Shown in pieces: positions 1-64,000 of a stretch of 64,000 nucleotides of DNA. The stretch comes from Phycisphaerales bacterium (GTDB lineage Bacteria; Planctomycetota; Phycisphaerae; Phycisphaerales; UBA1924). Location: contig JADLBU010000127.1 in assembly GCA_020847535.1 (NCBI GenBank), forward strand, positions 1 through 64,000, given 5' to 3'. The first letter of the stretch is position 1; the number at the start of each line of letters is the position of its first letter. Under the pieces are notes generated by a model. The model did not search any database. It saw nothing but the letters and a program-made list of their open reading frames with translations, and was not told the DNA's origin. Position numbers and translations under genes: made by a program.

Positions 1-128
1 CGCGACCACCCGGCGCCGCAAGTCTTCCTGAGCCTCCGGCGGGAGCTTCCTTGCATCCGGTCTCTTCATCCCTCATCATAGCCGAAGCCCAGTCGACTGT
101 CCACTAAATACGAGTCTGATTAGTAACA

Positions 129-557
129 GTGCTGGACCACTCGGACAGCTACTTCCAAGTCGACCATATGTCCGGAGTGCTCGCTTGGACCCAGCGTGGC
201 TTCGTGCTCGCCTGCCAAGGTGTGGCCAACATCGGATCGGACCCACCCGGCGCAGAAGCGGTCGCGGCGGGCAAGCTCATCGAGTACATGAAGCGCGTTT
301 ACGACTTCGGCTCGATCGACGGCCGAGATTTCAACGGGGATGGCCTGATCAACGCAACCGATGTCAGCGACTACAACGCTGCATACGCCCTGTACGGCGG
401 CAAGACCACCGGCTGCAACTGGGCCCACGGCGACATGAACCAGGACAACGATGTCGATTCCAGCGACCAGGTTCTCTACAACCACCGGCGGATGTCGCTC
501 TTCCCGGTGACCATCAACCTCGGCACCGCAGAACCCAACGATGCCTTGACGAAGTGA
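129..557 (+). CDS. Dockerin/EF-hand-like domain protein, short and possibly a fragment
   Basis: Translation contains D-x-N-x-D-G-x-I/V-x-x-x-D loops (DFNGDGLINATDVSDY, DMNQDNDVDSSDQVLY); in-frame stop just upstream (117-119); GTG start. Confidence 0.5.
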   Translation: MLDHSDSYFQVDHMSGVLAWTQRGFVLACQGVANIGSDPPGAEAVAAGKLIEYMKRVYDFGSIDGRDFNGDGLINATDVSDYNAAYALYGGKTTGCNWAHGDMNQDNDVDSSDQVLYNHRRMSLFPVTINLGTAEPNDALTK

Positions 558-594
558 ATTCCGCATCCAAGAGTCAATCCCGAGCAACGCCCGC

Positions 595-615
595 CGCCCA
601 CGGTGGGCGTTTATT
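595..615 (+). terminator. Probable intrinsic terminator
   Basis: CGCCCA-CGG-TGGGCG stem followed by TTTATT, 38 bp after the stop of the 129..557 ORF. Confidence 0.5.
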
Positions 616-636
616 CATTCACTGTCGATCGTTCCA

Positions 637-3432
637 CTACCCGCGCACCGCCCCCAGCAGTTCTCTGGGCCGTCGGCGAACCAGCGAGATCATCGATGGG
701 CTCGCGGCCAGGATGCAGATCACGATGACAAAGCCGCAGCCGGCGGCGATCGCCCCCCACGGGGGGACCAGCGTGGCATCCAGGCCGATGACCAGGCGCT
801 GGACTCGCTGGCCGATGAAGGCGCCCTGGAGGCCGGAGATGGCGCCGATGATGCAGGCGCCGATCGCGATCACCAGGACCTCGGCGAGCACGATGCGGAG
901 CAGGAGCCCGCGGCTTGCGCCGATCGCGCGCAGGACTCCGAACTCAAAGTGCCGGGCGGAGATGCCGGCGGCGATGATGTTGGCGACACCCAGCGAGGCG
1001 ACGGCGAGCGCGAAGATGGCGATCGCGGAGGAGACCATGAGCGTGCGTTCGACGAAGCCGCGGATGTCCTTGAGGATGTGGCGGGCGCTGCCGGCATCGT
1101 AAATGCCCGCGCTGAAGAGCTCCTTGCGGATGGTCGCGGCCGCCGTCTCGTCATCGACGCCGCCGGGGGCATCTTCGGGAACAAGGCCGATCTGGATCAA
1201 CTGGATCGCCTCGGAGCCGAACTTCTCCTTGAGATCCTTGCGCGAGCCGAAGATCGCGTGCAGCGACTGCTCGGTGTAGTCCTGGCCGATGGTGAAGTAC
1301 TGGCTGATGATGTCCAGGCCCGGGCTGTGGACGACACCCACGATCTCGAAGTCAGCGCTGCGGTCTCCGGAGGTGCAGGTGAGCATGTCGCCGACACCCA
1401 GGCCCTTGGCGGTGTGAAACTCCTTGGCGACCAGGATGGCGCTGCCTTCCGCGAGGCGCTGCTGGGCGATCTTGGGATCACCCTGCACCCAGATGAGGTT
1501 GGTCATCTCGAAGAAGGGCTTGGGCTCGAAGGCGATGAAGGTCGAGGTGTAGGTGGCAAGGCCCCTAATGCCGAAGGCTTCGGTCTGGACGGGATGGAGC
1601 GTGATAGCGCAGGTGCGGCGAACGAAGGGCATGTTGTCCAGCGTGTGCTGGGCCTCGGGAGAGAGGTTGAGGCCCATGACGAAGGCATCGGGGAACTGGA
1701 GCTTGTCGATCCAATCGCGCATGACCGCCTGGCCCTGGGCCCAGAGTCCGACCATGATCGAAAGGCCGAAGCTCATCGCGCCGGCGGTGAAGCCGTGGCG
1801 ATAGGGGGCTGCGCGGACGGTGCGAGAGGCCATGTCGGCGGGCAGGCCTAGGAGGCGGGAGATGATGGGGCCCAGCCATGTGCCGACCAGTCGCACCACG
1901 GGGACGCTGAGCAAGAAGTAACCCGTGATGATCGCCGGCACACCCACCCAGAGATACAGCAGGAACATGATGTCGGTCTGGCGCGTGACAAAGCCGGAGG
2001 CGATGTGGATCGGGATGAAGATGAACGCTGCGATGGTCACCCATCGCAGGTGGGCTGCTCGCGGGGCTTTGGAGCGGACGGCGAGCGCTTCGAGCGGGCT
2101 GGTGCGCGAGGCCATCCACGCGGGGATCAGGGCCCCCACCACTCCCGAGGCAGCTGCGCCGATTCCGGCCCAAAGGACCGCCATCGGGGAGACAATCAGC
2201 CCCGTGGGCACCTCGGCCTCGAAGTGACGAATGACAAGCGCAGCGAGGCCGATCCCCAGTGGCACACCGACGATCGCGCCCAGCACGCCGATGAGGCCGC
2301 CGATCACGAACTGCGATTCGGCGAGCTGCCAGCGCTTGGCGCCGATGCAGCGCAGGATCGCCAGTTCGCGCTGGCGCTCGGTGACGCCGGTCGAGAGGCC
2401 GGTCATAATGATGAACGAAGCGCCCAGGAAAGAGATCGCCGAGATCACCACGAACCCAAGCTCGTTGCCGGCGAGGTTCTGCTGGAGGCCGGAGGTGATC
2501 TTCTGGCCGGTGTCGATGCGGACGCCGACGGGGAGCTGGTCCTTCACCGATGCGGCGATCGCGGTGGCATCGGATCCGGGCTTGAGGATGATGTCGATCT
2601 GGGAGAGCTTGCCGGGCTCATCGATCAGCTTGGACATTTCTTCCAGAGGGAGATATGCCTGTGATCGGCCACCCATGGGCGGTTGGGCGATGATGCCGAC
2701 GACTTTGAAGGTGACAGGCCGGCGCAGCAGCCGCAGCCAGCGCACATCATCGCCGACTCGCAGGTCAAAGGCGCGGTTGAGCGAATCGGCCTCCGGGCGA
2801 TCACGTACGTGATCGGGGGCGTTCTGCGGACGGGGCGGGATCGCCTCGCGGAGGCCTTGGCCGCGGCCGACGCGTGAGACCTGCGAGAATACGGATCCTG
2901 GCGTGGCGGGTCGGCTCAGTCGGCCGGCGAGCATCTCGTCTATGGCGATCTCGCCAGGTGCGGTGGGCCAGCGGCCTTCGATGATCGGCAGTTGGCGGAT
3001 CGCCGATTCATCCTCGGGGACGATTCCCAGGCCAACGGCAGTTGCGGAGTAGGTTTTGGAGATGCGTGGAAAGATGAGCTGCGCCTCGCCGGGCTCTGCT
3101 GGGCCTTCCTTGCTCGTATCCCACCAGGCTCTTTCATTCTGGAGGGCCATGCTGGTGCGGAGCTGGCCGGAGGCGATCGCAACCTGGGGCCAACGGCGAA
3201 CATTGTCGAGCAGGGCGCGGGGGAGCGATCCTCCCGCGCCCGGGGAGATTTTCAGATCCGTGCGGCCGACGGTCGAGAGCAGGTTTTCCTGGATCGCGTG
3301 GTTGAGGGAAGATATCGCGCAGGAGACGGCGGCGATCATCGCTGCCGAGAGCGCGACGGTTGCCGCGAGCAGAATCGTCCTGCTACGCCGCGTGGATGCT
3401 GTGCTGATAGCGACCCGCCACGCCGGCCGCAT
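637..3432 (-). CDS. ABC transporter permease, FtsX/MacB-like
   Basis: Long ORF with N-terminal TM, periplasmic domain and FtsX-like repeats (ISFLGASFIIMTGLSTGVTERQRELAILRCIGAKRWQL; FALAVASLGVANIIAAGISARHFEFGVLRAIGASRG); overlaps ATPase gene. Confidence 0.85.
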   Translation of the reverse strand: MRPAWRVAISTASTRRSRTILLAATVALSAAMIAAVSCAISSLNHAIQENLLSTVGRTDLKISPGAGGSLPRALLDNVRRWPQVAIASGQLRTSMALQNERAWWDTSKEGPAEPGEAQLIFPRISKTYSATAVGLGIVPEDESAIRQLPIIEGRWPTAPGEIAIDEMLAGRLSRPATPGSVFSQVSRVGRGQGLREAIPPRPQNAPDHVRDRPEADSLNRAFDLRVGDDVRWLRLLRRPVTFKVVGIIAQPPMGGRSQAYLPLEEMSKLIDEPGKLSQIDIILKPGSDATAIAASVKDQLPVGVRIDTGQKITSGLQQNLAGNELGFVVISAISFLGASFIIMTGLSTGVTERQRELAILRCIGAKRWQLAESQFVIGGLIGVLGAIVGVPLGIGLAALVIRHFEAEVPTGLIVSPMAVLWAGIGAAASGVVGALIPAWMASRTSPLEALAVRSKAPRAAHLRWVTIAAFIFIPIHIASGFVTRQTDIMFLLYLWVGVPAIITGYFLLSVPVVRLVGTWLGPIISRLLGLPADMASRTVRAAPYRHGFTAGAMSFGLSIMVGLWAQGQAVMRDWIDKLQFPDAFVMGLNLSPEAQHTLDNMPFVRRTCAITLHPVQTEAFGIRGLATYTSTFIAFEPKPFFEMTNLIWVQGDPKIAQQRLAEGSAILVAKEFHTAKGLGVGDMLTCTSGDRSADFEIVGVVHSPGLDIISQYFTIGQDYTEQSLHAIFGSRKDLKEKFGSEAIQLIQIGLVPEDAPGGVDDETAAATIRKELFSAGIYDAGSARHILKDIRGFVERTLMVSSAIAIFALAVASLGVANIIAAGISARHFEFGVLRAIGASRGLLLRIVLAEVLVIAIGACIIGAISGLQGAFIGQRVQRLVIGLDATLVPPWGAIAAGCGFVIVICILAASPSMISLVRRRPRELLGAVRG

Positions 3433-4141
3433 CGAGTCCCTCCGTGTCGATGATCGTCTTGACTCGTCCATCCTGAAGGATGAACGCCCGCCGGCAGTGT
3501 GCCGCGGCGGCCGGCTCGTGGGTCACCATGACCACGAGCATTCTCTGTTCGTTCGCCAGCTCGGCGAGGAGTGTCCAAAGCCGTTCGCTGGATACCGAAT
3601 CGAGATTTCCCGTTGGTTCATCGGCCAGGATCAGGGGTGGGGAGAAGAGCAGTGCCCTGGCGATCGCGACCCGCTGCTGCTCACCGCCGGAGAGGGCATC
3701 GGGGCGATGGTCTGCGCGATCGGTGATTCCGAGGCGGCCGAGAAGTTCATCGCTGCGAGTTCGCAGCCAGGAGGCGGGCTCACCGGCGAGCATGCCGGGG
3801 AGTTCGATGTTCTGGCGCGCTGTCAGCGTCGGAATCAGGTTAAACTGCTGGAAGACGATCCCGACTCCGCGCCGGCGATACTCGGTCGCCTGAGATTCGG
3901 AGAGCTGGTCGAGTCGTCTGCCGGCGAGCTCGATGGTGCCCTGGTCGGGCAGATCGAGGCACGCGAGCAGGTGCAGGAGCGTCGATTTGCCGCTGCCGGA
4001 AGCCCCCATGATGCCGTAGAAGCCGGGCTCATCGATGACCAGGTCGACGCCGCGCAGGGCTTGGACTTCGCGTTCACCCAGGCGATACGACTTGTGGACT
4101 TGGGCGCAGGCGAGCAAGCGGTTCTCCGGTTCGCCCCGCAT
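3383..4141 (-). CDS. ABC transporter ATP-binding protein, LolD/MacB type
   Basis: Walker A GASGSGKST, signature LSGGEQQRVAIARAL, Walker B LILADEPTGNLD. Confidence 0.93.
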   Translation of the reverse strand: MRGEPENRLLACAQVHKSYRLGEREVQALRGVDLVIDEPGFYGIMGASGSGKSTLLHLLACLDLPDQGTIELAGRRLDQLSESQATEYRRRGVGIVFQQFNLIPTLTARQNIELPGMLAGEPASWLRTRSDELLGRLGITDRADHRPDALSGGEQQRVAIARALLFSPPLILADEPTGNLDSVSSERLWTLLAELANEQRMLVVMVTHEPAAAAHCRRAFILQDGRVKTIIDTEGLDAAGVAGRYQHSIHAA

Positions 4142-4521
4142 CAGCCCGGGTGGGCGGTGTCGTAGGCCTTGGCATCCAGGAGCTTTGCCTTGCCCGCGGC
4201 GTCGGTGACCTTGATCTTGACGAGCCAGCCCTTTCCGAGGGGATCGGAGTTCAGCAGCGACGGGTCATCGGAGAGGGCCTTGTTGACCTCGACGACCTCT
4301 CCATCCACACCGCAGTAGATGTCGCTGGTGGCCTTGACGGATTCGACCTCTCCGACGATCTCCCCGGCCTTGAACTTGGTGCCGGGCTTTTTCATCTGGA
4401 CATACGTGATGTCCGTCAGCGTGTTGACCGCGTACTGCGTGAGGCCCAGCGTGAGCTGGTCTCCATCGAACTTGTGCCACTCGTGGGAATCGGAATAGAC
4501 GCGATCGGTCGGAGATGCCAT
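4141..4521 (-). CDS. gcvH: Glycine cleavage system H protein
   Basis: 126 aa; lipoyl-domain motif GEIVGEVESVKATSDIYCGVDGEVVEVN. Confidence 0.93.
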   Translation of the reverse strand: MASPTDRVYSDSHEWHKFDGDQLTLGLTQYAVNTLTDITYVQMKKPGTKFKAGEIVGEVESVKATSDIYCGVDGEVVEVNKALSDDPSLLNSDPLGKGWLVKIKVTDAAGKAKLLDAKAYDTAHPG

Positions 4522-4774
4522 GCCGGTCTGCCTTTCATCGAATCGGGGGCGACCGCCGGGGGATCAATCGGCCGCGGCGTGACCGCGGGCGGGACCGGCG
4601 ATGCCAGATGCTAGCCGCGCCGATCGAGGTCTTGTGGCCCACTGCCGGACCTCGTGCAGGACCCCACATCTCCGCACCGACCGGGGTCCGGGATGTCCAA
4701 ACCGCAACCCCTCGTGGCTGTCGCGGGGCTTGACTCGTGGTGAGCGGTCGGGTGGACTACAGTGGTCGCCCCTC

Positions 4775-5812
4775 ATGCTCTTCACCCTCCACGCTTCATG
4801 CCTGCGATCGCACCTGGCGCCCACCGATGGGTCCAAGCCCAAGCTCGCGCTGCCCGATCTGCCGGCCTACACGAAGAACACCCTCGGGCTCAGCGGCCTG
4901 AACCTCACGACCGATCTGCTCGCCGGCGCGGATCGAGCCCGGCTGGAGACGATCCGGGAGCGGGCTGACAAATCCGGGTGCGCGTGCCTGCTCTTGATCG
5001 AAACCAATCCCCTCCCGCTGGCGGATGCCGACCCCGGGGTCGCCGGGCGCGCTGTTGAGCGGATGAAGGCGGTGGTCCGGGCGGCCCACATCCTCGGGTG
5101 CAATTCCGCAGCCCTGACCATGACCGGGGCCAACACCGAGGCGGCACAGGCCTTGGCGGTCAAGAGACTTAAGGAAGTCTCCGAGCCTGCCGAGCGGCTG
5201 GATCTCAACGTGCTGATCGCGCCCACCGAGGGGCTGACCGCCGCCCCAGAGCGCGTGACGGAGATCATCAAGAAGGTCGGCGGCTTCCGGGTGGGCACGC
5301 TGCCGGATTTCCTGAGCGCGACCAAGACCAAGGAGCCGGTCGCCTACCTGCGGCGGCTGATCCCGTACGCCTCGTGCGTGACGGCGGCGACCATCGATTT
5401 CGAGGTGCAGGAGTACACACCGCCCAAGGCGCCTTCGCGGGCAGCCAGCGCCCCGGCCGCTCCGGGAGGTGCCGATCCCGCTCCGTCAGCGCCGGCCGCC
5501 GGGGCCGCCGGGGCCGCCGAGCCGGATCTGGATATTGACGACGATGACATCGACGATGAGGAACTCGATCTGGAGCTGGAAGCCCTGGCCGAGGAACTCG
5601 CCGGCGGCATCCCCAGCGAAGAAGAGATCCCCAAGGAGGTCATTATCCACAAGACCTACGACCTCAAGCCCCTGCTGGATGCGGTCCTTTCGGTCGGCTA
5701 TGACGGCTCGCTGGGGATTGACTACCGGGGCGGTGGGGATGTTACAATTGGGATATCCCGGAGCCGCGAAGCTTTGCGGCTGATCCTCGCCGGCGTCGGC
5801 CGGACAGGCTGA
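4775..5812 (+). CDS. Sugar phosphate isomerase/epimerase-like TIM-barrel protein with acidic linker
   Basis: TIM-barrel-like pattern (NLTTDLL..., AVVRAAHILGCNSAALTM...); start at ATG 4775 rather than 4601; Asp/Glu-rich insert DLDIDDDDIDDEELDLELEALAEEL. Confidence 0.6.
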   Translation: MLFTLHASCLRSHLAPTDGSKPKLALPDLPAYTKNTLGLSGLNLTTDLLAGADRARLETIRERADKSGCACLLLIETNPLPLADADPGVAGRAVERMKAVVRAAHILGCNSAALTMTGANTEAAQALAVKRLKEVSEPAERLDLNVLIAPTEGLTAAPERVTEIIKKVGGFRVGTLPDFLSATKTKEPVAYLRRLIPYASCVTAATIDFEVQEYTPPKAPSRAASAPAAPGGADPAPSAPAAGAAGAAEPDLDIDDDDIDDEELDLELEALAEELAGGIPSEEEIPKEVIIHKTYDLKPLLDAVLSVGYDGSLGIDYRGGGDVTIGISRSREALRLILAGVGRTG

Positions 5813-5821
5813 CTCGGACCT

Positions 5822-6577
5822 TTGAGCCCCGTTGCACCACGAATCCCGGGCCGCGCTCCCGCCAGACGAGTAGTCTTTGCCTTGGCATCGTCGGACCGGC
5901 CCATCATCATCACGATCGACGGGCCCGCCGGGACCGGGAAGTCATCCGTCGCCAGGCAGCTCGCCGCACGGCTGGGGCTGGATTTCCTGGATACGGGGGC
6001 GATGTACAGGGCCGCGGCTGCGATCGCGATCGATCGCGGGTTGGATCTCTCAGATCACCAACCCCTGGTTCAAGCGGTCGCCGATGCCGATCTTCACTTT
6101 GACTGGTCCACCGATCCTCCAGCGCTCCTGGCTTGGAATCAATCCATCGATGCCCGGCTGCGGGATGCGGATGTCACGGCGATCGTGTCCCCGGTGGCAT
6201 CGATCGCCAGCCTGCGGCGGCTGATGGTGCAGGAACAACGCCTGATCGCCGCCGAGCACCCCCGGCTGGTAACGGAAGGCCGGGACCAGGGGTCGGTCGT
6301 GTTCCCGGATGCACCGGTCAAGTTCTACCTGGATGCCTCACCGGAGGTCAGGGCAGTCCGCAGAGTCCAACAGTTGCGGCAGGCGGGCCAGGCGCCCGAT
6401 GCCGAACTGGTGCTCGCCGACATCGTCGCCCGGGATGCCAGCGATTCAGCACGGGCCGATGGGCCGTTGGTTTGCCCCTCGGACGCCATCCGAGTGGATA
6501 CATCGACCATCCCGTTCGACCGGGTTGTGGATGAGCTTGAGCGGCTGGTGCGCGAGAAGATCGGCGTTGATGGTTGA
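5822..6577 (+). CDS. cmk: Cytidylate kinase (start codon uncertain)
   Basis: IIITIDGPAGTGKSSVARQLAARLGLDFLDTGAMYRA; TEGRDQGSVVFPDAPVKFYLDASPEVRAVRR. Confidence 0.92.
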   Translation: MSPVAPRIPGRAPARRVVFALASSDRPIIITIDGPAGTGKSSVARQLAARLGLDFLDTGAMYRAAAAIAIDRGLDLSDHQPLVQAVADADLHFDWSTDPPALLAWNQSIDARLRDADVTAIVSPVASIASLRRLMVQEQRLIAAEHPRLVTEGRDQGSVVFPDAPVKFYLDASPEVRAVRRVQQLRQAGQAPDAELVLADIVARDASDSARADGPLVCPSDAIRVDTSTIPFDRVVDELERLVREKIGVDG

Positions 6578-6628
6578 TGCACACCTGGCATCTTCCTGCG
6601 TAAGGCAGGCCTATGTTCTGGCCATCGC

Positions 6629-7405
6629 ATGAGCGACTCGCCCACTCCCACCCCGACTTCAACGTCGATCTCGAGCACTCACCCCCCCAAGCCGACGCTT
6701 CTCTACACCTTCATCCGTTGGCTCGCCGGGGTTCTGCTGAGGTTGATCTACCGCTGCGAGCGGTTTGGACACCAGGATGTTCCCGCCTCGGGGGCGATGC
6801 TCTTTGCCTGCAACCACCAGTCGTACCTGGACCCCCCCATGGTCAGCACGATGACCAGCCGGGAGGTACAGTTCATCGCCCGATCGGGGCTGTTCTCCTT
6901 CAAGCCATTTGCGTGGCTCATCACCAATCTCAACTCGATCCCGCTGCGGGATGACGGTGGGGATGTGGCGGCGATCAAGGAGATCATCAAGCGGCTGGAC
7001 GAGGACAAGGCGGTGCTGATCTTCCCCGAGGGCTCGCGCAGCGAGAACGGAGCGCTTGGGGAGTTCAAGCGCGGGGTCGCCCTGCTGGTCAAGCGGGCCA
7101 AATGCCCGGTGCTCCCGGTCGCGCTCGAGGGGAGCTTTGACGCATGGCCCAAGGGCAGCGCCCCGCGATTCTTCGGCAAGCGGGTGGCAATCCGGTATGG
7201 GACGCCTATCCCGTATGACGAATTGATGAAGGATGGCCCCGATGCGGCCTTGCTGCGGCTGGCAAGGGAGATCGAGACGATGCGGATGGGGCTGCGTGAA
7301 TACCTGCGAAAGAAGAGCGGGGGCGCGTACCCGGCGGCGGGCCCCGGAGATTCACCTCGGGCCGATCTCGCGCCAGCGCTGGCCGCCGCCGCATCAGCGA
7401 CCTGA
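6629..7405 (+). CDS. plsC: 1-acyl-sn-glycerol-3-phosphate acyltransferase
   Basis: NHQSYLDP (NHxxxxD-type), FPEGSRSENGALGEFKRG. Confidence 0.88.
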   Translation: MSDSPTPTPTSTSISSTHPPKPTLLYTFIRWLAGVLLRLIYRCERFGHQDVPASGAMLFACNHQSYLDPPMVSTMTSREVQFIARSGLFSFKPFAWLITNLNSIPLRDDGGDVAAIKEIIKRLDEDKAVLIFPEGSRSENGALGEFKRGVALLVKRAKCPVLPVALEGSFDAWPKGSAPRFFGKRVAIRYGTPIPYDELMKDGPDAALLRLAREIETMRMGLREYLRKKSGGAYPAAGPGDSPRADLAPALAAAASAT

Positions 7406-8389
7406 GCCATCCTCACCGCGGAAATGCCGGACCATGTCACGCATCAGGACCGATGCCCTGGCCCGCTGGTGGGGTGAGGCGTGGGAGCCAACACCATCGC
7501 GCATGAAGGTGAACATGCGGCCGAGTTGGTCCCCGGAGGGTCCGCGGCCCTCGCGCACGCGATCGGCATCGCGTTTGGCATCCCGGCGGGCCTGGGCGAG
7601 CCGTTCGGCATCGGACACATCGCGCTGGAAGCCGGCAACGGATTCCATGGTCTTGCTGAAGTCCAGGAAGGCCTCGTCGAGGTACTGTGAGCGTTCCTCG
7701 GGTGGGATATCGTCGTACTTGACGGCGTAGCCATCCCACACATCGATCGCCAGGTGCGAGACGTTGTTCATGAGCTGATCCCGGGCCGAGCCGGCGATCC
7801 CCGCGGCGAACGCGGCCATGAGGGCCGAATCGCCCGAATCCATTTGCTTGAGGCGGTTGACGAGCTGGCCGATGAGGGCGAGCCGCTCCTTGACGGGCAG
7901 CTTGTTGAACTCATCGGTGAGGAGCGTGTAGTCGAGGATGTCATCCATCCCGGCGTCGAGGTAATCGGGCTGGGGGCGCTCCCTGAGGGCGAAGTATCCG
8001 CCGACCGATCCGCCGACCAGCAGGATCGCGGCGAACACCTTGAGCTTGCGGACCATGCCGGGTTTGCGTGCCGGATCGCGCCATGGATCGCCGAATCGCG
8101 TGCGGAAGAATCCCGACCAGCGGGCGCCGATCCGCTGACGCAGGGATGGCTTGCGCGGGGCCGGGGTCATCAGGTCGGGCGTCACCAAGGGGCCCATGGA
8201 CCCATCCAGGGAACCGCTGTTGCCATGTTGGACGGCGGCGTAGATCCCGTGCTGAATTCCGATGGTTCCCAACCGCATCCCTCCCGTGCAAAGACTCAGC
8301 CGGCGTTGATCCCGTAGAACCTCAGGACATCCTTGATCATCTGGTTGATGTCTTCCTGCGATGGCGGCTTGAGCAGATCGGCCCGCCAA
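7394..8389 (-). CDS. Hypothetical membrane-anchored protein
   Basis: ORF with one TM segment (LKVFAAILLVGGSVGGYFAL). Confidence 0.55.
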   Translation of the reverse strand: MAGRSAQAAIAGRHQPDDQGCPEVLRDQRRLSLCTGGMRLGTIGIQHGIYAAVQHGNSGSLDGSMGPLVTPDLMTPAPRKPSLRQRIGARWSGFFRTRFGDPWRDPARKPGMVRKLKVFAAILLVGGSVGGYFALRERPQPDYLDAGMDDILDYTLLTDEFNKLPVKERLALIGQLVNRLKQMDSGDSALMAAFAAGIAGSARDQLMNNVSHLAIDVWDGYAVKYDDIPPEERSQYLDEAFLDFSKTMESVAGFQRDVSDAERLAQARRDAKRDADRVREGRGPSGDQLGRMFTFMRDGVGSHASPHQRARASVLMRDMVRHFRGEDGSGR

Positions 8390-9045
8390 TCCCGGTAATA
8401 CAGCGCGTTCTTGAAGTTGTCGTTGCTGGAGACCTGTTCCTTGCGCCTGGTCGTGTGCCAGTTGTCCATGTCGCGGAGCACCGGCCAGTCGCGCGATTCG
8501 TACGCCTTGGAGACGCCCCGCGAGGTGTCCTTCAGCCCGGTCGCCATCTCGATCAGCAGCATGATCTCACCGGGAATGAACTCGTAGCTGGTTCCGAACT
8601 CGCGCCACGTCGGCCCGAAGTTGGATTTCTCATCGTCCGATGTCCGGTCCGAAGGGCAGGTCCACGGGTCGGAGGCGTTGAACAGCTCATCAGGCCCCTT
8701 GTACGGCGTCGTGGCATCGACGTAGTTGCCGATCAGGTCGAGCAGGCTCTTGTCGTTGTCGCTGGAGGCATCGTTGGAGAACGGCAGCACGTACGGGAAG
8801 ACCCGCTTGTAGTCGTTGAGGTAGAGCTCGATGCCCACGCCGATGCCCTTGAGGTTTGCAAGGCACTTGACGCGGCGAGCGGCTTCCTTGGAGCCTGCGA
8901 GGGCCGGGAGCGTGATCGAGATCACCACGGCGATCACGCTGATGACCACCAGCAACTCGATGAGCGTGAACGCGCCGCGCGGTGAACCGGCGCGACAAGG
9001 GATCGCCCTGAAACGGCTTATGACCTGAGCGGCCGGCAGCAACAC
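8296..9045 (-). CDS. Prepilin-type N-terminal cleavage/methylation protein
   Basis: GAFTLIELLVVISVIAVVISITLPAL. Confidence 0.9.
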   Translation of the reverse strand: MLLPAAQVISRFRAIPCRAGSPRGAFTLIELLVVISVIAVVISITLPALAGSKEAARRVKCLANLKGIGVGIELYLNDYKRVFPYVLPFSNDASSDNDKSLLDLIGNYVDATTPYKGPDELFNASDPWTCPSDRTSDDEKSNFGPTWREFGTSYEFIPGEIMLLIEMATGLKDTSRGVSKAYESRDWPVLRDMDNWHTTRRKEQVSSNDNFKNALYYRDWRADLLKPPSQEDINQMIKDVLRFYGINAG

Positions 9046-9161
9046 GACGCCTCCGGGTGCAGGACTGAATCACGCTGGGGCAGAATCGACCGCTGGAACC
9101 GTAGGTATTCGCCACGAACCGGACCACGGATGCGTTATCGGCCTACCAGAACGGCGATACG

Positions 9162-10457
9162 CTAGTTCAGCGGTCCCACATCGCTGGGCGGCAGCACCTG
9201 GTACATCGTCGGGAGCAGGTAATTTCGGCCCGAATACGTGAACACTCGGCCGCTGATCTCGATCGCCGCACGATCCCCGCGCCCCCCCACCACTTCTTCC
9301 ATCCGCTGGACGATCTGGCTGGGGAGCAGCGCCATCGGCGCTTCCACGCGTCTCGCCCCGGCCGGGCTGGTCGCAGCGTTGTCGAAGGAGATTCCCGGGG
9401 AGCCATCCGAGAGCCGGATCAGCCGGCCGCGGCGAGCCGTGATCACCGATCCCTCCGCCATGGGCCAGCCACGCGCGGACCTCGCGGCCTCGCTGCCCGA
9501 GGGATCTGTTGCTCCGGTATCGCCCGCGGGTTTCTCATCGGGGGCCTTGGCATCGGCTCCCGGCGCTGCGGGCGGCGGTTCGGGATTCCTGCCGGCATCG
9601 CGCGACAGCCCGCGATTGGCGGTTCGCCGGTCTTCCAGTTCCCGGATCAATGTCTCCACCTGTGCATCCCGATCTTCGCGATCCGGATCGATCGTCTCTT
9701 TCGTGGGCGCCGACTCCGGCTCGGCATCGGAGTTGTCAGCGGGCGCGGGGGTGCGGGTGGGTGTGGGGGTATGGACAGTGGTCGCGCCGCTCGCCTCCGC
9801 AGGCTTGGCGGGTTCAACAAGCTCGATCTGGAAGGTCGTCGGGAGCAGGTATTCGCGCTGTCGATAGACGGTGACCTGGCCGCTGAGGGTCGCCCGCGCC
9901 CTGGCCGGTGAATCAACGCCCGCCGAGTCGACCCGGAGCCCGGCAGCGCTCTCCAGCCGCGCCAGGGTCTGGCTGGGGAGGAGCACCATCGGCCGGCTGG
10001 TGCGGGCTGGGCTGCCCTTGTCGGGGATGAAGATGACATCGCCGGTCCGGGCGACCATCAGCTCTCCGCGCTGCTTGATGATGAAGATGCCCTCGCGAGC
10101 ACGGCGAGCGACCGGCACGGGGATTCCGCTCTCGGGCGCTCGGGGACCGGCGGCGGGCTTGGCGGGCGCTGCGGGGCTTTGTGATGGGCCGGTGGTCGGC
10201 TTGATCGCATCGGTTTCGTTACGCCGCTTCATGCGGCCGGCCTCATCATCGCTCGCCGGCTGCTCGGGGGCCTGGGCCGGGGTTGGTTCTGGCGCTGGTT
10301 CGGCCGGCTTCTCCGAATCGGCGGGCTGGGCCTCCTGATACCCGCTCGCCGGGGGCAGGGGCATCCACGAGATCAGTGCGCACGCGAGCAGGCCGCGGGC
10401 GAGCCCTGGCCGCACGTTCAACCGCAACTTCCATGTGCCTATATCAACCGTGCCCAT
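9162..10457 (-). CDS. Hypothetical secreted protein with two related domains
   Basis: Signal-like N-terminus; internally duplicated motifs MVLLPSQTLARLE / MALLPSQIVQRME and LSGQVTVYRQREYLLPTTFQI / ISGRVFTYSGRNYLLPTMYQV. Confidence 0.6.
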   Translation of the reverse strand: MGTVDIGTWKLRLNVRPGLARGLLACALISWMPLPPASGYQEAQPADSEKPAEPAPEPTPAQAPEQPASDDEAGRMKRRNETDAIKPTTGPSQSPAAPAKPAAGPRAPESGIPVPVARRAREGIFIIKQRGELMVARTGDVIFIPDKGSPARTSRPMVLLPSQTLARLESAAGLRVDSAGVDSPARARATLSGQVTVYRQREYLLPTTFQIELVEPAKPAEASGATTVHTPTPTRTPAPADNSDAEPESAPTKETIDPDREDRDAQVETLIRELEDRRTANRGLSRDAGRNPEPPPAAPGADAKAPDEKPAGDTGATDPSGSEAARSARGWPMAEGSVITARRGRLIRLSDGSPGISFDNAATSPAGARRVEAPMALLPSQIVQRMEEVVGGRGDRAAIEISGRVFTYSGRNYLLPTMYQVLPPSDVGPLN

Positions 10458-10678
10458 GTCAACCTCGCTTGGCGTGCCCGGCCCGGACAACCCCAGGGCG
10501 AATCATTCCACCGTGATGCTATCGGCTTGGAGGTCTGTGAAACCAGGAAAAGGGGTGGGATTGGGGAGGCAGGATTGGGGAAGCAGGTTGTTGGCAAGCG
10601 GGACGGCGAACGGTGGTTGATTCCCGCGATGCGGGCTCGTAGTGTGGAGTCCTGCCGGGCCCGGTTCCGGCCGGACCC

Positions 10679-10759
10679 GGGCGGGTGCCAGAGTGGACAA
10701 ATGGAGCGGATTGCAAATCCGCTGCGCAAGCTTCGTGGGTTCGAATCCCACCCCGCCCT
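10679..10759 (+). tRNA. tRNA-Cys (anticodon GCA)
   Basis: Acceptor GGGCGGG/CCCGCCC, anticodon arm GCGGA-TTGCAAA-TCCGC, T arm GTGGG-TTCGAAT-CCCAC, discriminator T. Confidence 0.95.
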
Positions 10760-10923
10760 TTGCCTCCGAGGAGATTGTCGGACGACCCTCCGAGCCAAGA
10801 CACTCACCGCAGAGGCACAGAGAGCACAGAGAAAGAACCGGAGGAAGCATGGAAGGGACTCGGTCGTCCTGGTGGTTCCTGTTGTTCTCTCGGTGACCTC
10901 CGTGCCCTCCGTTGGTGAATGTC

Positions 10924-12933
10924 TTACTCCATCGCCTCTTCCGCCCTACGGGACCACTCAAATTCCAGTGGTTCCAGCTCCGAACTGAGCGCCGATCGCT
11001 CATCCCCCAGCTTCTGTGCCTTCGTCGGGTTTGACCACACATCCCCCATCTGCTCATCGATCTGGCGGATCCGGGATTGGATCTGCTCGATGCGGGTCTC
11101 GATCTGCTCGGTCTTCATGCGCTCGAGCTTGCTGAGGGGGCCGGACGGCGATGAGGCCGGCTTTTTCTGTTGCTGCTGCTTCTTCTTGTCCTCGGCAGCG
11201 CGATTGCGGGCCTTCTCTGCATCCTCACGGCGTCGCTTGGCTTCGGCCTCTGCGGAGGCGATCTCTTTGGCGCGCTCCTGGTGCTTCTCGTGCCACTCGG
11301 TGTAGCCGCCGTGGAAGATCTCGGCGTTTCCCTTGCCATCGAGCACAACCAGGTGATCACAGGTGCTGTCGATGAGGGCGCGGTCGTGGCTGATCAGGAT
11401 CAGCGTGCCCTCGTAACCACCCTCGACGCTCAGGCAATCTTCGAGGCGCTCTGCGCTCGAGATATCCAGGTGGTTGGTCGGCTCGTCCAGGATCAGGAGG
11501 TTTTTGGCGGAGCTGATGAGGCCGGCGAGCACCGCGCGGGAGCGTTCTCCGCCGGAGAGCGTCCCCAGCTCGCGCTGCTGCTCATCCCCGCTGAAGAGGA
11601 ACGCGCCGGCGAGGTTGCGGGCCTGCTGCTCGCTCATCTGCACGCCGGGGACTTCCTTGGCGATGATGTCCTGGAGGTAGCGGTAGACGATCTTGCCCGG
11701 ATCGAGCCCGGCGTGGTTCTGCGAGTAGTAACCGATCTTGAGGTTGGAGCCGAGCTTGGAAGTACCGTTGTCGATATCGATCTGCCCGAGCAGGCAGCGC
11801 ACCAGCGTCGTCTTGCCCGCGCCGTTGGGGCCGATGATCGCCCACCGCTCCCCGCGGCTGATCTTGACGCTCAGATCGTGGAAGAGAACCTTGGGCTCGC
11901 CGTTGTCGTTGGTGTACTGCTTGGAGAGGCCGTTGGCGGCGAACACCATGTCGCCGCTGCGCTCGGCCTTGGGGAGCTCCATCTTGAAGTTCGCCAACTC
12001 CACCGGGCGCTCGAGCTGGTTGTCCCGGCGGGCGCGGGCAAGCTTGGTCGCCCGCCCGCGAGCCTCCTTGGCACGCTGACCGGCCTTGTACTTGAGGACG
12101 AACTGCTCCTCCTTGTCGAACTTCTTCTGCTGGTTCTCAAAGGCTCGGGCCATCGCCATGCGCCGCTCCGCGCGCAGCTCGACGAAGGTCGCGTAGTTGC
12201 CGGGATAGTCGATCAGCCGGCATTGCTCAGTCTCGATAATGCGATCGACGACGTTGTCGAGGAGGTAGCGGTCGTGCGAGATCACCACGACCGCGCCCTT
12301 GTACTCCTCACGCAGGAACTGTTCGAGCCACAGGCGACCATCGATATCGAGGTGGTTGGTGGGCTCATCCAGCAGCAGCACATCGGGCTCTTCAAGCAGG
12401 AGCTTGGCGAGCGCCAGCCGGCCCTTCTGGCCGCCCGAGAGCCCCGAGACGGGGATCGTGAACTGGGCATCGGTGAAACCCAGCCCGTGCAGGATCTGAT
12501 CGATCTTGTGGTCGATCGCGTACCCGCCCATCGCATCGATCTGGCGCTCGATCTCCTCCTGCTTCCTCATCAGCTTCTCGAGCTGCTCGGGGGTCGCGGT
12601 CGCCATCTTGTCGTAGATCTTGTGCTGCTCCTCGTGCAGGTCGTGGAGCTTCTCGAAGGCGCGCTCGGCGGCCTCGCGCAGCGTGTCGGTGGGTTCGAGG
12701 ATCGGATCCTGGTGCAGGTACCCGGCGCGGCTGCCGCGCTGGAGGGAGATGAACCCCTCATCGGGCTTGATCAGCCCCGCCATGACCTTCAGGAGCGTGG
12801 ACTTTCCCGCCCCGTTGCGGCCGACGACACCGATCCGCTCGTTGGGCTCAATGGAGATGGAGACCCCATCAAGAATGATGCGGCTGCCGTACACAACCCT
12901 GATATTTGTCGCTGCGAGTACTGACACGGGCAA
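10924..12933 (-). CDS. ABC-F family ATPase (Uup/EttA-like)
   Basis: Two ATPase domains: GRNGAGKSTLL / LSGGQKGRLALAK / LLLDEPTNHLD and GPNGAGKTTLV / LSGGERSRAVLA / LILDEPTNHLD. Confidence 0.93.
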   Translation of the reverse strand: MPVSVLAATNIRVVYGSRIILDGVSISIEPNERIGVVGRNGAGKSTLLKVMAGLIKPDEGFISLQRGSRAGYLHQDPILEPTDTLREAAERAFEKLHDLHEEQHKIYDKMATATPEQLEKLMRKQEEIERQIDAMGGYAIDHKIDQILHGLGFTDAQFTIPVSGLSGGQKGRLALAKLLLEEPDVLLLDEPTNHLDIDGRLWLEQFLREEYKGAVVVISHDRYLLDNVVDRIIETEQCRLIDYPGNYATFVELRAERRMAMARAFENQQKKFDKEEQFVLKYKAGQRAKEARGRATKLARARRDNQLERPVELANFKMELPKAERSGDMVFAANGLSKQYTNDNGEPKVLFHDLSVKISRGERWAIIGPNGAGKTTLVRCLLGQIDIDNGTSKLGSNLKIGYYSQNHAGLDPGKIVYRYLQDIIAKEVPGVQMSEQQARNLAGAFLFSGDEQQRELGTLSGGERSRAVLAGLISSAKNLLILDEPTNHLDISSAERLEDCLSVEGGYEGTLILISHDRALIDSTCDHLVVLDGKGNAEIFHGGYTEWHEKHQERAKEIASAEAEAKRRREDAEKARNRAAEDKKKQQQQKKPASSPSGPLSKLERMKTEQIETRIEQIQSRIRQIDEQMGDVWSNPTKAQKLGDERSALSSELEPLEFEWSRRAEEAME

Positions 12934-12957
12934 TCATATGGAGCGCTCGTGTGGAAT

Positions 12958-13479
12958 TCATCGCATCAGATGGTCGAGAAACCCGCGGCATGCCCGGTCG
13001 AGCATGTGGTACATCTTCTCGAAGCCGTCTTCCCCACCGTAGTAGGGATCGGGGACATCCAGCTCATCCCCCTTGAGGCTCTTCATCTCCGGATCGAATT
13101 CCCGCATCAGGTGGATGCGTGAGCCGTGCCGGCCCTGGATGGCGAGCCATCGCATGTGGGAATTGTCCATCGCAATGATCCAGGGGAAGTCGGTGAAATC
13201 GTGCCCGGGTCGGAACGCCCTTGCGGTGTGCTTCATGGGGATGCCGTAGCGGGCGGCGACCGCGCGGGTGCGTGGATCGGCATCGTCCCCGGCGTGCCAG
13301 GAGCCGGTGCCGCAGGAGGCGATCTGGAACTGGTCGATGACCCGCCGCTCGCCGGCGATGTGTCGGAAGATCGCCTCGGCGAGCGGGGAACGGCAGATGT
13401 TCCCCGTGCAGACGAACAGCACGCCGGTGCGGGCCGGCTGATCGGCGGAGCTTGGCTTGGTGGCGTGACTCTTGCTCAT
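12958..13479 (-). CDS. Low-molecular-weight protein-tyrosine phosphatase
   Basis: VLFVCTGNICRSPLAEAIF (CX5R) and DVPDPYYGGEDGFEKMY. Confidence 0.93.
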   Translation of the reverse strand: MSKSHATKPSSADQPARTGVLFVCTGNICRSPLAEAIFRHIAGERRVIDQFQIASCGTGSWHAGDDADPRTRAVAARYGIPMKHTARAFRPGHDFTDFPWIIAMDNSHMRWLAIQGRHGSRIHLMREFDPEMKSLKGDELDVPDPYYGGEDGFEKMYHMLDRACRGFLDHLMR

Positions 13480-13495
13480 CGGACTTCGACCGCCC

Positions 13496-14485
13496 TCATC
13501 GTGTCCAGCGTGCCATCAACTCATCGGCCAGAACCTGTTGATCCTTGCACACGCCGGGAGGGATGCGCCGGTGTGATTGCCACTGGTGGATCGCATCGCG
13601 CAGGGCTGCGGCGGTCAGGGCGTATTCGGTTGCACACGCCGGGTTGAGGGATTCATCTCCACCCTCGACCACATCGCTGGTGGGCTCGATGACCCGAAGC
13701 CCGCGGGCCGCGGCGAGCGCTGCGGCGGGGTAGCGATCGCGCCGAGCGCTTCGCGGCAGGACGGCGATGTCCGCCGCATCGAGCAATTCGATCCCCGATC
13801 GCTCCGAGACCACCAGCGGGCTGGTGATCAGGGCATCCCGGTGCAGGACCGCAGCCCGATGAATGCCCCGCACCCCGCGCGGGATCACCAGCGTGAACCG
13901 TTCACCGGCCTTGTCGGTCATCCCGATGATCCGAAAGAGCCACGCGGCCTCGCCATCGTCCGGGGGATCGGCCGCGAACAGGACCACTGGACGCGTGCCA
14001 TCGATCCCGAGTTGGGATCGCAGCTCCTCCCCGCGCGCCCGCCGTAGCAGGTCTTCCTCTTCAAGCCGGTCGGTGATCTCCAGCAGCGCGCCGAGCAGCT
14101 CGTGCGTGGGCGGAGCCGCGATCCGCACGACCGCGGGATCGATCGCATCCACCAGCGAGGCGTGCCAGGGCTGCACGACATCAAACCGCTCCCGCAACCG
14201 CAGCAACCCGCTGATCGCCCCCCGCGCCAGCCCCGGCCGGCCCAGGGGCGGAGACACGCGGTCACGCACCGCCACACCCAGCCGCTCCAGCCGCCGTTGC
14301 GTATCCGATCCGCCGATCGCCAGCACGCGATGCTCGAACCCGGGGGTCAGCCGCATCCCCGCCCGGCACGCGAGCGGTGCGGCATCTCCCGCCGCCCGCG
14401 ATGATTCACCATGGCGCAGCGGCATCCGCCCTCCGCGCCATCGCGGACGGCTCGCCGTCACCACATGAAGCACACGGATCGCCAT
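13496..14485 (-). CDS. Glycosyltransferase-like protein
   Basis: IRVLHVVTASRP..., PVVLFAADPPDDGEAAWLFRIIGM, SGIELLDAADIAVLPRSARRDRYPAAALAAARG. Confidence 0.5.
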   Translation of the reverse strand: MAIRVLHVVTASRPRWRGGRMPLRHGESSRAAGDAAPLACRAGMRLTPGFEHRVLAIGGSDTQRRLERLGVAVRDRVSPPLGRPGLARGAISGLLRLRERFDVVQPWHASLVDAIDPAVVRIAAPPTHELLGALLEITDRLEEEDLLRRARGEELRSQLGIDGTRPVVLFAADPPDDGEAAWLFRIIGMTDKAGERFTLVIPRGVRGIHRAAVLHRDALITSPLVVSERSGIELLDAADIAVLPRSARRDRYPAAALAAARGLRVIEPTSDVVEGGDESLNPACATEYALTAAALRDAIHQWQSHRRIPPGVCKDQQVLADELMARWTR

Positions 14486-14529
14486 CTTGGCCGCTATTCG
14501 CGAAACTTCCCCCCACGCGTTGCCGGTTC

Positions 14530-15231
14530 CTACAGCGTCGCCTTCGAGCCCATGCCGGCGGCCTCGCGGGCGATGTACTCGACAAACAATTGCGCCACAC
14601 CCAGCCCTGCGCGGCTCGCGGCCTCCTGCCGCACGTTGTACATCTCGCCGGGCGAGTTGCTCAGCGTGCCCTGCTTGGGCGGGGACTGCACACCCAGGGC
14701 GTATCCCTCGGGCTCCTCAGGCCACAGGCGCTTCTCGGTGATCGCATCGATCACCTTTATCCGCATCGCCGTCGATGGCGCCACCGTCTGGCCGTCGCGC
14801 GAGAGAGAGAACGAATCGATCGTCACGTACACCACGATATCCGCGCTCACCGCCCGCCCGATCTCGGAGATCGTCATCGGAGAGCCGAAGCGATCCTTGC
14901 TCGCCGCCGCAATCGCCGACCTCGAATCGATCAGGTCGTTGACAGCCCCCTTCTCCATCAGCACCTGCCCGGTCGCCGAGGCGATCATCTCGCGAAGGTC
15001 GCGCGAGGGCAGCTTGCTGTTGCGGTCATCGACGAAGACGACGGTGGATTTGTCTCGCGGCAGCTCGAACTTGGGCGGGATCTTCGCATCGGGGCCGTGG
15101 ACGACGTAGAACACCGCGCTGGCGATGTTGCAGCCACCGGCGATGAGCGCAGCGCCCAGACTCAACCCGGCCGCCGCGGTGAGAACGGCGATCCGGAAAG
15201 ACGCGCGGGGGGTGAGAGAGTGGAGGCTCAT
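14530..15231 (-). CDS. Putative lipoprotein
   Basis: Lipobox-like LIAGGC; start ATG 15231; resembles neighbouring 15303..16004. Confidence 0.6.
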   Translation of the reverse strand: MSLHSLTPRASFRIAVLTAAAGLSLGAALIAGGCNIASAVFYVVHGPDAKIPPKFELPRDKSTVVFVDDRNSKLPSRDLREMIASATGQVLMEKGAVNDLIDSRSAIAAASKDRFGSPMTISEIGRAVSADIVVYVTIDSFSLSRDGQTVAPSTAMRIKVIDAITEKRLWPEEPEGYALGVQSPPKQGTLSNSPGEMYNVRQEAASRAGLGVAQLFVEYIAREAAGMGSKATL

Positions 15232-15302
15232 GCCTGATGCGTGCCTTTCGTAAGTGAGATCCCGATCCAGCTCTTGCCGCGCCGATGGTCCTGCCCCCGG
15301 CC

Positions 15303-16004
15303 TCAATACCCCTGCCCGGGCTTGGGGTAGTACGGCTCTTCGTGCGTGTAGAAGAAGACCGAGGTCCGCTCGACGAACCTCCCCAGCAGCGCGGAGGAAA
15401 TCACATCGCGCCCGTACTGCTCGGGCCCGATTCCCTTCTGATCGGGGAACCCGACGCGGATGGGCCGGCTGAAGGCGTAGTCATCCGAGACCGGCCCATC
15501 GGCCTCGACGACCGACACCTGGCCCGAGGCAGCGCCCTCCCAGAGGTACTGGTTGCCCGGATCGTTGAGCCGGAATTCCTGGAGCTCGACGACGATCAGC
15601 CGCTGGACGCCCAGGTGCTGGGCCAGCTCCCCGCGGGGCTTGGCGAGCAGCTGCGGGTTGTTCAGCAGGTACTGCACGAGCTGAACGCTGGGCATGCCGT
15701 ACGAAGGCTGGGCATTGCGGAGAACGTTCTCGTTGATCCGCTCGTTGATGGTTGCCGTGATCCCCGGGAAGTCGGCCTCGATGGAGCGATCGGCGATCAC
15801 CACGACGGCGACCGACTTGCCGACGATGCCGATGTACTCAGCCTCGACCGAGTGCGTGCTGGATTGGCGATAGCTCTCGATCATACCGCCCAGGAGCGTG
15901 CATCCGGTCAGGCTCCCGGCGCTGCCGATCAGGCCGCAGCAGAGGGCGCACGCGGCGATCTCACGCACGGTGGACCAGAGTCCAGAGGTTGACAGGTGTC
16001 CCAT
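15303..16004 (-). CDS. Putative lipoprotein
   Basis: Lipobox-like GSLTGC; next to and similar in layout to 14530..15231. Confidence 0.6.
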   Translation of the reverse strand: MGHLSTSGLWSTVREIAACALCCGLIGSAGSLTGCTLLGGMIESYRQSSTHSVEAEYIGIVGKSVAVVVIADRSIEADFPGITATINERINENVLRNAQPSYGMPSVQLVQYLLNNPQLLAKPRGELAQHLGVQRLIVVELQEFRLNDPGNQYLWEGAASGQVSVVEADGPVSDDYAFSRPIRVGFPDQKGIGPEQYGRDVISSALLGRFVERTSVFFYTHEEPYYPKPGQGY

Positions 16005-16034
16005 GTTCAATCCAATCGCCGATTCGGCCACGGC

Positions 16035-16532
16035 TCACCCGCCGGACGGGCCCCCGAAGGAAGAAATGCCCACGGGCACGCCCGGCGCTGCTCCCAAAGC
16101 CACCACCAGCTTGTACCCCCAGGAGATCGCCAGCAGCCCCAGCATCACCCAAATCCATCGGGGACGCAGGAGGAAAGCATAGCTCCCCATCACCGCCGAC
16201 CCGCTCACGGCAGTATACAAACAACCCCAAAAGCCTGCGGAAACCCCCAGCGCCAGGAGCAGGGCGAACGGCTGGACCCTGGCTGCGGCGAGCAGTTGGC
16301 CGTGGGAGGCGTGGGAAAAAGCGGTGGTCATGCCGCAGGTGGGGCAGGGCTTGTTGAAGGCGATGATCCAGCCGCAGGGGGGGAGCCCGAGCTGGCGATG
16401 GGTGCCCATGCCGCCGGAGGCGGGGGTGAGGGCGGAGGCGAGGGTGAGCCAGGCGAGCAACATGAACGCGAACATCGCGCAGAGCACCCGCTGCTTCTGG
16501 CTGCTGCGCTGTTGAGAAACGTCGGCGGGCAT
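16035..16532 (-). CDS. DUF2752-like membrane protein
   Basis: Motif KPCPTCGMTTAFSHASHGQLLAA with flanking TM segments. Confidence 0.75.
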   Translation of the reverse strand: MPADVSQQRSSQKQRVLCAMFAFMLLAWLTLASALTPASGGMGTHRQLGLPPCGWIIAFNKPCPTCGMTTAFSHASHGQLLAAARVQPFALLLALGVSAGFWGCLYTAVSGSAVMGSYAFLLRPRWIWVMLGLLAISWGYKLVVALGAAPGVPVGISSFGGPSGG

Positions 16533-16641
16533 CACGGCTCCGACATGTGCCCCAGATGGGATCGCATGCACGCGTTGATGACGATACCTACATGACGCGA
16601 ACGAACTTCGGTTTGACCCTCGATGACTAACGCTCGCACGG

Positions 16642-18819
16642 CTACTTCTTCTCCTCCACAATCGGCTTCCACTCCGGCTCCGCAAATTTGTACTGCGTCC
16701 TCGTCCCCACCAGCGTCACGAACACCACGCGCTCGGGCTGGGTCTTGGCGAGCGCTTCCATCTTCTTGCGATAGGAAGCCAGATCGCTGACCGCCGTGCC
16801 GTCGATCGACACGATCAGCTCGCCCGGGCTCAGTCCCGCCAGGCCCGCCCACCCCGCCCGCTCGACCTGATCCAGCAGCACACCCTGGATGTTCTCATCC
16901 CAGCGGTTGTCATCACGGTCAAAGAACGTCAGCTCCCGGACCGTCATCTCCCAATCCTTGTTCTCATCCCGGCGAGCCTCCTCCGGCCCGATGCGGGTCC
17001 GCTCCAACTTCACCGCGATCTCGACGGGCTTGCCCTCGCGCAGCACCGAGATCTTGGCCTCCTCATCGATCCCCAGGCTCCGCAGCCGGCGGTTGAGCAT
17101 GCTCCCCTCGGCCATCGTCTTGGGAGCGAGCTTCTCCCCGTTGATCGCCACGATCAGATCCCCCGCCTTCAACTCCGACTGGGCCGCGGTCGTCTTGGGA
17201 TACACACGCGTGATGCGGAAGCCCGTCTGGTCGGCGTGCCCGAGGAACTTGGCCAGATCCCTGAGCACCGGCTGGGTCGCGACGCCCAGCCACGCCTTAG
17301 GGACTTCGCGCGGCGGATCCTCGCTCTTGGGCGGCTTGGGCTTGATGAGCGTCACCTGGCGCTTGCCCTGGCGATCAAACTCGACCAGCAGGAACTCCGG
17401 CGGCTTCTCCTGCGCCATCACCTCGTCGTACACCTTCACCGCTTCATCAACCGACTTCACGGCCTTGCCGCCGATACCGACGATGATGTCGCCCCACGAG
17501 AGCTTGGGCTCGGCGATATCTCCTGCCCCGCCGGACCGCACGCCCGAGATGTACGCGCCCTCTGAGACTTCCAACTGCCGCTCTCTCGCCATGTACGGCG
17601 TGATCTCCTGGAGATTGAGCCCCCACGCCCGCAGCGTCGTCTCCTGCCCGCGTTCCTTGAGCATCTTGTCGGTGGTGATGGTTGCCACCGCATCCGCGCC
17701 GTCGCGCCGGTACGCGACCTTGACCTCTCCGCCGATGGGGAACTCGGCGAGCCTCTTGAGCAAGGGCGGGATCTCTTCGGCGAACTTCACGGTCACCGGA
17801 TCGCCGTTGAGCGAGAGGATCTGGTCCCCGGCCTTGAGCCCCGCGCGGGATGCCGGGCTGTTGTTGATGACCGCGGTAACCAGGGCGCCCTCGGTCAGCC
17901 CGGTGCGCTGGATCTGCCGCAAGGCGATCCCGAACCAGCTCCGCGGGACTTCACCGTGCTTGATGAGCTGGCCTGCGATCTGCTGGGCCATGTTGCTGGG
18001 GCTGGCAAAGCCCATCCCCGTGCCGCCGCGGGTGTTGACACCCACAATCCGTCCGCTCAGATTGATCAGGGGGCCGCCGCTGTTGCCGGGGTTGATCAGG
18101 GCATCGTGTTGGATCCATCGCGTGAACACACCCGTCCGCTGATCACCCTCGAAATCCAGATCCTCGACATCGCCGGTGTTGCCCATGAACACCCGCTCGG
18201 TGTTCGAGACGATCCCCAGCGTCACCGATCTGGAAAGCGAGAACGGGGATCCCATCGCCATCACCAGATCCCCCACCACCAGCTCATCGCTGTTGCCGAA
18301 CTCGGCGACCGGCAGGGAAGCGCCCTTGTCCGCCATCGCATCCAGATCGATCTTCAGGACGGCCAGATCCGTCAGCGGATCCTCCCCGACCATGATCGCC
18401 GGCACCTCGCGCTTGTCGGCGAGCGTCAGGCGGAAGCGCTTGCCGTTGTTGGTCACGTGCGCGTTGGTGAGCACGTGCCCTTCCTTGCTGATGATCGTCC
18501 CGCTGCCGGTCGATTGGCCCTTGGTCTCCTTGCCATCCCAGAACGAGACGGTGACAACCCGGATATTGACCAGCGCCGGGAATACCTTGTCCCTGGCGGA
18601 GGTGACCATCTCCCGGATCCCCTCGCGAACCTCGCGGGCCTCGGCTGGGACGGGCTGGGCCTGCCCCGCAGGGGCGGTTGAGGCCGGCGTTTGGCCGTTT
18701 GCCATCGCGCTCGCCAGCCCCAGAGTCCCGGCCGCCATCGTGAGCCCCGCGATCCAGATCCGTGAGTTCTTCAAGGCTTCGCTCCATGTGCCCGGGCGAT
18801 CCCTGCCCGGGTCCGCCAT
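16642..18819 (-). CDS. HtrA/Deg-like S1C serine protease with several PDZ-like domains
   Basis: Triad motifs LTNAHVTNNG, DLAVLKID, NPGNSGGPL; four PDZ-like GxxLxxGDxIxxIxG segments; signal peptide; ATG at 18819. Confidence 0.88.
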   Translation of the reverse strand: MADPGRDRPGTWSEALKNSRIWIAGLTMAAGTLGLASAMANGQTPASTAPAGQAQPVPAEAREVREGIREMVTSARDKVFPALVNIRVVTVSFWDGKETKGQSTGSGTIISKEGHVLTNAHVTNNGKRFRLTLADKREVPAIMVGEDPLTDLAVLKIDLDAMADKGASLPVAEFGNSDELVVGDLVMAMGSPFSLSRSVTLGIVSNTERVFMGNTGDVEDLDFEGDQRTGVFTRWIQHDALINPGNSGGPLINLSGRIVGVNTRGGTGMGFASPSNMAQQIAGQLIKHGEVPRSWFGIALRQIQRTGLTEGALVTAVINNSPASRAGLKAGDQILSLNGDPVTVKFAEEIPPLLKRLAEFPIGGEVKVAYRRDGADAVATITTDKMLKERGQETTLRAWGLNLQEITPYMARERQLEVSEGAYISGVRSGGAGDIAEPKLSWGDIIVGIGGKAVKSVDEAVKVYDEVMAQEKPPEFLLVEFDRQGKRQVTLIKPKPPKSEDPPREVPKAWLGVATQPVLRDLAKFLGHADQTGFRITRVYPKTTAAQSELKAGDLIVAINGEKLAPKTMAEGSMLNRRLRSLGIDEEAKISVLREGKPVEIAVKLERTRIGPEEARRDENKDWEMTVRELTFFDRDDNRWDENIQGVLLDQVERAGWAGLAGLSPGELIVSIDGTAVSDLASYRKKMEALAKTQPERVVFVTLVGTRTQYKFAEPEWKPIVEEKK

Positions 18820-18978
18820 CGTAACGGCGAGCGGGCGAGGGAGCGGGAGGCGGGTTTGCCGCCGCTCAATGTCCGCCACATGGTGTGATCTCCCGACGTG
18901 GCAGCCGTGCCACTCACGCAACCGGGCGCGGGGTTTACCTAATCTTTCTCTGTTGCGAAATGCTCCCCGGCCGGAGGG

Positions 18979-19885
18979 ATGGTCATGGGTGCGACGGCAG
19001 CGGTCTCGTACTTCCTGTGGCTGATGGTCTTGGTGTTCCTCGCGTTCGTGGGGGCTCGCCACATCTACATCACCATCACGCCCCCGCGGCGGGCATCCAA
19101 GGTTGCCGCGTGCGAGATGTGCGGGTACGCGGTCGCCGGCCTGCCGACTCTTGCCTGCCCCGAATGCAGCACGGACCTGCGCACGACCGGGATCATCACG
19201 CTCCCGATGGAGATGCGGCGGCGCGGCGGGCTCTTCGGGGCGATCTGCCACTGGACCCTGGTGTGGTTGATGATCGGCGCGGTGGCGATCTCGGTGACGA
19301 TGAGGTTGTATGTCGCGGGGCGCTGGTCCCCTCCGTCAACGACAGCGATATATACGTTTACGCCGCGTTCCGGGGCGTTTGCCAACGTCACGGCGACGGT
19401 CACGGATACACAGACGACCAGGGCGATCCACCTTGAGATGAAGCTGCTCGATGAAGCACGCACCGGGTTACCCTGAACGTGCCCGGCGCAGCGCCGACCG
19501 GCCTTGTCGAGGTGATCCGCGATGGGCAAAGGTCGATCATCAAGACCCCGGTCTCGCCCGATGTTCTGAAACCCTTGTACATCGATTCCGGTCTGGATAC
19601 GAGCCTCCCGGTGCATCAGAATGAACTGGCGGAGATCGCCGCCTTTGCCGACACGGCCATCACCGGCTTCCCGACGGCCCTTCCGAGCAGCAGCTTCTCG
19701 TCGGGGGCCATATCCATGACGGCGTTCGGAGGCTCCCCGCCGCTCTGGGACTCGTGTTCCCCATCGGCGCCGTGGGGTTCGCGCTGCTGGCGATATATTC
19801 CTGGGGGATGTACTACATCATCTCGCGGCGGCGGAGGCTGATGCGCACGGCGGATTCGCTCGAGGCGAGCCCAACCCAGGCCTAG
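18979..19885 (+). pseudogene. Zinc-ribbon membrane protein gene, apparently interrupted by two frameshifts
   Basis: CEMCGYAVAGLPTLACPECSTDLR then TM; continues in a second frame (HRVTLNVPGAAPTGLVEVIRDGQ...) and a third (VRRLPAALGLVFPIGAVGFALLAIYSWGMYYIISRRRR...). Confidence 0.6.
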
Positions 19886-20031
19886 ATCGCTCGGATTCGG
19901 ACGAGCGGAACGCGACCAGAATATTCCCGCCAGGTTCAGCGTGACTGCGCAGCGCCCCCACCGTTCAAACACCGTGGGATTGCACTCGCATCGTTCCTGA
20001 CCCCGCACGTAACACCTGAACGGAGATTCAC

Positions 20032-22954
<2,923 letters not shown>

Positions 22955-22991
22955 TCACGACAGGATGAATACAGCACAAGCCTCACTCAGA

Positions 22992-23016
22992 CCCCCGCCG
23001 CATGGCGGGGGTTTTT
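22992..23016 (+). terminator. Intrinsic terminator after atpD
   Basis: CCCCCGCC-GCAT-GGCGGGGG-TTTTT. Confidence 0.9.
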
Positions 23017-23105
23017 CATCGATTATTTGCAGTCCGATTCGTGATACACTCCTCGAGCGGCGATTGCAGTGGGATGCTCGCCCATTCATACTTACGGTGT
23101 ACCTC

Positions 23106-24320
23106 ATGGCAACTCGTAGACGCCTCTTGATGACCCCGAGCATCGGTACGCTCGCCTGCGGTTTGCTCCTGCTCATCCCAGCGCCAAAGACCGGCGCCTG
23201 GCCTATTCAACCTTCCGCTCCGTCTGCCGAAACCCAGCCGGCGGGCAGCATTGAGGCCCGCCTCGGCGATGCTCTCAACAAGTTCCTCGCCACAACAAAC
23301 GCCCCCGGCATCACGCTGGGCATCGCCAAGGCCGATGGCTCCGAGATAGCGCTTGCCGCCGGCGTTTCCCGTCGCGTGCCCGAGGGTGATCCGGCGCCGG
23401 CGATGAGACCGACCGATCGCATGATGTCCGGCAGCGTCGGCAAGACCTACTTCGCCGCGGCCTTCATGCTGCTCGCCCAGGATGGCATGATCGACCTCGA
23501 TGCCCCCATCGGCAAGACCATCGGCTCTGAGACCTGGTTTTCGCGGATCCCCAATGCCAAGGATCTCACCCTCCGGCTCCTGCTGCGTCACCAATCCGGC
23601 ATCCCCGAGCACGTGGCGATGAAGGAATTCCACGAGGCTCTGCGCAAGAACCCGCAAGCCAACTGGTCTCCAGAGGAAATCCTCCAGTTCATTCTCGACA
23701 AGCCCGCCCTCTTCGAGGCCGGCAAGGGCTGGTCGTACGCCGACACCAACTACATCCTCGCCGGACTGGTCGTCGAGCGCATCACCAGGCAGAAGGCCTA
23801 TGACCTGCTCGACACCCGCGTGATCCAGCAGCTCTCGTTGCGTGACACAGGTCCCAACGACAAGCCCCATCTCCGCGGACTGGTCAGCGGATACACGTTC
23901 GCGACCGACATGCTCCCGGTCCCCGAGGAGGTCGCCATCAACGAAACCTACGCGAGCAACCCACAGTTCGAGTGGACCGGCGGCGGCCTGATCTTCACCG
24001 CGATCGACCTTGCCCGTTTCGGCCACAACCTCTTCGGCGGCACGCTGGTCTCCAACGACTCGCTCGCGGCGATGCTCGACGGTGTCTCCGCGCCGCGTCT
24101 GGGCAAGGGCGCCACCTACGGCCTGGGTGTGATCACATGGAAAGATGGCGATAAGAGCTACCACGGCCACTCGGGCTGGTTCCCTGGCTACATTACGCAG
24201 CTCATCCACGATCCTGAAACCAACACCACGCTCGCGGTGCAGGTGAACACCGACAAGGGCATCGGCCCGCCAGTCCTGAACCCGCTCACCCGCGAGCTGT
24301 TCAACCTGATCAACAACTAA
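23106..24320 (+). CDS. Serine hydrolase, beta-lactamase/class C family
   Basis: SxxK motif SVGKTYF, YxN-type YADTNYILAGLVVERIT, HSGWFPGY. Confidence 0.88.
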   Translation: MATRRRLLMTPSIGTLACGLLLLIPAPKTGAWPIQPSAPSAETQPAGSIEARLGDALNKFLATTNAPGITLGIAKADGSEIALAAGVSRRVPEGDPAPAMRPTDRMMSGSVGKTYFAAAFMLLAQDGMIDLDAPIGKTIGSETWFSRIPNAKDLTLRLLLRHQSGIPEHVAMKEFHEALRKNPQANWSPEEILQFILDKPALFEAGKGWSYADTNYILAGLVVERITRQKAYDLLDTRVIQQLSLRDTGPNDKPHLRGLVSGYTFATDMLPVPEEVAINETYASNPQFEWTGGGLIFTAIDLARFGHNLFGGTLVSNDSLAAMLDGVSAPRLGKGATYGLGVITWKDGDKSYHGHSGWFPGYITQLIHDPETNTTLAVQVNTDKGIGPPVLNPLTRELFNLINN

Positions 24321-24335
24321 CCCCTCATTGCCCTT

Positions 24336-24372
24336 ATCCGCGTTCGTCCGCGAAATCCGCGGCCGCCTTTCT
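24336..24372 (+). repeat. Dispersed repeat A copy 1 (ATCCGCGTTCGTCCGCGAAATCCGCGGCCGC...)
   Basis: Near-identical copies at 43549 and 47277. Confidence 0.85.
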
Positions 24373-24396
24373 CTTCGGATCGCTACCGTCCCCGCC

Positions 24397-25176
24397 ATGC
24401 CCGCCCGTCCGGCAACCACCTCCACCCCCACCTCCACTCTCCACACCACCGACTGGCTCACCCTCGCCCCCACTCTCCCGCGCTACTCCATCGACTTCCT
24501 TTACGCCGACCCACCGTTCAACACAGGTAAAAGTCACTCCACTCCCCCCAACGCGACCAAAGCCGGCCGCAGCGCACAAGCCTCCTACTTCGATTCCTGG
24601 CCCACGACTGCCGACTACATCTCATGGCTCCGTGCTCGCCTGCTCGCCATCATCCCCGCGCTCAAGCCAACCGCCTCGATCGCGATCCACTGCGATCACC
24701 GCGCATCACATCACATCCGCCTGCTGCTGGATGAACTTCTCACACCCGACCACTTCATCAATCACCTGATCTGGCACTACGGCCTGGGCGGCTCCTCACC
24801 GCGCCGGTTCGCCCGCAAGCACGATGACATCCTCATCTATGGCATCGATCCGGCGAAGTACTACTTCAAAGCCCCGATGGTGCCGGCGACCAGCCAGCGG
24901 CTCAAGGGCAAGCTCAAGAAGGCGACCGATGTGCTGGACATCCCGGCGATCAACAACATGGCCAGGGAACGCACCGGCTATCCAACGCAGAAACCCATCG
25001 AGCTGCTCGAACTGCTGATAAGCGCCTTCTGCCCGCCCGGCGGCACGGTGCTGGATCCCTGCTGCGGCAGCGGTACAACGCTGCTCGCGGCCGCCAACCT
25101 GGGGCGAGCGGGGATCGGGTGCGATATCAGCCCGGCGGCGATCGGGATCGCGACCAAGCGGGTTCCGAAGTCATGA
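24397..25176 (+). CDS. DNA methyltransferase (DPPF-type, beta-class order)
   Basis: FLYADPPFNTGKS near N-terminus; C-terminal FCPPGGTVLDPCCGSGTTLLAAANLGRAGIGCDISPAAI. Confidence 0.88.
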   Translation: MPARPATTSTPTSTLHTTDWLTLAPTLPRYSIDFLYADPPFNTGKSHSTPPNATKAGRSAQASYFDSWPTTADYISWLRARLLAIIPALKPTASIAIHCDHRASHHIRLLLDELLTPDHFINHLIWHYGLGGSSPRRFARKHDDILIYGIDPAKYYFKAPMVPATSQRLKGKLKKATDVLDIPAINNMARERTGYPTQKPIELLELLISAFCPPGGTVLDPCCGSGTTLLAAANLGRAGIGCDISPAAIGIATKRVPKS

Positions 25177-25216
25177 GTGCTGGGTGCTGAGTGCTGCTGG
25201 GTGCTGGGGCGCGGAT
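25175..25216 (+). repeat. GTGCTGGGTGCTGA-type repeat
   Basis: gagtgctgggtgctgagtgctgctgggtgctggggcgcgg; related copy at 55849-55889. Confidence 0.7.
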
Positions 25217-25435
25217 GCTGGCGAACATCGCTGCGCCAGGATTCAGGATCGCGCCTCGACTCAGGACCACATCCCGATCGCCCGATGACCCTCACATGGG
25301 TCCATTCAACCGGCAAAGCCGGCATCGGTTCGCCCGAGAACTCGGGAAAGACCCTACGCATATACGGGAGGAGTTTGGCCGATTCCTGCTATACTTCGTT
25401 ACGGGCGTCTCATTGTGTAAGGGCGGAACACCAGA

Positions 25436-28429
25436 ATGATGCCACATCCCGGCCGTAGATCCGTTGCCGCGTGCTGGTTGCGTCGCACGCTGCCATCGCT
25501 GCTGATGGCGATCGTGATCCTCGCTTTGCCATCGCCCGCCCGCGCCCAGCCCGCCCTGACCTTCCGCTTTGATAACGCCCCCATCCTGGATGCCCCGCTT
25601 CAGTTCCATTTCGAGCGAGATGCGGTCGCGCTCTCGCCTGATGGCTCGCTCATCCCCATCGATCAGCCGCGATACCGGGAGCCGACGCTCCTGGCCCCGC
25701 ACTCGGCCTTCACCACCGACCCCGACACCTTCGCCACCCCGGCGGTGAACATCCTCGCGACCGGGTTCGCCGCCGATGGCATCACACCCATCTGGCTGAT
25801 CGCGGACTTCGGCCAGATCCGCCTGCGCATCTACGTCGGGAGCATGACATCCACACCGTACGAGTACTCGATGGCCTACAACGGCAACAAGGCCGCGCAG
25901 ATGGATGTGCTGGTTGAGTCGATTGACAATGTCGGAAACGAAGCCTGGCGACCGGTGTCGGCGGCGATCTGCCACGGGTTCATCGTGATGCAGTGCAACG
26001 TCGCGGTCCCCGGCCCCGCGGGCTGGAACTCCAACCGCATCGGGTTCTTGACCTGCCGCATCTCGGACCTGGGTGGCCCAAAGAGCCACTGGTGGCGGCG
26101 GCACGCGGTCTCCGATCCCCTCTCCCCGCAGCCTTCGGGCGTCGGTCTGGGCGCGTTCTGGTCGCTGAGTTCCTGGTGGAGCACGCAGCGCGACGGCACG
26201 GCCCCGACCAAGGCATGGATCGCCGCGACCGACTACCACGCCGCGCCCCTCAAGGATGGCGGGGCGTACATGGTCTTTCCCATCCAGCGCAGCAGCGCCG
26301 GTAGCGGCGACTGGACCGCATCCCCGGTCGTCGAACTCCCAGGCCGCTGGCACGATCCCACCAACACCTCCCACGCGCACACCATCGGCATCACCAAGTT
26401 CGGCACAAGCGGCCTGCTCGCCATAGGCTCACGCGGCGACAGCGTTGGCAACGCCGTCAATTACGCCTGGACGATTCCCAACGAGTCGCACTACGCCCTG
26501 GGCTCCACACCCAACGCCAGCGCCTTCAATTGGAGAACCGCCGGCCCCATCTGGACAGGTCCGGCGGTCGTTCACGGCAACCTCGACCCTTCGCTCGCCA
26601 ACCTTCAGACCCGCATGAAGGGCAACCAGTTTGTCGGGATCGCCCCCGGTCCCGCCGATGGCACCTTCATGGTCGGCGGAGATGAGGTCTCCGAACCGCT
26701 CTGGATCACATCGAGCCCCTCATCGCAGGCAAGCCCGCTCGCGTTCACCGCGCCCTACGGGATCGTGCAGACCGCACCACTGATCGCCCCCGGCCACGAT
26801 GGGCCTTGGCGACATTACCTGATCTTCCATATCCACACACCGTATCCCAACGCACTGGGCGGTCCATACATCGCACAGATGTCTCCAAGCCAGAAAGATG
26901 CGGATGGCTGGGCGAATCAGCGCATCCTGTACTCTCCCGATGGAATGCGCTGGGCACAGGTTTGGACCCACTACGAAGGCAACCAGGCCTCGCCCTGGCT
27001 TGCCGACAACCGCATCTGGGTCGGCTCTTACGGCAAGTACACCGGCGCTGGCATCCGCAGCATCCCGGTTCCCGACCTGGTGAGCGCAAGCCCCCTGACG
27101 ATCGCTCCCGGGGGACGCAACGCTGCCTTCGCAAACCCCGCCTACTTCGATAACGGCCTGGGAGTCGCGATACAGGCCAATCCAAGCCTCCCGCCATCCA
27201 TCCCCGATCCGCCCTGTGCTGGACCGTGGTACCGCATCGAGAACAATCCTCCGACCCCTCTGACCGGCAGCTACCAGCTCGGTCGCCTGCGTCTGGCCGG
27301 CGGCATCCCAGCCGATGTGCGCGAGGTTTCGGTCAAGTTCTGGGTCCGCCATGACACCCCCGACGAGTCCGGCCGCGCGGATTCCCTCTCGATCATGTCC
27401 GCCCTGCGGTCCAGCGATGCCGCCGGCTCCGCGCAGACGGTGCGCTCCTCCGCGGCATCCACCTCGATCGATATCTCGACCAGCGGGGCATGGGTTCCGG
27501 TGGTTCTCATCACCGATCTTTCCGTGTGGGCCCAACCAGAGGACTGGACCGCCGCCGGCGGTGTGCTCGACCTCGTCCTGACGAGCGCCTGGAACATCGA
27601 GGGTCCGGCTTCTTTCTATCTGGCGATCGAGTCGGTCTCGTGGGAGCCATCCCCACCCTATCCCGCCGCGGTCGAGACAACGCTCCCCGATGAGCAGGCG
27701 TGGATCGACGGCTTTGATGGCAGCGGAAGCTGGACCGTATTCGTCTCCGGCATCGTCCCCCCGGCCGCGTGGGACGGCTCGGTTTCAGGCCCAGATTCGG
27801 CCGAGAAGCCCCTCTTTTCGATCGTCAGTCAGACCGGCCAATCCTGGATCGATGTGCTCGCCGAGCGCACCCAGGGTGCGGTCGTCCTGCGATCCGGGGG
27901 CATCGGCGCCGGCGATGGGATGGAGCGGATGATCACCTTCAACTGGATGGCGGGCTCTCCGATCCATCTGGCCGTCACGCGATGCGACGAATGGAACGGC
28001 TTCATCGTGCGCGGGACCATCGGCAACGCCCCGATCCGGTCCAGCTTTCCTATTTACGCGACCTTCGACTCACCGGCGGGGAGTGTGAGGTTCGGCTCGG
28101 GGGATGGCACAAAGGTGACCGCGCTGGATGTCTTCGGTGGGGCGATCGCCCCCGGCGAGGCCACCGAATCCGATGTCCGGGCCGTCATTCAGTCGCTCCC
28201 CATGCTCCGCGGCCAGCCGATGCCGGGGATGACCGGCGACTGTTCCGACATGTCGGTCGGTGATTGCCACGCGGACTTCGATGGCTCGGGATTCATCGAC
28301 ACCGACGATTTCGATGCCTTCGTGCAGGCCTTCGAACTCGGGACCGACGATGCCGACTTCGACCACTCGGGCTTCGTGGATACCGACGATTTCGACGGCT
28401 TCGTCCGTGCCTTCATCGCCGGATGCTGA
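25436..28429 (+). CDS. Large secreted protein with C-terminal EF-hand repeats
   Basis: Signal peptide; tail [54 protein letters not shown]. Confidence 0.75.
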   Translation: MMPHPGRRSVAACWLRRTLPSLLMAIVILALPSPARAQPALTFRFDNAPILDAPLQFHFERDAVALSPDGSLIPIDQPRYREPTLLAPHSAFTTDPDTFATPAVNILATGFAADGITPIWLIADFGQIRLRIYVGSMTSTPYEYSMAYNGNKAAQMDVLVESIDNVGNEAWRPVSAAICHGFIVMQCNVAVPGPAGWNSNRIGFLTCRISDLGGPKSHWWRRHAVSDPLSPQPSGVGLGAFWSLSSWWSTQRDGTAPTKAWIAATDYHAAPLKDGGAYMVFPIQRSSAGSGDWTASPVVELPGRWHDPTNTSHAHTIGITKFGTSGLLAIGSRGDSVGNAVNYAWTIPNESHYALGSTPNASAFNWRTAGPIWTGPAVVHGNLDPSLANLQTRMKGNQFVGIAPGPADGTFMVGGDEVSEPLWITSSPSSQASPLAFTAPYGIVQTAPLIAPGHDGPWRHYLIFHIHTPYPNALGGPYIAQMSPSQKDADGWANQRILYSPDGMRWAQVWTHYEGNQASPWLADNRIWVGSYGKYTGAGIRSIPVPDLVSASPLTIAPGGRNAAFANPAYFDNGLGVAIQANPSLPPSIPDPPCAGPWYRIENNPPTPLTGSYQLGRLRLAGGIPADVREVSVKFWVRHDTPDESGRADSLSIMSALRSSDAAGSAQTVRSSAASTSIDISTSGAWVPVVLITDLSVWAQPEDWTAAGGVLDLVLTSAWNIEGPASFYLAIESVSWEPSPPYPAAVETTLPDEQAWIDGFDGSGSWTVFVSGIVPPAAWDGSVSGPDSAEKPLFSIVSQTGQSWIDVLAERTQGAVVLRSGGIGAGDGMERMITFNWMAGSPIHLAVTRCDEWNGFIVRGTIGNAPIRSSFPIYATFDSPAGSVRFGSGDGTKVTALDVFGGAIAPGEATESDVRAVIQSLPMLRGQPMPGMTGDCSDMSVGDCHADFDGSGFIDTDDFDAFVQAFELGTDDADFDHSGFVDTDDFDGFVRAFIAGC

Positions 28430-28538
28430 ATCCCCCACTGCGGCCTCCCCTCTCTCCCCTTCCCCCCGCTCGCCGTTCCCCTCTTCCCGTTTCCCATCCC
28501 CACTGGCACGCTTCATCCAGCCTGCACACAATGGAAGG

Positions 28539-29330
28539 ATGAGTGATGTCGAACCCGTGCGTGCCTCGGCGAGCCCCAAGCCCGATCTGTCCGGAACCGT
28601 GATCGTTCGGGATCTCTTCGAGGACCTGGGGGAGGTTCTCCTGACCGACATGCTTCTCCAGGCCCAGAACTGCGTGCGGGCGTTTGGTGACTTCCACCTG
28701 GCGATCAGCGCTTCGGAGCAGACCGAGCCGGCGCTGGTGCGGCTGATGCTCGACCCCGCCTATCGCCTGCTCCCCTGGAAGCGCACGCACCTGTGGACCA
28801 TCGATGACTGTCTCGTGGCTATCGACGATGACCGCTCGCGCGGCAAACGCCTGCGCGAGATCCTCGTCGATCACTCCGATATCCCCATCGACCAGGTACA
28901 TGGCATACCGGTGAGCGACGATGACCCCGCGATCGCCTACCAGGATGAGATCCGGGAGACGCTCGGTTGGCGCGAGAAGGGCCAGGATCGCCTCGACTTT
29001 GCGCTTCTCTCGCTAGGCGATGGCGGCCCCATCTCCGAAGCGCTCGCCGGCCGCCACCACGCCGACGATGGCCCCGACCTGGTCATCCGCAAGCCCTGGA
29101 AGGATCCACGCGGTATCCAGTGGCACGCGATGTCGCCGCGCATGATCTCCGCGAGCCGGCTGCTCGCCGTGCTCGCCGTCGGTGAACCCGCCCGCGCCGA
29201 TGTCTCCGCGATCGCCGAGGCCCGGCGCATCGGCGGACCTAACACGGCGATCGGGGGCATCAAGCCGATCGGCGGAGAGATGCGGTGGTATCTCGATGCC
29301 GCCGCGAACCCCTCGGGGTCCAACCCATGA
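28539..29330 (+). CDS. pgl: 6-phosphogluconolactonase-like protein
   Basis: FHLAISASEQTEPALVRLM, WKRTHLWTIDDCLVAIDDDRSRGKRLREILVDH pattern of the DevB/SOL family. Confidence 0.75.
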   Translation: MSDVEPVRASASPKPDLSGTVIVRDLFEDLGEVLLTDMLLQAQNCVRAFGDFHLAISASEQTEPALVRLMLDPAYRLLPWKRTHLWTIDDCLVAIDDDRSRGKRLREILVDHSDIPIDQVHGIPVSDDDPAIAYQDEIRETLGWREKGQDRLDFALLSLGDGGPISEALAGRHHADDGPDLVIRKPWKDPRGIQWHAMSPRMISASRLLAVLAVGEPARADVSAIAEARRIGGPNTAIGGIKPIGGEMRWYLDAAANPSGSNP

Positions 29331-30085
29331 GCGTCTTCTCCGTCGAGGCCAACGACCGCATCACCTTCAAGGTCCGCCACGAGGATGAACACCTGCTGGT
29401 TGTGGAAAAACCGCCAGGGATCGCCACGCAGCCCGGCCTCGGGCACGACTACGACACCCTGCTCAACGGGCTGTTCGTCCGCTACGGCCAGAAGCTCCAG
29501 AACCTGGGAAAGGACCGTGATTTCGGGCTGCTTCACAGGCTGGATCGCAAGGCCAGTGGCCTGCTGATGGTCGGGCTTTCGACCAAGGCCTACGACGCGA
29601 TGCGCGTGGCGTTCGCGGAGAAGACACTCGGGAAGTTCTACTGGGTGATCGTCAAAGGCGCACCCAAGACCGCGCAGGGTGTGATTGACAAGCCGATCAT
29701 CGAATCGATCCCCAAGGGTGAGGGTGAGATCAAGCGCGCGAAGATATCGGCGGTAGGCAAGCCAGCGAGCACGGCATTCCGGATCCTGCAGGCGGGCGCG
29801 GATGCCTCGCTGGTGGAGTGCCGGCCGATCACGGGCCGGCTGCACCAGATCCGCATCCACATGGAGACCATCGGGTGCCCGGTACTGGGCGACAGCATCT
29901 ACGCGACCCCGAAGATCAGGGCGGCAGCGCCGAGACTGGCCCTGCACTCGCATCGGCTGGTGTTCGATCACCCGATCAGCGGTGAGCGGATCGATGTGCG
30001 GTCGAAGTGGCCGAAGGATCTGCGAGCGACGCTGGAGAGGTTCGGGCTCAAGCGACCGGATGTGGAAGGCGATGAAGAAGCATGA
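29327..30085 (+). CDS. RluA-family pseudouridine synthase
   Basis: LLVVEKPPGIATQPG, LLHRLDRKASGLLM, ECRPITGRLHQIRIHMETIGCPVLGD. Confidence 0.93.
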   Translation: MSVFSVEANDRITFKVRHEDEHLLVVEKPPGIATQPGLGHDYDTLLNGLFVRYGQKLQNLGKDRDFGLLHRLDRKASGLLMVGLSTKAYDAMRVAFAEKTLGKFYWVIVKGAPKTAQGVIDKPIIESIPKGEGEIKRAKISAVGKPASTAFRILQAGADASLVECRPITGRLHQIRIHMETIGCPVLGDSIYATPKIRAAAPRLALHSHRLVFDHPISGERIDVRSKWPKDLRATLERFGLKRPDVEGDEEA

Positions 30086-30116
30086 CAGCCCTCCCGACTA
30101 CGTTTCTTGGCAGATT

Positions 30117-30316
30117 TCACCGCTCGAGCAACCGCATCGCCTCGAGGTCAAAGTACCGCTCGCCGCACTTCTCGCAAACATCGGCCGCCACCTTCTCAAC
30201 CTGCCTGCCATCGCGGCGTTGAACCGTTACCAGCCTTCTGGCGATCCTGCGAGATCCGCAGACAACGCACTCCTTGAGCGGCGTGTCCGTGTGCTTCGCG
30301 GAACGAAGACTAGTCT
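30117..30316 (-). CDS. YgiT-type zinc-finger protein, candidate antitoxin (start uncertain)
   Basis: CVVCGSRR...KVAADVCEKCGERYFDLEAMRLLE. Confidence 0.6.
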
Positions 30317-30552
30317 CCGACCGTTGCGACCTTCGACGAGATGAAGATGTAGAACGTTTCTTCGCCGTCTTGACGGACGATCGTCCCTTTGGTGTAGATG
30401 AGCGTGCCTTCAAGACTGAAGCTCTTGATGACATACAGCTTTTCTCCCGAATGACGGCGAGTGGAGCTGCGGGAGCGCAGCGTCTTTGAAACTGCTTGAG
30501 CGTTGATGACGGACTCGAGAACCTCCTCGGCCGTCAGATCGTCCTGCTCCAT
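30310..30552 (-). CDS. Small protein upstream of YgiT-like gene, candidate toxin
   Basis: 80 aa ORF directly upstream and coupled to the zinc-finger ORF. Confidence 0.5.
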   Translation of the reverse strand: MEQDDLTAEEVLESVINAQAVSKTLRSRSSTRRHSGEKLYVIKSFSLEGTLIYTKGTIVRQDGEETFYIFISSKVATVGD

Positions 30553-30705
30553 CTCGTCCTGACCTCAGCAAGCATGAGCGAGCCCGCTGCCAGCAACACT
30601 ACAAGCCCGAAGTTCGCGTGAATGGGTAATCTCCCGAGCCTCATGATTGCCCGGTCGAAACCGCGAATGCCGCCGTTACCGTGCGGTGACAGTCAGCCCA
30701 GGCAC

Positions 30706-32103
30706 TCAATCAAGGGCCGCGAACAGCTCGACGGCGATCCCATCGGCGAACAGAATGCCCTCATCTGTGAGAATCCACATCCCATCGCGAACTACGAGCT
30801 GTCCGCGATCACGCACCGCCGCGATCGCCGCCACAAGCCTCTTGCCCGATCCGGGATGAAGCCCATCGGCCGTCGCAAGCACGCGGCCGCCATCAAGCCC
30901 CTCGCACAGCCGCAGCCCCGTCATGATCCGCTCCCGAAGCGCCCGAGCGGCATCCGGCCCCTCATGATCGCTGATCGGCGAAAACCCCGTCGCATCCCCC
31001 TTGCGCAGATAGTCATCCAGCCGCGGTGTGTTCTTCCAGCGATGCCCAGGCGCGATGTACCTCCCCCCACTGCCCACCTGCCCACCCCCCACTGCCCCGC
31101 CAACACCCACCGTCCCTTCCGCCCCCACGCTCCCAATCCGCAAGTGCCCCGAAGCCGAAGGACCCGCGGCGAGCCAGGATCCCTGTCGCCAATAGGCAAG
31201 ATTGTGGAGGCATTCAGCTCCCGGCCGGGCAAAGTTGCTGACCTCGTAACGATCAAGCCCCGCCGCTCGCAACCGATCCCACGCGAGCCGATGCATGTCC
31301 ACCTCAACCCCCTCATCCATCGCCTCGAACGCCCCACGCGTGAGTCGGGCCGTCATCGCGGTCGCCGGCTCATACGTCAGGGAATAACACGACACGTGCT
31401 CCGTCCCCAGCCCGATCCCCCGCTCCAGATCCCTCCCCCAGTCGTCCAACGTCTGCCCCGGGATCCCGAAGATCAGGTCAATGGACTGCCGAGCGATCCC
31501 TGCATCCCGCGCCAACCCGATCGCCCTGGCGACATTCTCCGGATCATGCCAGCGCTCGAGGGTCTTGAGGTGGCGGGTCTCAAAAGATTGCGCCCCCATA
31601 CTGACCCGGGTCACGCCGCCCGCTCGCAGGGTCTCCATGAGCTCGGGAGTCACCGTCTCGGGATTGCACTCGACTGTAAACTCCGCCGCCCGTGCAACGG
31701 TGGCTGTACGCGCAGAAGATGCCCGCTCTCGCGCTTCCGCCGATCGGATCTCCGACAGGTCAAACAGGCGATCCAGAGCCGTCAGCAGGCGTTTCCAGAG
31801 ATCCACGCGAAGCAGGCTGGGTGTGCCACCCCCTGCGAAAATGGTCTTGAGGGGCTGTCGTGCGGAATAGGGAGCCAGTGCGGTCAGTTCTCGGATGAGC
31901 CGGTCCGTGAACGCTTCCTGGCGATCCTGGGTGTCAACAATGCTGTAGAAGTCGCAATAGTGACACTTGTGAAAGCAGAACGGGATGTGGATATAGAGGG
32001 ATGCGGGGGTATCCAGCCCGCCAGTCCCCGGCGGGGGCAGCACCTCCCCGGCCGACCGATCTCGGCGTTGCGGAGCCAGGGTCAAGGGTGTATCGTGCGA
32101 CAT
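30706..32103 (-). CDS. hemW: HemW-like radical SAM protein
   Basis: LYIHIPFCFHKCHYCDFYS (CxxxCxxC), FAGGGTPSLL, VECNPETVTPELMETLRAGGVTRVSMGAQSF. Confidence 0.92.
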   Translation of the reverse strand: MSHDTPLTLAPQRRDRSAGEVLPPPGTGGLDTPASLYIHIPFCFHKCHYCDFYSIVDTQDRQEAFTDRLIRELTALAPYSARQPLKTIFAGGGTPSLLRVDLWKRLLTALDRLFDLSEIRSAEARERASSARTATVARAAEFTVECNPETVTPELMETLRAGGVTRVSMGAQSFETRHLKTLERWHDPENVARAIGLARDAGIARQSIDLIFGIPGQTLDDWGRDLERGIGLGTEHVSCYSLTYEPATAMTARLTRGAFEAMDEGVEVDMHRLAWDRLRAAGLDRYEVSNFARPGAECLHNLAYWRQGSWLAAGPSASGHLRIGSVGAEGTVGVGGAVGGGQVGSGGRYIAPGHRWKNTPRLDDYLRKGDATGFSPISDHEGPDAARALRERIMTGLRLCEGLDGGRVLATADGLHPGSGKRLVAAIAAVRDRGQLVVRDGMWILTDEGILFADGIAVELFAALD

Positions 32104-32336
32104 ACGGGCTGCACCGGCTGGGCGGCCAAGGACGCTGGTACGTGGTGAGGGGGTTGTTGTCGGGGCCGTGGTCGGCTGAGGGGCGTGGACGCGTGGGACG
32201 CGTGGGACGCGTGGGGGGCGTGGGGGTTAGAGGTCGCGGGACCGAACCGTTCTGACGGGGATACGGGAGACCCTACCGGGTTCCCAGCCCTGTCCGTCAG
32301 GTCCGGACGCCGCTGCCGGGAAAGGATAGCGATCAC

Positions 32337-32861
32337 GTGGATGCCTCATTCGTGCTCATCTCCCAGGATCTGTCCCAGCGGACCGTGCCGCTGAATCGCC
32401 CGCGAACCGTGATCGGGCGGCAGACCGATTGCAACATCCGCATCCCCTCCAGCGGCGTCTCGCGTCAGCACTGCGAGATCCTGATCGATGGGGATGCCAT
32501 CACCGTCCGGGACCTCAATTCCAGCAACGGGACCTACCTCAACCGCAAGCGGATCACCGAAGCCCGCCTGAATGCCGGTGACCTGCTGGCGATCGGCAAC
32601 TGCGTCTTTGTCACGCGGATCAACGGTGAGCCCGGGGTGATCGACTCTGAGGATGTCCTGGAGGACGGCGCGGTCTCAGCTCCCGACGGCGCGGTGCCGG
32701 GCCGGGCGAGCGAAGCCCAGACAACCATCACCAGCAGACCCGCCAAGCCCGCCGAGCCGACGGGCAAGGGCCGCCTGGTCGGCTCCGAAGACAACGATGA
32801 CAGCGATTCGTTCGACTTTGATTTCTCCGATGATGACGAGAAGAGGCCGCCGAAGCTGTAG
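32337..32861 (+). CDS. FHA-domain protein
   Basis: VIGRQTDCNIRIPSSGVSRQHCEILIDGDAITVRDLNSSNGTYLN. Confidence 0.92.
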   Translation: MDASFVLISQDLSQRTVPLNRPRTVIGRQTDCNIRIPSSGVSRQHCEILIDGDAITVRDLNSSNGTYLNRKRITEARLNAGDLLAIGNCVFVTRINGEPGVIDSEDVLEDGAVSAPDGAVPGRASEAQTTITSRPAKPAEPTGKGRLVGSEDNDDSDSFDFDFSDDDEKRPPKL

Positions 32862-32939
32862 GTCACCATTGCGGTCGGCGCTCGGATTCCTGTATTCTCT
32901 CACGTCGCACCTCGAACAAGGAACTAAACTCCCCCGCCG

Positions 32940-34145
32940 ATGGTGTGGGCATGTCTCAGCCTGATCGCGGTCGGATTCGCGGTCTCACTGCCGCTGACGT
33001 GGTTGCTCGTGCGCCTGGGCCACAGGCTGGAGACCTTTGATTCGGCCGGTGTACCCGGGCAGGTCAAAGCGCCGCGACGGCGCATCCCCAATACCGGCGG
33101 TGTGGCGATCTTCTGGGGAATCGCGGCTCCGATCGCGGTCGGGATCACCGTGCTCAACATCCCGTGGACGCCCTACACGCCGACTTCCAGCGTTGATTCC
33201 ACCGCCGGAGACCTGCTCGCCGGCTGGTTCCCGGGGCTTCAGGAACACCTGCCGGGGATCCGTGAACGCCGATGGGATGCCGTTGTGCTCATTCTCTCCC
33301 TGGGCATCGTCCACGCCATGGGCCTCATTGATGATCGCCGGCCCCAGCGGGCCCTGCCAAAGCTCCTGGTGATGATCGGCGTCACATCGGGCCTTGCAAT
33401 CCTGACCGGATCCCGGCTGTTGACCGCCCTCGATGGACCCGCCGGAGGGCCGTGGCTGTCGTACGTGATCACCATCCTCTGGCTGATCGCGATCATGAAC
33501 GCGATGAACTTCCTGGACAACATGGATGGGTTGTCGGGCGGCATCGGCATGATCGCCGCCTCGTTCTTCCTCGCCGGAACGCTGGTCGGGAGCCGTCCGC
33601 AGTGGTTCATCGCCGCATGCCTGGCCCTGCTCATCGGCTCCCTGGCCGGGTTCCTGGTCTTCAACGCGCCGCGGCCGTGGAGCGATCGCGGAGCTTCGAT
33701 CTTCATGGGCGATGGCGGCTCGCTGGTGGTCGGGCTGCTGCTGGGGTTCCTGACGGTCCGAACGACGTTCATCGAGCCGGCCGACACGCCGGGGTCGCAT
33801 CCGTTGAGCCCGTGGCACGGTGTGTTCATGCCGCTGGTGGTGCTGGCGATCCCGTTGTATGACTTTGCGACCGTGCTGGCGCTCCGGCTGCGACAGGGCA
33901 AGAACCCGTGGGTCGGAGATCTTCAGCACGTGAGCCATCGACTGGTGCAGCGCGGGCTTTCTCGACGCGGGGCGGTGTATGTTCTGTGGGCCTTGACGGC
34001 GGCGACCGGGTGCGGGGCGATCACGCTGCGGTCGCTGGAGGGGTGGCAGGCGATCCTGGTGGGGGTTCAGACGCTCGTGATCCTGGGTGTTCTCTTCGGG
34101 CTTGAACACGCGAGCCGGCGGATGGTCCAGGATTCGAGTCGGTAA
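32940..34145 (+). CDS. MraY/WecA-family glycosyl-1-phosphate transferase
   Basis: AMNFLDNMDGLSGGIGMI, FMGDGGSLVVGLLLGFL, multiple TM. Confidence 0.9.
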   Translation: MVWACLSLIAVGFAVSLPLTWLLVRLGHRLETFDSAGVPGQVKAPRRRIPNTGGVAIFWGIAAPIAVGITVLNIPWTPYTPTSSVDSTAGDLLAGWFPGLQEHLPGIRERRWDAVVLILSLGIVHAMGLIDDRRPQRALPKLLVMIGVTSGLAILTGSRLLTALDGPAGGPWLSYVITILWLIAIMNAMNFLDNMDGLSGGIGMIAASFFLAGTLVGSRPQWFIAACLALLIGSLAGFLVFNAPRPWSDRGASIFMGDGGSLVVGLLLGFLTVRTTFIEPADTPGSHPLSPWHGVFMPLVVLAIPLYDFATVLALRLRQGKNPWVGDLQHVSHRLVQRGLSRRGAVYVLWALTAATGCGAITLRSLEGWQAILVGVQTLVILGVLFGLEHASRRMVQDSSR

Positions 34146-34164
34146 CCGCGGAGATTCTCTCGCC

Positions 34165-36630
34165 GTGACATCGATCGCACCAGAGCCTCAACGACACGCC
34201 GAGGGCCGACTCACCGAAGGCCTGCTCTCGGCGGCGCTCGCGGGGCTCGTGTGTCTCAAGATGCTCGTTACGTACGACGCTTTCCCGGGGTGGGGCACCG
34301 ATCCGTCGATCTCGGATCAGGCGCTGGGTGTGTCGATCTCGCCCACGGGATTGCTGGGGATCAATGCAGGGATCATGCTGCTGGCAGCCGCGATCGTGGT
34401 GACCTGCCGAAGTTGCAACGGCGGGCTCGGCCGCGCGGGGATCTGCATTCGCTCAGCGCTCCTGGCAATCGGTCTGGGCGGGATCGCCTGGCACATCGCC
34501 CTCAACCCCGGCACAACGGTCGAGGATTGGCTCTCGGGATCCGATGTTGCCGCCGCCCTGTGTTCGGGCGCGGCGTTCTGGCGCCTGGCACAAAGGCCAC
34601 GCAGCGGCAGGATCGCCGCCGGGATCCTGATCGGCGTCGTCGTCATGCTCGCCGGCAAGGGCGCGTTGCAGGTCCTGGTCGAGCACGAGCAGACTGTTCA
34701 GACGTACAAAGCCTCGCGGGAGCAGATCCTCGCCGCAAACGGCTGGCTGCCGGATTCACCATCAGCGCTCGCGTACGAGCGCCGGCTCATGCAGCGCGAG
34801 GCCAGCGGCTGGTTCGGTCTCTCGAACGTCTACGGGAGCATCGTCGGCGCGGGGGCGATCGCGCTGACAGGCCTGGGATACTTCGCACCTCGCGGCGGCA
34901 AACGCGCCATCCTCTGGCTGGCAGCGCTCGCGGCGTGGACGGCGCTGGCAATGAGCCAATCCAAGGGCGCGATCGTTGCGGCGGTGATCGGCGTGGGTGT
35001 CATCGCAGGGAGCTTGGCGCTCCCTCGCGTAATGAGCTCGCGCACCGATCCGGAACCATCCGCCAGCAGTTCGTGGTGGCAGCGCCCCCGAACGCTCGGG
35101 ATGATCTCGTTCGCCCTCGTGCTCACCGTCCACGCCGGAATCTTCGTTCGCGGGATGCTCGCCGATCGCCTCGGTGAACTCAGCCTCTGGTTCCGCTGGT
35201 TCTACGTCCAGGGCGCTGCTCGCATATTCGCCGATCACACCCTCATCGGCGTCGGGCCGGCGGGGTTCAAGGATGCCTACATGCTCGCCAAGCCTCCGAT
35301 CAGCCCGGAGGATGTCGCCAGCCCGCATTCGCTCCCGTGGGATCTGGCTGCGGCCCTGGGCGTCTTCGGGGTTGCGCTGGCGGTGTTGTGGTTCACGTGG
35401 ATCTGGGATCTGGGCCGATCTCTGCTCACGGGATCTACAGCAGCCGGTGACGATGCCGATTCGACCCAGGCCATCGACGATGCAACCGCTCGCCAAGACC
35501 TCCGCCTGATCGCCGCCGGCGTCATCAGCGCTGCCATGATCTCGATCTGGATCGAACGCACCGCAAGCACACCCGAAACGGCCATCACGAAAATCGGTGG
35601 GTTGCTCGCGTGGATCATCGCCGCGGTCGTGATCGCTGCAACCAGCGATCGCTATCCACGGGCTCCGCTGGCGCTGGGCGCTGCGGCCATCGCGCTGGCG
35701 ATGCACGCCCAGATCGAGATGACCCTCACATGGACAGGCTCGGGCGCGTGGGTTCTGGCAATGATCGCCCTGGCCGCGGGATGGTCGCGCAGGCTGCACG
35801 CACCAGCAGTTCCGCCGCAGACCATCTCATCAACACTCACTTCATTCTGGCCCTCATCGCTCATCGCCCTTCTGGGGATCGCCTGCGTGCTCGCGGGAAC
35901 GCTCGGACGCATCGGCCAGGTGCATCGCTGGGAAGCCTCGCTCCTCTCGGCCGCCGACGGGCCGCTCGACATCACCCGACTCCGAGCCGCGTTCGTCGAG
36001 ATCGACTCATCCCGTGTCAGCGCCGCCGAGAAACAGGCATCGCTCGCCGCCGCGTGCCGGGAAGCCGGTCTGCCTTCACCCGCTGCCGGGCAGAGCCTGG
36101 AGGCGTTCCTCGCCGAGTTATCGCTCGCCGCGTGGATGCACTCACTCGAGCCCCTGGGCGAGGCGACGATGGCGATCCCATCGCACGGACCGACGCATCG
36201 AGCACTGAGCCAGATGGCGCTGCGAACGGCCGAGGCCGTGCCGGATCAGAATCAGCGCGAACAACTGATCGCCCGCTCGCTCGCCGAAGCCGATGCCGGA
36301 GCCCACACCCCGCGCCAACGCAGCGCAGGCCTTGCATGGTCGGCAGGTTTGCGGATACAACTGGTCAAGAGTGGACGCATCGATTCAGGTACCGGTCTCC
36401 AGGCCGCACGCGAAGCCCTGATGCAGGCAGCGCAGATCGATCCTTACAACTTCCAGCACTCCGCCCAGCTCGCCCAGATCGCAGATGCGCTCGGGCAGCC
36501 TGACCAAGCCCGCACACACGCAGCGCACGCGATCGCTCTCGAGAAGGCCGCTCGCCTTGATCCGCTTCGGCGGATGGATGACCGGACGCGTCTGGAAATG
36601 GAACGGCTCGTCGCGACGAGTCGTAAGTAA
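34165..36630 (+). CDS. O-antigen ligase/polymerase-like membrane protein with C-terminal TPR-like region
   Basis: Many TM helices; GVGPAGFKDAYMLAKPPISPEDVASPHSLPWDLAAALGVFG; GTG start. Confidence 0.7.
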   Translation: MTSIAPEPQRHAEGRLTEGLLSAALAGLVCLKMLVTYDAFPGWGTDPSISDQALGVSISPTGLLGINAGIMLLAAAIVVTCRSCNGGLGRAGICIRSALLAIGLGGIAWHIALNPGTTVEDWLSGSDVAAALCSGAAFWRLAQRPRSGRIAAGILIGVVVMLAGKGALQVLVEHEQTVQTYKASREQILAANGWLPDSPSALAYERRLMQREASGWFGLSNVYGSIVGAGAIALTGLGYFAPRGGKRAILWLAALAAWTALAMSQSKGAIVAAVIGVGVIAGSLALPRVMSSRTDPEPSASSSWWQRPRTLGMISFALVLTVHAGIFVRGMLADRLGELSLWFRWFYVQGAARIFADHTLIGVGPAGFKDAYMLAKPPISPEDVASPHSLPWDLAAALGVFGVALAVLWFTWIWDLGRSLLTGSTAAGDDADSTQAIDDATARQDLRLIAAGVISAAMISIWIERTASTPETAITKIGGLLAWIIAAVVIAATSDRYPRAPLALGAAAIALAMHAQIEMTLTWTGSGAWVLAMIALAAGWSRRLHAPAVPPQTISSTLTSFWPSSLIALLGIACVLAGTLGRIGQVHRWEASLLSAADGPLDITRLRAAFVEIDSSRVSAAEKQASLAAACREAGLPSPAAGQSLEAFLAELSLAAWMHSLEPLGEATMAIPSHGPTHRALSQMALRTAEAVPDQNQREQLIARSLAEADAGAHTPRQRSAGLAWSAGLRIQLVKSGRIDSGTGLQAAREALMQAAQIDPYNFQHSAQLAQIADALGQPDQARTHAAHAIALEKAARLDPLRRMDDRTRLEMERLVATSRK

Positions 36631-36790
36631 CTCGCTCACAAGCTGTTGCGTGGCACATCACGACACGCGTCACGAAGGCGCTGCGGCACGAGATCGCAAC
36701 GATCTTCCCGCCGATGCAAGATCTCGTCAGGGTTGCTGGCATGGATGGTGAGACGCGAATCCTCGCGGCTCGATCGAAAAGGAGCAACCC

Positions 36791-38068
36791 ATGGAGCATT
36801 TCGCACAACTGAACACTCGAATCCCCTCGCTGCGAATCTTGCACGCGGTCGCCGGCACAGCCATCCTGGGCCTTCTGGCCTCAACCGCCAGCGCCCAGAA
36901 CCTGATCGCCAACGACAGCTTCGAGTACTACGGCCAGTTCGGCGATGAATGGGCCGTCGCAGCCGGCACGCCGGACTTGTACACCGGAGGCTTCATCTCT
37001 CGCACACCCCGCTGCGGCAACGTGATCGGCCTGCGATACGAGTCATTCCTCCTGGATGCCATCAGACAGTCTCGCACGGCACTTTGGCAAGATTCGGGGA
37101 GCTACCTGGCCTACGCCGACATCGCCGGAGATCGCTCGGTATTCCCCGCGCCGTGGGTCACGTCGCTGGGCATCAAGCTGGAGGCCGGAACACAGACGGT
37201 CCACAAGAGCATCCAGGCGCCAGTGCCCTTCGCGGGAATCAACAACACCAACATCAAGAACGCGAGCTGGTATCCCCGGCTGGCCGGCTTCAAAGCCAAC
37301 ATCCCGTACCTCTCCAACTACAAAGTCACGCTCCACGACAACGACGATCGCGGCGTGCTCGCCGACAACGTACACCTCTTCCCCCTCTACTGGGATGACT
37401 GTACCTGCGGCTGGCCGCTGGGCCTTGCCGGCTTCTCGGTCGAGACCGACTACTGGTCCGGGCTTGGGCCCAAGCCTATCGAACATCTCTATCGCGGCAC
37501 GGCTTCGGGCTGCTGCGGGCCGATCGGATGCGACAACGTCAACTATGACAACGATGTCGTGTGGATCTGGAACAAGGAATGCGACCACAAGGTCACGATG
37601 ATGATCGCCGGCTGGACCTTCTGCGATCAAGGCACCAACGCCCCAAACACGCTCAAGCTCGACCTCGAACTGGAAGCCACACAGGGGACGCCCGGGTTTG
37701 TCGTGCAGTTCTACGACTGGAAGTTGCAGCGCTGGGTCGGCGCATCGGCGCTCACCGGGGGCAACTCAAGCAACCAGTTCCCGGGCGGACAAGTGACGGC
37801 GACACCGCAGTGCTTCACCGTGGACTGGACGCAGTACATGTGCCCGCAGCCCGGTAACTCAACGCTCAACACACCCCTTGGAGACTACGTCAGCCACCAG
37901 GTCAACAATGGCTCGTTCGCCCCGTTCAACAACGTGAACCTGGTGCTGGCGAGAGTAACCTTCGGTGTCTGTCCCGAGTGGATCTGCATGGCCAATTGGC
38001 CACCTCCCCCGCCCCAGGACTTCATCGTCAAGGTGCATCACGCCAAAATCGTTGCCTCGAACCCCTAA
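36791..38068 (+). CDS. Secreted hypothetical protein
   Basis: Signal peptide-like LLASTASAQNLIANDSFEYYGQ. Confidence 0.7.
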   Translation: MEHFAQLNTRIPSLRILHAVAGTAILGLLASTASAQNLIANDSFEYYGQFGDEWAVAAGTPDLYTGGFISRTPRCGNVIGLRYESFLLDAIRQSRTALWQDSGSYLAYADIAGDRSVFPAPWVTSLGIKLEAGTQTVHKSIQAPVPFAGINNTNIKNASWYPRLAGFKANIPYLSNYKVTLHDNDDRGVLADNVHLFPLYWDDCTCGWPLGLAGFSVETDYWSGLGPKPIEHLYRGTASGCCGPIGCDNVNYDNDVVWIWNKECDHKVTMMIAGWTFCDQGTNAPNTLKLDLELEATQGTPGFVVQFYDWKLQRWVGASALTGGNSSNQFPGGQVTATPQCFTVDWTQYMCPQPGNSTLNTPLGDYVSHQVNNGSFAPFNNVNLVLARVTFGVCPEWICMANWPPPPPQDFIVKVHHAKIVASNP

Positions 38069-38105
38069 GGGCTCGGGCGCAGCTCCGATCTCCATCCTCC
38101 ATCGG

Positions 38106-38136
38106 GCCGGGCGCTGAAGAGCCGCCCGGCTCTTTT
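38106..38136 (+). terminator. Intrinsic terminator
   Basis: GCCGGGCG-9 nt-CGCCCGGC-TCTTTT. Confidence 0.8.
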
Positions 38137-38139
38137 CAT

Positions 38140-39510
38140 TCACTTCCGCCTGGTCATGAACTCCAGCACATCCACCTTGCTCACGATCCCCACGATCTGG
38201 TTGTTATCCACCACCACACCCACCTGGTCGGTCTCGAAGATCCGGAACAGCTCCTCGATGCGGGCCTTGGGATAGATGAGTCCACCGATGGCGCTCGCGA
38301 TCGCCGTCGCCGGGCTGGTCGGGGTCACCCGCCCCTCGTTCAGCCCGCGCAGGACATCCACCTCGTGGACCATCCCGACCGGATTGCCCTTGGCATCGAC
38401 CATCGGCACCTGCGAGACGCCGTGGTTCTTGAAGAGGGCGATCACATCCCCGACGCTGTGCGTCTGCTTGGCGGTGATGACCTGGGCGCTGCCGCGAGCC
38501 TTGACGATGTCCTCGACCAGCCCCAGGTCGCGATCCCCACCCAGGAACCCGTAGTCCTTCATCCACGAATCCTGCAGGAACTTGGTGATGTATCGCGTAC
38601 CCGAATCCGGAAGCACCGTGACGATGGTCTTGCCCTTCCCAAGCTGCTTGGCGAGCTTGGCGGCGATATGGACGTTGGAGCCCGAGGATCCGCCGCAGAA
38701 GATGCCCTCCTCCCGCACCAGCCGCCGAGCCATCGCGAACGATTCCTTGTCATTGACCTGGTAGAACTCATCGACCACCGAGTAATCCATCGCCTGGCAC
38801 AGGATGTCCTCACCCACACCCTCGACCTTGTACACATGCGGCGTCGGCATGGTCTTGGTGTAGAAGTAGTGGTAGTGGATCGACCCGATCGGATCGACAC
38901 CCACGATCTTGACGTTGGGAGCCTTCTTCTTGAAGAAGCGGCCGATGCCCGAGACCGTGCCGCCTGTACCGGCGCCGGCGATCACCATGTCAACCTTGCC
39001 GCCGGTGTCTTCCCAGATCTCAGGGCCCGTGGAGAGCTCATGGGCGGTGATGTTGTCGGGGTTGTGGTACTGGTTGACGTAGAACGAGTTGGGCGTTTCG
39101 CGGGCGATCCGCTTGGCAGTCTCGACGTAGTGCTGCGGCGAATCGCCTGGGACATCGGTCGGCGTGATGACCACCTCGGCCCCGAACCCCTTGAGCATGT
39201 TGACCTTCTCGATGCTCATCTTGTCGGGCATCGTGAAAACACACCGATACCCCTTGACCGCCGCCCACATCGCCACCCCCTGCCCGGTGTTGCCCGAGGT
39301 GTTCTCGACGATCGTCCCCCCGGGCTTGATCTTCCCGCCCTTCTCAGCCTGGTCAAGGATGTAGACCGCCATCCGGTCCTTGATGGACCCGGTGGGGTTC
39401 ATGTGCTCGCACTTGACGAGGATGGTGGCATCGTCGGGGTTGGTGACCTTGTTGAGCTTGACAAGCGGCGTGCGGCCGACGGCTTCGAGGATGTTATTGC
39501 TGATCGCCAA
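38140..39510 (-). CDS. Cystathionine beta-synthase/cysteine synthase-like PLP enzyme with C-terminal CBS domains
   Basis: GRTPLVKLNKV, NPTGSIKDRMA, ENTSGNTGQG, GAGTGGTVSGIGRFFK; C-terminal CBS pair. Confidence 0.92.
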   Translation of the reverse strand: MAISNNILEAVGRTPLVKLNKVTNPDDATILVKCEHMNPTGSIKDRMAVYILDQAEKGGKIKPGGTIVENTSGNTGQGVAMWAAVKGYRCVFTMPDKMSIEKVNMLKGFGAEVVITPTDVPGDSPQHYVETAKRIARETPNSFYVNQYHNPDNITAHELSTGPEIWEDTGGKVDMVIAGAGTGGTVSGIGRFFKKKAPNVKIVGVDPIGSIHYHYFYTKTMPTPHVYKVEGVGEDILCQAMDYSVVDEFYQVNDKESFAMARRLVREEGIFCGGSSGSNVHIAAKLAKQLGKGKTIVTVLPDSGTRYITKFLQDSWMKDYGFLGGDRDLGLVEDIVKARGSAQVITAKQTHSVGDVIALFKNHGVSQVPMVDAKGNPVGMVHEVDVLRGLNEGRVTPTSPATAIASAIGGLIYPKARIEELFRIFETDQVGVVVDNNQIVGIVSKVDVLEFMTRRK

Positions 39511-39550
39511 GCAGAGCCTCCTGTTCCGGCCCGCGGAACCGCGGGTACGT

Positions 39551-39570
39551 GGGGGGGGGGGGGGGTGGGG
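39551..39570. repeat. Poly(G) tract G15-T-G4
   Basis: Direct reading. Confidence 0.95.
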
Positions 39571-39622
39571 AGAAGGCTAGGCAGGCATTCTCCTCCCATC
39601 GGCAGAGGCAATCCTCGCTCAT

Positions 39623-41356
39623 TCAACCCGGCGCCCGCTTCAGATACCGCATCCCACTCGCCCGCGAGGTATTCATGATGAACCCATCGACCTTGCCATC
39701 GCTCCCGCGGGTAAAGACCGCCTCGAACCCCCACACGGAGAACGAATTCGAGGCATCCCGGCTCAGTGGATACGGCTCGGCTTCTCCAGCGCCCGCGAAC
39801 CAGAGCTGACCGGCGGACACGGATGCCTTCACCGAACCGCCGATCTCATCGCTGTCGTACATCCCCTCGAAGTCGGCAAGGCCGGCGGCGGGATCGGTCA
39901 GCGTCTCAATCGGCATCAGCCGGACTTGGGGCGTGTCGGCGATCGTCTGTGTGAGCGAGATGATCTTCCCGCGATCATCCGTGCGGAACGCCAGCCGCGC
40001 AAGCTGCGGGCGATCCGTGGATTCAAACTCCATCGCCCCGATCGGCCGAGCCGAGAACCGCAGCCCTGAACTGCTCGCGATCGCCAGCGTGTCCCCGGCC
40101 CTCGTAACCGTCCAGATCGGCCCGGCATCAGCCTTGTAGCGGCCCAGGAACTTGTCCCAATCCCCCGACGACATCGAGACCGTGAGAGTTGCGGAAGGAG
40201 CCGCTGTCGCCTGTGCTTGGGGCGCAGCATCCGTGCCCGCCGCGCTGTCTGACAGGTACAGATCCGCCACCCGCCGCGCCATGATCGCCGAGTCAATCGT
40301 CACGATGTTCGCCAGGCAGATCACCGAGAGCTTCTGCTCCGGGAATCGCACCAGCTCCGCCCTGAACCCGCGCCACGCCCCCGCATGCGACACCATCCGC
40401 TGCCCGCGATGCGTGCCGATGAACAGCCCCGAGCCGTACCCGACCGGCCGACCGCCATCGAGCGTTCCCATCTTCTCCATCTGCTCGATGAACTCAGCCT
40501 TCCCCGCGCCGAGCTTGTTGTGATAGAAATTTGCATCCCACTTCGCCAGATCCTCGACCGTGGTGTAGATCCCGCCATCCCCCACGTTGTCCATCAGCGA
40601 TATCGCAAGCCCGTACCGTCCCGAGCCATCCTCGCGCGGAAAATAACTCTCCGCCCGATTCGGAATGATCGCCAGGTGGTCATCCCAGAACATCGTCGAA
40701 CTCATCCCCAGCGGTTCGAAGATCCGCTCCTTGGCAAACCGCGACATCGGCATCCCGGAGACACGGCGAACAATCTCCCCGAGCAGGAAGTAGCCGGTGT
40801 TCGTATAGCTGAACCGCTCCCCGGGCGGGAAGTTCAGGCCCTTCTGACGGAAGATGATCCCCAGCAAAAGCGAATCGGGATAGTCGTGCTCGATCGAGAG
40901 CCCGCCCAGACCCATGATCGATGTGTAATCGCGCAGCCCGCTGGTGTGGTGCAGCAGGTGGGCGATCGTGATCGGCTTCTCGTACTGCGGCAATTCGGGG
41001 ATGTGCTTGCGCACGTCATCCGTGATCGCCAGCTTGCCCTCCTCGGCAAGCAGCACAATGCACGCGGCCGTGAACTGCTTGGACGTCGATCCGACATCAA
41101 AGACGGTCTTGGGCGAGATCGGGATCCCGTAATCAAGATTCGCCGAGCCGTATCCACGCGAGTAGATGATCTTCTCATCCCGCACGATCGCCAGCGCAAC
41201 GCCGGGCGTCTCCGGACTCTTCCACTCCGCAAAGATCGCATCGATCGCCGCCGGTTCGGGATCGGCGGAGCCGGCGTGACAGATCCCGGAAAGCGAAAGC
41301 ACGAGCAGCATCGCCCCGAGTGCGACGAAATTCGGCTGAAATGCACGGCTTGTCAT
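39623..41356 (-). CDS. Serine hydrolase, beta-lactamase/class C family
   Basis: VGSTSKQFTA (SxxK), YTNTGYFLLGEIVRRVSG, HAGAWRGF. Confidence 0.88.
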   Translation of the reverse strand: MTSRAFQPNFVALGAMLLVLSLSGICHAGSADPEPAAIDAIFAEWKSPETPGVALAIVRDEKIIYSRGYGSANLDYGIPISPKTVFDVGSTSKQFTAACIVLLAEEGKLAITDDVRKHIPELPQYEKPITIAHLLHHTSGLRDYTSIMGLGGLSIEHDYPDSLLLGIIFRQKGLNFPPGERFSYTNTGYFLLGEIVRRVSGMPMSRFAKERIFEPLGMSSTMFWDDHLAIIPNRAESYFPREDGSGRYGLAISLMDNVGDGGIYTTVEDLAKWDANFYHNKLGAGKAEFIEQMEKMGTLDGGRPVGYGSGLFIGTHRGQRMVSHAGAWRGFRAELVRFPEQKLSVICLANIVTIDSAIMARRVADLYLSDSAAGTDAAPQAQATAAPSATLTVSMSSGDWDKFLGRYKADAGPIWTVTRAGDTLAIASSSGLRFSARPIGAMEFESTDRPQLARLAFRTDDRGKIISLTQTIADTPQVRLMPIETLTDPAAGLADFEGMYDSDEIGGSVKASVSAGQLWFAGAGEAEPYPLSRDASNSFSVWGFEAVFTRGSDGKVDGFIMNTSRASGMRYLKRAPG

Positions 41357-41505
41357 TGAACCCTCTCCGTTTGCGACGAACGGATGCTCGTTACGCCCCA
41401 CTGTGACATTGTCACAGCCATCCCGCAGACTAGCTTGGACCCGGTGCCGCGGATATGTTTCACGAGTTGCCCGACCACGCGACTACACGATTGGCTGACC
41501 CTCAA

Positions 41506-42663
41506 CTAATCCCCCAGCACTTCCTCACAAATTTTCATCGCCTCCGGCAACGCCTCCGCAACCCGATCCCAATCCACGCTCGCGGGCGTCGGCACCACGT
41601 ACGCCTTGCGCTCATTGTCGGACATCAAATACGTCCGGATCGGCACCGTGCGCTGCTCCGTCTTGGCGAGCATGGCCTCGGTCTGCTGGGACATCAGGAA
41701 CTCGGCGAGCAGGCGGGCTTCCCTGGGATTGGGGCAGCCCTTGAGGACGGCGACCGTGTTGGGAATCACGATCGCCCCGAGGCTGGGCAGTTCCGTGCGC
41801 GCCGATGCCCCGCCCGGCGCTTCCTCGCCACGGCCGCCCGCGCCATCGGCAACCTTGGATTCGTTGGCCTCGTAATGCATCGCCACCGGCCAGGCGTTGA
41901 GCTGGGCCGACCACACATCATCCGTGTCCGTCAGCCCGACATCGATCTCACCCATCGAGAGCCCCCGCGCCACCGCCGAGTTGCCATCGTACAGCTTCAC
42001 CTCGTTGGCCTTGAGCGCCTCCAGCCAGCGGCGGAACTCCACCGGCCCATGCATCGCCGCCAGCGCAGCCATGTGCGCCCGCGTCGTGCCGAACTGAGGC
42101 CTGGCGATCCCGACCTTGCCCTTGAGAGCCGGCGCGGTGAGCTGCCGCAGCGTGGTGGGTGCATCGGTGCTCTTGATCCAGCGCGAGTTGTACGCGATCA
42201 CGCGGGCACGCTGGGCGAACGCGTGCCACGAACCATCGGCAGCCCTGAACTCCGCCGGCCAGGGTGTGCCGTTCGCGGGATCCAGCGGCGGGGATTCGAT
42301 CGGTTGCAGCAGGCCCTGCTTGGCAAGCAGGACCGTGCCCAGCGGCTCGCTGGACCACCACACATCGGCTCGCGGGTTGTCCTTCTCGGCGAGCAGCCGC
42401 TGGATCAGTCCGGTGGTCTTGGTCGCCTCGGTGTCCCCCACCATCTCGACGATGATGCCGAACTCGACGCGGAAACGGTCGGCGATCTCGCGGGCGATCG
42501 GATCATCCACGCTGGTGTAGAGCACCACGGTTCGCGGCGGAGGCAGCTTGTTGGCAGCGCGATCCCAGCGCCCGGACATCGCCAGGATCGCAAAGACGAT
42601 CGCCGCCAGCAGCACGACGACTGCGCCGATTCCAAACGCCCATTCCCGGGCGGTTCGAGCCAT
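41506..42663 (-). CDS. ABC transporter extracellular solute-binding protein, iron(III)-binding-like
   Basis: VVLYTSVDDPIAREIADRFRVEFGIIVEMVGDTEATKTTGLIQRLLAEKDNPRADVWWSSE. Confidence 0.85.
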   Translation of the reverse strand: MARTAREWAFGIGAVVVLLAAIVFAILAMSGRWDRAANKLPPPRTVVLYTSVDDPIAREIADRFRVEFGIIVEMVGDTEATKTTGLIQRLLAEKDNPRADVWWSSEPLGTVLLAKQGLLQPIESPPLDPANGTPWPAEFRAADGSWHAFAQRARVIAYNSRWIKSTDAPTTLRQLTAPALKGKVGIARPQFGTTRAHMAALAAMHGPVEFRRWLEALKANEVKLYDGNSAVARGLSMGEIDVGLTDTDDVWSAQLNAWPVAMHYEANESKVADGAGGRGEEAPGGASARTELPSLGAIVIPNTVAVLKGCPNPREARLLAEFLMSQQTEAMLAKTEQRTVPIRTYLMSDNERKAYVVPTPASVDWDRVAEALPEAMKICEEVLGD

Positions 42664-42787
42664 GCCTGTTCCCCTGCGCGCGGACCTCCACCCGCCAGAC
42701 AAAGGTATACCACCAGTCGCGACGATTCGCACGACATTCTGCCATCCTTTGTCACCGGTGTTGACCCCACCTCGATATGCTGCTGTC

Positions 42788-43504
42788 ATGACCCGCATGC
42801 AAAGCAAACGCCAGGTCGGAAGCACCAAGGCCCGCAAGCCCAAGAAGTCAAGCACCGCAACCGTTCGCGTGCCCGCCAGGCCGCGGAAGTCCGCCGCCCG
42901 CAGCTCGTTGATGGGAGTATCCGACAACGGCGTTCGGCTGGGCACGCTGAACCTGGAAAAATGGATCAAGGCCAACCGGGCGAACCTCAAGCCCCCCGTC
43001 GGCAACCGCCAGCTCTTCACCGACAGCGACGATGTCATCCTCTTCGTCTCGGGCGGTCCCAACACCCGCAACGACTACCACGTCAACCCCACCGAGGAGC
43101 TCTTCTACCAGATCAAGGGAGACATCGCCGTCCGCATCCGCCCCCTCGATGACTCCTCGCCGCGCGATGTCATCATCAAGCAAGGCGAGCTCTTCCTCCT
43201 GCCGCGCTGGGTCCCCCATCGCCCGCAGCGGCCCGCCGGCACCGTCGGCCTCATCGTCGAGTTCCCCAGGCCCGACGGCCAGCTCGATGCCCTGCGCTGG
43301 TACTGCGCTTCGTGCGATGAACTGGTCAACGAGGCCCAGTGGCAACTCCGCAAGATCGATGAGGATCTCAAGATCATCATGGAGGCGTTCTGGGAGGGAC
43401 CCGAAGAGCAGCGGACCTGCCCGGGGTGCGGCGAGGTGATCCAGCGGGCCGGAGCGATCGAGCTCAAGCAAGGCAAGATCCGCAAGGCTCCCCGCTCCCG
43501 CTGA
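42788..43504 (+). CDS. 3-hydroxyanthranilate 3,4-dioxygenase-like cupin
   Basis: NDYHVNPTEELFYQIKGDIAVRI, LLPRWVPHRPQRPAGTVGLIVE, C-terminal WYCASCDELV...CPGCGEVI metal site. Confidence 0.85.
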   Translation: MTRMQSKRQVGSTKARKPKKSSTATVRVPARPRKSAARSSLMGVSDNGVRLGTLNLEKWIKANRANLKPPVGNRQLFTDSDDVILFVSGGPNTRNDYHVNPTEELFYQIKGDIAVRIRPLDDSSPRDVIIKQGELFLLPRWVPHRPQRPAGTVGLIVEFPRPDGQLDALRWYCASCDELVNEAQWQLRKIDEDLKIIMEAFWEGPEEQRTCPGCGEVIQRAGAIELKQGKIRKAPRSR

Positions 43505-43548
43505 CTCGCGAAATGAATCCTGCCGACTTGGCCTTTTTCTATTAGCTG

Positions 43549-43585
43549 ATCCGCGTTCGTCCGCGAAATCCGCGGCTGCATTCTG
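43549..43585 (+). repeat. Dispersed repeat A copy 2
   Basis: ATCCGCGTTCGTCCGCGAAATCCGCGGCTGCATTCTG. Confidence 0.85.
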
Positions 43586-43588
43586 CCT

Positions 43589-44047
43589 TTGCTGCGCGTG
43601 AGACTACGCGCAGTGCCCATCCCAACCTGCGAATACTGCGGCGACTCCCTCCAAGGCATCGGCTCCGAGGGAACCCGCCCGCTCTGCCCCGAGTGCGGTC
43701 ATCCATTCGATCCCGCCGCGCCATGGATGCCAGCACCCTGGCCATCACGGGCTCGGCTGTGTGTCTCCGCCTGCATGCCGCTGGCGATAGTCATCGCCGC
43801 GGTCGTGCTCGCCTCGATGTACCTGCCCATCCGCAACCCGCTCATCTGGCCCTTCTGGCTCATTTGGATCATCCTGATCGCCTACTTCACATTCAACTGG
43901 CCCTTCCAGTTCGCCAAGACCAGCGCACTCAACCATGAGCCCAAGCTCACCCGACGGACCGCCGCCCATCGGATCGCGATCCCGGCACTGATCCCCAACG
44001 CAGGCCTCGCGGCCGTGGCGTTCGTGATTCTGAACATCATCCTCTGA
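43589..44047 (+). CDS. Small zinc-ribbon membrane protein
   Basis: CEYCGDSLQGIGSEGTRPLCPECGHPF plus TM helices. Confidence 0.65.
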   Translation: MLRVRLRAVPIPTCEYCGDSLQGIGSEGTRPLCPECGHPFDPAAPWMPAPWPSRARLCVSACMPLAIVIAAVVLASMYLPIRNPLIWPFWLIWIILIAYFTFNWPFQFAKTSALNHEPKLTRRTAAHRIAIPALIPNAGLAAVAFVILNIIL

Positions 44048-44084
44048 GCGCGCCGCAGCGAACGCCCGGCGATAACATGAGCCC

Positions 44085-45134
44085 ATGCGGACCTACCACG
44101 CCGGCGATTACATCGACCACTTCACCTCACTGGTCCTCGGCCACATCGATCGCGAGTACCCCAACAAGCTCGACCACGTCATCAACGATGCCGCGCAGCT
44201 CAAGAGCCCGCGGCAGATGCACCCCATCTTCTACGGTTCGTTCGACTGGCACTCCAGCGTCCACGGCCATTGGCTCCTGATCCGCGCCCTGCGGAACTAC
44301 CCCCGCCTGGGCCTGGCCGCACAGATCCGGGAGCTCCTCGATGCCCGCTTCACGCCCGCAAACGTTGCGATCGAGGTTGAGTACCTCGGAGAGCAGCGCC
44401 GCGAGACCTTCGAACGCCCCTACGGCTGGGCATGGCTCCTCAAGCTTGCCGCCGAGTTGAAAGCCACCACGAACCCCGCGAACGCTTCGCACGAGGCGCC
44501 ATCTCCCGAAACGCTCAACGCCTTCGCCCGCTGGGATGCCGCGCTCGCACCCCTCACCGAAGCGTTCGCCAGCCGCTTCCTCAAGTTCCTCCCCAAGGCC
44601 ACCTACCCCATCCGCGTCGGCACCCACCACAACACCGCCTTCGCACTCGCCCTCACGCACGACTACGCCCGGCTCGCAAGCAAGCCGCTCGCCGGCCTCA
44701 TCGATTCCACAGTTCGCCGCTGGTACCTGGCCGATGCCAACTACCCCGCATGGGAGCCCGATGGCAGCGATTTCCTCTCCCCCGGCCTGTGCGAGGCCGA
44801 GTGCATGCGCCGAATCCTGCCGCCGGCAGAGTTCCTTCCCTGGTTCGATCGCTTCTTCCCCAACCTCGCCAAGAGTGAGCCCGCAACGCTCTTCAAGCCC
44901 GCGATCGTCAGCGATCGCACCGATGGGCACATCACCCATCTCGATGGATTGAATCTCAGCCGCGCGTGGTGCTGGCGATCTCTTGGCAATGCGCTGCCCG
45001 AGGGGGATCCCCGCCGCTCGCTCGCCGAGCAGGCGTACAAGGTCCATCTCGAATCAGCCCTGCCGCATGTCACCGGGGACTACGCAGGGGAGCACTGGCT
45101 CGCCACGTTCGCGATGCTGGCGATGACCGAGTAG
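44085..45134 (+). CDS. DUF2891-like protein
   Basis: HPIFYGSFDWHSSVHGHWLLIRALRNYP. Confidence 0.8.
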   Translation: MRTYHAGDYIDHFTSLVLGHIDREYPNKLDHVINDAAQLKSPRQMHPIFYGSFDWHSSVHGHWLLIRALRNYPRLGLAAQIRELLDARFTPANVAIEVEYLGEQRRETFERPYGWAWLLKLAAELKATTNPANASHEAPSPETLNAFARWDAALAPLTEAFASRFLKFLPKATYPIRVGTHHNTAFALALTHDYARLASKPLAGLIDSTVRRWYLADANYPAWEPDGSDFLSPGLCEAECMRRILPPAEFLPWFDRFFPNLAKSEPATLFKPAIVSDRTDGHITHLDGLNLSRAWCWRSLGNALPEGDPRRSLAEQAYKVHLESALPHVTGDYAGEHWLATFAMLAMTE

Positions 45135-45141
45135 CCCTCGC

Positions 45142-46644
45142 TCACCCGCCCTGCTTCACCGTCAGCGGCAGGAACGTCCGGACATCCCCGACCGACTCCA
45201 TCGACAGGATCGCCGTCTTCAGCTTCTCGCACGCGGCCCGTCCGATCACCGCATCCCCCAGCGCGTGGAACTTGACCCCGATCTCCTCGGAGGTCATCGG
45301 ATCCCTCGGATCTCCCTTGGGCACATCCACCCGCGTCGAAAATGCCTTGCCCGCCGTCGTCGTGATCGTCACCCGCGACGGCTGGAACTTCGGGAAGAGC
45401 GCTTCGAACTCGTCGTTGGCGACCACCTTGACCATGTCCATCACCGGGATGAGCGACTTGTCGAGGATCCGCTCCTCCTTGAATTGAAGCGGCGTCACCA
45501 TGCCATCGACCAGCCCCACCGCCATGCAGTACGGCAGCGAGTGGTCGGCGGTCTCCTTGCTGTCCGGGCGATATTTGTGTGGATCCCCGAGGATGTCCGC
45601 CGCGCGGGCGATCACCTCGACGCGGATCTCGGCGACATCGGCCGGCTTTATCCCGTTGTCCTTGACGCACTTCATCATCGCCGTCAGCGGCGCATGGCTG
45701 AGGGCCTCGATCGGGAAGCTCTTCATGCCGCAGTCGATGATCCGGTAGTGATCCCCGCTCCCCGTCGGCAGCTTCGAGAGCAAGAGATCGGTGTCGAACT
45801 TTGCCGGCGCGCCCTTGTACTGGACATGTCCAAAGACCGCGTACAGGCCCTCCTTGCCGTCGAAGATGTGTTCGGGGCCCGAGTAGCCGCGTTTGGCGAG
45901 CAGGGCCGATTCGACTCCCATCCGGGTCGCCCACGGATCGACCGTGTTCTTCATGTTCGTCAGCTTGCCGGCGGTCACCGCGCCGGGAGTGAACGTGCGG
46001 CTCGCCGAGATCCCGATCGCCTGCACCATTTGCTCGACACTGAGATCCAGCACGCGCCCGGCGGCGATCGGGGCGGCGAACGCGGTCAGGGTCGCGTGGT
46101 GCCAGCCGTACTCACGGATCCCCGGGATGCCGAACTCGCACAGGCGCTGCTCGACCTCGTAGGCGATCACGGTCGCCAGGATCAGATCCTTGCCCGATTT
46201 GCCCAGGTGCTCGCAAAGGGCGAGCGGGCCGGCGATGATGTCGGATGGATGGCACGGATCGGCCTTCCAGTAGATGTCGTTGTAATCCATCGCGCGGATC
46301 ATGTGGTCGTTGAGGAAGGCAGCATCGACAGGGTTGGTCTTGAACCCCGAGACAAACGCGGTGCAAGAGCCGCCGCCCTTGCCGGTCATCTCCCGGTAGT
46401 GATCGAGCAGGATCCGGGCATCTTCCTGCTGGCTGCCGCCCAGCGCACAGCCCAGCGAATCAAACCAGAAAAGTCTGGCCTTCTCGATCGCCAACGCCGA
46501 CAGGTGCTCGTACCGCAACCCGCAGGCCCACTGCGCCAGGGTGTGCGAGAGGTACTTCTTGTTGGGATCAACGGCTTTTCCGCCCATGGCTGGCTCTCCG
46601 GGGATTTCCGCCATCATACCGGATTCCGCCGCGGGATGGGCCAC
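45142..46644 (-). CDS. prpD: MmgE/PrpD family protein (2-methylcitrate dehydratase-like)
   Basis: DSLGCALGG, HDHMIRAMDYNDIYW-like segment, GWHHATLTAFAAPIAAGRVLDL. Confidence 0.85.
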   Translation of the reverse strand: MAHPAAESGMMAEIPGEPAMGGKAVDPNKKYLSHTLAQWACGLRYEHLSALAIEKARLFWFDSLGCALGGSQQEDARILLDHYREMTGKGGGSCTAFVSGFKTNPVDAAFLNDHMIRAMDYNDIYWKADPCHPSDIIAGPLALCEHLGKSGKDLILATVIAYEVEQRLCEFGIPGIREYGWHHATLTAFAAPIAAGRVLDLSVEQMVQAIGISASRTFTPGAVTAGKLTNMKNTVDPWATRMGVESALLAKRGYSGPEHIFDGKEGLYAVFGHVQYKGAPAKFDTDLLLSKLPTGSGDHYRIIDCGMKSFPIEALSHAPLTAMMKCVKDNGIKPADVAEIRVEVIARAADILGDPHKYRPDSKETADHSLPYCMAVGLVDGMVTPLQFKEERILDKSLIPVMDMVKVVANDEFEALFPKFQPSRVTITTTAGKAFSTRVDVPKGDPRDPMTSEEIGVKFHALGDAVIGRAACEKLKTAILSMESVGDVRTFLPLTVKQGG

Positions 46645-46728
46645 TCACAGCGCAGGTTGACCAATCCCATCGCCGCCAGATAGGCTGAATCGCCGTCAAC
46701 CTTGTCCATCCGGCAGGAGCACACGGAG

Positions 46729-47244
46729 ATGCGCATGTTGATCTACATCGCGATCGCCTTCATCGGCCTGCTCATGCTCGCGATCGGCATCACGGGCATC
46801 CTCGGATCCAGACTCCCCGAGACCCACACCGCATCGATGTCCATCGAGGTCGGGACACCCATCGACAAGGTCTGGGCGGTCATCGACGATGTCCAGGCGT
46901 TCCCGACGTGGCTGACGGACATCAACAAGATCGAGATGCTCTCCGATCGCGAGGGTCGCCGCGCCTTCCGCCAGACCCAGGGCCGCAACTCCTTCGTTCT
47001 CGAAGAGACTGTCAAACAGCCGCCCACGCTGGTGACGCGCACGATCACCGATGACAGCAACATGTTCACCGGAAGCTGGGAGCACCGCTTCGAGGATCTG
47101 GGCAACGGCCGCACGCGGATCACCATCACCGAGAACGGCAAGGTGAGCAGCGTGATCCCCCGGGCGATCATGCACTACACGTTCGGTGAGGACTACTACC
47201 TGAAGAAGTTCGGGGATGCGCTCAAGGCGAAGTTTGGGAGCTGA
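46729..47244 (+). CDS. SRPBCC-family membrane-anchored protein
   Basis: N-terminal TM then SMSIEVGTPIDKVWAVIDDVQAFPTWLTDINKIE. Confidence 0.8.
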   Translation: MRMLIYIAIAFIGLLMLAIGITGILGSRLPETHTASMSIEVGTPIDKVWAVIDDVQAFPTWLTDINKIEMLSDREGRRAFRQTQGRNSFVLEETVKQPPTLVTRTITDDSNMFTGSWEHRFEDLGNGRTRITITENGKVSSVIPRAIMHYTFGEDYYLKKFGDALKAKFGS

Positions 47245-47276
47245 CCTCGCGGTCCGCCACATCTTCTCTGTTCCGA

Positions 47277-47316
47277 ATCCGCGTTCATCCGCGCAATCCG
47301 CGGCCGCCTTTCTGCC
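47277..47316 (+). repeat. Dispersed repeat A copy 3
   Basis: ATCCGCGTTCATCCGCGCAATCCGCGGCCGCCTTTCTGCC. Confidence 0.85.
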
Positions 47317-47823
47317 CTACACCGCAACCCGCGGCAAGCCGATCGCCCTCCGCCACGCCGACATCTGCCCCAGGTGCCCCGATTCGTGCTTGACCATCAG
47401 CGTCACGAGCATGTCCCCCACCGTCGGATGCAGGGTGCGCCAGCGCTCCACCGGCGGCGCAGCGCTGATCACCTGATCGCTTGCCGTGCGCAGGGCTTGG
47501 GCGCCATCCTCGTGGGATCGCGCCCAAGTGGCGAGCAGTGCATCGCGGGAGTCGTACACCGATGGGTCGGCAAGCGGCTCTGACTTGGCGCCGTGGGGAT
47601 GGTCGGCCGGATCGTCGAACGGCTCTCCGCGAGCCATCTTGGCGGCGATCCCCGCGTACAGGTTGAGGTGGCTGAAGATCCACGCCGGATGGTTGATCGC
47701 CCGCCCTTGGACCGGCTGGGCGATCAGCATGCCGGGTTCGACATCCCCCAGCAGCCGCTGTCCATATGCCGCGTTGCGATTCCAGGAGATCAAGATCGCC
47801 GATGCCAGCGGATTCATCCCCAC
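47317..47823 (-). CDS. DinB-like protein
   Basis: NHPAWIFSHLNLYAGIA, MLVTLMVKHESGHLGQMSAWRRAIGLP. Confidence 0.75.
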   Translation of the reverse strand: MGMNPLASAILISWNRNAAYGQRLLGDVEPGMLIAQPVQGRAINHPAWIFSHLNLYAGIAAKMARGEPFDDPADHPHGAKSEPLADPSVYDSRDALLATWARSHEDGAQALRTASDQVISAAPPVERWRTLHPTVGDMLVTLMVKHESGHLGQMSAWRRAIGLPRVAV

Positions 47824-47883
47824 AGCGTACCAGCCCGACCTGGTTTTCTCCGTGGCTCTCCGTGATCCCCGTGATGCACTGCC

Positions 47884-48867
47884 TCACGGCGTGATGATCG
47901 GCCCCGTATCCACCACCTCGAAGTTCGAGCCCTTGACGCTGTGCAGTGTCGCCAGCTCATCATCATCCCATCGCGGATCGGGCGCACCGGAGATATACCA
48001 GTTGCTGCCGTTGTCGGCGACCATCATGCCGTAGGCCTTCAACGCCTGGAGGATCGGGCGCACGCTCGCGGGGTAGGTGTTGATGTTGAAGCTCGCCTTG
48101 AGCCGCAGGCGCAGGCCCATGGGGGGGCGGTCGGGGTTGGTGGATGAGCTCGCCCAGTGGGTCGCCGGGAGGATGTACGCCTTCTGCGTGTTCTGGACCG
48201 TGAAGCGCAAGGCGTGGCGGATCTCACCCTTGATCACCGCCTCGTCATATCGCACCAGGCCGGGGAAGATCGGCAGGCCCGCGGCGTCAGCACTGGTCCA
48301 GCCTTCGGGACGGAGGTCGTTGGAGGTCAGATCCCAGACCGCGCCGCTGCCGGCATCCCAGCTGCCATCCTCGTTGGGGAAGGCGTAGTACAGCTCGTAG
48401 AGGCGCCGGCGCAGCGGATCGATGACCAGGACGTGGCGATCCCCGGTGGAATCGGGGCCACCCTCGATCGGCGCTCCCACAGGGACCGGGTAAGGGCCGG
48501 GATCGGACTGATCGCCGTAGAGCGTGAAGTGGATATCGACGGGAGTCGTTGCGGGGTTGGCGATGCAGAAGGGGATGCCGTTGGGAGCGCCGGCCCAGAC
48601 GGTGCCGAAGTCGGGGTGCAGGCCCGTGTTGCTGCCGATCGAGGCGATGAAGTTGGCGGAGTTGGCGTGGATGGGGAACGCGGAGATATCCGTGTTCCAC
48701 GGGTTGTCGGGCGGGAAGATCGGGATGCAGGGGACCTTGGTGCAATCGGTCAAAGGGATCTGTGACTGCTGGACCGGAGCAACCGGCTGCGCGGGAGATC
48801 CGACGATCGCGAGCCAGACAGAGAGCGGGAGGATGACCCCTGAGATGATGAGGATCGCGGTTTTCAT
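47884..48867 (-). CDS. Secreted hypothetical protein
   Basis: Signal-like N-terminus; IPIFPPDNPWNTDISAFPIHANSANFIASIG. Confidence 0.7.
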   Translation of the reverse strand: MKTAILIISGVILPLSVWLAIVGSPAQPVAPVQQSQIPLTDCTKVPCIPIFPPDNPWNTDISAFPIHANSANFIASIGSNTGLHPDFGTVWAGAPNGIPFCIANPATTPVDIHFTLYGDQSDPGPYPVPVGAPIEGGPDSTGDRHVLVIDPLRRRLYELYYAFPNEDGSWDAGSGAVWDLTSNDLRPEGWTSADAAGLPIFPGLVRYDEAVIKGEIRHALRFTVQNTQKAYILPATHWASSSTNPDRPPMGLRLRLKASFNINTYPASVRPILQALKAYGMMVADNGSNWYISGAPDPRWDDDELATLHSVKGSNFEVVDTGPIITP

Positions 48868-49186
48868 GACATCGCCAGCGTATCGCGAAGTCGAGATTTG
48901 GCGAGCCGATTTTCGGGGTACGCGAGCGGAGGCCGCGATGATCGCCATGCTGATGAAGTTGTCGGCAATGCGCGAAATCTGCGCGGGATAGCAGCGCTAT
49001 GTCCTTCATTGTGCGCATAAACATTGACTTACGGCCACGATCGCTCAGGAGCCGTTCTGATCGCGATTTGGACCCTAGGTTCCTTCCTCGCTGCGAGGGC
49101 TGGGAAGGGCGGGAAAGGGCATTGGCGAACATGTCGTCGTTCGTGCGCACATTTGCGGTCATCCGGAGAGCGACCGGGTGGCAAGC

Positions 49187-49633
49187 TCAGGGCACATCGG
49201 CCTCGACCAGCTTGGCGAGCAGGAAGAGTGATTCCTGCCAGCCGAGGTAGCACATCTCGGCGGGGATCTGCGGCGGGATGTTGTCCTGCACGATGGTCAG
49301 CTCGGTGATCTTGCCATCGAGAACGGGGCGGAAGGTGATGGTCACCATCATCTCGCCGGGCAGGTTCGGATCATCGAACTTGTCGGTGTGGCGGATGAGC
49401 TTGCCGGGCTGGAGTTCGAGGTAGTCACCGCCGAACGAGTGCTTCTGGCCGGTGCGGAAGTTGGTGAAGGACATCTTGTACGAGCCGCCGGTGCGGGCAT
49501 CCATGCTGTGAACAGTCCCTGTGAAGCCGGCGGGCGGGAGCCACTTGCACATCGCCGCAGGATCGATGAACGCGCGGTAAAGGTGCTCGGCGGGGCAGTT
49601 GATGACGCGGTGGAGTTTGACGGTGTTGGACAT
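49187..49633 (-). CDS. SRPBCC/AHSA1-like protein
   Basis: HRVINCPAEHLYRAFIDPAAMCKWLPPAGFTGTV. Confidence 0.85.
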   Translation of the reverse strand: MSNTVKLHRVINCPAEHLYRAFIDPAAMCKWLPPAGFTGTVHSMDARTGGSYKMSFTNFRTGQKHSFGGDYLELQPGKLIRHTDKFDDPNLPGEMMVTITFRPVLDGKITELTIVQDNIPPQIPAEMCYLGWQESLFLLAKLVEADVP

Positions 49634-49960
49634 GGGGCAGTTTAGGTGAGCCTGGGATGGGGCGCGGTCGGTCGGGTAGAGTTGGCGCTATTTGCGTCGT
49701 TCATCCCGCGCGGCGCTGGGACGGTACTGGCTCGGAAGGTGTTGAAGCAGCCGAAGGCGGCGTAAGCCCGGCTCGCTCAATCAATTCACGTTCCCGTGCG
49801 GCCCACTGTTCGGGCGTGCGCGTGACCAGTCGGTCGTACGCGGTCTTGCGCCAGCGACGGACATCTTCGAGCATGCGCGGTTCATAGTCCTTGTGGGTCG
49901 TCATCGAGAAACTCCGTGGGCGTCACTATTCTAAGCGGCTTGCGATACCAGCCAGTCTTT

Positions 49961-49987
49961 GCCCGAGCTTGCGCTCGGGGCTCTCTA
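49961..49987 (-). repeat. Palindromic element, copy 1, overlapping a stop codon
   Basis: Minus strand TAGAGAG-CCCCGAGC-GCAA-GCTCGGG; copy 2 at 58188-58213. Confidence 0.8.
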
Positions 49988-51151
49988 GGCCGCGTACTTC
50001 GCGATCTCCTTCGCCACATCCAGCGTGCTCGCCTTCCCGCCCATGTCGTACGTTCGGACCTTGCCTTCCTTGATCACGCGAGCGATCGCGGATTCGAGTT
50101 GCTGGCTCTGCTGCGTTTCGCCGAGCCAGTCGAACATCATGCGGACGGTGAGGAGCATTGCGATCGGGTTGACTTTGTACTGGCCGGCGTACTTGGGTGC
50201 TGAGCCGTGGGTGGGTTCGAAGACGGCATACTTGTCACCCATGTTGGCGCTGGGGGCAAAGCCCAGGCCGCCGACGAGGCCAGCGCAGAGGTCGGAGACG
50301 ATGTCGCCGAACATGTTCTCGGCGACCAGGACGGAGTAGTCCTGGGGGTTCTTGAACATCCACATGCAGATGGCATCGATGTTGGCTTCGTCCGCCCAGA
50401 TTCCATCGGCTTTGTATTCGTCGGCAAGCTTGCGGAAGATGCGGGTCATGAGGCCGCCGGTTTCGCGAAGGACGTTGGGCTTCTCGACGAGGGTGACGCG
50501 TTTGCGGCCGGTCTTCTTGGCGAACTCGAAGGCTTGGCGGCAGATGTTGGTGCAGCCCTGGATGGAGACGATGCGGGTGGAGAGGGCGATGTTCTCGAGG
50601 CCCTTGTCCTTCCAGGGTTTCATCTTGGGGTTGGCGCAGAGGGCGGTGTAGACGGACTCGGGCAGGGGGTGGAACTCGATGCCGCCGTACATGCCCTCGG
50701 TGTTCTCGCGGAAGACGACCTGGTCGATGGGGATTTCAGCGCCGCTGGGGTTGGCGAGCGCGGTGCCGCGGTAATTGAGCGGGTTGCCGGGGTAGCTCTT
50801 GCAGGGCCGCATGTTGGTGTGGAGGTTGAACATCTGGCGGAGCTTGACGATGGGTGAGAAGTAGACGAGGTTCTTGTCCTTGAGGCCGGGGGCGAGCTCG
50901 AGCTTGGCATCGTCCTGAGGCTTGGATGTGATCGCCCCGAAGAGGCCGCAGGTGGTGCCCTGGAGTGCCTTGACGGTGCGATCGGGGAGCGCGTTGCCCT
51001 CGTTGCACCAGAACTCCCAGCCGATGTCGCAGGGGATGTACTCGGCATCGAACTTCATGGCATCGAGGACGAGGCGAGCGGCATCCATGACGTCTTTGCC
51101 GATCCCATCACCGGGCATCCAGGCGATCTGGTACTTGGGCATTGAGTTCAC
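49985..51151 (-). CDS. Isocitrate/homoisocitrate dehydrogenase family protein
   Basis: MPGDGIGKDVMDAA, FRENTEGMYGGIEF, WADEANIDAICMWMFKNPQDYSVLVAENMFGDIVSDL, EPTHGSAPKYAGQ. Confidence 0.88.
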   Translation of the reverse strand: MNSMPKYQIAWMPGDGIGKDVMDAARLVLDAMKFDAEYIPCDIGWEFWCNEGNALPDRTVKALQGTTCGLFGAITSKPQDDAKLELAPGLKDKNLVYFSPIVKLRQMFNLHTNMRPCKSYPGNPLNYRGTALANPSGAEIPIDQVVFRENTEGMYGGIEFHPLPESVYTALCANPKMKPWKDKGLENIALSTRIVSIQGCTNICRQAFEFAKKTGRKRVTLVEKPNVLRETGGLMTRIFRKLADEYKADGIWADEANIDAICMWMFKNPQDYSVLVAENMFGDIVSDLCAGLVGGLGFAPSANMGDKYAVFEPTHGSAPKYAGQYKVNPIAMLLTVRMMFDWLGETQQSQQLESAIARVIKEGKVRTYDMGGKASTLDVAKEIAKYAA

Positions 51152-51282
51152 TCCGAAAGAGATTCACCACGGGGGACACGGAAGGCCACGGAGGAGAGGA
51201 TACAGGATGGGGGGAGGGGATGCCGCAGAAATTGACGGGCAGGTGAGGCGATCGCCTTGGCTGGTCGCATCCACCGGCTGCG

Positions 51283-51311
51283 TTGACTTTAATGGGTAGG
51301 GGCTCTTCAAT
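51283..51311 (+). promoter_or_regulatory. Candidate sigma70-like promoter
   Basis: TTGACT - 17 nt - TTCAAT, upstream of a structured, terminator-bearing segment. Confidence 0.4.
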
Positions 51312-51317
51312 AGCCCC

Positions 51318-51491
51318 TGATGCATATGCCGGCTACCACATCCAAATCGGGCGTGTCCAAAGCGGTGAAACACCGCGGCGGTCGTGTTCCGGCGGAACTT
51401 GGGAGCAAACGGCGAGCATCGCGCTGAGAGACAGCGAGGTACACGCAGTTGCCTGAGGCCCAGCGGAACACCGTTGGGCCTTGTTGTTTTT
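51318..51491 (+). ncRNA. Candidate structured leader RNA/small RNA upstream of homocitrate synthase
   Basis: Closing helix GCGTGTCC(51351-51358)/GGtACACGC(51438-51446) enclosing three hairpins (51362-51376, 51386-51398, 51422-51436) then terminator. Confidence 0.5.
51457..51491 (+). terminator. Intrinsic terminator ahead of homocitrate synthase
   Basis: GGCCCAGCGG-AACA-CCGTTGGGCC (10 bp) then TTGTTGTTTTT. Confidence 0.9.
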
Positions 51492-51594
51492 GGGGAGATC
51501 AGTAGGCACTGGGCATCGGGCACTGGGCACTGGTGTCAAGGCAAAGGATCCAGGACTCAGGACATTCGGGCTCAGGACTCTTTTCAAGGTTCAC

Positions 51595-52776
51595 ATGGCA
51601 CCCATCGCACCAAGCACCCCCACTTCTCCGGTTCGGCCGTTCGCGATCATCGAATCGACGCTGCGGGAGGGGGAGCAGTTTGTCAACGCGTTCTTCACGA
51701 CGGCTCAGAAGATCAGGATCGCGACGCTGCTGGATGCGCTGGGGGTGGAGTATCTGGAGCTGACCAGCCCGCTGGCCTCGCCGCAGAGTGCTTCGGACCT
51801 CGAGACGATCGCCGGGCTGGGGCTGAAGGCCAAGATCCTGACGCACACGCGATGCCACCCGGAGGATGTAGCCGCAGCGCTGAAGCTGGGTGTGGATGGT
51901 GTGGATGTGGTGATCGGGACTTCGAGCCAGCTGCGGAAGTTCAGCCACGGGAAGTCGATCGATGAGATCATCGGGATCGCGCGGGATGTGCTGCCGATGA
52001 TCAAGGAGGCTGGGGTGGAGGTGCGGTTCAGCACGGAGGACAGCCTGCGATCGGAGCTGAGCGACCTTTTGCGGATCTATGAGGCTGTGGATGGGATCGG
52101 GGTGAACCGGGTAGGCATTGCCGACACGGTGGGGATCGGGAACCCGCGGCAGATCTATGAGCTGGTGTCGGCGGTACGGCGAACCGTCAAGTGCGACATC
52201 GAGTTCCACGGGCACAACGACACGGGCTGTGCGATCGCCAACGCGTTCGCGGCGTGGGAGGCGGGGGCGACCCATATCGACACGAGCGTGCTGGGGATCG
52301 GAGAGCGGAACGGGATCGCATCGCTGGGTGGGTTCATCGCGCGGATGTACGCGACCGATCCGGAGGGGGTGAAGAAGAAGTACAAGCTGCCTCTGCTGCA
52401 CGACATCGACCACATGGTCGCCGAGCTGGTGGACATCGATGTGCCGTTCAACAACTACATCACGGGGTTCTGCGCGTTCAGCCACAAGGCGGGGATCCAT
52501 GCGAAGGCGGTCTTGAATGATCCTTCGACGTACGAGGCGCTGCGGCCGGAGGACTTCGGGCTTACGCGATACATTCATATTGCGCACCGGCTGACGGGGT
52601 GGAACGCGGTGAAGCACCGTGCGGAGCAGCTGGGGTTGAGCTTCAGCGATGTGCAGGTGAAGACGATCACGGGGCGGATCAAGGCCCTGGCGGACCAGCA
52701 GGCGATGACGCTGGATCATGTGGATCAGTTGCTGCGCGAGGTGGCGGGGACGGCGGAGACTGTGGTGGTGGCGTAG
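51595..52776 (+). CDS. Homocitrate synthase, Lys20-like
   Basis: [132 protein letters not shown]. Confidence 0.9.
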
Positions 52777-53053
52777 AGCCGGCCCCGACCTCAGCCATGT
52801 TCATTGATGACGGAAATGCAGCACGCATTGCTGTGGTGGCTGTTTGCAGTCGCGTTGCAGGCGGATTTGCCATTGCTCGCTGCAAGATTGTGCCTGGGAC
52901 TTCGGCATAGACAGTGGCCGACACCGACGGCAGTGGCACCGCGGGAGCGTGTGACCGCCAGCAAAGAATGGGCGGTCACGAACGGGAACCATCCGTGGGC
53001 GGAATTCGGCTATTGACACGGGGTGTATATTGCTTGGCCTGGAGGGTCCAAGC

Positions 53054-54325
53054 ATGAACCGAACCGCCATCGTGTGTACGTCGATCGCAGGGCTCTGTCT
53101 GCTGGGATCGGCGGCGATCCTGGATGCGGGTCCGCTGGATCCGCCGGCGGGACCGGTATCGCCGTCGTACAAGACGCTGACCGAGGTCGAGCCGCGGATC
53201 ATGATCAGCACCGCCAACACGCCGGGGGATGGCGACAGCCAGTTCAAGATTTCGCTGCCGGGGTCGTATTACCTGGGCGGCAACATCACGGGTGTGAGCG
53301 GCCGGAGCGGGATCGAGATCGCGGCCAGCGGGGTAAGGCTGGATCTCAACGGCTTCACGCTGACCGGGGTCGCGGGGTCGCTGAACGGCGTGACGGTCAA
53401 CGTGAGCGGGCCGTCGGGGATCGCCGTCGTGAACGGGACGGTGACGGGCTGGGGGCAGGCGGGTGTGGACCTTTCGTTCGGCGCCAACGATGACTGCCTG
53501 GTTGAATCGATCGTGGCGTTGAACAACGGAGATATCGGCATTGCGACGAGGAGCAGGGCCGTGGTTCGCGCGTGCGTGGCATCGGGCAATACGACTCGGG
53601 GCATTCTCACGCTGAGCAACTCATCCCTGAGCGATTGCGTCGCCACGGGCAATGGAGCGGGCATCTCCGCCGGTGTGGGTAGCACTTTGGACAACTGCGT
53701 CGCCGCGAGCAACACCGGCGACGGCTTCCTGGCCTCGACCACCGAGGGTGGGATGACGTTCATCAACTGCAGCGCCGCCAAGAACGGGGGGGATGGGTTC
53801 CAGTTCACTTCGACGGGGAACATACTGACCGGCTGCAGTGCGTTTCGCAACCTCGGAGGCGGGTTCGTGCTCAACTCGGGAAGTTCGATCTCGAACTCCA
53901 GTGCGCACGAGAACGGCGGGATCGGATTCGATCTTGCGGTTGCCTGCTCGATCACGTCGTGCAACGCCCGGTTGAACGACCTGGACGGAATCCGCGCCAG
54001 CTCGCACGGGCTCATCCTGAACAACATCTGCATCCTCAACGGGCAGGAGGCGGCGGGTGGAGCCGGGATCCATACGACCGGCGCGGACAACCGGGTTGAG
54101 GGGAACAACTGCAACGGCAACGACCGGGGCATCGACGCGGATGCGGCGGGATCGGTCTACTTCCGCAACACGTGCTCGGGCAACACGAGCAACTGGGTGC
54201 TGGTCAGCAACAACGTGTTCGGTCCGATCGTGGACCGAACATCGCCGGGCTCGGGTTCCGTGAGCGGCAACGCGGCGGCCGATTCGAGCGCCAACACCAA
54301 TCCCAATGCGAACTTCAGCTATTGA
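53054..54325 (+). CDS. Secreted right-handed beta-helix repeat protein
   Basis: Signal peptide; repeating SGNTTRGILTLSNSSLSDCVATGNGAGI... pattern. Confidence 0.85.
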   Translation: MNRTAIVCTSIAGLCLLGSAAILDAGPLDPPAGPVSPSYKTLTEVEPRIMISTANTPGDGDSQFKISLPGSYYLGGNITGVSGRSGIEIAASGVRLDLNGFTLTGVAGSLNGVTVNVSGPSGIAVVNGTVTGWGQAGVDLSFGANDDCLVESIVALNNGDIGIATRSRAVVRACVASGNTTRGILTLSNSSLSDCVATGNGAGISAGVGSTLDNCVAASNTGDGFLASTTEGGMTFINCSAAKNGGDGFQFTSTGNILTGCSAFRNLGGGFVLNSGSSISNSSAHENGGIGFDLAVACSITSCNARLNDLDGIRASSHGLILNNICILNGQEAAGGAGIHTTGADNRVEGNNCNGNDRGIDADAAGSVYFRNTCSGNTSNWVLVSNNVFGPIVDRTSPGSGSVSGNAAADSSANTNPNANFSY

Positions 54326-54496
54326 GCCGGCGCCGCGATCGGTGGTCGGAAATAAAGTCATTCCAACTACAACATCGCCGCGGGAAGCGTGTGCCTCGTC
54401 GTGACCGCCACGGTCACACTGGGGGCGATCAATGGGTCATCGGGCGGCTCGGCACCGAGAAGCATGGATCCGTCGTTGAATTCCTCGTACTGGGGG

Positions 54497-55231
54497 TCAG
54501 TACTCGATGTTGGCCCACGCGATCGCGAGCGTGATGAGCAGCAGCCATGTGGCGATGCTGGCCGCAACCCATAGCGGTGAGACGCGGCGGTGACCCATTC
54601 GGGCTCGCCAGGGATCGAGCCACGGGTTGCCGCATTCGGGGCAGTTGGGACCTGGCGCGGTGTCCATCGCGTACTCGCAACGCGCACAGCAAACGTCATC
54701 GCCTGTTCTCCAACGCACGCCCAGGTAGATGCTGAGGGCTCCGATACCCCCCAGTTGCTTGGCCAACCCGACTACAAACATGTTGGCATCGATCGCCGCG
54801 AGCGTAACGAGGCCTGCAACGACGATCAGCACAAACATCAACATCGCTCGTAGCATCCTACGACGAGCCTGAATCGGCGACATCGCTTTCGGAAACTTTC
54901 GCAGGCGCCGAGAGTGCCCGATACGCGCCAGTGGCGGTATCAGAAACCGTACGACCAAGGCGACCGCGAGTGCTACCAGGGCAGCACTCAACAGCGATCT
55001 GGCGAGCCACATCGTTCGTTCACCCACGGTCATCGCGAGTCCTGCACGCGCCATCGATGTAGCCATCACAAAATGGGCAACCGCGGTATAGGGCGCAAAG
55101 AAACCGAATGTCATGCCCAGGAGCCAGGCGGAGAGGCCTCCGACGCTGTTGAGCATGTCGCGATCCCAGCGGATGGCGGCGAGCCGATAGGCGTCGAGAG
55201 CCCCTGTCGGGATGGGATCTGCCGTGGTCAC
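54497..55231 (-). CDS. Membrane protein with zinc ribbon
   Basis: CCARCEYAMDTAPGPNCPECGNPWLDPW plus several TM helices; start overlaps stop of upstream homoaconitase. Confidence 0.7.
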   Translation of the reverse strand: MTTADPIPTGALDAYRLAAIRWDRDMLNSVGGLSAWLLGMTFGFFAPYTAVAHFVMATSMARAGLAMTVGERTMWLARSLLSAALVALAVALVVRFLIPPLARIGHSRRLRKFPKAMSPIQARRRMLRAMLMFVLIVVAGLVTLAAIDANMFVVGLAKQLGGIGALSIYLGVRWRTGDDVCCARCEYAMDTAPGPNCPECGNPWLDPWRARMGHRRVSPLWVAASIATWLLLITLAIAWANIEY

Positions 55232-57321
55232 GCGCTGGCGACCAGTCGGCGCTTGGTGACTTGCTCAGCACCGCCGGCGACCACGAGCTCCTGGGCGACC
55301 GGGCTGAGGGGCGGAAAGGGGAAGGAGATCGCGTGGCCGGACTCGGGGATGAGGCGGAGGGTGGAGGTCTGGTAGTCGATCTCGATCGTGCCGGCGAGGC
55401 GTGACTTGGTCTTGGCCGCAGGTTGGGGCGTGGGGCTGTTCGCACTGACTTGCCCCAAGGCGGGCAAGTCGGTGGCACGCAGATGCTCTACTAACGCGGG
55501 GCACTCGAAGACGACAAAGCCGTTGTTGAAGGCGTTGCGCTTGTAGGTTTCGCTGAAGCTGGCGGCGAGCACGCAGGGGATGCCGGCGTGCTTGAGGGCG
55601 GTGGCAGCCTGCTCACGGCTGGAGCCGGTGCCGAAGTTGAGCCCCCCCACTACCACATCGCCGGGCTGGAGCTTGGCTCGAAGGTCGGCATCGTAATTCT
55701 CGAAGATGACCAGGGCCATCTGCTCTGGGGTCATGCTGTCGTTGTAGGTGTGTTTGCCGGCGTAGATGCCATCGGTGTTGAGGTTGTCGCGATCGAGGAA
55801 CCAGAGGCGGCCGGAGACCTTGGCGGGGAAACCATCGATGACCGAACCGGTGCTGCGTGCTGAGTGCCGGGTGCTTGGGCGCGGGTGGATGGTGGTTGTG
55901 GGCTTTGTGTTGGTGAAGGCGGTTGGGGAGCAGATGTGGCCGGCGATCGCGCTGGCGGCGACCACGGCGGGGGAGCCGAGGTAGACGAGGCCGGCCTTGT
56001 CGCCCATGCGGCCTTCGAAGTTGCGGTTGGTGGCGCTGATGCCGACCTCGCCGGCCTTGATGGTGCCCTTGCCCAGGCCGATGCAGGTGCCGCAGCCGGG
56101 GGGAAGTTCGGTAGCGCCGGCTTCGAGGAGGGCCTGCCAGTCTCCGCGAGCAGTGGCGGCCTGCTGGACATCGGCGCTGGCGGCGGCGAGGTAGAACTCG
56201 ACCCCGGCGGCGATCTTCTTGCCGCGGACGATGCTCGCGGCGGCGGTGATGTCTTCGAGTCGGGCGTTGACACAGGACATCAGCCAGGCCTTGTTGATCT
56301 TGATGCGGCGGGATTCGATGTCGGGGAGGGCGGACATCGTCTTGACATCGTTGGGGCCGGAGACGTGGGGAACGATGGTCGCGAGATCAATGTCGAGCTC
56401 GATCGCGTAGCTTGCATCGGGATCGGGCTGGAACTCGGAGCGGGCGTTCCACCAGGTATCGACCTCGGCTCGCGTGTAGAAACCGAGGGATCCGGGGCGG
56501 CGGACTCCCGGGCGGCGAGCGGCGGCGAAGTAGTCAGCGCGGGCGTGGAGGTAATTGCGGAGGGTTTCATCGAAGGGGAAGACACCGGCGAGCGCACCCC
56601 ATTCGGTGGACATGTTGGCGATGCTCATGCGCTGGTCGATGGAGAGGGAGGCGATGGCATCTCCCCCACCGCTGGCGAACTCGACGGCGTGATTGAGGAC
56701 TTCATCTTTGTTGAACGCGCCGCAGAGGGCGATGATGACATCTTTGCCGACGACGCCGTGCTGGAGGCGGTTGCGGAGGTTGACGCGGGCGACCGGCGGG
56801 GCTTGCCACCATGTGATGCCGGTGGCCCAGATGCTCGCGGCATCGGTGCGGACGACAGGGGTGCCGAGGCAGCAGAGAGCGCCGTAGAGATTGGAGTGCG
56901 AATCGCTGCCGACGACCATCGAGCCGGGTGTGACGTAGCCCTGCTCGACCATGACCTGGTGGGAGATGCCGGTGCCGGCGGGGTAGAAGTCGATGCCGTT
57001 TTCGTTCGCGAACGATTCGATCTTGGCGTACTTGCCCAGGTTCTCGGGAGTGGTGTTCTGGATGTCGTGATCGATCGCGAAGACTGGTTGATGGGGGTTG
57101 TGGATCCTGGGGGTGAGGCCGGCGATCTTGAAGATCTCGCGGCACTTGGGCATGACCGCGCCGGTGTTGTCGTGGGTCATGATGTGCTTGGGGCGGATCA
57201 TGACGAAATCGCCGGAGCGGACAGGCTGGCCGGAGGGCAGGCCATCGGCGAAGCGGGTGGCGAGTTTTTCGATGAGGGTGAGGCCGGGCATGGTGTCTCC
57301 CGCGATGATCGGGATCATCAT
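55228..57321 (-). CDS. Homoaconitase (fused, Lys4-like); start 57321 or 57291
   Basis: SGDFVMIRPKHIMTHDNTGAVMPK, IDFYPAGTGISHQVMVEQGYVTPGSMVVGSDSHSNLYGALCCLGTPVVRTDAASIWATGITWWQ, PPGCGTCIGLGKG, GLNFGTGSSREQAATALKHAGI. Confidence 0.88.
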   Translation of the reverse strand: MMIPIIAGDTMPGLTLIEKLATRFADGLPSGQPVRSGDFVMIRPKHIMTHDNTGAVMPKCREIFKIAGLTPRIHNPHQPVFAIDHDIQNTTPENLGKYAKIESFANENGIDFYPAGTGISHQVMVEQGYVTPGSMVVGSDSHSNLYGALCCLGTPVVRTDAASIWATGITWWQAPPVARVNLRNRLQHGVVGKDVIIALCGAFNKDEVLNHAVEFASGGGDAIASLSIDQRMSIANMSTEWGALAGVFPFDETLRNYLHARADYFAAARRPGVRRPGSLGFYTRAEVDTWWNARSEFQPDPDASYAIELDIDLATIVPHVSGPNDVKTMSALPDIESRRIKINKAWLMSCVNARLEDITAAASIVRGKKIAAGVEFYLAAASADVQQAATARGDWQALLEAGATELPPGCGTCIGLGKGTIKAGEVGISATNRNFEGRMGDKAGLVYLGSPAVVAASAIAGHICSPTAFTNTKPTTTIHPRPSTRHSARSTGSVIDGFPAKVSGRLWFLDRDNLNTDGIYAGKHTYNDSMTPEQMALVIFENYDADLRAKLQPGDVVVGGLNFGTGSSREQAATALKHAGIPCVLAASFSETYKRNAFNNGFVVFECPALVEHLRATDLPALGQVSANSPTPQPAAKTKSRLAGTIEIDYQTSTLRLIPESGHAISFPFPPLSPVAQELVVAGGAEQVTKRRLVASA
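55849..55889. repeat. GTGCTG-type repeat inside homoaconitase linker
   Basis: ggtgctgcgtgctgagtgccgggtgcttgggcgcgggtgg, closely matches 25175-25216. Confidence 0.75.
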
Positions 57322-57390
57322 ACCGAGGATTCCATCGAGTTGATTCCTGGGAACCGGATGTGCGCGATGGGCGATCAACAAGGGAGTCGT

Positions 57391-57473
57391 CCGCCCTCCC
57401 CGGGCGGAAGGGGCCAGAGAGCGCTCTGCGGTGGCTGAAGCCACCGGCAACAGTCGTGCGCCCTTCTGGCGCA
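57391..57473. repeat. Cluster of four consecutive short hairpins
   Basis: CCGCCC-tcccc-GGGCGG; CAGAG-agcg-CTCTG; GGTGGC-tgaa-GCCACC; TGCGCC-cttct-GGCGCA. Confidence 0.75.
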
Positions 57474-57494
57474 ATCCAAGAGCCAGCTCGACAT

Positions 57495-58186
57495 TCACAC
57501 GACAGGAGCAGCTTGCCAAGCGATGTCATTGCGAGCCGGTGCCTTGCGGGCGGCGGTGGTGTCGATCTCGGGAAGTTCGCGTTCGACGAGGTCTGTGGTC
57601 TCGGCGACCAGGGAGCGGAGGGTTTGGGTTGCGGGGCGGGAGGGGAGTGTCCAGAGGGATTCGAGGCGATCGGCGAGGTTGGGGGGAGAGAGTGTGAGCT
57701 TGGAGATGAAGGCTCGGGTGCGTTTGAATTGGAAGGTGGTGAAGTACTCGCGGTTGAGGCCGGCGAGCGTGCCGAGGACGTTGAAGGAGGTGTCGAGGAG
57801 TGACTGACGGATCCAGAGGTGGGCATCGCGGACTTCGAGTCGCGGCATGACACCCCAGACGGCGAAGAACTTGAGGTGGTGGCGAACCATGGCGAGCCGG
57901 AGGGTGTCGGGGTAGGCGCGGATCTGCTTCTGCCAGGCTTCGAGGCGAGCAGCGCCGGTGATGGGGATGGAGATGAGCGTGCCGGACATGGCTTTGTGAA
58001 GTGGGCCGCCGGGATCCTTGCCGGCGAGCGTGCTCGCGATGTCGCGTTCCCAGCAGTCGACGGTGGCGTGGCCGATCTGGACCTCGACACCGTTGATGCG
58101 ATAGCTCTCGCAGAACTCGCCATCGGCGTGGGAGCCGATGGTCCAGAGGAGGTCTGGGATGTGGGGGTCGCCGTGCTGCTTGCGCG
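57495..58186 (-). pseudogene. Possible 5'-truncated nucleotidyltransferase-like gene
   Basis: Protein-like reading frame extends upstream of ATG 57989 (HGDPHIPDLLWTIGSHADGEFCESYRINGVEVQIGHATVDCWERDIASTLAGKDPGGPLHKAMSGTLI...) with no start codon before the repeat at 58188. Confidence 0.5.
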
Positions 58187-58187
58187 G

Positions 58188-58213
58188 CCTGAGCTTGCGC
58201 TCAGGGCTCTCTA
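58188..58213 (-). repeat. Palindromic element, copy 2, overlapping a stop codon
   Basis: Minus strand TAGAGAG-CCCTGAGC-GCAA-GCTCAGG. Confidence 0.8.
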
Positions 58214-59305
58214 TTTGATTCCGATCACCATCGAGTCCGGACCGCAGAGGTGTTCGACGCGGGTTGACTTGAAGCCTGCGGCTTTCATCCAGCCGGCGGC
58301 ATCGGCGCCGGAGTAATCGAAGCCGCCGGTTGTTTCGATGAGCATGTTGAGGCTCATGAGGAGGCCGAAGGCGTTGGTGCGGCGATCATCGTCGATGAGG
58401 GCTTCGTAGACGATGAGGGCGCCGCCGGGCGGGAGGGTTGCGCAGCACTTGGCGAGCAGGGCCTTTTTCTTGTCCAGGTTCCAGTCGTGGAGGATGTGGC
58501 CCATGATGTAGACATCCGCGGGCGGGAGCGGATCCTTGAAGAAGTCGCCGGGGTGGAAGGCGAGTCGGTCGGAGAGGCTGAAGGTGCGGATGTAGTCTTT
58601 GTATATGGGGCCCACGATGGGGAGATCGAAGTTGCCGCCCTTGAGGTGGGGGTGGGCAAGGGCGAGCTGGACGGGGACCGCGCCCTGGGCGGCGCCGATG
58701 TCGATGAAGGATTTGTAGTTTTTCCAGGGGAACTTGGCGGCGATCGCGTGGGCTGCGCCGAGGCTCAGACCGGTCATGCCGGCGAGGAATTGGCGGAGGC
58801 GGGCGGGATCGCTGTAGAGAGCGGCGAACAGGTTGTCGCCGGACTTGATTTCGTTCTGCGGCTTGCCGGTGTGGAGGGCCTCGGTGAGGCTGCCCCAGAA
58901 GGGGTAGAGGCGAGTGCCGGCCATCTCGAGGATGCCGCCCATGTAGGACGGCTTGTTTCGGTCGAGGAAGCGATCGGTTTCGGGCGTGTTGGAGTAGATC
59001 GCCGCGGCCGTCGATGCGCCGCCGCCATCGCGATTGAGCATCTTGAGGGCGACCAGGGTGTCGAGGAAATCTCGGGCGCTGCGGTCGTGGAGGTTGAACT
59101 TCCTGGCGAGCGTGGGCTGGTCGGCGGGGCCTTTGGCGAGCTCGGTGAAGAGGCCGAGCTCGATGGCGCTGAGGAGGGCCTTGGAGGCCCAGAAGCCCAG
59201 GCCGAGTTGCATGATGGAGTCGGGGGATGGGGCGGGGGTATCGGGCACGCGGGGTCTCCGGGAAAACCAGGAAGGGTGATGAGAAGAGAGGCATCGAGGG
59301 ATCAA
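58211..59305 (-). CDS. O-methyltransferase, acetylserotonin/hydroxyindole type
   Basis: [69 protein letters not shown]. Confidence 0.88.
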
Positions 59306-59328
59306 GGCATCGAGGCATCAAGGTGTGT

Positions 59329-59907
59329 TCACTGGGCCTTCTTGCCCAGGACCTTGGCGATGTCGAAGTCGATGAAGTCGGCGTGGTGGAAGATCCAGCT
59401 CTCGATGGTGCGTTCGACCTTGTCGCCCTCGTGGGAGTGCGTCGCGACGACGTGCATGACTTCGGGCGGGATGCCGTGCTTGTAGCAGAGGGCGACGCCT
59501 GAGAAGGGGTGGCGGAGCATCTCGCCGTAGAAGCCCTTAATGACCTTGCCGGTGGGATCCTTGTCGAACTCGAGCATCTTGCCGACATCGGCGAGCAGGG
59601 AGCCGGCGATCAGGTGGTCGAGGTTGATGGGGATGCGGGCGCCGAATACTTCGTTGAGAACCCTGGTGATCGCGATGCACTGCTTGCAGCAGGAGTTAAG
59701 GTGCTCGACGAAGCGGAGGTCGATCTTGCCGGCGAGCAGTGTGAAGGGGATCGCCCGGATCTCATCGAAGGTCCAGCCCTTGCCGCCGCAGCCGGTGGTG
59801 AGGGCCTCGTTCCAGACGGCGGCGACCTTGTCCCGCAGGGCGGCATCCTTGATGTCCATCAGGTTGGGGAAGAGCTTGGCGATGTCGGCGGTGGTGTGGG
59901 AAGGCAT
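59329..59907 (-). CDS. HD-domain protein
   Basis: LDHLIAGSLLADVGKMLEF, MLRHPFSGVALCYKHGIPPEVMHVVATHSHEGD. Confidence 0.8.
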   Translation of the reverse strand: MPSHTTADIAKLFPNLMDIKDAALRDKVAAVWNEALTTGCGGKGWTFDEIRAIPFTLLAGKIDLRFVEHLNSCCKQCIAITRVLNEVFGARIPINLDHLIAGSLLADVGKMLEFDKDPTGKVIKGFYGEMLRHPFSGVALCYKHGIPPEVMHVVATHSHEGDKVERTIESWIFHHADFIDFDIAKVLGKKAQ

Positions 59908-59929
59908 GGGGACAGCATACCGCGCGAGA

Positions 59930-60340
59930 TCAGGAGTTTGCAGGGCTTGGGGTCACCGTTGGTGAACGGAAGCACCGCCAGGGTTGTGTGGTGATGAGGA
60001 AGGCGAGGATCGCCAGGGACCAGCCGATGAGCTTGATCCAGAGAACGGCGATCGACGGCAGTGGGCCGGGATCCGGCACACCGGAGCGGAGATGCTGAAG
60101 CTGGCCGATGACGCTTCCGTAGCCGATCCCGCAGACGAAGCCCCATGCGCCGGCGAGCAGTTGGCGACCGCGGATGGGATCGCGGCCGGCTGCCCAGGCA
60201 CCCAGGAGGAGCAGGATGCCGACGATGTAGTCATCGATGAGGGCGGGGAGATCATGGTTCCAGGTGTGCCAGCGGCGGATGGTCTCGGCAAGAGGCGTGA
60301 GGATGCCGAAGACGATCGCGAGTGTTCGGCTGAATCGCAT
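59930..60340 (-). CDS. Small membrane protein
   Basis: Several hydrophobic segments; start at ATG 60340. Confidence 0.55.
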   Translation of the reverse strand: MRFSRTLAIVFGILTPLAETIRRWHTWNHDLPALIDDYIVGILLLLGAWAAGRDPIRGRQLLAGAWGFVCGIGYGSVIGQLQHLRSGVPDPGPLPSIAVLWIKLIGWSLAILAFLITTQPWRCFRSPTVTPSPANS

Positions 60341-60438
60341 GGGAATTAGTACACAGTTGTCGGGGGCGGCGGCCTGGGGCGGGTGCCGCGCGTGGTCATC
60401 GACTACATTGGTGCCGAGTTCATGGAAGGATTCGACGC

Positions 60439-61496
60439 ATGAGCGGACCGGCACGCATCCTGATTCTGTCGGCATCGGTGGGTGGGGGCATATGCGCGCG
60501 GCGGAGGCGGTGGAGCTGGCGCTGCGGGAGGTTGCGCCGGGGGCGATCGTGCGGAACCTGGATGTGCTGACGTGCGCGACGGCGGCGTTCCGGAAGGTGT
60601 ACGCATCGATGTACCTGGACCTGGTGAACCGGGCGCCGCATCTGCTGGGGTGGTTCTATGACGTGACGGACAAGGCGCCATCGACGACGAGGCGGACGGA
60701 TCGGCTTCGGGTTCTGGTGCAGCGGGCGAACCTGAAGAAGCTGGATCCGATCCTGAAGGGTGAGAAGGGGAACGGGGGGCCTTGGGATCTGTTCATCAAC
60801 ACCCATTTCCTGCCGCCGGAGATCATCGGGCGGATGAGGCGCAAGGGACAGTTGCCGGTGAGCAGCAGGCATCTCACGGTGGTGACGGACTTTGATGCGC
60901 ATGGGCTGTGGGTGCAGGATCCGACGGCGGGGTATTTCGTGGCAACCGAGGAGGCGGCGATCACGCTGGGGCGATGGGGTATGCCGCGTGAGATCGTGCA
61001 GATCACGGGGATCCCGATTCATCCGCGGTTCGCGAAGGCTGTTTCGTCGGAGGAGGCGCGGACGAAGCACGGATTGTCACAGGATCGGCTGGTGGTCCTG
61101 CCGCTCGCGGGCGGGTTCGGGGTGGGACCGATCGAGGAGTTGTATCGGGCGATACTGACGCTGGGGAGGCCGGTGCATGTGTGCGTGGTGTGCGGACGGA
61201 ACGCGAAGTTGAAGGCGACGCTGGGGAAGATCAAGGCTGGGGCGTTCCACAAGGTGACGGTCCTGGGATTCACTACAGACATGGATGAGCTGATGGCGGC
61301 ATCGGACGTGGTGGTGACCAAGCCTGGTGGGCTGACGACCAGCGAGATCCTGGCGCGAGGGACTGCCTTGGCGATCGCGAATCCGATCCCCGGGCAGGAG
61401 AGCCGCAATCGCGACTACCTGCTGGAGCACGGAGCGGGGATCAAAATCGGGAACCCGGCTGTGGCAGCGCACAAGCTTGGGGATGTGCTTGGCTGA
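60439..61496 (+). CDS. MGDG synthase/MurG-like glycosyltransferase, with frameshift near 60488
   Basis: MSGPARILILSASVGGG (frame from 60439) continues as HMRAAEAVELALREV... in another frame; VTDFDAHGLWVQD, VTKPGGLTTSEILARGTALAIANPIPGQESRN. Confidence 0.82.
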
Positions 61497-61602
61497 TGCG
61501 GGGCGCTTGCGATGCAGCCTGTGGTCGAGCCGCACTTGGAAGTCGGATTCGCGCTGTGCCGCGGCTCGCGCGGGGCGGAAGTGCCATCGGTAGCGACGCT
61601 GT

Positions 61603-63339
61603 TCATGCGCCCGACGGACCGTCGTAGGCGTGGTTGACAGGGTCGATGCGTCGCATGGGGCGCTCACGGGTCTGCTCTTCGACGACGTGGGCGACCAGGC
61701 CGGGCGTGCGGGCGATCATGAAGATGCCGTTGAAGGTGCGCGGATCGAGGCCCAGGTCGGCGAGGATGGCGCCGATGGCACCATCGACGTTAATGGGGAG
61801 TGGCTTGCCGATCGCGGCGAACGCGCGTTCGACAGCGCGAGCTGCACCGATGTGCGTGCCGGCGTCATCGCGCAGACCCGCCTGGGCGGCGAGCTCGAAC
61901 ATGCGAGCGGTGCGGGGATCCTTGGTGTGGATGCGATGGCCGAAGCCGCTGATGCGATCTCCGGTGGATTTGAGGCGGAGGATTTCCTGGGCGGCGAGTT
62001 GATCGATCGCGGCGGGGAGCGAGGTTCCTGACGTTGAAAGCGCCCGCGCCTTCTCGATGAGAGAGCCGAGATAGCGGGCGCAGTCTTCGATCGCCCCGCC
62101 GTGGTGTCGGTTGATGGAGCTGATGCCGGCGGCGACCGATTGCGAGAGGGATGCACCGGTGCTGGCAACCGTCCGTGCGGCCAGGCAGCTTGGGGGTGTT
62201 GCGCCGTGGTCGATGCTGCTGACAAGGATGGCATCCATAAGCGTGCCGATGCGGGCATCGGGGAGCTTGCCGGTGAGGATGAGATGGACGGCCGCGCCGA
62301 AGGAGATCGTGCCCATGAGGTCGGCGATGCCGCGGCCGCGAACGGCGACCTTGTTAGGCTCGATGCGCGTGATCGCCGTCGTCCAGGTGGCTTTGCGCTC
62401 GGCTTCTGACATGAGGCTCCTGCTGCTTTTGGCCCGGAGGGCGCCGGCGACGGCGGCTGGGAGATCGCCGAAGGAATCAACGACGGTCGCGCCGGCAGCG
62501 CGGAGGGCGGCGACCTTTCCCGCGTGCGTGCCTTTGCCCCCTTCAATGATCGCCCCGGCGTGGCTGAAGCGGGTGCCGGCCTTGGCTGCCTTGCCGCCGA
62601 TATAGGCGATCACGGGCTTTGTGATGCGGCGCGAGGTGATGAGGTCGGCAAGGTCTTCCTCCTGGGACCCGCCGATCTCGCCGAAGACGACGATGGCATC
62701 GGTCGCGGGGTCGGCCTCGAGCATGACGGCGATGTCGGGGATCCGCAGGCCGAGCACCGCATCGCCGCCGACATGGACGATGCTGCTGATGCGAACGCCT
62801 GCCTGGCCAACGTAGTAGGCGGTGCTGGTGCCCATGCCGCCCGAGCGGGAGATAACGCCGATACCGGTGCCGCCGGGGAGCGGGGCCTTGAACCACTCGC
62901 GGGCGGATTCAGCGCGGCCGCCGATCATGCCGATGAGACCCTGGCCGGGGCTGGCAGCGCCGAGGGTGTTGGGGCCGAGGAAGCTTGCGCCGGCAGCGCG
63001 GGCGGATTTGGCGATCTCCATGGCATCCCAGGCTGGAACGCGATCGGCGACCAGGATGCAGAGCTTGACGCCGGCGTTGATGGCATCGAGGGCGGCGGGC
63101 TTGATCTGGTGGGCGGGGATGAAGAGGACCGAGATATCAATCGGGCCCAGGGCTTTGACGGCGTCGGGAACGGAATCAAAGACGGGGACACCCAGTACGG
63201 TCTGTCCGGCCTTTCCGGGCGTGACACCCGCGACGATGCGTGTGCCGTAGTCGAGCATGAGGCGAGCGCGGGCCTGGCCTTCGCGGCCGGTGATGCCCTG
63301 GATCAGGACTCGCTTGGTGTTGTCGATAAGGATCGCCAT
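61603..63339 (-). CDS. SucD-like CoA ligase alpha domain fused to citrate synthase/citryl-CoA lyase domain (ATP-citrate lyase-like)
   Basis: RVLIQGITGREGQARARLMLDYGTRIVAGVTPGKAG, FSHAGAIIEGGKGTHAGK; then SIDHGATPPSCLAAR, INRHHGGAIED, GFGHRIHTKDPRTARM, ARTPGLVAHVVEEQTRERPMRRI. Confidence 0.88.
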   Translation of the reverse strand: MAILIDNTKRVLIQGITGREGQARARLMLDYGTRIVAGVTPGKAGQTVLGVPVFDSVPDAVKALGPIDISVLFIPAHQIKPAALDAINAGVKLCILVADRVPAWDAMEIAKSARAAGASFLGPNTLGAASPGQGLIGMIGGRAESAREWFKAPLPGGTGIGVISRSGGMGTSTAYYVGQAGVRISSIVHVGGDAVLGLRIPDIAVMLEADPATDAIVVFGEIGGSQEEDLADLITSRRITKPVIAYIGGKAAKAGTRFSHAGAIIEGGKGTHAGKVAALRAAGATVVDSFGDLPAAVAGALRAKSSRSLMSEAERKATWTTAITRIEPNKVAVRGRGIADLMGTISFGAAVHLILTGKLPDARIGTLMDAILVSSIDHGATPPSCLAARTVASTGASLSQSVAAGISSINRHHGGAIEDCARYLGSLIEKARALSTSGTSLPAAIDQLAAQEILRLKSTGDRISGFGHRIHTKDPRTARMFELAAQAGLRDDAGTHIGAARAVERAFAAIGKPLPINVDGAIGAILADLGLDPRTFNGIFMIARTPGLVAHVVEEQTRERPMRRIDPVNHAYDGPSGA

Positions 63340-63341
63340 GG

Positions 63342-64000
63342 TCAGCGGCCCTCCGGGAGGTCGAGTTGAACGAAGATGGCGCCATCGGGACCGCCGATGC
63401 GATCTCGGCGGCAGTCGATCTCGGCGGCGATCAGTTCGCTGTCTTTCGTCTGGAACTCGTCGGACGGAAGAGAGGGGGCGGGCTTGCCGCTTTCGTCTTT
63501 GAGGAGGCCGCCGGTGCGGGCGATGATCGCGGGGGCGTTTTGTTGCCAGGACTGGGCGTCGATGTAGAGGGTGCAGTGTTTGAGGGGGAGAGAGAAGACG
63601 GTTGCAGAGGTGATGAATGCGGGTCGGCGCGGGGGGCGGGGGATCCAGGAGGATGGCGGTGCATTGATCGCCCCCTGAAGGGGGCGGCTCCGATGGGCGC
63701 TGATGTGTTCTGCGACGAGGGTTGCGAAGCGGCTCGCGATCTTGGCGGGAGGGTCGGATTTCTTGTAGGCCTCGACGGTGGCTGGGAGATCGCGGCACGC
63801 GGATTGGAGGATCTCGACGGCGCGATCTTCGGTGTTGCCGCCGAGGCGGATGACAGCGGGGATCGAGAGTTCAAGCTCCCAGAACGCCTTGGCGAGCCCG
63901 TAGGCGGACCAGAACTGCTCCTGGCTGGCGACGCCGGAGCCTGAGCCGAAGTATCCGATGAGGCCGGGCTGGCTGAGGATGATGCGGGCTGCTCGATAGA
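63342..64000 (-). CDS. SucC/AclB-like CoA ligase beta subunit, partial at window edge
   Basis: Minus-strand frame reads ...IILSQPGLIGYFGSGSGVASQEQFWSAYGLAKAF...RRDRIGGPDGAIFVQLDLPEGR*, stop at 63342-63344. Confidence 0.75.
   Translation of the reverse strand, partial: YRAARIILSQPGLIGYFGSGSGVASQEQFWSAYGLAKAFWELELSIPAVIRLGGNTEDRAVEILQSACRDLPATVEAYKKSDPPAKIASRFATLVAEHISAHRSRPLQGAINAPPSSWIPRPPRRPAFITSATVFSLPLKHCTLYIDAQSWQQNAPAIIARTGGLLKDESGKPAPSLPSDEFQTKDSELIAAEIDCRRDRIGGPDGAIFVQLDLPEGR

Follow-up and report, generated by a model that had tools for sequence, protein, structure and literature searches.

What does an intrinsic terminator do directly upstream of a homocitrate synthase gene (hcs) in a Phycisphaerales genome, and what is the RNA that leads up to it? 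The locus lies in a 64,000-nt stretch (hereafter the window) of contig C127 of a 4.9-Mb genome (G000), whose closest matches are Phycisphaerales metagenome-assembled genomes (MAGs). An earlier note on this DNA had described a multi-branch RNA fold ending in the terminator, and had proposed either an attenuator- or riboswitch-like leader or a free-standing small RNA. The comparison reported here makes it highly probable that the region is a ribosome-mediated transcription attenuator for lysine biosynthesis, placed before hcs and predicted to sense lysyl-tRNA.

In classical amino-acid attenuators, a short open reading frame (ORF) and a terminator switch a pathway on when the amino acid is scarce. 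Lysine-responsive attenuation through a leader peptide was reportedly described for the hcs cluster of Thermus thermophilus by Tsubouchi and colleagues in the Journal of Biological Chemistry in 2005. A 2016 survey of leader genes covered planctomycetes solely through the stop-to-start distance (PMC4833913), and a literature search on leader peptides for lysine and on attenuators in planctomycetes, with subscription journals mostly outside its reach, returned nothing specific.

Materials and methods

Heads of alpha-aminoadipate lysine units were picked by gene homology to three anchors (lysW, hcs or homoaconitase), irrespective of any leader. This gave 26 heads in 20 genomes of the family, headed by lysW (20), hcs (three: the window, G001 and G062) or homoaconitase (three: G053, G093 and G115). 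The leaders of G097 and G118 were placed by eye, as their tails had caused the automatic scan to pass over both. G001, the nearest relative, belongs to the same genus as the window genome and carries an hcs that is 94% identical. Folding was modelled for 22 leaders, comprising 21 of the family and that of L062, a different Planctomycetota MAG. In the energy-gap test, the best terminator-free fold was compared with the minimum free energy (MFE) fold after removal of the RNA up to the front edge of the ribosome.

The hcs locus

The controlled gene, hcs (51595..52776, + strand), matches TIGR02146 with 469 bits (cut-off 413.55). A homoaconitase lies nearby (TIGR00139, 714.7 bits against a cut-off of 529.9), as does a homoisocitrate-dehydrogenase-like protein that scores below the equivalog cut-offs. 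Upstream of hcs on the same strand, the promoter-like hexamers TTGACT-17-TTCAAT (51283..51311, with TTGACT at 51283-51288 and TTCAAT at 51306-51311) are the same in G001; a stricter scanner called no sigma-70 promoter at this site. The intrinsic terminator (51457..51491) has a 10-bp stem (51457-51466/51471-51480), an AACA loop and a T-rich tail (51481-51491), all identical in G001, and a mechanical terminator scan of the region returned 2 terminator-like sites against 0.3 in shuffled sequences. Very probably, its role is to end transcription early, within the hcs leader.

Downstream of the terminator and ahead of the hcs start, imperfect heptad arrays of the GGCACTG, CAGGACT and GTGCTGA types were observed at 51505-51533 and 51551-51580. 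Further arrays lie at 25169-25197, 55850-55875 and L120:7782-7810, placed inside the homoaconitase ORF and elsewhere, and short repeats resembling them directly precede start codons in the relatives L005 and L010. These arrays recall the heptanucleotide repeats of cyanobacteria.

A short ORF within the supposed structured RNA

An ORF of 33 amino acids, MPATTSKSGVSKAVKHRGGRVPAELGSKRRASR (51326..51427, + strand, with a further in-frame ATG at 51320), was missed by the earlier note; it runs through the supposed structured RNA, of which it makes up the larger part, and ends 29 nt before the terminator. It places four Lys codons among its 33 residues ahead of a gene of lysine biosynthesis: three AAA codons at 51344, 51359 and 51368, forming a cluster (51344..51370), and a fourth Lys codon outside it at 51407, all of them spaced and none consecutive. 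At the same site G001 carries the homologous ORF MLSSLAKHASLKAAKPRGGRVPAERMSKR, which aligns without gaps from the ATG at 51326. The three clustered codons are identical in G001, and all four Lys codons are preserved in place and in frame (12/12 bases), against 16/36 bases kept in the non-Lys codons 2-16 (p = 5e-4). Codons 17-24 are nearly unchanged; the antiterminator strand described below lies within them.

The three local hairpins of the supposed structured RNA are present as the earlier note had drawn them, together with the hexamers and the terminator with its tail. The first (51362-51376) loses 2/6 pairs in G001, the second (GUUCC-GGC-GGAAC, 51386..51398) is partly kept there, and the third (CGCUG-AGAGA-CAGCG, 51422..51436), which overlaps the ORF's stop codon, is unchanged. 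The fold upstream of hcs is indeed compact, the 181-nt RNA reaching -77.2 kcal/mol against -65 (sd 4.1) for dinucleotide shuffles (z = -3.0). The multi-branch architecture fared less well: its enclosing helix of 8 bp (51351-51358/51438-51446) is a possible pairing that the predicted MFE fold does not contain, and 4/8 of its pairs are broken in G001, a comparison of two sequences that does not amount to a covariation test.

Such compactness, a terminator within a biosynthetic leader and the high conservation of the leader's downstream half in G001 would suit a metabolite-binding riboswitch, in which a multi-branch aptamer for lysine, 2-oxoadipate, homocitrate or another ligand acts directly on the terminator. 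We nevertheless consider this very improbable. The losses in G001 affect the enclosing helix and first hairpin of the putative aptamer. Rfam returned no family for 51250-51620 at gathering score or at E ≤ 10, the lysine riboswitch and T-box included. A DNA similarity search of 200 relatives gave a single good match, in the same-genus genome, and otherwise short matches near the threshold, which left no way to trace a conserved structured RNA by sequence; yet Lys-rich ORFs stand at all the operon heads, and an aptamer does not predict in-frame Lys codons. The attenuator half of the proposed attenuator- or riboswitch-like leader thus holds in a broad sense, given the terminator in the hcs leader, and the riboswitch-like half is not supported, given a fold that is not conserved in G001.

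Leaders of other lysine units

A Lys-rich leader ORF followed by a GC-rich terminator was found at 26/26 unit heads of the family. The window genome itself carries a second such leader before lysW (L120), encoding MANHAFQNGSLPGADASVVVFAKALKAGKAKGKLPGVSAVPLSA; other examples are MTLTSSKLGKSKQAKSLSAALSRG (lysW, G053), MPMRTASTTTLNGKAKAKGTKPSGDGRVRVR (lysW, G109) and MQILASKKGKSKRLKRPAIAFRA (before homoaconitase). Across genera, the peptides have little in common beyond spaced Lys residues. Occurrence outside the family is patchy: most of 15 lysW genomes of other families have no leader directly at lysW, G329 combines a strong terminator with a short ORF that includes two Lys codons, in G373 the ORF is Lys-rich and no terminator was found, and L062 has both a Lys-rich leader ORF and a terminator. 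When a crude background filter was applied (a Lys-rich ORF before a terminator-like hairpin), six others passed besides the lysine leaders, several of them resembling gene ends or repeats; this count being unclean, we relied on the per-operon and antiterminator tests.

Several related observations were made alongside. In G002, of the same genus, the L123 locus has a lysW with a Lys-rich leader, and hcs gave no match there at E ≤ 1e-60, which may mean that hcs has diverged or that the genome is incomplete. Lys-rich leader ORFs (KKxKK and KEKKPD types) with terminators also occur upstream of hcs in Chloroflexi and in one Blastocatellia genome (L018, L019, L020, L024, L030, L033, L034, L039, L042, L044, L050 and L059); in the seven of these leaders that were tested, the left arm of the terminator has an antiterminator partner (p 0.005-0.05 each). 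Two tandem units of Lys-rich ORF plus terminator precede hcs in L025, L026, L041, L046, L051 and L057 and, if real, would represent a double attenuator.

Alternative pairing of the terminator arm

Within the leader ORF, segment 2, GUGUUCCG (51384..51391, + strand), can pair with segment 3, CGGAACAC (51464..51471, + strand), which spans the top of the terminator left arm, the loop and the first base of the right arm. In 22/22 modelled leaders, the best duplex that the sequence following the last clustered Lys codon can form with the terminator left arm plus loop begins 0-15 nt beyond that codon. Across 10 clade representatives this duplex beats dinucleotide shuffles (Fisher p about 2e-7); the window duplex by itself is no stronger than its shuffles (p = 0.31). 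The hcs pairing is invariant. Among three same-genus lysW leaders, one C-G pair of the antiterminator is replaced by G-C through changes on both sides, a result that 168/500 shuffles also reach, and sliding the partner strand in these three sequences lowers the pairing from 95% to 21-52%.

The energy-gap test agrees with a switch operated by ribosome position. With the RNA behind the ribosome omitted from folding, the window gap was 0.9 kcal/mol for a ribosome positioned at a Lys codon (mean of the shuffles 8.3, 0/60 as small) and 13.6 kcal/mol for one at the stop codon, with the same direction in 22/22 leaders (combined p 4.5e-6). In the modelled Lys-stalled state, the left arm is sequestered upstream in the nascent RNA in all 22. 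At the level of clades, both the duplex and the gap statistics back an antiterminator that is incompatible with the terminator and becomes free on stalling. The equilibrium model nearly abolishes the terminator at some Lys codon in G008, G059, G097, L062 and the lysW leader of G053. In the Lys-stalled state of the window leader it still favours the terminator (P 0.71-0.99), so capture of the left arm must there be kinetic.

An independent small RNA some 170 nt long, transcribed from a promoter and to a terminator of its own and without a role in hcs control, would account for the promoter-like hexamers and the strong terminator, and an attenuated transcript would look identical to it in RNA-seq. 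This second proposal of the earlier note is scarcely credible, however, since it does not predict the in-frame Lys arrangement seen across 20 genomes ahead of lysW, hcs and homoaconitase; the Lys-rich ORF, terminator and antiterminator recur at every lysine unit of the family that was examined.

Codon choice and initiation of the leaders

Lys, the recurrent residue of the leaders, is encoded by AAA 83 times and by AAG 7 times. The three lysine enzymes of the window use 9 AAA against 63 AAG, and the hcs genes of six relatives 0-2 AAA against 5-14 AAG; within the window genome alone, the AAA:AAG ratio is 9:0 in the leaders versus 9:63 in the enzymes (p = 2e-7). Genes for tRNA-Lys with UUU and with CUU anticodons are both present in this genome. 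AAG predominates among the clustered Lys codons of seven leaders that come from Chloroflexi MAGs, isolates and a single Blastocatellia MAG; at 4/7 of these loci hcs has a clear preference for AAA. Leaders may thus use the less-used Lys codon of their genome and be tuned to one tRNA isoacceptor, here on near-leaderless ORFs, an idea that we put forward tentatively and as somewhat doubtful; the avoidance of A runs or of RNA structure could contribute to codon choice in this small sample.

The same codon preference bears on whether the leaders act as arrest peptides, detecting a metabolite inside the ribosome tunnel through the nascent chain rather than depending on slow Lys decoding. In favour of such arrest, G001 conserves the residues RGGRVPAE that follow the Lys cluster, and GDGRVRVR-type ends recur among the g24 leaders, but this reading is highly unlikely, as the conservation of RGGRVPAE is explained by the antiterminator strand that it encodes, the cross-genus peptides share so little, and the AAA-only choice points to codons instead of the residue.

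In 13/22 leaders a -10-like box ends 7-15 nt 5' of the ATG, which suggests that the leader ORFs are initiated in a leaderless or near-leaderless manner.

Discussion

As far as sequence allows them to be tested, the defining features of a leader-peptide attenuator are present at this locus, and they support the following model. Transcription would begin just 5' of the ATG, and ribosomes would make the leader peptide. When lysyl-tRNA is ample, the ribosome would reach the stop codon (51425-51427), the terminator would form and termination would fall about 100 nt short of hcs. When lysyl-tRNA is scarce, the ribosome would stall at the clustered AAA codons and expose segment 2, which would pair with segment 3 once this is transcribed; the left arm of the terminator would be caught before the right arm is made, and RNA polymerase would enter hcs. 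With about 34 nt between segment 2 and the stop codon downstream of it, a ribosome that has reached this codon would leave segment 2 uncovered. Segment 2 might instead be sequestered in its local hairpin (51386-51398), or the RNA might refold after release of the ribosome, as allowed by a P(terminator) of 1.00 for the naked window RNA.

Attenuation through a leader peptide is a known kind of regulation; for its predicted wide use in Phycisphaerales, the incomplete literature within reach of the search gave no earlier report. The closest likeness is with the T. thermophilus attenuator, which reportedly also precedes homocitrate synthase in the alpha-aminoadipate/LysW pathway and combines a leader peptide containing Lys codons with a premature terminator. 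The present system belongs to another phylum, stands in addition before separate units headed by lysW and by homoaconitase, and uses spaced AAA codons in a genome whose genes favour AAG. With the trp, his, leu, thr and ilv attenuators of Proteobacteria and Actinobacteria it shares a short ORF with control codons, an antiterminator overlapping the left arm of the terminator, and a terminator ahead of the first gene; it differs from them in the proposed sensing of lysine, the lack of a match to an Rfam leader family and the -10-like box so close to the ATG in many leaders. Lysine riboswitches and T-boxes likewise place a premature terminator in the leader of amino-acid genes, whereas here Rfam gives no match and the conserved element is a predicted translated ORF.

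A candidate new riboswitch thereby gives way to a testable leader-peptide model. The codon that genes avoid and leaders use offers a natural test of isoacceptor-specific sensing, and isoacceptor tuning, if true, would be a rule testable across phyla. For Phycisphaerales, in which little is known of gene regulation, the analysis proposes a concrete mechanism for the control of lysine synthesis through alpha-aminoadipate, and separate lysine units within one genome would share the same type of switch.
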